25,516 nt of DNA from a virus. Of the stretch, positions 1 through 25,516 are shown piece after piece; position 1 is the stretch's first letter, and each line of letters begins with the position of its first letter. The position numbers and the translations under genes were made by a program. The notes under the pieces were generated by a model, which worked only from the letters and a program-made list of their open reading frames with translations, did not search any database and was not told the DNA's origin. The stretch is taken from positions 1 to 25,516 of the IMG/VR virus record IMGVR_UViG_3300027759_000383. One strand, 5' to 3'.

Positions 1-519
1 GAATACTTTTGGTCGGGGGTTTCCTCTAAGATGTCCGATAAGGAATATCCTTTCTCGGTGTTGCGGGACGCCGAAATTTTGGCTGTCAAGCAATTCCCAT
101 TGACAGTCATACCCCATGCCATCCAAGACTTCAAGGATGATTTCGAAAGTTCTTCCTCCGTCGTGATTGAGGAGTCCTTTGACATTCTCAAAGAGTAAGT
201 ACGGTATCCCTTTGTCGCGAGCGAGTCTAAACATTTCAAAAGCGAGTGTCCCTCGGGTGTCGTCCAAGGAGAACCCAGTTCGCTTTCCTGCAACTGAAAA
301 AGTCGCGCAAGGAAATCCTCCAACGAGGAGGTCGGCATCAGGAATGTCTCCAGCGGAAACATCTCTAATATCTCGTCCGTCAGGTTGGTGTCCGAAGTTT
401 CGTGCATAAATACTCCTAGGTCTCTCTAACCATTCGTTAGCCCATACACAATCATGACCAGTTCTTTCAAGTCCGAGTCTGAACGCACCAACTCCTGCGA
501 ATAACTCTATGAACTTCAT
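1..519 (-). CDS. DNA (cytosine-5)-methyltransferase, N-terminal part (cut by window edge)
   Basis: Reverse-strand translation from the ATG at 519-517 stays open for 173 codons to the left edge, so the C-terminus (target recognition domain and motifs IX-X) is outside the window. The family transfers a methyl group from S-adenosylmethionine to carbon 5 of cytosine. Visible motifs are motif I FAGVGAFRLG (residues 7-16), motif IV GGFPCATFS with catalytic Cys71, motif VI ENVKG with Glu111, and motif VIII QHRER (153-157). Family members usually have PCQ at motif IV; here it is PCA. The start codon shares one base with the stop of the upstream HTH gene (TAATG), which suggests translational coupling. 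The likely role is protecting phage DNA from host restriction, or it may be an orphan or regulatory methylase. No partner restriction gene is visible. Confidence 0.93.
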   Translation of the reverse strand, partial: MKFIELFAGVGAFRLGLERTGHDCVWANEWLERPRSIYARNFGHQPDGRDIRDVSAGDIPDADLLVGGFPCATFSVAGKRTGFSLDDTRGTLAFEMFRLARDKGIPYLLFENVKGLLNHDGGRTFEIILEVLDGMGYDCQWELLDSQNFGVPQHRERIFLIGHLRGNPRPKVF

Positions 520-818
520 TAGACAACAGGTTTCGCTGGTCGCCCTCGTCTACGAATTAGTTTGCCTTGAGCGTCATACTCAGGGGTACGAGAAATATCA
601 TTGCGGATGATTTTGTAAATCAACTGCTCGGATACTCCCATTGCTTCAGCAATCTCACGATAGGTGATGCGCTGTTTACGCAGTCGAAGAATTAACTGTT
701 TACGGCGTTTACCTAAGTCTTGAATCTGTACTTGATGGGTGCGGATAGCATCGGTAAGTAACTTAACCTCGTCAAGTCCTTTGCCGTCCAACTCCGTTGC
801 TTCCATTACTGTACTCAT
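519..818 (-). CDS. Small DNA-binding protein: helix-turn-helix plus AT-hook-like tail
   Basis: This 99-residue protein has an N-terminal helical segment, then a helix-turn-helix at about residues 51-72 (ITYREIAEAMGVSEQLIYKI), similar to region 4-type or resolvase-type HTH units. The basic tail RRRGRPAK (89-96) has the RGRP core of an AT-hook, a minor-groove binding element. It starts in an ATGA overlap with the preceding membrane-protein gene, behind a GGAGAAG ribosome site, and its stop overlaps the methyltransferase start. It may be a phage transcription regulator or a chromatin-like DNA binder; the target is unknown. Met5 is an alternative start. Confidence 0.8.
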   Translation of the reverse strand: MSTVMEATELDGKGLDEVKLLTDAIRTHQVQIQDLGKRRKQLILRLRKQRITYREIAEAMGVSEQLIYKIIRNDISRTPEYDAQGKLIRRRGRPAKPVV

Positions 819-1021
819 ATAACTTCTCCCTCTTCGAACAGGCGTTCGACTGCATCATCAAACTTGACCTTCTTTTGAATGTGGTTTGCCGTAGCGACAA
901 ATTCCAATTCAATTTTCATAACTGATTTTTTATACGCAATTAGCATCGCAATATAAAAAGGCAGTATGAAAAAACTAGCAACTGCTATTCCAACAACTGT
1001 CCATATTAAATTCCAGTTCAA
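815..1021 (-). CDS. Small single-span membrane protein (TTG start)
   Basis: This 68-residue protein has one long hydrophobic segment at about residues 5-30, followed by a charged, probably cytoplasmic tail ending in acidic residues. The start codon is TTG at 1021, overlapping the RusA-like gene's stop as TTGA. An AGGAGAGG ribosome site about five bases upstream supports this unusual start; the next in-frame ATG would remove most of the membrane segment. I do not recognise the family. Its position among early genes could suit a membrane-acting host-takeover or superinfection-exclusion factor, but that is only inference. Confidence 0.65.
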   Translation of the reverse strand: MNWNLIWTVVGIAVASFFILPFYIAMLIAYKKSVMKIELEFVATANHIQKKVKFDDAVERLFEEGEVI

Positions 1022-1425
1022 AATGTCCTCTCCTTCTTTACTCCTCGTATGTAAATAACTAACGAATTTTTATCGTTCTTTGGTGGCAGAAAAATTAAAG
1101 ATTTAACAAACTGCGAAGAATCATCGGGAAGAACTCCCGCGTCTACGAGTCCATCAATCGCCGCTTTCGCTGAGGGATTACACGCCCCTACATCTTGTAA
1201 GCGACCACCTTTCTGATGTGGTTCCACCGTAACGGTAATCCACGCCATAGGGGGTATCTTCTCATATTTAGCCAAGAGTTGAAAACCCGCTCGCCATTCC
1301 TTTGTGAGTTTTGCTCGCTCCCATCGGTTGCCAGCCCGTTCAGCATTAGTCGTCCAAGGACGCTGGTTGAACTCAAGACGATAAATTGTCTGCTCGGCTT
1401 CATCAATCTGACAGAAACATTCCAT
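1018..1425 (-). CDS. rusA: RusA-like Holliday junction resolvase
   Basis: This 135-residue protein is about the usual length for RusA-type endonucleases, which cut four-way DNA junctions as dimers using acidic residues and Mg2+. It has an N-terminal PWTTNAER element (residues 23-30). The active-site region carries Asp78, Asn83, Lys87, Asp91 and the pair Asp101-Asp102 in the arrangement D-x4-N-x3-K-x3-D...GVLPDD, as in actinophage RusA-like proteins. It begins three bases after the HNH gene stop. With ERF and Gam nearby it completes a recombination set, probably resolving branched DNA before packaging. The fold assignment is by motif only. Confidence 0.82.
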   Translation of the reverse strand: MECFCQIDEAEQTIYRLEFNQRPWTTNAERAGNRWERAKLTKEWRAGFQLLAKYEKIPPMAWITVTVEPHQKGGRLQDVGACNPSAKAAIDGLVDAGVLPDDSSQFVKSLIFLPPKNDKNSLVIYIRGVKKERTF

Positions 1426-1428
1426 GGC

Positions 1429-1818
1429 TCAAGCATGAGGGTTACTCCTAATCATGTCCAGTTGGGTTTTCTGTCCGTAGTTGTCGATATTCCACCAAGC
1501 ACCAGTTTCGTCTTGAAATGGAATCTCTTCAGCCGATTCAATCTTTTGAATTAGGTATCCAAGTTCACGGGCTTTTGCTCTGTTTGACTCAACCCATCCA
1601 TGACAACCGCTAGTTCCAGTACCACAAAGAATAATTAGATTCGCTGATTCATGAAGCATTTCATTTTTTGAGCCACCCATCATTCGAGGTCGCCTGTGAT
1701 GAACTGACATTGGATAACCTAAGAAATCTCGATTACATCTTTCGCATTTATAGAAAGCACGGGCTAGAACTAGCCATCGAGTTTCTTCAGATACTCGGTT
1801 AGGTTTAGGCTTTGCCAT
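1429..1818 (-). CDS. HNH endonuclease
   Basis: This 129-residue protein has a compact HNH (beta-beta-alpha metal) nuclease domain. The first zinc knuckle is Cys25-x2-Cys28, the catalytic His pair is VHHRRP (His40-His41), an Asn is at position 60, and the second knuckle is LCGTGTSGCH (Cys65, Cys72, His73). The family makes nicks or double-strand breaks in DNA. In phages such genes serve as packaging-associated nucleases or as free-standing homing-like nucleases. Here it sits inside the replication/recombination operon rather than beside a terminase, so packaging is less likely. It overlaps a possible 64-residue ORF upstream. Confidence 0.88.
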   Translation of the reverse strand: MAKPKPNRVSEETRWLVLARAFYKCERCNRDFLGYPMSVHHRRPRMMGGSKNEMLHESANLIILCGTGTSGCHGWVESNRAKARELGYLIQKIESAEEIPFQDETGAWWNIDNYGQKTQLDMIRSNPHA

Positions 1819-1964
1819 TGAAGTCTTTCATCTGCGATGGCGTCCAAGCAAGCAGGGCATACCTCTGACGCCGTTTGAACCGCCATCTGCTGTACCAACC
1901 TACAAATTGAAATATCTTCATGCGTTAGGTGCCACCGTTCCATTATCATTTTCCAACGGAGCAT
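1770..1964 (-). CDS. Possible small protein with a CPAC motif (overlapping both neighbours)
   Basis: This 64-residue ORF overlaps the preceding gene's end by 47 bases and the HNH gene's start by 49. Its ATG at 1964 follows AGAGGT with a four-base spacer, a good ribosome site. The sequence has one Cys-Pro-Ala-Cys pair (about residues 36-39) in a mostly helical, charged context. No family is recognised. A competing 38-codon ORF starting at 1921 (ATGA overlap) covers much the same DNA but has an arginine-rich, less protein-like composition. One of the two may be expressed to bridge the gap to the HNH gene. Expression is uncertain. Confidence 0.42.
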   Translation of the reverse strand: MLRWKMIMERWHLTHEDISICRLVQQMAVQTASEVCPACLDAIADERLQWQSLNLTEYLKKLDG

Positions 1965-2358
1965 CTTGACCTCTGTTCAATTTATCTAATAATTCTTTTT
2001 TAATTTTTGCTACAACTTCAGGAGAGGCTTTTTCTTTTTCTTTTTTCTCCCATTCTAAAGACATTTGGCGTCCGCGTTCGCGCTCTCTCGAGTCGGCTAG
2101 TCTACGACGCCACTCCCGATTTATGTGCGATGGAGTAATGGCTGTGTCAAGGTTTGAGTAATGCCAAGAAACAATTTTCTTTGCTTCATCCAAAGGCACA
2201 TCTGTATCCAAAGACTCAGCCCATGCTCTAACCTTTAACTCATCGACCTGAATTCGCAAGTCATAGATTCCAATAAATCCTAAAAGGATTGCTAGGTCAG
2301 ATAGATTCATTGCGGAACTTTTCTGCCAAGTCGATTGCTCTAATTGCTGATTGTTCAT
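1918..2358 (-). CDS. Replication-module protein, possible helicase loader (G39P-like)
   Basis: This protein of up to 146 residues has an N-terminal helical domain with the pattern D-x-R...AWAESL...A...VSWHY...ITPSHIN (about residues 30-82), then a highly charged helical tail rich in Glu, Arg and Lys. This resembles phage helicase-loader/inhibitor proteins of the SPP1 G39P type, which bring the replicative helicase to the initiator-bound origin. Being directly downstream of the initiator fits that role. The 2358 start overlaps the initiator by 62 bases. Met17 at 2310 (14-base overlap) may be the true start, and neither has a decisive ribosome site. The function is moderately supported by pattern and context only. 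Confidence 0.62.
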   Translation of the reverse strand: MNNQQLEQSTWQKSSAMNLSDLAILLGFIGIYDLRIQVDELKVRAWAESLDTDVPLDEAKKIVSWHYSNLDTAITPSHINREWRRRLADSRERERGRQMSLEWEKKEKEKASPEVVAKIKKELLDKLNRGQDAPLENDNGTVAPNA

Positions 2359-3013
2359 GTTTTGTTTTTACTCCTACTCCTCTGAGAACTAAATCCATTT
2401 GACGCATTGAGGGAACTGTCCCTATGTAATCTAAAGCCTGTTCAATCTGCTCGGCTGTGTAGTTTCTTTTCTCTGCCGCTTGGCAGATTGCCAGTAGTGA
2501 GTGCCACGCACTTTTACCCAAAGGTTTAACTCTTTGCTTCTCCCACCATTTTCTAGCAACTGCTTCCGAGAGCGGGATAACTGCGACAGCAGTTTCATCG
2601 CTCTTTGTTGTAGATAGGACGGATGTATAGGACGGATGGTACGGAGTGGCGTTGGGGAGTTGAAGCCCTAGAGTTGGGGAGTTGGGGGTATCTGAGTTGG
2701 GGAGTTCTACATCCCCTAAACTTTGTTCCTCCCCAACAGAGTTGGGTAGTTTCTTCCATAACAACTGATAAACGGTTGCGTTGCCACGGGAGTTTCCCTT
2801 AGTAATAATCTTCAAGTGTCCATCGGCAATCATCTCGTTGATGACCTTTCGAACATATTCAACAGAGCATCGACCCTTGGTTGAGAGATTTGATTGAGAT
2901 GCAAAGAAGCGACCATCATCATGAGAAATATCTGCGAGCGCTAGGTGGATAAGTAGACGGGTTCCGTCGTAGGGCGAATCAGCCCAAACTTTTGTTATCC
3001 ACCTAATGCTCAC
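2297..3013 (-). CDS. Replication initiator protein with winged-helix N-terminus
   Basis: This 238-residue protein has three parts. Residues 1-86 look like a winged-helix DNA-binding domain, including FFASQSNLSTKGRCSVEYV and a basic wing near TKGNSRGNATVYQLL. Residues 88-133 are a low-complexity linker with repeated LPNS/PNSP units. Residues 140-238 form a helical domain (KWWEKQRVKPLGK...), as in phage O or DnaD-like replisome organisers. The order of DNA-binding domain, linker and helicase-recruiting domain matches lambda O-type initiators. The linker DNA holds regularly spaced repeats (annotated separately). It starts in an ATGA overlap with the HTH/zinc gene upstream and is followed by the possible helicase loader. 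No polymerase or helicase gene is in view, so host enzymes may be recruited. Confidence 0.75.
   Translation of the reverse strand: MSIRWITKVWADSPYDGTRLLIHLALADISHDDGRFFASQSNLSTKGRCSVEYVRKVINEMIADGHLKIITKGNSRGNATVYQLLWKKLPNSVGEEQSLGDVELPNSDTPNSPTLGLQLPNATPYHPSYTSVLSTTKSDETAVAVIPLSEAVARKWWEKQRVKPLGKSAWHSLLAICQAAEKRNYTAEQIEQALDYIGTVPSMRQMDLVLRGVGVKTKHEQSAIRAIDLAEKFRNESI
2614..2751 (-). repeat. Iteron-like repeats inside the initiator gene (candidate replication origin)
   Basis: The plus-strand unit GTTGGGGAGTT occurs perfectly at 2651-2661, 2673-2683 and 2696-2706. A one-mismatch copy (GTTGGGTAGTT) is at 2741-2751. Start-to-start spacings are 22, 23 and 45 bases, about two and four helical turns. 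A second pair of direct repeats, ATAGGACGGATG, lies at 2614-2625 and 2627-2638. All fall in the initiator's low-complexity linker. Lambda-type phages carry their origin iterons inside the O gene in the same position. The strand given is that of the gene. Confidence 0.5.
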
Positions 3014-3387
3014 AAATTACCTCCACAATGCGGACAACATTTTTTGCGTCCTTGTCTTTCAATAACCCGACCCTCAATACAACTAACATCGACATAAATC
3101 TTGCAACCATCTCGAGCCTCTTTAAGTCGAGCGATGCGTCCAGTTTTATGAAGAACAGACAATACACCCGAAGCGGTTCCGTGGTGAAGTCCAGTTATCT
3201 CAGAAAGTTCTTTCCAAGTTAAACCCCTCATCTCTCGTTGAGATAAAAGGTTTAGGGCTTGCGCTTGACGCAGAGCAGTCTTACCTGACCTATCTGCATG
3301 AAGCGCTCGCTCTTTAGAAGTGGTCGTTCCACTATGTCCTGAAGTACCGTTATACGGTAACTCGGGCTGGTTCAGTAGTGCTGACAT
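3010..3387 (-). CDS. HTH protein with C-terminal zinc ribbon
   Basis: This 125-residue protein has a flexible Ser/Thr-rich N-terminus, a MarR/winged-helix-like domain at about residues 40-100 (LTWKELSEITGLHHGTASGV followed by LHKTGRI), and a C-terminal half zinc ribbon CCPHCGGN. The HTH with a following wing-like strand suggests sequence-specific DNA binding. It sits between ERF and the initiator, overlapping the first by 38 bases and the second by 4 (ATGA). It could regulate the early operon or bind the origin; the 4605-4620 palindrome is a possible target, but nothing links them directly. Confidence 0.72.
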   Translation of the reverse strand: MSALLNQPELPYNGTSGHSGTTTSKERALHADRSGKTALRQAQALNLLSQREMRGLTWKELSEITGLHHGTASGVLSVLHKTGRIARLKEARDGCKIYVDVSCIEGRVIERQGRKKCCPHCGGNL

Positions 3388-4021
3388 CTTCGATTTCCTC
3401 TTCCAACTTAAGTGGATTTATTTTTAATTGTTGCTCTTTGAACTTGGCACGGAATTGGTCAAGAAGTGCAACTGGGTAAGCGTCCTTGTTCAAGGTTATG
3501 TACTGACCGACTAAAGATAAAGATTCAATATCGGTTGATTGCCCAATCCTTGTAATGACTGCTTCAGGTGGTAAAACATCTTCGCGACTGGAGCGTTCAT
3601 AAGAATGTGCATCAGGGTCTACCTCATCGGTTGGTAGTGATAGCGATTGAAGTAGAGCGGTTCGGAAAGCGACTGACATGGCTTTGGCTGTTGCCTTGTC
3701 GCCCGAGTCCATTGCTTCGCCGACTACTGTTGCTTTAATTGCATCACCGTTTACTCCGATGAATGTGTAAGTTACTTTAACTCTGACATGACCCATAGCG
3801 GTTCGGTTCCGTCCAATCTCAACTGTTTGATAGTCGTACTCTTCAACTGAAGGTACAACAACTACACCGAACTTTTGAAGTGCTGGTGATACCGCATTAA
3901 CAACAGAATCAATTCCTCGGAAATTAAATCCTTGGGCTGTGTTCTTGTCTTTCTTTGCGATTGCTCCAACCGCTTTCATAACTTCACTCAATGCTTGAGC
4001 GATAGGTAATTTGTTTTCCAT
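3350..4021 (-). CDS. erf: ERF-family single-strand annealing recombinase
   Basis: This 223-residue protein is close to the usual ERF length. The ERF core spans about residues 5-140. Signatures include GFNFRGIDSVVNAVSPAL (31-48), GHVRVKVTYTFIG (77-89) and GEAMDSGDKATAKAMSVAFR (101-120), followed by LLQSLSLPTDEVDPDAHS. ERF proteins form rings on single-stranded DNA and anneal complementary strands during phage recombination and genome circularisation. A good AGAGAGGGA ribosome site precedes the ATG. It lies directly after Gam, forming a Red-like recombination pair, though no partner 5'-3' exonuclease is visible. The C-terminal region after residue 150 is variable and acidic. Confidence 0.95.
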   Translation of the reverse strand: MENKLPIAQALSEVMKAVGAIAKKDKNTAQGFNFRGIDSVVNAVSPALQKFGVVVVPSVEEYDYQTVEIGRNRTAMGHVRVKVTYTFIGVNGDAIKATVVGEAMDSGDKATAKAMSVAFRTALLQSLSLPTDEVDPDAHSYERSSREDVLPPEAVITRIGQSTDIESLSLVGQYITLNKDAYPVALLDQFRAKFKEQQLKINPLKLEEEIEDVSTTEPARVTV

Positions 4022-4032
4022 GTTCCCTCTCT

Positions 4033-4575
4033 CTACTCTGCTATTAAGAACGAGACTGAAACTTCAGCGGGTACAACTTTGACTGAAGGAACAATTTCGC
4101 CTTGGGTTGATATTACTTTATCTTCTGACTGATTCAAAGCACCTAGGGCTTTTTTATCAACTTCTTTTTTAACTCGGACTAATTCAGGGGCATTGGTCTC
4201 AGCCCATTCAAGGAACTTGGATTCGTCCTCAATATCGAACTTCACTCGACCCGAGATAGTTTTGATGGTGCCGTGGGGCAGGACTATGCTTTTACGGTCT
4301 TTAGAGCGCTCCTGAAGGGCGTATGGGCGTAGGTTCGCCTCAAACCATTCAGCATCTCTTTCAAGGTCTGTATTGACCTTCTCTAGCCATTCTGCGACCC
4401 TCTGTGCTTCTCGGTCAAAGATGGCTTTGTTATCTGATTGCTTGCGTCGAATGGATGCAAGTTTTCTCATTGCCCAATCTGCTTTTGAATCGTCATCAAC
4501 GACGAATGGCTCACGGGCTGGTTCCTCGATGATTTCAAAATCATCTACTGGTCTTACTGATAATGCGTTGTCCAT
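4033..4575 (-). CDS. gam: Gam-like host nuclease inhibitor
   Basis: This 180-residue protein resembles the Mu Gam family, which binds double-stranded DNA ends and shields them from RecBCD/AddAB-type nucleases. It has a long alpha-helical region (ADWAMRKLASIRRKQSDNKA, then helices rich in Glu/Arg and Trp to about residue 115), then the beta segment HGTIKTISGRVKFDIED and a final helix (FLEWAETNAPELVRVKKEV), as in Gam. The start was set at the ATG at 4575, not the upstream-extended frame at 4716, because GAGAGGAG sits five bases before it and the extra 47 residues would read through the promoter region and into the upstream gene. It is the first gene after the early promoter. Confidence 0.87.
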   Translation of the reverse strand: MDNALSVRPVDDFEIIEEPAREPFVVDDDSKADWAMRKLASIRRKQSDNKAIFDREAQRVAEWLEKVNTDLERDAEWFEANLRPYALQERSKDRKSIVLPHGTIKTISGRVKFDIEDESKFLEWAETNAPELVRVKKEVDKKALGALNQSEDKVISTQGEIVPSVKVVPAEVSVSFLIAE

Positions 4576-4582
4576 GTGGACT

Positions 4583-4601
4583 CCTCTCGTTATAGGAGAG
4601 G
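4583..4601 (-). promoter_or_regulatory. Hairpin covering the gam ribosome binding site
   Basis: On the minus-strand RNA, CCUCUC (4601-4596) pairs with GAGAGG (4588-4583) around the loop CUAUAAC. The 3' arm is part of the gam ribosome site GAGAGGAG. The expected start of transcripts from the adjacent promoter (about 4591-4593) lies inside the loop, so promoter-initiated RNA would lack the 5' arm. Only read-through RNA from the lysis genes could fold it. The structure was judged by eye. Confidence 0.45.
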
Positions 4602-4628
4602 GTACTAAACGGGGGTTTAGATTGTCAA
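4599..4628 (-). promoter_or_regulatory. Early promoter driving gam-erf-replication operon
   Basis: The minus strand has a perfect -35 TTGACA (4628-4623), an 18-base spacer, and a -10 TACCCT (4604-4599) that fits the TAnnnT pattern tolerated by actinobacterial main sigma factors. It lies in the 56-base gap between the lysis cassette and gam, the only sizeable non-coding gap on this side of the tail genes. TATAAC further downstream is 28 bases from the -35 box and so is not the matching -10. Confidence 0.6.
4605..4620. promoter_or_regulatory. Perfect palindromic operator candidate in the promoter spacer
   Basis: CTAAAC and GTTTAG form a perfect 6-bp inverted repeat around GGGG (plus strand), filling 16 of the 18 spacer bases between the -35 and -10 boxes. 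A dimeric repressor bound here would block RNA polymerase directly. The HTH proteins encoded downstream (3010-3387, 519-818) are possible binders, or a repressor outside the window. Confidence 0.5.
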
Positions 4629-4631
4629 GCC

Positions 4632-4913
4632 CTACAACCCGATAACTTGTCCAACATACATGGAGGCACCGACAACCGTACAGATAAAGAGCGCCCCGAC
4701 GGTACGAATAACCCATTCGGAGCGACTCTCCATTTTTTCGAGACGGTCTGTAATGTGTTCCATGGCTTGAGTGACTCTTTCAGAGTCCGAGTCGTAAACA
4801 TCTTTGCGAAGATAAGTTTGGCTGACATTTAGATTCATCTGCTTGACTTCCATAGTTAGGTCATCAAGCCGACGCATAATCTCTCCTAAACTTGGCTTTA
4901 CCTCTTCGCTCAT
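4632..4913 (-). CDS. Coiled-coil, C-terminally anchored membrane protein of the lysis cassette
   Basis: This 93-residue protein has a heptad-like helical region (about residues 5-65: EIMRRLDDLTMEVKQMNLNV and AMEHITDRLEKMESRSEW), then one hydrophobic span at about 68-91 (VIRTVGALFICTVVGASMYV). The layout of coiled coil followed by a C-terminal membrane anchor resembles XhlA/hemolysin-type accessory lysis proteins, which assist holins. It begins three bases after the endolysin stop and is the last gene before the early promoter. It could act as a second holin, an antiholin or an anchor. The family is not identified with certainty. Confidence 0.72.
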   Translation of the reverse strand: MSEEVKPSLGEIMRRLDDLTMEVKQMNLNVSQTYLRKDVYDSDSERVTQAMEHITDRLEKMESRSEWVIRTVGALFICTVVGASMYVGQVIGL

Positions 4914-4916
4914 GTT

Positions 4917-5399
4917 TTATGCCTCGTACTTCGGACGGACGACAGCCATGATTAGTTTGTAATTTCTTTTCTTTAAGAAAGCGCCATCTCCGTTTGATTG
5001 ACTGCCCTTTCCATCACCGCTTGTATTACCTTCGTAAACTTGTAGATACTTTAAGGTTGTGTTGTTCCATTTTACAATACCAACATGGTCTGCCTGAGCA
5101 TCATCGTCGAACTGAAAAAATGCAATATCTCCAGCCTTGGCTTGTCCAACTGGAACTAACTGACCTTTACCTGCAAACCATTTCAGACCAGCATCGCATG
5201 AGGCAAAACCCTTTTTAGATTGAGCCGCGATTAGGTCAGATAGACCTGCTTCCTTGAAGCACCATGAAACATACATGGCGCACCAAGGTTGGTTATTGAG
5301 TCCATACCACTTACCGAACTTAGTGTCGTTATTGGTACCTTCTCGATAACCCGCATCAACCTCCGCTTTCGCGGATGCTAGGACTTTTTGAACTGACAT
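4917..5399 (-). CDS. CHAP-domain endolysin
   Basis: This 160-residue protein consists essentially of one CHAP-type cysteine peptidase/amidase domain, which cuts peptidoglycan cross-links or the amide bond to muramic acid. The catalytic Cys is at residue 40 in QPWCAMYVSWCF, the His at 105 in ADHVGIV, and the third active-site residue is probably in VYEGNTSG (Glu123 or Asn125). There is no signal peptide and no separate cell-wall-binding domain, so release depends on the holin. The start overlaps the holin stop by one base (TAATG). Confidence 0.9.
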   Translation of the reverse strand: MSVQKVLASAKAEVDAGYREGTNNDTKFGKWYGLNNQPWCAMYVSWCFKEAGLSDLIAAQSKKGFASCDAGLKWFAGKGQLVPVGQAKAGDIAFFQFDDDAQADHVGIVKWNNTTLKYLQVYEGNTSGDGKGSQSNGDGAFLKKRNYKLIMAVVRPKYEA

Positions 5400-5668
5400 T
5401 ATTTTTTCTTCACCGACTTCTTGGCTGTAATCTTTTTTACAACTGCATCGGTTACTCCGTCGGCAATCTTGCCAAACGCAGGGTCTTTAGGGTTTGCCGC
5501 TCTGATGGCGACGGGGAGTACGGCTGAAACGCCAGCCGCTAAAATTGCTTTAAGTGAATCGCCATCAAGGGCAAGGATGTCTCCGCCTGTAATCATGAAG
5601 GCTGTTGTTACTGCCGCTAGGAATGACCGTCCATACGAAGCGAGCATTGCTTTTGTCTTGCTGTCCAT
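5399..5668 (-). CDS. Holin (r1t-like)
   Basis: This 89-residue protein has two hydrophobic stretches (about residues 14-33, SFLAAVTTAFMITGG, and 40-58, AILAAGVSAVLPVAIRAAN) and a very basic C-terminus (KKITAKKSVKKK). This is the layout of small two-span phage holins such as the r1t type found in actinophages. It would form membrane holes at the end of infection to release the endolysin encoded immediately downstream. An AGGAGA ribosome site precedes the ATG. The preceding 49-base gap contains TATTAT but no convincing -35 box. Confidence 0.82.
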   Translation of the reverse strand: MDSKTKAMLASYGRSFLAAVTTAFMITGGDILALDGDSLKAILAAGVSAVLPVAIRAANPKDPAFGKIADGVTDAVVKKITAKKSVKKK

Positions 5669-5717
5669 TGTTTCTCCTAAATGTAGGTGGGTAAATAATA
5701 ACCTATCGTTTCTTAAC

Positions 5718-5963
5718 CTAAGTTGCTATATCTCCAAGGCACAAAATGTCAGCCCCATTTGTAAGGATAAAAACTGTATCCCCTACTTGTGGCGCATAAC
5801 TATGTAGATATTTGACTGAGGGTAAAGTATTCGTATCTCCTGCTATTTGAATATCAACTCTTTTAGGGCTGTTGTGAGAAGCGACGACATAAGCCTGACG
5901 AAGCCTGAGAGTTGGAGAAGTATCGGTGCCTTTGATTTGACCAACTAAGTAACTCAAGTCCAT
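5718..5963 (-). CDS. Small tail-tip protein, OB-fold-like
   Basis: This 81-residue, mostly beta protein contains the pattern VDIQIAGDTNTLPSV...APQVGDTVFIL...DILCLGDI. That pattern is typical of the small OB-fold domains found in phage spike and baseplate proteins (Gp5/VgrG-type N-terminal domains). It follows the hub-like gene with a one-base overlap and is the last gene of the tail module before the holin. It is probably a tail-tip component that attaches to the hub. The assignment is by pattern and position. Confidence 0.65.
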   Translation of the reverse strand: MDLSYLVGQIKGTDTSPTLRLRQAYVVASHNSPKRVDIQIAGDTNTLPSVKYLHSYAPQVGDTVFILTNGADILCLGDIAT

Positions 5964-7081
5964 CAGAATCTCCTACTTCTACCGATTGCGTTCATTGTGC
6001 CACTTGCCGCTAGGGGAACTGAGATGGCATCCAACATTAGGATTTTATCTACTCCGACTGGCGAGCGCGTGACCTTGACTAAATCATAGACATCATGGGC
6101 AGGGTTTACTAACTGGTCCCATGTAATTTTTTCTGAGGCGCCAATAACTTTTTTTAACTCCGCCGCCGCCGCTTCTTTAGCCTCGCCAACTGTCAGGATT
6201 GTTGGGGATGACTTGAAGAGGGGAACTTCTCCGTAGGTCTTTCGATAGGTAGGGGAACTCGGATTATCGTCCCAAGCCTCCCCAATAACTCCAATACTTA
6301 GATTGGTTCCTTCACCTGTATAGATGACTCCGTTGTAGGACTCATCGATTGAAAGGGAGCGAGCAATTTGAATCAGGACTGAATCGCTTCCGTCTGCGTA
6401 GGTAGCGATTGCGGTTCCCTTATCAGGGTCAGGGATTGGTCTCATGCGAGCAATGCCGTTCTCATCAAAGTACAAATCCATAGAAGCGGACTCGGCAATT
6501 TTCAGCGCCTCACGCCAAGGGTCACTTGACTGGTCAATGGTTGGATATAACAAAGTTGTTACTTGATTTGTAGCAGGAAAAATTGTTTTAACTTTTGGGT
6601 AGCGGTACTTGAGAATGTTTTCAATCGCTGTTTCTTTTGCTGTTCCAGCCTCAATATAAAACTCATGGTTAGTGAACTTAGCCCTAGCCAATATGAGGCT
6701 TCGGTCTGAACCTTTGATTGTGATTTTTACACCTTGAGCGGACTCGGTTATATCTACGCTTGTAATAATAAATACGCCAAGGGGAACTAATTCCTCTGTC
6801 CCGTCAGGGAAAGCGATTCCACGGTAAATCTTTACCTCACGGTTATACGGCAAAAGAATTGAAGAAATGTTATTTACAGGAACTAAAGTTCCATCGGTAT
6901 CTACGAACTCTAAAGTACATTCACGACGAATTGACCTACGGTTATCAATAGTTACTTCTCCGCTTATAGGGGAGGCTGTACTCAGGATAGTGCCATTAGC
7001 CATATCGTAAATCTCAACCTTGACTATTGCTGAATGAGATTTCCGAACTGCCTCTTTGAAGTCATCGGAAACTGGATACAT
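5963..7081 (-). CDS. Tail hub-like minor tail protein
   Basis: This 372-residue protein has an N-terminal domain (about residues 1-130: MYPVSDDFKEAVRKSHS, VTIDNRRSIRRECTLEF, VPLGVFIITSVDITE) of the DUF5047/siphovirus tail type. A hub-like domain follows (DPWREALKIAESASMDLYFD, then RMRPIPDP and SDSVLIQIARSLSIDESYNG), similar to Gp27/gpD-like beta-barrel tail proteins. Such proteins cap the tail tube at its distal end. It overlaps the upstream tail gene by one base and the OB-fold protein downstream by one base, consistent with a tail-tip complex. Confidence 0.78.
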   Translation of the reverse strand: MYPVSDDFKEAVRKSHSAIVKVEIYDMANGTILSTASPISGEVTIDNRRSIRRECTLEFVDTDGTLVPVNNISSILLPYNREVKIYRGIAFPDGTEELVPLGVFIITSVDITESAQGVKITIKGSDRSLILARAKFTNHEFYIEAGTAKETAIENILKYRYPKVKTIFPATNQVTTLLYPTIDQSSDPWREALKIAESASMDLYFDENGIARMRPIPDPDKGTAIATYADGSDSVLIQIARSLSIDESYNGVIYTGEGTNLSIGVIGEAWDDNPSSPTYRKTYGEVPLFKSSPTILTVGEAKEAAAAELKKVIGASEKITWDQLVNPAHDVYDLVKVTRSPVGVDKILMLDAISVPLAASGTMNAIGRSRRF

Positions 7082-7506
7082 TACGGCGCTCCGACCTCGT
7101 AGTAAGTAACTTTAATTCGGCGAACTAAGGAGTTAATGTTTCCTGATTCTGTCCAGTTTCTTTCTACAAAGCGAACATACTTCTGACGACCTAGTGGGTC
7201 ATGGACATGAAGTGTTCCTTGATAAGTTAAAACAGGATATAACTCATCCCACTCAGTTTCTCCAGTAGTTACAAATTCATAATTACCGTCAATACCATAA
7301 ATAGACTGAGAGACAACTACTGTCTTTGAAGCACCAAGGGGTTTGAATACACCATAAGATTCAACAACATTTAAGTTTAATGGCTGTAAAACATTGATAC
7401 CAACAACTTTAATTGTTGGATTTTCAGGTGCAGTAAAAGACCAACTTTCAGGATTGGTAATTTGAATTGGTACGGTAGTTGTATACCCCGAGGAAATAGT
7501 TGCCAT
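7081..7506 (-). CDS. Minor tail protein of unknown fold
   Basis: This 141-residue, beta-rich protein includes PIQITNPESWSFTAPENPTI near the start, the middle segment TLHVHDPLGRQKYVRFVERNW, and ends with IKVTYYEVGAP. No signal peptide, membrane segment or catalytic motif is visible. It is locked between a fibronectin/CBM-like tail protein and the hub-like protein by one-base overlaps, so it is almost certainly part of the tail tip or a structural linker. No specific family is recognised. Confidence 0.68.
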   Translation of the reverse strand: MATISSGYTTTVPIQITNPESWSFTAPENPTIKVVGINVLQPLNLNVVESYGVFKPLGASKTVVVSQSIYGIDGNYEFVTTGETEWDELYPVLTYQGTLHVHDPLGRQKYVRFVERNWTESGNINSLVRRIKVTYYEVGAP

Positions 7507-9074
7507 TAGATGTCAGCCCTCGCTTTTGCACGATATGTAACTGTTTTATCAAGAGGGACTTCATAATCATTAAGTTCAGCAATCTGAGTAGCAGTAGCGG
7601 TTACTGGACTATTTCTAATTGCTGTGTATGTAATCGTGTCCTCGGAGCGCTCAATATCAAAAACAAATGTACTGAATCCACCTCGGGTAAATACTGGTTC
7701 ATCTCCAGCATGGAAAGCAATCTTGTCTACATAGTGAACTCCGCCTGAACTTGCGCTTACTATCTTAACAAATACTTGAGCGTGTGTTGCCGTAGGTGGA
7801 GCCAATACTGTTGCGTTTGCTGTAATAAAGGCTGAACTCGTTGCGCTAACCGCTGTTCCATAAGTTGTACTGATTGTGGTGCCAGTTGTAGTTAAATAAC
7901 GAATACCAACTTGGCATGAACGAGTAGTGCTACCTGCTCTAAAGTCAGCAATGGCTGAGAACTCTTGGTTTGCTGTTACTAAAAATTTTGTTGCGGTAGT
8001 GGTCGATGCAACTGCATCACCAGCCGCACTAGCAGTTACTTGTAAAGAAGCACTACCAATTGATGCTTGGGCGGTTGAACGAGCAATCGCGCAGTTAGTG
8101 GATGCTTCCCATCCAGTTGTATTTGTTTCAAGGGATGCTTGATTTGGGGATAAATTATTAGTTCGTCCAAAAACTGTTACGGTTACAGCCCCTTCAGTAG
8201 AATCATAAAACGCAGTAATCAATGGCGTTGCTGGAGCATCAACATCAATAGTAAATTGACTATAACCCCACTCGCTAAAGTAATTTGAACCATTAACTAA
8301 TTGAGCAACTCGAACATAGGCACGGTAAGTTGTGCCATCTGCTAAGTCTGCCTCAAGAGTTTGACCGTTATTACTTGATGTAACTATGCCAGTTGAAACT
8401 GTTGGTGTTGATGTATCCTCATCAAAACTTGCACCACCATAAGTTGTTGAGTCAAATACTTTAATCTCATAGGCGTTTTGTGGGTCACCGTCTGCATCTG
8501 CATAAGTCCAAACAACTGACGGAAATGTTGTATCTGTAACTGTTCCAGTAGGAGCAGTCACGGAAACCGTTGGTTGAGTAGTAGTAATTACATCTACATA
8601 CAATTCATATAAATTGGCGCGGTCACCGCTTGTGATTGCGTTATCTGCAAACTTAACTACAAGGTTATCAATTAAAGTTTGAGTCCAAGCCTCACCGTTT
8701 GGGGCTGTTGTAAGTTTTAGAGCAGTATCAATGGTAGTTAGCGCAAGTGTGTTTGCCTTTGAAAAAGGAACTGAGTAACTCACGGTACGACCATTACGGT
8801 CTGTAATAACACCAAGGCTTAACTCAATAGAACCTGTTGTTCCAATACTTGTTCTTGCTCGAAGATTTACAAAGGCAACCTTCTCAGTAGCCGCTAAAGT
8901 TTGTGTACCAAACTCTGCCTCATAAGATGCTGAAACTGTTGTACTGGTACGGGTTATGAAAGTTGAGTCGCTAGTGTCAGAAAGCGCCGCATGAACTGAG
9001 GCAGACCCGCCTGAAATAGTAAAGGCAGAGTTATTGTTCCAGTTCGCGTTAGGGCGAAGTACATAAGTAGCCAT
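7506..9074 (-). CDS. Minor tail protein with fibronectin-III-like and carbohydrate-binding-like domains
   Basis: This 522-residue protein is rich in Ser and Thr. Residues 1-160 form a beta-rich N-terminal domain (probable tail attachment). About 166-278 look like fibronectin type III (VSVTAPTGTVTDTTFPSVVW ... YRAYVRVAQLVNG). About 305-455 resemble a CBM_4_9 or jelly-roll sugar-binding module (SLETNTTGWEASTNCAI ... THAQVFVKIVSASSGGVHYV). It lies immediately downstream of the tape measure with a one-base overlap. A role in tail-tip structure and weak binding to cell-surface glycans is likely. Confidence 0.78.
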   Translation of the reverse strand: MATYVLRPNANWNNNSAFTISGGSASVHAALSDTSDSTFITRTSTTVSASYEAEFGTQTLAATEKVAFVNLRARTSIGTTGSIELSLGVITDRNGRTVSYSVPFSKANTLALTTIDTALKLTTAPNGEAWTQTLIDNLVVKFADNAITSGDRANLYELYVDVITTTQPTVSVTAPTGTVTDTTFPSVVWTYADADGDPQNAYEIKVFDSTTYGGASFDEDTSTPTVSTGIVTSSNNGQTLEADLADGTTYRAYVRVAQLVNGSNYFSEWGYSQFTIDVDAPATPLITAFYDSTEGAVTVTVFGRTNNLSPNQASLETNTTGWEASTNCAIARSTAQASIGSASLQVTASAAGDAVASTTTATKFLVTANQEFSAIADFRAGSTTRSCQVGIRYLTTTGTTISTTYGTAVSATSSAFITANATVLAPPTATHAQVFVKIVSASSGGVHYVDKIAFHAGDEPVFTRGGFSTFVFDIERSEDTITYTAIRNSPVTATATQIAELNDYEVPLDKTVTYRAKARADI

Positions 9075-12000
9075 TATTTGTTAGCCAATTCTTTTGCCAA
9101 GATAGCGAATGTCTCTTGAATTCTTTTTGTAATAATGTCAGCCTTTTCGCCTTGGTCTGATGCACCTGATGTATCAACATTGACCACAAACGCGCCCTGC
9201 TCAATAACTACATTGTTTCCACCAGCACCCCTGATGCTTGCTTCGGTACCTGTAATCTGAGCAATACCAGCCTGAGCGCTTGCAATCTTTTGACCGAACG
9301 CCGCCTCTGAACCAAACTTACCAATCGCCGCACCTGTAAATGCAATTGACTTTTGAATCTCGTTAATCTGAGCAATCGCATCAGCACCGCCACCAAGAAT
9401 TGACGCCGCAAGTTGAGCGCCCTTAATTGGTCCTGATTCAACTAAATCTTTAATTGCACCCGCATCTAAACCAAGTGCTTGTAGTTGAGTTATCTGATTA
9501 GCAAACTGTTGGCTCTTATCCAAACGAGTCCGCATATTTTCAATAAGAGACTTTGCCTTTGGAATAAAACCATCAGGAAGTTCCACACCCTTGAGTCCAG
9601 CAAAATTCATAATCGTGTCTTTTAGGGAATCTGCAAAGTCCTTAGCCGCTTGTTGCAAGTCTTGTAGAACATCAGTCATTGACTCAATGCCAGCCTTCAT
9701 TGCTTCACGAATCTTTTTCATTAAATCTGCTTGGTCTTGAATATCACCTAAAGCATCTTCGGTTCCATTCCCAGGCAAACCTGCCGCTTTTTCGCGTTCT
9801 TTTTTAAGAATGTCCCCAAAGCCAAGACCTTCTTTAAGACTGTCTTTAATTGTTTCTATGAAGTTACTAATTCCGTCGCCAGCCGCCGCCGCAAAATCTG
9901 TTGTCTCTGCAAACGCCAACATCTGAGTTGAAAGATTGATTAAGTAATCGCCAGCCGCGTCAGCCTTGTCAGCCACGCTATCAATGAACTTTCCTACTGT
10001 TCCAGCAAAATCAAACTTAACTGCTTCACCAAGGGCATCAATCATTGTCCCTAAAGCGAGTGATGCCGTCTTTGCCCCACCAACTAAACCTTCAATAAGT
10101 TTTGCGCCGTTGTCTTTATTTCCAAATTCTTCAACTTTGACTGCAAACTTAGTAAGAGTTTTTTCTGTTGCTCTTAATCCTTTTTCAACTGAATCTCCGA
10201 CGGTAGATATGCCATTGACTGTTTTTGTTACTCCGCTAAGAATTCCGTCAAATGCTGTTTTACCAAACCCTACAAGAGTAGATGCAAAACCTGTGACTAA
10301 TGCTTGACCAGCCGCGAGACCGCTTTTAATACCGCTTGAAATTTGAGCGCCAACTAAAGGAATTTTTTCAAATAGAGCCGCAAGCGATTTAATCCATCCA
10401 GTTAATTTATCAAAAACAAAACCAAGAAATTTGCCTACCCCTTGGGCTATATCATCTAAAATACCAAAAATGCCTTCGCCAACCTTAGAGATAGCATTTA
10501 AGATTGCTAAAAATATACTCTTAACTCCTCCATATAATTTATTGAAAACTCCAACCAAGTCAGCAACAGCCCCGATAACAAACGCAAAGACTCTAACTAT
10601 GCCTTCAACAACTAAAGAAATTACCTTGATGATTGCATTAAATATGGTCTTGACTACATCATAAAGAGTTCCTTGGGCTTCCATAAACATGATGAAAGCA
10701 TCAACAACAAACTTAATTGCCTTAAGTATAAATTTATACCAAGTCAAAATAATGTCAATTACGAACTCAAAGACCATGGCAACAACTTCTGCAAAGAAGC
10801 CAATCACCCGCATAATAGAAGCAAAGGCTTTTATTACATAACCAATAGCCTTAACAATGTATGCAAATACGCTAATTACAACTTTAGCAATAAAGTTAAA
10901 GACTGTCTTAAACGCATCACCTACTGATTTATTTGTTTTAATTAAATAACCAAGCGCAACTAATAAAGCAACAATTACTCCAATAAAGAGTGGAATAGGG
11001 TTCAAGGCTATGGTCATATTTAATATAGCCACGGCAGTTCTTAAAGCAGTTATGACTGTTGTGGTTGCCGCGGTGACGGTTCCCCAAATTACCGTTGCGG
11101 CTGTGGTCAGTAGTATGGCTGTTCTATATGCACCATAACCCAAAGCAACTGCCCCAATTACAACTCCTAAAGCCTTAAACACTTCAGCAAACCTTTGAAC
11201 AAAACTTATAGTTGATGAAACTATGGAGGCAACAAGTCTTATAGCCTTAGCAAGAACACCAATGGCTAGAGCAGATACCTCTGTAAATACCGCTCCAACT
11301 TTTTTAAGTATTGGTAGGAGTGGTGCAAAAGCGGTTATTAGTTGTCCCAATGCTGTTCGTATTTGAGGAGATGTTAAAACAAGAGCAAAAAACGCAAAAA
11401 GTTTTGCGTATCCATTTAGGGCGTTAAAAAAGCCTTGGAAGAAAGGAGCCGCTTGTGACAAAGATTTACCTGCTCGGATACCAAAAAAAGTAGTAAACGC
11501 TAATGCAACAGGCAAAACTTTTTCCATAGTCTCGGCAATTCCATTAACACTTATTTTACTTTTATCTACTTTTTCAATAAAGTTACCTAAGTTTGTTGCC
11601 ATTTTTGCAATCGGGTCTGATAATTTAGTTAATACTTTCTCCATGGCATCAAGGAATTTAGAAAAAGTTCCGCTTCCTTCTGATGCTTTTGTAAATTTAG
11701 TAGACAACTCAAGAGCAGATAAAATTATTTTACTAAAAGCATTGAGTAATCTTGACCCAACTGCTTCTTGCAATTTTCTAGTTTGGTCGCCCATTTCTTT
11801 TAAGGCTCGAGATGGGCTTTGTATTGCTAGGGCATAAGCACCTTGAACCTTTGTTCCCTCTTTTAGAATAAAATTCATTACTGCTTGGCGTCTTTCAGCC
11901 ATATTTAACTCACTAGCACTCTTACCTATTGTTCGTCCATAGATAGTAAAAGCCTCGGTAGCCCCAGTTGTAATACCAATCTGACGCAACATTCTTGTTT

Positions 12001-12481
12001 GCCCAGTTGTAACAGCAAAGATTAAAGTCTGTAAAGCATCAGCAGAACTTACACTTGATGTAACAGATAAATTTTGAGCAACGGTGGCTAATTGAGTAGC
12101 GTTACCTAAATCAACATTTGACTGAGCAAGTTTAATAACTGCTCGTTGGGCGCCTACCGCGGATATTCCAACATTTTTAATTTCTTCAACTGCAATAGAA
12201 AGTTGTTGATAGCCGTAGCGGGTGGACTGACCAATAGCCTGTAAAGCAATATCTAACTCTTGAACTTCAGCGGCGGCTTTGAATGACTTGGTAGCAAAAA
12301 CAATCAAACCAATAGCCGCGGTTGCGGCAACAGCGCCAAGCGCCGTTAAACTTCCATTTAGTCTGCCAGCCGCTACTTGAAAATTTTCAGCACTTTTAGA
12401 TGCTTCTTGTAAACCTTTTGTGAATTGAGCAGAATCAGCGGTGAGGCGAGCGCGGACTTCCATGGTTGGTGAATCAGCCAT
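9074..12481 (-). CDS. Tail tape measure protein
   Basis: At 1135 residues this is the largest gene in the window. The N-terminus (MEVRARLTADSAQFTKGLQE) is typical of siphovirus tape measure proteins. Long helical and hydrophobic segments follow, including many Val/Ile/Ala/Phe stretches between about residues 330 and 690 that resemble membrane spans, then Lys/Ala-rich helices and an Asp/Gly-containing C-terminus. No lysozyme or peptidase motif was seen. The protein sets tail length and travels with the DNA; at about 1.5 angstrom per residue the tail would be near 170 nm. It starts directly after the TAA of the frameshifted chaperone reading frame, the classical order. Confidence 0.95.
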   Translation of the reverse strand: MADSPTMEVRARLTADSAQFTKGLQEASKSAENFQVAAGRLNGSLTALGAVAATAAIGLIVFATKSFKAAAEVQELDIALQAIGQSTRYGYQQLSIAVEEIKNVGISAVGAQRAVIKLAQSNVDLGNATQLATVAQNLSVTSSVSSADALQTLIFAVTTGQTRMLRQIGITTGATEAFTIYGRTIGKSASELNMAERRQAVMNFILKEGTKVQGAYALAIQSPSRALKEMGDQTRKLQEAVGSRLLNAFSKIILSALELSTKFTKASEGSGTFSKFLDAMEKVLTKLSDPIAKMATNLGNFIEKVDKSKISVNGIAETMEKVLPVALAFTTFFGIRAGKSLSQAAPFFQGFFNALNGYAKLFAFFALVLTSPQIRTALGQLITAFAPLLPILKKVGAVFTEVSALAIGVLAKAIRLVASIVSSTISFVQRFAEVFKALGVVIGAVALGYGAYRTAILLTTAATVIWGTVTAATTTVITALRTAVAILNMTIALNPIPLFIGVIVALLVALGYLIKTNKSVGDAFKTVFNFIAKVVISVFAYIVKAIGYVIKAFASIMRVIGFFAEVVAMVFEFVIDIILTWYKFILKAIKFVVDAFIMFMEAQGTLYDVVKTIFNAIIKVISLVVEGIVRVFAFVIGAVADLVGVFNKLYGGVKSIFLAILNAISKVGEGIFGILDDIAQGVGKFLGFVFDKLTGWIKSLAALFEKIPLVGAQISSGIKSGLAAGQALVTGFASTLVGFGKTAFDGILSGVTKTVNGISTVGDSVEKGLRATEKTLTKFAVKVEEFGNKDNGAKLIEGLVGGAKTASLALGTMIDALGEAVKFDFAGTVGKFIDSVADKADAAGDYLINLSTQMLAFAETTDFAAAAGDGISNFIETIKDSLKEGLGFGDILKKEREKAAGLPGNGTEDALGDIQDQADLMKKIREAMKAGIESMTDVLQDLQQAAKDFADSLKDTIMNFAGLKGVELPDGFIPKAKSLIENMRTRLDKSQQFANQITQLQALGLDAGAIKDLVESGPIKGAQLAASILGGGADAIAQINEIQKSIAFTGAAIGKFGSEAAFGQKIASAQAGIAQITGTEASIRGAGGNNVVIEQGAFVVNVDTSGASDQGEKADIITKRIQETFAILAKELANK

Positions 12482-12661
12482 TTATCTCCTAGCCTTCGCT
12501 CTTCTCTCGGCTTTCTCGCGTTCTTTTTCTTTTACGATATAGAAAGCGTTCCACTCAGTTAATTCCATACTGCTAAGTGGGCGGTGGGATTGGCTTCCGT
12601 AAAGAAGTTCTCCCACCGTCCGACCTAACTTTTCTGCTAATTCAAAAAGAAACCGTCTCTC
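12482..12661 (-). CDS. Tail assembly chaperone, C-terminal extension made by +1 (or -2) frameshift
   Basis: This 59-codon extension has no start codon near its beginning and is read only after a frameshift near the end of the 12660-13022 gene. Its sequence, ERRFLFELAEKLGRTVGELL ... MELTEWNAFY followed by a Lys/Arg/Glu-rich tail, is the hallmark of the T part of lambda GT-type chaperones. The open frame begins after a TAG at 12697-12695, so the shift lies between there and the TGA at 12662-12660. The -1 frame closes quickly with TAG. Candidate sites are UUU-C (Phe tRNA can re-pair) and UCC-UGA at the stop. The fused product would be about 179 residues. The frame ends right before the tape measure ATG. 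Confidence 0.85.
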   Translation of the reverse strand, partial: ERRFLFELAEKLGRTVGELLYGSQSHRPLSSMELTEWNAFYIVKEKEREKAERRAKARR

Positions 12662-13022
12662 AGGATTCTTTAGGAAATCGTGCCTGTGCTTCGTCTACCG
12701 CCTTTTCGCCTAGACCTGAACTGCCAAGAGCCTTTGTTGCCAAACGCTCAATGACTGCGCCATTCTTAGAAAGAATTGCTTCACGGTCTTGCTCTGTAAA
12801 GACTGGCAGACCCGTTGTAGGGTCAAACACAGTTGCGATAACAGTCTTTGCGTACATATTAGAAACATCCACTTTGTCTGCCGAGGTTGCCCCCTCAGTA
12901 AGTGTTGCTCGTTGTCCTGCTGTCATAGAACGAATCTCTACTGTAACTTTCCATTCAGGAACTTCCAGTAATTCTCTCGTAATATCATCAGCCGAAAATA
13001 TCTTTCCGCGTAAATCTGTCAT
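12660..13022 (-). CDS. Tail assembly chaperone, N-terminal product (G-like)
   Basis: This 120-residue protein has the motif VPEWKVTVEIRSMTAGQRAT (about residues 21-40) and a helical remainder, as in siphovirus tail assembly chaperones. These bind the tape measure and recruit tail-tube subunits but are absent from the finished tail. It lies between the tail-tube genes and the tape measure, the canonical position. The ribosome site AAGGAGAAAAG precedes the ATG. Its stop codon UGA lies within the candidate frameshift site for the longer product. Confidence 0.88.
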   Translation of the reverse strand: MTDLRGKIFSADDITRELLEVPEWKVTVEIRSMTAGQRATLTEGATSADKVDVSNMYAKTVIATVFDPTTGLPVFTEQDREAILSKNGAVIERLATKALGSSGLGEKAVDEAQARFPKES

Positions 13023-13088
13023 TTCTTTTCTCCTTGGGACACTAGGTTGGTCACGATAAATTATTTAGTTTTTTTGAATCAATTCCTA

Positions 13089-13505
13089 TTAAGCGTAGGT
13101 ACCGCGAGTAACTGCACCTGTCACTTGGAACTCGGCTGAGTATGTCACTACATCTCCGATAGCACCACTCTTCTCGTAAGAAGTTAGAAGTGCCTCTCCT
13201 GTGTACTTGACATATCCTGCTGTTGAACCTTCAGGACCGTACTCGAATGAAACTGAGTCTGCTTTTCCTACGATAGCCGCTAGGTGAGCATCAACTGTTG
13301 CATCAAAATTACCTGATACTGAAAGCGTTGCATCTGATAGCCCAACTACATAAGACTTTGCTGAGGAACCAAAAGCGCTGGTCTCGGCTGTGTCTACTGA
13401 TTGTGGGAATGAAACATCTGTAAGGGTATTGCTAATATCGGTAAGTGACCCCGCGTTGTTGTCTACCTTGAATACGGTGGATTTACCATGTCTAAATGTT
13501 GGCAT
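13089..13505 (-). CDS. Major tail (tube) protein, short paralog
   Basis: This 138-residue tail-tube-like protein starts MPTFRHGKSTVFKVDNNAGS, with SVDTAETSAFGSSAKSYVVG in the middle. The TSAFGxSAKxYVVGxxDxTxSxSGxF core is shared with the next gene upstream. The start was set at 13505 because AGGAGGT sits six bases before that ATG; the frame extended to 13673 merely overlaps the upstream paralog. The later segment (VSFEYGPEGS ... GDVVTYSAEFQVTGAVTRGT) completes a beta-barrel tube fold. It would polymerise around the tape measure, possibly mixed with the longer paralog. Confidence 0.88.
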   Translation of the reverse strand: MPTFRHGKSTVFKVDNNAGSLTDISNTLTDVSFPQSVDTAETSAFGSSAKSYVVGLSDATLSVSGNFDATVDAHLAAIVGKADSVSFEYGPEGSTAGYVKYTGEALLTSYEKSGAIGDVVTYSAEFQVTGAVTRGTYA

Positions 13506-13509
13506 TTTT

Positions 13510-14241
13510 TTACCTCCTAGTAAAAGCCACCACAGGGGTAGCCGAGCCTGATGAACCTGCGACTGTGTATACAACTCGTAGGTATCGATTGATTGTTGTT
13601 CCGCTTGCAACCTCAACTCTTTCTGAGGTTTTCTGAGTGCTTGTAACGGTTGTGAAAGATACAAGGTCAGCAAAAGTTGAGTTATCTGCTGAGTGTTGAA
13701 CCTTTACACCGATTGTTCCGTTACGGGTATTTACTGGAACTGACAAGAATCCCGCTCCGCCATTTAAGGAGGAAGTGGTGTTATCTACGCCCGTTCCATT
13801 TCCAGTCGCGGAAACAGTAGAACCTGAAGAAAGAATCTTCCCGTGTTCAACTGCATCTGTTGATTGGAATTCTGCGCTTGCTTGGACAACATCTGCGATG
13901 GCACTTGAGACCTCGTAGGATGTATCGTCTGCAATTAACATGATTGCTCCTGCGGCAACTGAATTACCTTGAGGAGCCACAATTATTTTATTTTTTGTTG
14001 CGGAGGCAAGAGCGGTTGCAAAAAAATCATCTGTTCCTGTGGATGCAGTTCCTTCAAACATTCCTGAAAGAGAGATTGTTCCATCTCGGTGACCAACTAC
14101 ATAGGTCTTTGCGCTTGTACCAAAGGCGCTTGTCTCGGCGGTATCAACACTTGTTGAAGCGCTGACATCATTAAAGTAAGTAGAAAAATCAAACTCGTTA
14201 ATAAATACATTAACATTTTTACCATGGGCGAATGTAGGCAT
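13510..14241 (-). CDS. Major tail (tube) protein, long paralog with extra C-terminal domain
   Basis: This 243-residue protein has a tube domain at about residues 1-135, starting MPTFAHGKNVNVFINEFDFS and carrying SVDTAETSAFGTSAKTYVVG and VVQASAEFQSTDAV. It matches the short paralog downstream along its length. Residues 140-243 add a beta-sandwich-like domain (VKVQHSADNSTFADLVSFTT ... INRYLRVVYTVAGSSGS), like the Ig or fibronectin decorations on many tail tubes. The start overlaps the stop of the gene upstream by one base. Both paralogs have the signature of a tail-tube gene duplication. Confidence 0.88.
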   Translation of the reverse strand: MPTFAHGKNVNVFINEFDFSTYFNDVSASTSVDTAETSAFGTSAKTYVVGHRDGTISLSGMFEGTASTGTDDFFATALASATKNKIIVAPQGNSVAAGAIMLIADDTSYEVSSAIADVVQASAEFQSTDAVEHGKILSSGSTVSATGNGTGVDNTTSSLNGGAGFLSVPVNTRNGTIGVKVQHSADNSTFADLVSFTTVTSTQKTSERVEVASGTTINRYLRVVYTVAGSSGSATPVVAFTRR

Positions 14242-14552
14242 TATTTCTCCTCAACTGGGCGTTGATGTGGGGTTCCGTCTTGTAAGAATCCATCGCCATC
14301 ACCATCTATGGCATCGGCGTCAAAACCGTCTGCAACAACAGGTTCTTCTACAACCTCTGCAACTGGTTCGGCTTTAATTTCTTCTACGACAGACTTTTCG
14401 ATTTTCTTTGCTGGCTTATCTGTATCTTCAATGATTTCTGAATCTAAAAGCCACTTGACTGATTGTGCTGGAATATCTTCGACAATATCGCCGACCTCAG
14501 CGCGTTTATTAGGTGGGTAATCAATACCCTGTAAGACTCTATAACGAGCCAT
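14241..14552 (-). CDS. Acidic tail-module protein with EF-hand-like motif
   Basis: This 103-residue protein starts at the ATG at 14552, chosen over 14588 because GGAGGAGGT lies four bases before it. Residues 1-42 (MARYRVLQGIDYPPNKRAEV ... SVKWLLDSEIIED) form a small domain often seen near actinophage tail-tube genes. Residues 43-75 are a Lys/Glu/Val-rich linker. Residues 83-94 (DGDGDGFLQDGT) resemble a calcium-binding loop, with acidic residues at loop positions 1, 3 and 5 and Gly at 6, but Thr instead of Glu at position 12. It overlaps the long tail-tube gene by one base. The function is unknown; structural or assembly roles are possible. Confidence 0.68.
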   Translation of the reverse strand: MARYRVLQGIDYPPNKRAEVGDIVEDIPAQSVKWLLDSEIIEDTDKPAKKIEKSVVEEIKAEPVAEVVEEPVVADGFDADAIDGDGDGFLQDGTPHQRPVEEK

Positions 14553-14685
14553 TAAAACCTCCTCCGATACGGCACATGGGTAACCCAAGTAACCGTCAGG
14601 TCACTCGGACACGGAAGAGACGAAAAACTCGGGCGACTAAGCGCACATTGAGTTTAGTATAGCGTATAGAGTTTTTTACTTTTAG
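14553..14685 (-). promoter_or_regulatory. 133-base non-coding gap with possible tail-operon promoter
   Basis: This gap follows the DUF6378-like gene. On the minus strand it contains TATACGCTATACT (14668-14656), two overlapping -10-like boxes, but the best-spaced -35 (TAAAAG, 14684-14679) is poor. An 8-bp inverted repeat (plus-strand AAAAACTC at 14623-14630 and GAGTTTTT at 14669-14676) brackets the region next to the -10 boxes. The gap ends in the strong GGAGGAGGT ribosome site of the next gene. A promoter for the tail operon is plausible but weakly supported. Confidence 0.3.
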
Positions 14686-14970
14686 TTAGGTATTATCTCT
14701 TCTTAAGCGTTCTTCTTGAATCATATTAAGAGTTAAAAAATAACCGATGCCATCTACTACTGTGTCAGGCTTAGATTGATTGACCTCACGGGCTACCTTC
14801 ATACCAACCATACAAAGGGCAACTTGCTCGGCAGAAACCTCACAGCCGAGGATTACAGCCCATATCTTTGAAGCACGGGTAAAGTTATCGAGTGGATGTC
14901 CATAGGCGTCCTGACGGTCTCCTGAGACCAACTCAGCGGCATATAAGGCTATATCTCTTGGGTCGTTCAT
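14686..14970 (-). CDS. DUF6378-like phage protein
   Basis: This 94-residue, mainly helical protein has the family pattern RQDAYGHPLDNF (residues 19-30), then IW at 36-37, VALCMVGMKVAR (50-61) and DTVVDGIGYF. The start was set at 14970 because that ATG overlaps the metallophosphoesterase stop as ATGA and the family pattern begins just after it; the longer frame from 15111 only covers the end of that gene. Biochemical activity is unknown. The helical, charged pattern hints at MazG-like nucleotide pyrophosphohydrolases, but the characteristic metal-binding Glu motif is not evident. The family name is from memory. Confidence 0.75.
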   Translation of the reverse strand: MNDPRDIALYAAELVSGDRQDAYGHPLDNFTRASKIWAVILGCEVSAEQVALCMVGMKVAREVNQSKPDTVVDGIGYFLTLNMIQEERLRRDNT

Positions 14971-16160
14971 AATACTTGGATGTCCGAGACTCCATCGCTG
15001 GTCACTAGGAATGTCAGCACTCCCACAGCCGCAACTTCCCCCTTGGACTGTCTCCACCACACGCTTCCCCCGTCGAGGGCTGGTGCTTGTAGCCATTTGA
15101 CTCCTCCCCAATCTGCTAGACGGAATGAATGATAATGACCTGAGACCAAAATGTCACAATCGCCGATTGACTGGCGCCCGAGTGTTTGGTCAGCAATCCA
15201 CCTGCGAATTTTTGCTTCAGGACTTCCAGCGCTACGGGCAAGGTGTCCATGAGTAATTCCAATAATCTTTCCATTGACTTCAACTGTAAGACTCAACTCA
15301 TCTGTTGGAATAGCAAAACGGACATGACCGTAGGCTTCGGGGTTGGCTTGGAAGATTTCAGCAACGGACTCAACTAGGGCTACATCATCATTGTCATTAA
15401 GGGTTGTAAAGGCTTTACCGTTTTTGCGGTTCTCACCATGGTTTCCACCAATCGCCGCGACGGTGATATTAGGGACAACCTTTGACCAACGGATAAGAGC
15501 ATCTCTTAGGAGACGACGAGCAATTTTTACTTGGTCTCTTCTATCGACCTCAACTGTAAAGGTCTGAATGTCGTAGTGACCATCGCATCCTTCAACTAAA
15601 TCACCTAGGCATAAAACTGTGATTGAATCAATCGGGCGACCTATCTTTTTTAATTCTTTAATTCTAAACTCAACATCATCAACTGCTTGTAGCCATCTAC
15701 CAACTAAACCTTTTAGACCATCACCATCTCTTTTACCTACCTGCCAGTCCGAGGCACATACGACAAGGCTTGCTCCACCTGTCATTTCTTTGCGCTCGCG
15801 GGGTTTGTGTTTCTTTATCTCTTGGATTAAGGCTTCAATATCGGCAACTTCTTGTTTGCCTTTTCGAACTACTTTGCCTTTCCATTGGCGATTAAGAACT
15901 CCTAAAGTATCGCCCCACACATTGAAAAGAACTGGTTCTACTACTTGAAAATGTTCGGGGTCTAATCCCCACATTCGAAGAACTCCCGACCAATCAGGCG
16001 CGTTATCACCCTCCATTGGCTGAGTAGTAACTGTTCCTTCTTCACCTTGCCAAGTAACCCCAGGCATCCACTCTGCTTGTCTTTGACGAGGTTCAGTTTT
16101 TTGAATTGAATTTATCTCGCTAGTTTTAAGTAGATTATCTAAAGCGTCATCAATGCTCAT
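14967..16160 (-). CDS. Calcineurin-like metallophosphoesterase
   Basis: This 397-residue protein has an N-terminal extension (1-130) without recognised motifs, then a phosphoesterase domain with all five metal-site blocks: SDWQVGKRDGDG (Asp138), GDLVEG (Asp187), GGNHGE (Asn240-His241), THGH (304-306) and GHYH (342-344). Enzymes of this fold hydrolyse phosphomono- or diesters, including nucleic acid ends, using two metal ions. In actinophages similar genes often lie among head or tail genes. Its start overlaps the preceding gene by 11 bases, and the downstream DUF6378-like gene starts in its stop. The substrate is not predictable from sequence. Confidence 0.9.
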   Translation of the reverse strand: MSIDDALDNLLKTSEINSIQKTEPRQRQAEWMPGVTWQGEEGTVTTQPMEGDNAPDWSGVLRMWGLDPEHFQVVEPVLFNVWGDTLGVLNRQWKGKVVRKGKQEVADIEALIQEIKKHKPRERKEMTGGASLVVCASDWQVGKRDGDGLKGLVGRWLQAVDDVEFRIKELKKIGRPIDSITVLCLGDLVEGCDGHYDIQTFTVEVDRRDQVKIARRLLRDALIRWSKVVPNITVAAIGGNHGENRKNGKAFTTLNDNDDVALVESVAEIFQANPEAYGHVRFAIPTDELSLTVEVNGKIIGITHGHLARSAGSPEAKIRRWIADQTLGRQSIGDCDILVSGHYHSFRLADWGGVKWLQAPALDGGSVWWRQSKGEVAAVGVLTFLVTSDGVSDIQVL

Positions 16161-16536
16161 TCGGACACTTACACCCGTCTTTACCTATAAGCCTTCGTCG
16201 ATGCCTTCTAAGAACATCGCTAGAAGAAACTTGAAGTCCGTAGGCTAACATAACCTCGCCAAGACGAGCAGAATTAACTTTTTCATTCCGCATGATTTCA
16301 TTAAGTTTAGAACGCAAAGGTTCATCTAATTTTGCAACTAACCTGCCGATTGAACAACCAGCCTGTTCTCTACCAAAACCAACTAAAGAATCTAAATCCT
16401 TAAAAAAATCATCCTGATTTATTTTTGGATTTACACCTTGGGCATCGGATACTCCATGGGCGCGTTGCGCTTTCGAAGAGGAGCCTGTCACATTTCCAGC
16501 ATCGCTGGAACTCATCGGTTGTCGCGTTTCTGCCAT
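16150..16536 (-). CDS. Small basic protein, possible HTH DNA binder
   Basis: This 128-residue protein has a low-complexity N-terminus (1-40), then a helical region (FFKDLDSLVGFGREQ, LRSKLNEIMRNEKVNSARLG, YGLQVSSSDVLRRHRRR) and the end CKCPNEH. The late part resembles small HTH proteins in which a Ser-rich turn is followed by an RRHRR recognition helix. Its first 128 bases are also read, in another frame, as the end of the Com-like gene. No later in-frame ATG exists before residue 82, so either the overlap is real or a GTG (residue 17) is used. No family is firmly recognised. Confidence 0.68.
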   Translation of the reverse strand: MAETRQPMSSSDAGNVTGSSSKAQRAHGVSDAQGVNPKINQDDFFKDLDSLVGFGREQAGCSIGRLVAKLDEPLRSKLNEIMRNEKVNSARLGEVMLAYGLQVSSSDVLRRHRRRLIGKDGCKCPNEH

Positions 16537-16597
16537 ACGGGTCTACCACTCTCTCTTGCGGAGCCGTTGGCTCCTCGGTTACATTCTCACTAGGCAT
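16409..16597 (-). CDS. com: Com-like zinc-finger protein
   Basis: This 62-residue protein is about the length recalled for Mu Com. It has the zinc-binding pattern Cys33-Cys36 (RCWKCDRLLFE) and Cys52-Cys55 (IRCPRCKSKN), matching Com, an RNA-binding protein that in Mu opens the mom message for translation. The N-terminal 30 residues are acidic and variable. It overlaps the tail-terminator gene by 19 bases at its start and the next gene by 128 bases at its end. No mom-like gene is visible nearby, so it may regulate another phage message or act as a structural zinc protein. Confidence 0.78.
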   Translation of the reverse strand: MPSENVTEEPTAPQERVVDPYGRNATTDEFQRCWKCDRLLFESATRPWSIRCPRCKSKNKSG

Positions 16598-17004
16598 CGG
16601 AAATTCACCGAAATTAGTGGACGGTACTTCGGGTCTACTCCTAACAAGTTTACTGAACCCATCGGTTCAATCCTCATAATATGCACCCCTGAGACAGTTT
16701 TTTCAAGCACCGACGCGAGCAACACGCGAATATCTTCTGCTTTATCTCTAGCCGTTGGATAATCTTCACGACCTGCTCTAGTAATAATTTGTAGCATTGG
16801 GTAATCAATTTGGATACCACCTGCACCCATAGTGAATGTAGGGGAACTTCCAGCGTTCTCATAAACTGCTACGCAAGCATCAGGAGTTTCAGGGAGTGTG
16901 CCAAGAAAGATAGATGTACCAAGGGTGCCTTGACTGGCATGGGCGCCAAAAGCGCTCGCCGTGTTTTGTAGGTAGTCGCCTACTGATTCAAGAATAGTTG
17001 CCAT
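16579..17004 (-). CDS. Tail terminator / minor capsid-like head-tail protein
   Basis: This 141-residue protein has the pattern of a widespread siphovirus head-tail joining family (Minor capsid protein from bacteriophage / tail completion): IDYPMLQIITRAGREDYPTA (about residues 66-85), DIRVLLASVL, then IEPMGSVNLLGVDPKYRPLI and a final strand VNFRCLV. Such proteins cap the tail tube where it meets the head. Its place after the HK97 gp10-like neck gene and before the tail module fits. It overlaps the previous gene by one base. Confidence 0.82.
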   Translation of the reverse strand: MATILESVGDYLQNTASAFGAHASQGTLGTSIFLGTLPETPDACVAVYENAGSSPTFTMGAGGIQIDYPMLQIITRAGREDYPTARDKAEDIRVLLASVLEKTVSGVHIMRIEPMGSVNLLGVDPKYRPLISVNFRCLVRM

Positions 17005-17414
17005 TAGCCTCTATGTCCTTTCTTTATGATGTCGATAATTCTACCCTTTATGTTTTCTTGGATTGTAGACATTGCTTCCATGACTGGTTGCTCAAGGTAT
17101 TTAGCCTGTGTCGGTGGATTGTGGTAGTTACCAATAATCTCATGAACATAAAGAGCATAAGAAGCGGCGGGACCACCATAGAAAATATCTACGAAATAGC
17201 CTGTGTTTCCCATTTGTGGAGCAGAAACTCCGCCTGAACCTCGAAGAACTCCAGTATCTACTGGAACAAGAACTTGGGACTTAGCAAAAATAACATTGGC
17301 TTCTTCATAAATCGCTTGGGCTATTGCTTGAGGAGTATCTTCTTCTCCAGCCTTAAGAGCATTAACTAACTCTTTATCACCGAATAAGTCGAGTGTAAAA
17401 GACGACTTTGCCAT
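17004..17414 (-). CDS. HK97 gp10-like neck protein
   Basis: This 136-residue protein carries the signature of the HK97 gp10/phage minor capsid family: VLVPVDTGVLRGSG (about residues 48-61), YGGPAASYALYVHE (79-92), then NYHNPPTQAKYLEQPVMEAM near the C-terminus. Members of this family join the completed head to the tail. It lies in the canonical order between a head-closure-like gene and the tail-terminator-like gene, with a one-base overlap to the latter and a three-base gap from the former. Confidence 0.9.
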   Translation of the reverse strand: MAKSSFTLDLFGDKELVNALKAGEEDTPQAIAQAIYEEANVIFAKSQVLVPVDTGVLRGSGGVSAPQMGNTGYFVDIFYGGPAASYALYVHEIIGNYHNPPTQAKYLEQPVMEAMSTIQENIKGRIIDIIKKGHRG

Positions 17415-17417
17415 GGG

Positions 17418-17753
17418 CTAACGCCCAAATCTGATGACGGTGTGATGCGCTCCGTTTTCGTCTGCGATGTTGTCTACTGCATTTATCGTAAAGGTGTCCG
17501 CCCCGACGACCATCCTATGAGCAACCGTGATTGATGTCGCGGGACCCTTTGTGATGAATCGTCCAATATCAATAACTTCGATACCTTGAACATCTTTAGA
17601 TTTTGTTGTGTCGTAAATTAGACGACCAGTTACGCTTACATTTGTATTAGAAGCACCAAAAGTAGTTTTGTTGTATTTATCAACTGAAGATTTTGGTGTA
17701 AAGACCACAGTATCGGTCATGAACTCCGCTACTTTGTTATAGATAGCATCCAT
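17418..17753 (-). CDS. Head closure / head-tail joining protein
   Basis: This 111-residue, beta-rich protein includes DTVVFTPKSSVDKYNKTTFG near the start, then VTGRLIYDTTKS and GRFITKGPATSITVAHRMVV, ending in HHTVIRFGR. The strand pattern and position match the small SPP1 gp16/HK97 gp9-like head-closure (stopper) proteins that plug the portal side of the head. It lies nine bases after the adaptor gene and three before the gp10-like gene. Sequence signatures in this family are weak, so the assignment relies partly on order. Confidence 0.72.
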   Translation of the reverse strand: MDAIYNKVAEFMTDTVVFTPKSSVDKYNKTTFGASNTNVSVTGRLIYDTTKSKDVQGIEVIDIGRFITKGPATSITVAHRMVVGADTFTINAVDNIADENGAHHTVIRFGR

Positions 17754-17762
17754 TGGCTACCC

Positions 17763-18209
17763 CTATTCAACTATACGATGGTCGTAGACATTGTTAGGGT
17801 TATCGTGAATTCCAGCATAAGCATCGGTGTTGTAGTCATCGACGATTCTGTCATTTGTAGATTTAAGAGCCTGAGCGTTTGCGAATGGACGAGGGGGAGC
17901 CTTACGCATATTTCTCAGCAAGAATGAAGCGGCTAGTTCTTTGTACTGTTGAGCCTTGGCTGTATAGGACTCAGATACAGAAATATCTCCAACGCTCTTA
18001 GAGGTTGAATCTGAAAGGCGAACAAAGCGAGATACTAGAGTTTCACACGCCGCACGGCAGATTTCATAAACATTTGTACCCCACTCGGTAATTAAATAAT
18101 CTAATTCCTCATCGGTAAATAAGACATCGGTTGCATCCGTATCGTTGATAAGGAAGCGAACTTTGTTTCGCGTAGAGGTGGTCGGGTCTCCCGAGTAGGT
18201 AAATGTCAT
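17763..18209 (-). CDS. Head-tail adaptor (connector) protein
   Basis: This 148-residue protein has the pattern of SPP1 gp15/HK97 gp6-like adaptors: NKVRFLINDTDATDVLFTDE (about residues 15-34), ELDYLITEWG, then a helical segment with YEICRAACETLVSRFVRLSD and YKELAASFLLRNMR. These proteins form a ring under the portal. It starts in a TAATG overlap with the last fibre-like gene. It is the first clear head-tail gene in transcription order, which places the fibre cluster before the neck genes. Confidence 0.86.
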   Translation of the reverse strand: MTFTYSGDPTTSTRNKVRFLINDTDATDVLFTDEELDYLITEWGTNVYEICRAACETLVSRFVRLSDSTSKSVGDISVSESYTAKAQQYKELAASFLLRNMRKAPPRPFANAQALKSTNDRIVDDYNTDAYAGIHDNPNNVYDHRIVE

Positions 18210-18688
18210 TACATTCCACCAAGCATAAGCATTTGAGTACGAGCAAGATTTAAGGTTTGTTTTACATTTACGGCATCGGTATCTGTTGATTCAGAGGCAT
18301 CGCCTAAACCTGTAATTTTGTAAGTTCCAGCGGCTAAAGCATTTCCTAAAGTTCCTGAAGTAATTGTTGCGCTTGTTATTGCTGTAATAGCGGTTAAATT
18401 ACCAGTCGTAACTACTGTGCCAGTTGCATTGGGAAGAGTAACAACTCGGTCTGCTGTTGGGTCTACAACTGTTAGAGTAGTTTCGAAACCATCGTTAGTA
18501 GTACCTTCAAAAATAATGTTAGCACTAGCACCAAGTTCTACTGATGCAGTAAAAACAGGAACAGATTTAAGAATGTAATCATCTAACTCTGTATCAACAT
18601 CGGTAGCAAGGTTGAGGAAGTCGGTATGAACGGCAGGGTTGTCTCCCGCTGTTGGATAGCGTAGACCCTTAGTTGTTGTTCCTGCCAT
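18209..18688 (-). CDS. Short fibre-like protein
   Basis: This 159-residue protein has an N-terminal region TTKGLRYPTAGDNPAVHTDF that is common at the start of phage fibres, a beta-rich middle (SVELGASANIIFEGT, VTLPNATGTVVTTG) and a helical end (VNVKQTLNLARTQMLMLGGM). The T/V/G-rich repeats resemble the triple-stranded fibre segments of larger tail fibres. It overlaps the head-tail adaptor start by one base. It could be a capsid- or tail-associated appendage; the attachment point is unknown. Confidence 0.68.
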   Translation of the reverse strand: MAGTTTKGLRYPTAGDNPAVHTDFLNLATDVDTELDDYILKSVPVFTASVELGASANIIFEGTTNDGFETTLTVVDPTADRVVTLPNATGTVVTTGNLTAITAITSATITSGTLGNALAAGTYKITGLGDASESTDTDAVNVKQTLNLARTQMLMLGGM

Positions 18689-18714
18689 TTTTTCTCCTTA
18701 AATAGTTACAGATA

Positions 18715-18897
18715 TTACTCTGTTGGGGTTTCTGATTCCCCAGTAGTTTCTTCTGCTGGAGTTTCCAATTCCCTAGCCGCTTCTGCCTCAGCAAAAGCCA
18801 AAACAGAAGCCTCACGCTCTGCTATTTCTGCTCCTGATAATGGAACATAAGATGTAGTTTTTTTCTCGCAGTCATAAATAACTTTCATATTACTCAT
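18715..18897 (-). CDS. Small acidic helical protein of the fibre cluster
   Basis: This 60-residue protein starts with a short beta segment (MKVIYDCEKKTTSYVPLSG) and continues as one Ala/Glu-rich helix, ending in a Glu/Thr/Pro-rich acidic tail. The ATG at 18897 overlaps the upstream gene's end by eight bases; the fourth-residue Met at 18888, one base after the stop, is an alternative start. Similar short proteins occur beside tail-fibre genes of many phages, perhaps as assembly factors or small fibre subunits. No activity can be assigned. Confidence 0.6.
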   Translation of the reverse strand: MSNMKVIYDCEKKTTSYVPLSGAEIAEREASVLAFAEAEAARELETPAEETTGESETPTE

Positions 18898-19231
18898 TTA
18901 CGGTAGCCTTCCAATCTATATCTTCTTCGCTCCATTGGTACATAACACCATCAGTAGGATAAGCAACTGGTGCTTCCCAACGACAAGTTTCTTCATCTAA
19001 TACCCAAGAATTAAAAGGCTTAGGTGCTATGAAAGCATCTCTAACTGAGTCATAAGTAAATCCAACTCCTGCATAATTTTTTCTTATGCGAGCATTGTAT
19101 GAAGTTTGAACCCAAGTACCACCAAGACCTAAGTCATTGGCTAGGTAATCTTGTCCTCTATCTTCCGCGTTATCAGGCACGACTATTACCTGAGTAACTA
19201 TGTTATCTTCTATCTTTGCGAAGTGTGCCAT
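18890..19231 (-). CDS. MAHFAKIEDN-type aquatic-phage protein, function unknown
   Basis: This 113-residue protein has a pattern I recall from marine cyanophage and aquatic phage genomes: MAHFAKIEDNIVTQVIVV at the start, then TWVQTSYNARIRKNYAG (about residues 39-55), RDAFIAPKPFNSWVLDEETC (64-83) and EAPVAYPTDG. It is annotated only as hypothetical in those genomes, as far as I know. It is Trp/Tyr-rich and likely a compact beta protein. It lies among adhesin-like genes and may be a structural or adhesion accessory. A TAA-ATG-type overlap links it to the next gene. Confidence 0.78.
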   Translation of the reverse strand: MAHFAKIEDNIVTQVIVVPDNAEDRGQDYLANDLGLGGTWVQTSYNARIRKNYAGVGFTYDSVRDAFIAPKPFNSWVLDEETCRWEAPVAYPTDGVMYQWSEEDIDWKATVNE

Positions 19232-19241
19232 TTATTCTCCT

Positions 19242-20009
19242 TTATATCGCATATCTTATTATTACTACACCTGAACCACCATTGTAACCGCTTGATTGTC
19301 CCGTTGTTTCGCCATAGTGTCCGCCACCGCCACCTGAACCTGAGTTTGCAGTAGCAGCAGTACCATCAAGATAATAACCATCGCCCATACCGCCACCACC
19401 TAAACCACCAATTCCGTTAAAACCTCCACCCCAACCTGTTCCGCGTGCGCCACCACCGCCACCACCTGCAAGGTATCCGTTTACGCCAACTCCTGTTATT
19501 GCAAGAGCAGTTGATAAATTAGAAAAATTACTAACAGTATTTACACCATTACCGCCATTACCACCTGTGTTGGACGCAATAACATTACCTCCTGCTGTAC
19601 CAAATCCTCCACCACCACCACCGCATCGGTTACCACCTGAAGGAGATGCTCCTGATGTTCCACCTGCGTATCCTGGAGATGTTCCAGTTCCACCACTAGC
19701 ACTACCCGAACCATCATTACCTGAACCGCCACCGCCACCGCCAGCAGCACCATTTCCACCTGCACGGTTTGCAGCAGTATTTGTAATGCCACCACCACCA
19801 TAGCCACCACCTGCCGCCGCAGTTAATGCACCAAATTGAGATGTTCCTCCAGCAACACCGTTAGCATTATTACCACCAGTTCCTCCAGCGCCAATACTGA
19901 CTGTGTAATTTGTTGCAGTTAATGATTGGGAAGCATAGCCAAGGATTCCTCCAGCACCACCTCCACCACCTGCTGAACCTCCACCACCGCCGCCACCTGC
20001 AACAACTAA
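19242..20009 (-). repeat. Glycine-codon-rich tract encoding the adhesin C-terminus
   Basis: The minus strand is dense in GGN codons (the plus strand reads as CCACCACCGCC-like runs) across the C-terminal domain of the first glycine-rich gene. The runs are separated by short non-glycine stretches. Such tracts are prone to slippage and recombination with the sister tract at 20647-21333. Confidence 0.6.
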
Positions 20010-20630
20010 TATGTCAGCAGTTATCGCTTGGGTAGGAGTAAATGTGCTTGAGAATGGGAACATGTGATAGTTGTAAGTTCCATCAGAGGATACGATTCCG
20101 CCAGTTGCTTTAGTTGTACTAGTTACATTTGATATGCCGTATAGGTAAGCAGTTGAGTATTGAACTAAATCACCAGCCTGTGAATCTAAAGTTATAGAGG
20201 TTATAGCAGCAGAGTTTGACCAAAGTCCAGCAGTAAATCCCATATATGCCTCTGTTGCATTGTGTTCTTGAACGCTATCTATTGAAATTGATTTGTAATT
20301 CGCTGAGGCATAATTAGGAATATAAATAGAAAGATTGCTAAATGTGCTTGCAGTTGAGTTGGCTGCGCTTATTTGTCCGACATAGACACCGTAAGTAGCG
20401 CTTGAACTTGATGTCGTACTAGAACCTGAACCACGCAACCATCTATTAGTTAAGTTCGAACCGCTTCCATTTATTTGTGAAATCCATAAGCCATCTTGCG
20501 TTGCCGAGGTGTTCGACCTCGCAGATACTACAATGCACAAGTCTGTGTAAGTAGCAGGAATCGAACTAAATGTAAAACTTGCAGTAGTTGTAGTTAAGGT
20601 CTTAGCCTCAATCAATTCCATGTTAGCCAT
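19242..20630 (-). CDS. Adhesin/tail fibre with glycine-rich C-terminal domain (paralog 1)
   Basis: This 462-residue protein has two parts. Residues 1-168 form a beta domain with FSSIPATYTDLCIVVSARS near the start and GLWSNSAAITSI...YLYGIS near the end, shared with the next two genes upstream. After a conserved joint (KATGGIVSSDGTYNYHMFPF), residues 208-462 are dominated by glycine runs (VVAGGGGGGGSAGGGG), ending GSGVVIIRYAI. Glycine-rich repeats of this kind form polyglycine-II sandwiches in gp38-type phage adhesins. It is probably a receptor-binding fibre or adhesin. Asn/Gly variation between runs could change specificity. Confidence 0.82.
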   Translation of the reverse strand: MANMELIEAKTLTTTTASFTFSSIPATYTDLCIVVSARSNTSATQDGLWISQINGSGSNLTNRWLRGSGSSTTSSSSATYGVYVGQISAANSTASTFSNLSIYIPNYASANYKSISIDSVQEHNATEAYMGFTAGLWSNSAAITSITLDSQAGDLVQYSTAYLYGISNVTSTTKATGGIVSSDGTYNYHMFPFSSTFTPTQAITADILVVAGGGGGGGSAGGGGGAGGILGYASQSLTATNYTVSIGAGGTGGNNANGVAGGTSQFGALTAAAGGGYGGGGITNTAANRAGGNGAAGGGGGGSGNDGSGSASGGTGTSPGYAGGTSGASPSGGNRCGGGGGGFGTAGGNVIASNTGGNGGNGVNTVSNFSNLSTALAITGVGVNGYLAGGGGGGARGTGWGGGFNGIGGLGGGGMGDGYYLDGTAATANSGSGGGGGHYGETTGQSSGYNGGSGVVIIRYAI

Positions 20631-20646
20631 TAGTTATTCTCCCTTA

Positions 20647-21333
20647 TCACAATGCGTACCTAATAATTACAACGCCTGAACCGCCGCTTGCTGGATTAGT
20701 ACCACTATTAAGACCGCCACCGCCACCACCAGTATTTACTACACCCGAACCAGGAGAAGTTGTCCCGCTACCAGCACCGCCACCACCAGCACCACCAGCA
20801 CCAGCAGTACTAGCACCTCCACCGCCACCACCACCTGCGATATAACCTGCAACGCCTAAACTTGTTGCGGATAACCAAGATGACCAAGTATTTAATCCTG
20901 CTCCACCGTTACCATTGCTAATTCCTGTACCACCGTTTCCAGCAGCGCCAGCACCACCACCTCCACCGTGAAGATAAGGACTTGTATTGTTACCACCACC
21001 ACCAGCATTACCATAACCTGTGTAACCAGTTCCAGAACCTTGAGTAGCAGTTCCACCAGCAACACCTTCTCCGCCACCACCACCTGAGCCACCACTTATA
21101 GTGCCTAATGTAAATGGTCCACAGTTTCCAGCACCGCCACCTAAAGCAGCAAAATTAGAAAAAGTAGAATTACTACCACTAAAGCCTTGTCCTACCGCAA
21201 ATCTTCCCGCCGCTCCACCTGCACCTACAATAACTGGATAAGCCATACTTGATAAAGAAGCACTAGTTGCATAAACAACTCCGCCAGCACCGCCTCCTGC
21301 GCTAGTTCCTGCGCCACCACTACCTCCACCTGC
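20647..21333 (-). repeat. Second glycine-codon-rich tract
   Basis: This is the C-terminal region of the second glycine-rich gene, with the same kind of GGN-codon runs and the shared ending GSGVVIIRYA(I/L). It is a possible recombination partner of the 19242-20009 tract. Confidence 0.6.
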
Positions 21334-21942
21334 AACAATTAAAATATCTGCTGTTAATGCTGCACTAGGAACAAAAGAACCGCTTGATGTAAAAGCATGA
21401 TAAGCGTAGGTTGCATCAGTAGATACAATTCCGCCTGTTGCTTTAGTGCCAATCTGTCCACCTGCTATTCCGTAGAGGGAGAAAGTACACCCTGAGTCAA
21501 AAAGGGTTTGGCAAATAATTTGTATGGTTGAAATGGGAGCAGTATTTCGCCATAATCCGACCATTGCAGTAGTGGCGTTTGCAGCAGTACCAGTACGAGC
21601 CAATAGAGTTTTATATGTTGTGGGATTAGAATAGTTGTTTATTTGTACTATCTGAGAAGTCGCAATAGTGGTTGTTGGGTAAGAATAATTATCAATAATT
21701 ATCTGTGGTTGGTTTGAGTATCTGCCGCTATAACCAGCAGTTCCATCTCCTGCTAAATAAGTATATGAATAACTACTTGAACTATCTCCATTAAATCTTA
21801 TTTGTGTATTACTGCTGCTTCCGTCATCACCTATATTGGTAACTAAGATTAAATCGGTATAACCTTGCGGAATACTAGAGAAGGTAACTGATGCTGCTGC
21901 GCTACCTAGTGTCTGACTTGCTATGGGGGTATATGTACTCAT
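20647..21942 (-). CDS. Adhesin/tail fibre with glycine-rich C-terminal domain (paralog 2)
   Basis: This 431-residue protein matches the previous gene in layout: N-terminal beta domain (FSSIPQGYTDLILVTNIG near residues 21-38; GLWRNTAPISTI...SLYGIA near 129-160), the joint KATGGIVSTDATYAYHAF, then a glycine-rich domain from about residue 204 (LIVAGGGSGGAG) to GSGVVIIRYAL. The two proteins differ clearly in the glycine-run pattern. The pair probably arose by duplication, and each may bind a different receptor or form a mixed fibre. Confidence 0.82.
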   Translation of the reverse strand: MSTYTPIASQTLGSAAASVTFSSIPQGYTDLILVTNIGDDGSSSNTQIRFNGDSSSSYSYTYLAGDGTAGYSGRYSNQPQIIIDNYSYPTTTIATSQIVQINNYSNPTTYKTLLARTGTAANATTAMVGLWRNTAPISTIQIICQTLFDSGCTFSLYGIAGGQIGTKATGGIVSTDATYAYHAFTSSGSFVPSAALTADILIVAGGGSGGAGTSAGGGAGGVVYATSASLSSMAYPVIVGAGGAAGRFAVGQGFSGSNSTFSNFAALGGGAGNCGPFTLGTISGGSGGGGGEGVAGGTATQGSGTGYTGYGNAGGGGNNTSPYLHGGGGGAGAAGNGGTGISNGNGGAGLNTWSSWLSATSLGVAGYIAGGGGGGGASTAGAGGAGGGGAGSGTTSPGSGVVNTGGGGGGLNSGTNPASGGSGVVIIRYAL

Positions 21943-22527
21943 TTAGGCTCCCTTAATTCCGTATAGGGCGAATGATGAGTATTGACTAAAAGTGGCAGAA
22001 ACATAAGGTGCGAGAACTATGCTTGTAATAGCAGGTGTATCACGCCAAAGACCACTTTGAAAATAAATATTGCCACTACTATTATTATCGTATCCTGAGA
22101 GACTTCTAATTGTTGTGTATTTATTTGTATTTTTATAATCTAAAATATCCATAAAAAATGGCGCAGGACCATTAGTTTGCCCTTGAATAGCAATACTTAA
22201 ATAACTAGGGGTTGCGCTCACATAAGCACTAGCGGCACTACCACTACCAACCAATCCGTGTATTATATAGTTATTTCCAGTATCACCGTTAAAATTACAT
22301 TTTACATCTGAAGCCAAATTACCACCTGTTAATATAACTCCTCTAATTTGTAAATGAGTATAGGTAGCAGGTATTGAGGTAAATGAGACAGTCGCACTAC
22401 CACCTGAACCTACTTGCACCATACCAAGTGGGAACATAGCGCCAGTATCAACTGCTGCTGCGCCAAAAGTACGCAACCCACCAAAACCACCAGCAGAGCC
22501 ACCTGCTCGAGAAGCAATTAACGGCAT
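21943..22527 (-). CDS. Beta-domain paralog without glycine-rich tail
   Basis: This 194-residue protein has a short Gly-rich N-terminus (SRAGGSAGGFGGLRTFGAAA), then the same domain as the two downstream adhesins: FTSIPATYTHLQIRGVILT (about residues 49-67), FQSGLWRDTPAITSI and the end FALYGIKGA. It stops where the glycine-rich domain would begin. It could be a base or short version of the fibre that the longer ones share, or the ancestral form of the duplicated genes. It begins 13 bases after the upstream gene's stop. Confidence 0.72.
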   Translation of the reverse strand: MPLIASRAGGSAGGFGGLRTFGAAAVDTGAMFPLGMVQVGSGGSATVSFTSIPATYTHLQIRGVILTGGNLASDVKCNFNGDTGNNYIIHGLVGSGSAASAYVSATPSYLSIAIQGQTNGPAPFFMDILDYKNTNKYTTIRSLSGYDNNSSGNIYFQSGLWRDTPAITSIVLAPYVSATFSQYSSFALYGIKGA

Positions 22528-22540
22528 AATTGAATCTCCT

Positions 22541-23443
22541 TTAGGCGAACTTGGTTTGTGTTTCTAAGACAGTAAATGTAGCCGAAGCGGTCTTAATAAT
22601 AGTGAAAGAGTACGCATCAATAGATGAAGCATTACCAGCAGTAATAGCAGCAGGAACTTTAGGAGTTACTGAGTTACCATCAATAGTAATTGCGCTTGGA
22701 TAGTAAGCAGTTGCTCCATTGGTATTGAGCCAAACAACAGTAAGTGAATCACCTGTGTTCATAAAAGTATTTAGTGAAACGCTACTTGAATATCTAAAGT
22801 TCAAAGTATGGTTCGCTGAAGCATTTGAGGTGTAGTACCAAATTGAAGCAGTAGTTATATCAAAGTTGATTGTTCCAGTTGCCGCAGAAGCCACAACATT
22901 TATATCTTCGTTTAAGCCTTTTACTATGTTATCGGCGATAGTTCCAGTCGCAACATTTGAAGCATTAAGACCATTATTAACTGCTGTATTGATTGCAGGA
23001 CTTGTTAGAGTTTTATTTGTAAGGGTATCTGTTGTTGCCTTACCTACAAGAGTATCGGTTGCGGCGGGTAATGTTAAAGTTCCTGAAGCGGCGGCTGAGG
23101 CTTGTAATACTGTTGAACCGCTTGATGAACCAGTATGTGTAGCACCACTACCAATAGTAGGAGATGTTAAAGTTTTATTAGTAAGCGTATCTGTGGAAGA
23201 AATAGTAACAACATTAACGCCTTCAACAGATAATCTACCAGCAGAAGCACGGGCTAAAGTGGTATCTGTTGCGTGACCTAACTCAATGGCTGTGGCGCTT
23301 GCCGTTCCAAGAGTCGGTGTTACAAGGGTTGGGCTTGTATTAAATACAACTACGCCTGTTCCTGATTCATCAGAAATTGCTAGTGCTAAATCGTTTGATA
23401 CTGAAAGTACGGTACCAGCCGAACCATTGGTTGTTATTGCCAT
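22541..23443 (-). CDS. Tail-fibre-like protein with TLTNKTLTSP repeats
   Basis: This 300-residue protein has an N-terminal section (VVFNTSPTLVTPTLGTASAT ... TTLARASAGRLSVEGVNVVT) and two copies of TDTLTNKTLTSP (residues 84-95 and 138-149), typical of phage fibre shafts in aquatic and gut phage sequences. The C-terminal part is a beta domain (IWYYTSNASANHTLNFRYSS ... SFTIIKTASATFTVLETQTK). It likely trimerises as a fibre. It overlaps nothing and has short gaps to both neighbours. Confidence 0.75.
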   Translation of the reverse strand: MAITTNGSAGTVLSVSNDLALAISDESGTGVVVFNTSPTLVTPTLGTASATAIELGHATDTTLARASAGRLSVEGVNVVTISSTDTLTNKTLTSPTIGSGATHTGSSSGSTVLQASAAASGTLTLPAATDTLVGKATTDTLTNKTLTSPAINTAVNNGLNASNVATGTIADNIVKGLNEDINVVASAATGTINFDITTASIWYYTSNASANHTLNFRYSSSVSLNTFMNTGDSLTVVWLNTNGATAYYPSAITIDGNSVTPKVPAAITAGNASSIDAYSFTIIKTASATFTVLETQTKFA

Positions 23444-23444
23444 A

Positions 23445-23771
23445 TTATGCTATCTCGCTTCCGTACGCGTTGAATGACATAGTTGATGCTGATGCGTAAA
23501 CAGTTACAACATCTGAAGCGTCAATAGTTATACCTAAAGTATAGGCGACTGTGCTATTAGCGGCGAGTGTTGCGTCGTATACGACATAGTGTTCAGGAGC
23601 AAGTGTCGCTCCGTTTGGACGAATTGCTATTCGATATGTACCTGAAGTGGATTGGTTACAAATTGTAATCGATGAGATAACCGTTTGTGTTGATGCAGGA
23701 CAGGTATAGAGCGTAGTAGCAGTAGTCGCCGAAGGGTTTGATTGCCCTAAGACTTTGTAAGTTGTTGCCAT
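23445..23771 (-). CDS. Small beta structural protein of the fibre cluster
   Basis: This 108-residue protein has a jelly-roll-like pattern: YKVLGQSNPSATTATTLYTC near the start, VISSITICNQSTSGTYRIAI in the middle and DVVTVYASASTMSFNAYGSE at the end. Similar small proteins occur in aquatic phages next to fibre or capsid genes, and the fold resembles head-decoration or appendage proteins. It ends one base before the downstream fibre gene. No enzyme motif is visible. Capsid decoration and fibre base are both possible. Confidence 0.7.
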   Translation of the reverse strand: MATTYKVLGQSNPSATTATTLYTCPASTQTVISSITICNQSTSGTYRIAIRPNGATLAPEHYVVYDATLAANSTVAYTLGITIDASDVVTVYASASTMSFNAYGSEIA

Positions 23772-23775
23772 GCGG

Positions 23776-24453
23776 TTATCCTCCGATTAGAAGTAATGGA
23801 CTGATTGTACCAGTCGCGTTATTGGTGGCTGTTGTTGCACTTGCTGAAGCGCTTGATGCCGAGGCTTGAGCCAAAGTAATAAATGAAGAAATATCTGCTC
23901 CATCTAGGCTATAAGTCGCGGCGGTCAAAGCGGTATAAGTTGCAAACGCAGTATCTAACGCTGTGTATGTAGCGTATGTACTAGGGATGTACCAATACTT
24001 TCCTGAAGCAAGAATCTTATCTGTGGTCTGATTGATTAAAACATCTAAAGCGGTGATGTTGGTTTCAAGGGTTCCAAAACTTGTTTCATCAATAGCCTGT
24101 ACGAAGTTTTCAGCAAGGGTAGGGGTTGGGCTTAGGTCGGCTAAATCAAGTGAGCCAACAGTCGTATAAGGCACCGAAATCGTGTATGTACGCCCTCCAG
24201 CGAAGGATTCCTCGACTGTGTATGTAAAAGGGTTAGGGACAATATCAGGGTCGTTTGTGGCTGGCAGGGAGACGCTAAAAGCACCTGCACTTAAAGGAAC
24301 CACTATGCTAGATGGAGCAACCATTTGGTCATCTGTACCGTTACGAAGAACATCACCAAGAGTAAAACGAACCTGTCCTTGAATGGCTGTACCTTCAAAA
24401 TTCACATAATTACCTGTGATGGTTACCGTGGTTAATGATGTGGCGAGTGCCAT
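23776..24453 (-). CDS. Fibre-like protein with conserved N-terminal domain (paralog A)
   Basis: This 225-residue protein has an N-terminal beta domain (ITGNYVNFEGTAIQGQVRFT at about 13-32; then PFTYTVEESFAGGRTYTISV), followed by a helical region with repeated Thr/Ala/Tyr segments (YTALDTAFATYTALTAATYS) and an Ala/Ser-rich coiled-coil-like end. The start was set at the ATG at 24453, which overlaps the upstream stop as TGATG and aligns with the MALPTSL start of the paralog at 25197. An in-frame TTG at 24459 is less likely. It resembles the N-terminal attachment part of phage fibres. Confidence 0.76.
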   Translation of the reverse strand: MALATSLTTVTITGNYVNFEGTAIQGQVRFTLGDVLRNGTDDQMVAPSSIVVPLSAGAFSVSLPATNDPDIVPNPFTYTVEESFAGGRTYTISVPYTTVGSLDLADLSPTPTLAENFVQAIDETSFGTLETNITALDVLINQTTDKILASGKYWYIPSTYATYTALDTAFATYTALTAATYSLDGADISSFITLAQASASSASASATTATNNATGTISPLLLIGG

Positions 24454-24650
24454 CAGCAACCTACCAAAAAGAATAAATTAAATCCTGAAGCAACAAGATT
24501 TTCCGCTGTTTGTTTAGATGTTAAAGAACTACTAACCGCGGTTGATAATAAAGTAGCGTTAGCAGAAGCCTCAGTTGTTGCAACTTCTAAATCTACTAAT
24601 AAAGTGTTGGCTGTGGTGTATCGGGCAATGGGTACATACGGTTCAGCCAT
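24453..24650 (-). CDS. Small helical protein between fibre paralogs
   Basis: This 65-residue protein has an N-terminal segment (MAEPYVPIARYTTANTLLVD), a helix rich in Ala/Ser/Thr and a hydrophobic, Phe/Leu-rich end (GFNLFFLVGC). The Ser/Thr/Ala helix resembles the coiled-coil parts of its two neighbours, so it may be a fragment or a short accessory of those fibres. It lies one base after the gene upstream and its stop overlaps the next start (TGATG). The function is unknown. Confidence 0.58.
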   Translation of the reverse strand: MAEPYVPIARYTTANTLLVDLEVATTEASANATLLSTAVSSSLTSKQTAENLVASGFNLFFLVGC

Positions 24651-24651
24651 T

Positions 24652-25197
24652 TTACACCCCCATCATCATCAATTGATTAGTATTGTAATTAGTTAAAGCG
24701 CCAGCCGCGTTGGCGGCGGCGGTAGCATAAGAACTAGCATCATCGGCTTTTTCATCTGCATCTACAACAAAAACTCGAATACTCTCTGCGCTGTTATATC
24801 GAACCAGTAAAGCCTGATAAGTGTCTACTGAAACATAAGCGGCGGCTTCAACTGTGCCTAGGGCTGGAAGAAGGTCTGCAAGGTTTTGAGTTGTGTTTGC
24901 TACTGACAAAGGTAAAGCCAACTCGATTGTGCGTCCGCCTGTAAAATTCTCTTCAAAGGTATAAATAAAAGGTTGAGGTGTTACATCTGTATCGCTAGTT
25001 ACTGGAAGAGTGACAGTAAAAGAACCTGTTGCATCAAAAGTTTTTTGGATTACAACGGGCATGACAATCATATTTTGCGTGACTTCTTTTAGAATTGTTT
25101 GTGGAGTGATATTGATTGAACCACGAACAGGGTTACCGCTTAAATCTACATAAGTCCCAATAACCGTACAGGTAGATAAACTTGTAGGCAGAGCCAT
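24652..25197 (-). CDS. Fibre-like protein with conserved N-terminal domain (paralog B)
   Basis: This 181-residue protein shares its domain with the gene at 23776-24453: MALPTSLSTCTVIGTYVDLS at the start, then PFIYTFEENFTGGRTIELAL (the counterpart of PFTYTVEESFAGGRTYTISV), followed by a helical region (AAAYVSVDTYQALLVRYNSA) and an Ala-rich end. The matching positions indicate tandem duplication. The N-terminal domain probably attaches the fibre to the particle. It is separated from the first gene of the window by 15 bases. Confidence 0.76.
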   Translation of the reverse strand: MALPTSLSTCTVIGTYVDLSGNPVRGSINITPQTILKEVTQNMIVMPVVIQKTFDATGSFTVTLPVTSDTDVTPQPFIYTFEENFTGGRTIELALPLSVANTTQNLADLLPALGTVEAAAYVSVDTYQALLVRYNSAESIRVFVVDADEKADDASSYATAAANAAGALTNYNTNQLMMMGV

Positions 25198-25212
25198 AAT
25201 TTACGCTCCTGA

Positions 25213-25491
25213 CTAAACGCCTTGTCGGAGAACTGCTACTGACTGTGTTGATGAGGCTACTGCTCCATAAAGGGCTTCATCTTGGTTTAGTTCAATTGAG
25301 ATATTAGAACCAGCGGCAAGAATATAACCATAAGACGAAGAAGTAACTCCTGCGCCACCTAGATAAACAGAGACACCACCTGAAGGATTTTGAACAAGAA
25401 TTGTAGAACCATCTTTTCCACCACCTGAAGCGGCGACAGTTAAAAGGGTTGCGCTAGTTCCAACACTTACTATTGCATGGTTAATTGCCAT
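25213..25491 (-). CDS. Small beta protein, possible capsid decoration or appendage protein
   Basis: This 92-residue protein starts MAINHAIVSVGTSATLLTVA, with STILVQNPSGGVSVYLGGAG and ISIELNQDEALYGAVASSTQ following, ending VAVLRQGV. This beta pattern occurs in small phage proteins near capsid genes in aquatic and actinobacterial phages. A ribosome site AAGGAG lies seven bases before the ATG. The upstream gene is outside the window. It could be a head-decoration protein or an appendage subunit. Confidence 0.72.
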   Translation of the reverse strand: MAINHAIVSVGTSATLLTVAASGGGKDGSTILVQNPSGGVSVYLGGAGVTSSSYGYILAAGSNISIELNQDEALYGAVASSTQSVAVLRQGV

Positions 25492-25516
25492 TTGAACTCC
25501 TTATTAGAAAAGGGTG
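25492..25516 (-). other. Right-edge 25-base leader with ribosome site
   Basis: The minus strand holds AAGGAG ahead of the ATG at 25491, preceded by in-frame stop codons (TAATAA) that may end an upstream gene outside the window. Too little sequence remains to name that gene. Confidence 0.4.

Follow-up and report, generated by a model that had tools for sequence, protein, structure and literature searches.

Where early and late genes of a phage are encoded in the same direction, re-expression of the early genes from late RNA running on beyond its own operon must be prevented. This raises the question of how a gam gene lying directly behind lysis genes on the same strand could be kept silent late in infection. 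The window analyzed, i.e. the whole stretch of DNA, is a virus record of 25,516 bases in which minus-strand genes span from about 25.5 kb to 0.5 kb. On this strand, the genes for a CHAP endolysin, an XhlA/holin-like protein, Gam, Erf, an HTH protein and a replication-initiation-like protein follow each other in this order. The CHAP-domain endolysin, a late gene (4917-5399; Pfam CHAP 1.6e-10, phrog_21357 endolysin 2.9e-73), is followed by the XhlA/holin-like gene (4632-4913; phrog_689 holin 2.3e-5, and XhlA 1.3e-4, which is below the Pfam gathering score). The gam gene (4033-4575) encodes a Mu Gam-like DNA-end protection protein of 180 amino acids (PF07352 8e-22, phrog_2205 3e-42), and its product scored 78.2 bits against PF07352, above the curated cut-off of 28.3. 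Next in this putative early operon are the gene of an Erf-like single-strand annealing protein (3350-4021; PF04404 8.6e-25), that of a small HTH protein (3387-3010; weak MarR-like match), which is a candidate regulator of the gam promoter, and, farther down, that of the replication-initiation-like protein (2297-3013; phrog_270 3.9e-8). The site described below is the junction between the lysis genes and this putative early operon. A gam start farther upstream, for which the reading frame is open to 4716, was ruled out, as the start at 4575 and its Shine-Dalgarno sequence are conserved in relatives.

Read on the minus strand, the junction has the form TTGACA-(18)-TACCCT-CTCCTATAAC-GAGAGGAG-TCCAC-ATG. 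The hairpin at the start site, pointed out in a preliminary description of this DNA, was confirmed in the sequence. Its left arm CCUCUC (4596-4601) shares three bases with the end of the -10 element, its loop comprises 7 nt (4589-4595), and its right arm GAGAGG (4583-4588) lies within the gam Shine-Dalgarno sequence GAGAGGAG (4588-4581), upstream of the ATG at 4575. The stem pairs six of the eight Shine-Dalgarno bases; the preliminary description had rightly expected the ribosome site to be hidden, and its word "partly" understated the extent. RNA from 4630 to 4570, which contains the hairpin and a dyad in the promoter spacer, folded with -16.5 kcal/mol (z -3.2; none of 200 shuffles as low), and the segment from the -10 element to the ATG of a near-identical relative (L156) gave a z of -2.7. 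For the longer fragment 4640-4540 the overall z of -0.7 was unremarkable, and the stem was present in both the MFE and the centroid structure. A second small hairpin, GUCC-ACAU-GGAC, surrounds the gam AUG (4570-4581) in the near clade only; it is found in both kinds of RNA and may damp gam translation in every RNA. With respect to intrinsic terminator or attenuator features, no U run follows either hairpin. An Rfam search of the window yielded nothing at the gathering thresholds, and for 4500-4800 no family matched even with the limit raised to E 1.

The putative gam promoter consists of a -35 element TTGACA (4623-4628), located 3 nt behind the holin stop codon, an 18-nt spacer (4605-4622) and a -10 element TACCCT (4599-4604), which reads TANCCT in most relatives. 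It was not listed in a consensus promoter scan of the window because TACCCT fits TATAAT at just three of six positions, and that it is a real promoter is argued by its conservation: TTGAC, TANNNT and the 17/18-nt spacing were constant across all 21 aligned representatives. From the usual distance of 5-9 nt downstream of the -10 element, the RNA start is predicted at 4594-4590, inside the hairpin loop, which agrees with the preliminary description. A start anywhere in this range would remove the whole left arm from promoter RNA, and therefore the exact base is immaterial. A second -10 element, TATAAC within the loop of the window, was ruled out since relatives read CCTAAC, GGAT or GCTAT there.

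The spacer shows a further feature. In all aligned freshwater relatives an AAC-N4-GT motif is fixed 13 nt before the -10 element, and the 17/18 variation of the spacer falls between the -35 element and this motif. The full dyad CTAAAC-CCCC-GTTTAG (4620-4605) is found in the clade of the window. The motif is a possible operator for a phage regulator, and its fixed position suggests an additional, separate transcriptional control of gam.

Folding was predicted for RNAs with different ends. For promoter RNA (start 4594-4590) the stem is impossible, and opening of the Shine-Dalgarno core was calculated to cost about 0.9 kcal/mol with the 3′ end at 4540, whereas RNAs starting at 4604, 4620, 4634, 4650, 4700 or 4775 formed the stem with a probability of 0.97-1.0 and had core costs of 3.9-8.8 kcal/mol. 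When the holin coding region was forced to be single-stranded, mimicking ribosomes, the stem probability was 0.99-1.0 and the core cost 7.2-8.6. Extending the 3′ end to 4500 led to pairing of the Shine-Dalgarno sequence in promoter RNA as well (core cost 3.5, or 3.0 for a start at 4590), and the contrast is therefore smaller. The comparison of a 4592-type start with one at 4700, proposed in the preliminary description, gave a contrast for the 3′ end at 4540 which shrank for that at 4500. RNA from 4913 had a stem probability of 0.8-0.9; with the 3′ end at 4540 (stem probability 0.8) the core cost was 1.2 and the contrast nearly gone.

The difference was also predicted for relatives. For 86 distinct ones, mean opening of the ribosome site required 8.6 kcal/mol in read-through RNA versus 2.7 kcal/mol in promoter RNA, with a gap above 2 in 83 of them. 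The mean gap amounted to 7.2 in 23 thinned representatives versus 1.5 at 184 gene starts taken from these phages as controls, and it exceeded 4 kcal/mol in 19 of the 23 versus 11% of the controls; for the representative nearest to the window, L156, it was just 1.9 kcal/mol. The Shine-Dalgarno sequence is hence predicted to be open in promoter RNA and closed in read-through RNA, as the preliminary description had anticipated. Ribosomes terminating at the holin stop codon, or scanning 30S subunits, could weaken the block by the hairpin.

For read-through to occur, RNA from the lysis genes must enter gam. No minus-strand terminator-like site before 4632 was found at the lysis-gam junction in a scan of the window; according to the preliminary description, a strong terminator there would have refuted its reading. 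The -35 element begins only 3 nt past the holin stop codon and therefore leaves no room for a terminator.

We propose, with a probability of about 0.6, that the gam leader is a translational switch gated by the transcription start site. The promoter directly behind the lysis genes would make gam-operon RNA that begins within a hairpin loop, the hairpin being encoded by DNA that spans the -10 element and the gam ribosome site. This RNA would lack the left arm, leaving the ribosome site open, whereas RNA entering from the late lysis genes would carry both arms, so that the stem would cover the Shine-Dalgarno sequence and gam would be translated poorly. Promoter, arms, loop position, conservation and the lack of a terminator are features of the sequence, and the unequal accessibility of the ribosome site is a folding prediction; we infer the start site, the read-through, that gam acts early and that its late shut-off is beneficial. 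By shutting off gam, and perhaps also genes coupled to it, in late infection, the phage would avoid an end-binding protein at a time at which it could interfere with packaging. In sum, the geometry given in the preliminary description is supported and its reading as a whole partly so; none of the three outcomes that it had named as refuting was encountered.

The same anatomy would also be expected if the switch operated as described and its purpose was general insulation from upstream RNA at any time, for instance from a low basal leakage of late genes. With lysis genes upstream, however, late read-through is the main foreseeable source of such RNA. We regard a general insulator as unlikely but worth keeping in mind, and silencing in late infection as a good but provisional inference.

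A switch of this kind should have left its mark in relatives, for which conservation of the stem had been proposed as a check. A search with the Gam protein yielded 80 viral loci, 74 of them with sufficient upstream DNA, and all 74 of these nearest loci carried TTGAC[AT]-N17/18-TANCCTCT-N-GAGAGGA. With the loci added by distant searches, the element was present in 89 of 101 distinct upstream sequences; the other 12 comprise four freshwater variants, six Arthrobacter phage sequences and two remote cellular matches, the latter being the only Gam matches in cellular genomes. The stem is retained down to a Gam identity of about 55%, its arms persisting beside loops of 4 to 8 nt. The whole viral collection was also scanned with the element as a pattern, without guidance from gam; among the loci collected, including overlapping ones and those of the gam search, there were 182 matches, 179 of which precede gam. 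The 16 long relatives carry a single copy of the element each, and no further copies were found. In three relatives of about 60 kb, in which gam likewise lies within a long co-directional gene block, GAGAGG occurs 31-33 times per genome, 11-16 times as a Shine-Dalgarno sequence, and a CCTCTC arm precedes it at gam only. GAGAGG is hence an ordinary Shine-Dalgarno sequence in these phages, and the complementary arm is unique to gam. No relatives of the region at the DNA level were found in the phage collection.

Three more distant loci (L466-L468; Gam identity 37-38%, two of them on contigs of 59-61 kb) lack the element. Upstream of gam, they carry a hairpin that is strong and rich in GC (GAGCGGCCCACCTA...TAGGTGGGCCGCTC) and could be a terminator with the same function.

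Conservation of this extent might also arise if the arms were kept separately, the right one as Shine-Dalgarno sequence and the left one as promoter or discriminator sequence for RNA polymerase or a phage factor, their complementarity being incidental. The left arm indeed overlaps the -10 element, and column-wise analysis showed no covariation: pairing amounted to 92.5%, no pair was changed on both sides, and the covariation score did not exceed that of shuffles. This absence is due to the stem being nearly invariant, and the MAFFT alignment was unable to track the register shifts of two lineages (L301 and L357). Two lineages changed one arm and yet rebuilt the pairing, which counts as such only because the pairing register shifted. 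In L301 the left arm is altered and shifted, TATGCT-TCTTTC still pairs fully, and UGCUUCUUUC/GAGAGGAGCA form a 10-bp stem of -13.0 kcal/mol (0 of 300 shuffles); in L342 the altered right arm GGGAGGA pairs with UCCUC-G-CC over 7 bp, with a bulge (9 of 300 shuffles). Three others (L325, L313, L333) lost the innermost pair alone. Moreover, CC occupies positions 4-5 of the -10 element almost without exception and precedes CTC, whereas position 3 varies, which would be an unusual constraint for a promoter. The range of loop lengths and the different letters at the left arm of Arthrobacter relatives also speak against separately kept arms, which we judge to be decidedly unlikely.

These Arthrobacter phages (L188, L190-L195) carry gam after an endolysin gene or lysis genes, and different hairpins abut its Shine-Dalgarno sequence. 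The hairpins lie in the same place with other letters (z -3.1 for Salgado, -2.8 for Waltz, -1.9 each for Kovu and Ottawa). They were set aside as independent proof because the -10 element may be TAGGGT or TAGGAT, which makes the start relative to the stem uncertain, and they are regarded as suggestive.

If the true start were upstream, the hairpin would be part of every gam RNA and could act as a 5′ stabilizer, exert a constant brake on translation or be recognized by an RNA-binding protein. Stem-loops at the 5′ end that stabilize mRNA are common, and the strong hairpins beside the ribosome site in Arthrobacter phages could persist in promoter RNA. However, the invariant TTGAC-N17/18-TANNNT, kept in 21 of 21 representatives, would fix the start downstream of the left arm, and the poorly conserved sequence and length of the loop are ill-suited to a protein target. 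We therefore give an upstream start little credence. A DNA operator binding a repressor dimer, to which the inverted repeat spanning the start site and the neighboring AAC-N4-GT with its fixed spacing might belong, is highly improbable, since the distance between the half-sites differs by as much as 4 nt (loops of 4 to 8 nt), which is hard for a dimer to accommodate, and the repeat of L301 is displaced by about 3 bp.

If the gam leader is indeed a start-site-gated switch, an early recombination promoter would be placed at the end of a late operon with its start site built into a hairpin loop, and a single piece of DNA would encode two messengers, an early one that is fully active and a late one that silences itself. 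In such co-directional genomes, this task usually falls to a terminator. The hairpin would be a compact alternative that needs no extra DNA because it overlaps promoter and ribosome site. The element is conserved across a large and abundant group of freshwater viruses; that it serves freshwater actinophage-like viruses as a "late-off" RNA switch throughout the group, in effect a time-reversed version of the T4 gene e switch, is a tentative extension to which we give slightly less than even odds.

For gene e (lysozyme) of T4, and also for soc, 49 and I-TevI, the ribosome site is sequestered in a helix of a long RNA initiated upstream; the RNA made by the late promoter of gene e does not contain the 5′ arm and is translated well, while the early long RNA is silenced about 100-fold (PMC3014915). 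The gam leader is predicted to behave alike, with the long RNA closed and the RNA from the nearby promoter, minus its 5′ arm, open. The genes, phages and hosts are unrelated, and the direction is opposite: T4 silences late genes in early RNA by means of late promoters, whereas at gam, with a host-type sigma-70-like promoter, an early gene would stay silent in late RNA. The preliminary description had drawn this parallel correctly. In the hairpins of transposase genes, read-through RNA reportedly folds over the ribosome site, and the own promoter of IS10 starts inside the hairpin structure. IS10/Tn10 and IS200 thus resemble the gam leader in that read-through RNA covers the ribosome site, and IS10 also in its start within the structure. 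For such ribosome-site structures acting against read-through, PMC2965389 refers to Davis et al. 1985 and Beuzon et al. 1999. They protect a transposon against chance external promoters, whereas at gam the RNA to be guarded against would come from the late genes of the phage itself, the gene order being fixed. By its product, the controlled gene is related to the Mu Gam family (PF07352), membership of which is uninformative on the leader; to our knowledge, no comparable gam hairpin has been described for phage Mu. Searches of open-access papers turned up no case in which a start-site-gated hairpin silences an early phage gene in late RNA. The gating logic is known from T4 gene e and IS10-type hairpins, and the variant proposed for gam would be new.

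Follow-up and report, generated by a model that had tools for sequence, protein, structure and literature searches.

Comparative sequence evidence for a probable +1 frameshift at CGA_UUU_C in a phage tail assembly chaperone gene with mostly -1 homologues

Analysis of a 25,516-base viral record (43% G+C; this whole stretch of DNA is hereafter called the window) revealed a minus-strand gene, belonging to a freshwater phage, that, on comparative evidence, very probably encodes two tail assembly chaperones, a short form and a frameshifted long form, in the manner of lambda G/GT. We hold with high confidence that these products, of 120 and 179 aa, would arise through a +1 slip of the P-site tRNA at CGA_UUU_C (12674-12680, minus strand; CGA at 12680-12678, UUU at 12677-12675 and C at 12674). 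Most ribosomes would stop at the zero-frame UGA and release the 120-aa protein, while a fraction would shift +1 at CGA_UUU_C and synthesize the 179-aa fusion, with the junction ...AQARF-LKNPERR.... In this mechanism, tRNA-Phe in the P site would re-pair from UUU to UUC. An inosine tRNA would be expected to decode CGA, and the weak inosine:A pairing of that tRNA in the E site would help the shift; the codon that follows (CCU, CCA or CAU) may contribute further by being filled slowly.

Sequence profiles, predicted structure and gene order identify the product. The short zero-frame form (12660-13022, minus strand) matched the tail assembly chaperone family phrog_344 in a profile search (E = 1.1e-23) and PF06222 (Phage_TAC_1) at 25.4 bits, barely over the cut-off of 25, and a sequence search of the PDB returned nothing significant. 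The AlphaFold2 model of the 120-aa product (24 aligned homologues, mean pLDDT 85.3) found the HK97 tail assembly chaperone 2ob9 as its top fold match (Foldseek E = 1.3e-4), and VIA-align superposed the two with Z 12.1 and rmsd 4.1 over 100 aligned positions. The 179-aa fusion (P0003) matched phrog_14766 over residues 17-160 and phrog_25875 over residues 27-173, PHROG chaperone/tail profiles that both span the junction.

The minus-strand gene order is major tail protein 1 (13510-14241; phrog_9522, E = 8.5e-69), major tail protein 2 (13089-13502; phrog_10528, E = 2.9e-53, and PF06199) directly upstream of the chaperone, the chaperone itself and the tape measure protein gene (9074-12481; phrog_58, phrog_1272 and phrog_305, together with matches to phage tape measure proteins), whose ATG (12481) adjoins the TAA that closes the extension (12484-12482). 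The same synteny of two major tail proteins, chaperone and tape measure occurs in Kovu, Salgado and Ottawa, and with the phrog_344, PF06222 and 2ob9 matches it upholds the initial annotation of the gene as a tail assembly chaperone. Chaperone homology, placement between major tail protein and tape measure genes, and an overlapping, conserved frame that encodes a C-terminal extension are all present, as in the lambda G/GT kind. The two major tail protein genes each also match the other's family (phrog_9522 and phrog_10528), and Salgado, Kovu and Ottawa likewise have such a pair ahead of their chaperone genes. No tRNA gene was found in the window. An actinobacterium is a plausible candidate host of the phage, since Arthrobacter or Streptomyces is the host in 25 of the 26 named phage records that matched.

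The 3′ end of the chaperone gene reads ...GCA CGA TTT CCT AAA GAA TCC TGA. Its zero frame (13022-12660) encodes 120 aa with the C-terminus ...ARFPKES and ends at the UGA (12662-12660, minus strand), which is CGA in one relative, L166. The extension that forms the C-terminal part of the fusion (12482-12673, minus strand) consists of 63 codons (12673-12485) followed by TAA, in a +1 frame that is open in the window from a TAG (12697-12695, minus strand); this upstream limit is absent from L150, L151, L152 and L171. The coordinates and frames of the initial annotation, which placed the extension in a frame formally reachable by a +1 or a -2 shift and offered UUU-C (12677-12674) or UCC-UGA (12665-12660) as the site, are correct. 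It also stated that the -1 frame closes quickly with TAG; the rapid closure stands, but the first stop is a TAA (12672-12670) right after the site, and the TAG (12639-12637) comes second. This layout is not that of a -1 slippery heptamer (X_XXY_YYZ), the -1 frame being closed and the extension lying in +1.

Relatives from IMG/VR comprised 299 loci, two of the match lists being limited to the best 80 of 125 and the best 80 of 295 matches, with contigs recurring between lists. An NPE-type extension motif with enough upstream sequence was present at 251 loci, and among the matches listed CGATTTC occurred directly ahead of the motif in all 251 and in each of the 102 distinct 400-nt sequences anchored on it. 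Four further loci (L004, L037, L071 and L149) end at a contig edge, and the first three still have CGA TTT CCT. Across the 102 distinct sequences the codon ahead of CGA varies, while the A-site codon is CCT in 94, CCA in 6 and CAT in 2. The sequence properties of the UUU_C class of sites are recognizable here, with UUU_C at the frame change, restricted neighbours and CGA always immediately 5′ (102/102). Codon choice is constrained: among 67 near-invariant columns with a synonymous alternative, only four use a single codon in 97 of 97 sequences (AAG, GCG, CGA and TTT), and between two and four codons appear in each of the other invariant columns for Arg and Phe.

Substitution patterns in the 97 distinct relatives used for change-point analysis locate the change of frame. 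Upstream, variable columns are distributed 17/10/52 over frame-0 codon positions; downstream, they are distributed 12/7/29 over +1 codon positions, the same columns reading 29/12/7 in frame 0. The +1-shift model (lnL -167.4) was ahead of no shift (-201.1) by 33.6 units and of a -1 shift (-198.6) by 31.1, a fit that rejects a -1 frameshift in the window gene. The best change points lie 2, 5 or 8 nt past the C of CGA, with a 2-lnL range of -9 to +9. The first codon past UUU_C is CTC in 37 sequences, CTA in 34, CTG in 25 and ATC in one, variation that, ATC excepted, is silent in the +1 frame and exchanges K, Q and E in frame 0. Because the fusion matches PHROG profiles across the junction and the downstream columns follow the +1 codon positions, the predicted extension is more than a chance open frame. 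Sequence comparison thus establishes a conserved fusion frame, the place where the frame changes, the invariance of CGA UUU C and homology to chaperones that shift -1; the overlapping frames are real, and the predicted frameshift is very probably functional. Of the two sites first offered, UUU-C is the one borne out, by the change point, the CGATTTC count and the silent CTN variation.

The other site, UCC_UGA, would act as in antizyme and give a +1 shift at the zero-frame stop. It is conserved in almost all relatives, yet selection on the +1 frame begins upstream of it: since CTN already varies synonymously in +1 ahead of UCC_UGA, the latter lies downstream of the frame change. L166 has UCC CGA and nevertheless retains the extension, and a further +1 relative, Mae-JY09 (described below), lacks UCC_UGA altogether. 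An antizyme-type shift is scarcely credible on these grounds, and we reject it. In L166 the short product would extend two codons to a UAG.

Alternatively, the extension could be a separate protein with its own start, or the frame break a sequencing error. Two open chaperone frames are expressed separately in some Microbacterium phages, according to the portion of PMC7302621 available. In the window, however, the conserved first 19 residues of the extension, LKNPERRFLFELAEKLGRT, precede any in-frame ATG, GTG or TTG; the identical frame break recurs in 102 distinct sequences, and the fusion profiles align across the junction. A separate protein or an erroneous break is accordingly extremely improbable.

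A -2 shift would enter the identical reading frame, and phage Mu demonstrates, in the part of PMC3498833 available, that such a shift is possible in a chaperone gene. GCN CGA UUU CCU permits no re-pairing after a -2 slip, the codon preceding CGA is variable, and the invariant core fits a slip from UUU to UUC, so that we consider -2 very unlikely. We infer a +1 shift instead because tRNA-Phe can re-pair from UUU to UUC, whereas -2 needs mismatches. More weight, though still that of an unlikely reading, goes to a Ty3-like +1 shift in which CGA occupies the P site, peptidyl-tRNA-Arg stays in place, the U is skipped and UUC is decoded, with the same product, ARF-LKN. The invariance of CGA agrees with it, and the available text of PMC5009743 reports that the GCG of the Ty3 site can be exchanged for CGA and considers the I:A apposition. 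Any skipped base would do in such a shift, yet T is found in 102 of 102 distinct sequences, and this invariant T contrasts with the frame-0 residues just past the site, which change freely.

The P-site slip on UUU_C thus remains the preferred reading, and a role for CGA in the E site agrees with the same portion of PMC5009743, where I:A pairs are described as weak and weak E-site pairing is proposed to favour +1 shifting in RF2. Rare-codon hunger in the window phage finds no support: CGA supplies 62 of the 304 Arg codons in the window genes and CCU 107 of the 258 Pro codons, so neither is rare. The motif by itself is not sufficient, because, among the matches listed in a pattern scan of genome and viral contigs (at least 115 genome stretches and 5 viral), none of 120 matched the chaperone profile.

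A downstream pseudoknot, for which the initial annotation had suggested a search, was not found adjacent to the site, nor was a stem or other stimulator: over the 60 or 80 nt that follow it, 16 of the 17 rows sampled fold no better than shuffled sequences (z from -0.32 to +1.63; L076, -1.92 and -0.85). Rfam gave no match at E <= 1 in 12400-13100. Farther downstream, 53 nt 3′ of UUU_C and inside the extension, lies a covarying RNA hairpin (12579-12621, minus strand; folding z -4.89), for which an alignment of 56 sequences has 50 cells changed on both sides of the stem, compared with 8.1 after shuffling and no more than 15 in slid controls; in L180, a His to Tyr change keeps the hairpin pair. 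The hairpin also occurs in the nearest -1 clade (L193-L204) and in L082, L083, L089 and L090, and most of six Arthrobacter phages have a hairpin at the corresponding position (five with z between -1.88 and -3.59; Ottawa, 0.48). Being common to these -1 relatives, it does not set the direction of the shift, and it was rejected as a direction signal.

Upstream, an AAG GCG GTA block (12696-12704, minus strand) stands almost unchanged 8 to 6 codons before CGA, its AAG and GCG being two of the four single-codon columns (97/97). Its status as a required element is weakened by the basal L247 and L265, which have ACG or ACA GCG in place of AAG GCG and retain CGA TTT C. Pairing of the upstream GGCGGT with the 3′ arm of the hairpin is not supported, as GGCGGT does not change in the 12 of 97 sequences that have CCGACC in that arm. 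Apart from one mismatch the block looks like a Shine-Dalgarno sequence, but its spacing would be unusually long.

The remaining 44 IMG/VR loci (L193-L235 and L274) are -1 types. GGA AAA or AAA AAC lies ahead of the zero-frame stop in 43 of 43 loci from L193 to L235, and L274 has AAA AAC. Automatic frame choice had called eight -1 rows +1 through a longer chance frame (L218, L220, L221, L222, L225, L228, L229 and L230); L218 and L221 have the homologous extension in -1, and the other six share their GGA AAA GGC TCC context. Homologues in Arthrobacter and Streptomyces phages likewise point to -1 shifting at GGA_AAA or GGA_AAC, and in Kovu, Ottawa and Dubu the joined chaperone features are of the length that a -1 shift gives. 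The initial annotation had regarded -1 as the common direction in such genes, and these homologues agree. The predicted shift direction has changed within one gene family, because homologues outside the +1 clade use ordinary -1 sites. Four Rhodococcus phage loci (L237-L240) have TTC-containing junctions (GGT TTC, TCT TTC and GAT TTC) and a -1 extension, and among these junctions only GGT TTC fits the usual heptamer.

Phylogenetic reconstruction of 51 rows placed +1 twice: 21 freshwater rows group together, and Mae-JY09 falls among -1 rows from Streptomyces and Rhodococcus phages. With the long rows L227 and L235 dropped, and with Mae-JY09 itself a long branch, none of 200 bootstrap trees joined the +1 rows, and the AU test (p = 0.077) does not reject a single origin. 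Mae-JY09 (L085; PP395641, 2450-3002) is a Microcystis phage, its host being given as Microcystis, with 71% G+C in the part fetched. It has GCC CGA TTT CCT GAG followed by a +1 extension, and its fusion is 36% identical to that of the window. In its sampled genes TTT accounts for 2 of 39 Phe codons and CCT for 1 of 30 Pro codons, counts that include the site, and a chance occurrence of the site is unlikely. Mae-JY09 likely represents a second, convergent origin of the +1 shift. Its annotation gives two hypothetical proteins at 2450-3002, where a single tail assembly chaperone with a +1 frameshift is very probably encoded. No further Mae-JY09-like chaperones were found in the viral contigs or genome contigs searched.

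Comparison with known systems places the window gene near the lambda G/GT type, represented by the HK97 fold and the Laroyevirus and Streptomyces chaperones, with which it shares a homologous protein, gene order and a frameshift near the 3′ end; theirs is -1 on GGA_AAA, GGA_AAC or AAA_AAC, whereas that of the window is predicted to be +1 on CGA_UUU_C. No description of a CGA_UUU_C chaperone site was found in the open-licence PMC literature. To the extent that the sources were available, the site comes closest to two precedents, the TTT-CGC predicted in the HF1-group haloviruses, which is the nearest, and the UUU_C of influenza A PA-X. In the HF1 group, the chaperone is predicted to shift +1 at a TTT-CGC within a conserved 15-bp stretch, conventional slippery sequences are apparently absent and experiments are called for, as the available part of PMC7230728 states; those are archaeal myoviruses with TTT-CGC, whereas the window has UUU_C behind an invariant CGA and CCU, CCA or CAU in the A site. 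PA-X (UCC_UUU_CGU), in the available part of PMC3498833, has the P-site slip from UUU to UUC that is proposed for the window, deduced there from the product peptide; its E-site codon also had an effect, and further UUU_C sites were predicted as a class. PA-X differs in being translated by eukaryotic ribosomes, in having a rare CGU as its A-site codon, in shifting at low efficiency and in a direction established by that peptide. Listeria phage PSA likewise shifts +1 in structural genes, but at the proline codon of CCC_U, in its capsid and tail shaft genes and with a stop codon or pseudoknot as stimulator, as far as the excerpt of PMC5009743 extends. The available parts of PMC5009743 and PMC8211752 also refer to a +1 case in HSTV-2.

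A broader proposal is that CGA_UUU_C is a bacterial +1 signal that replaced a -1 heptamer at least twice, in the freshwater phages and in Mae-JY09, with CGA acting through a weak inosine:A pair in the E site and selection keeping two products while the direction reversed; we advance it tentatively, giving it slightly less than an even chance. Sites of forward frameshifting are difficult to recognize in phages, and no general forward-frameshift motif is known according to the portion of PMC10885494 (PRFect) available. An invariant seven-base site (102 distinct sequences) beside backward-shifting homologues constitutes a natural experiment on shift direction, and with CGA_UUU_C the part played by the E-site codon can be tested directly in bacteria. 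The reading proposed here would also correct the annotation of a common group of freshwater phages.
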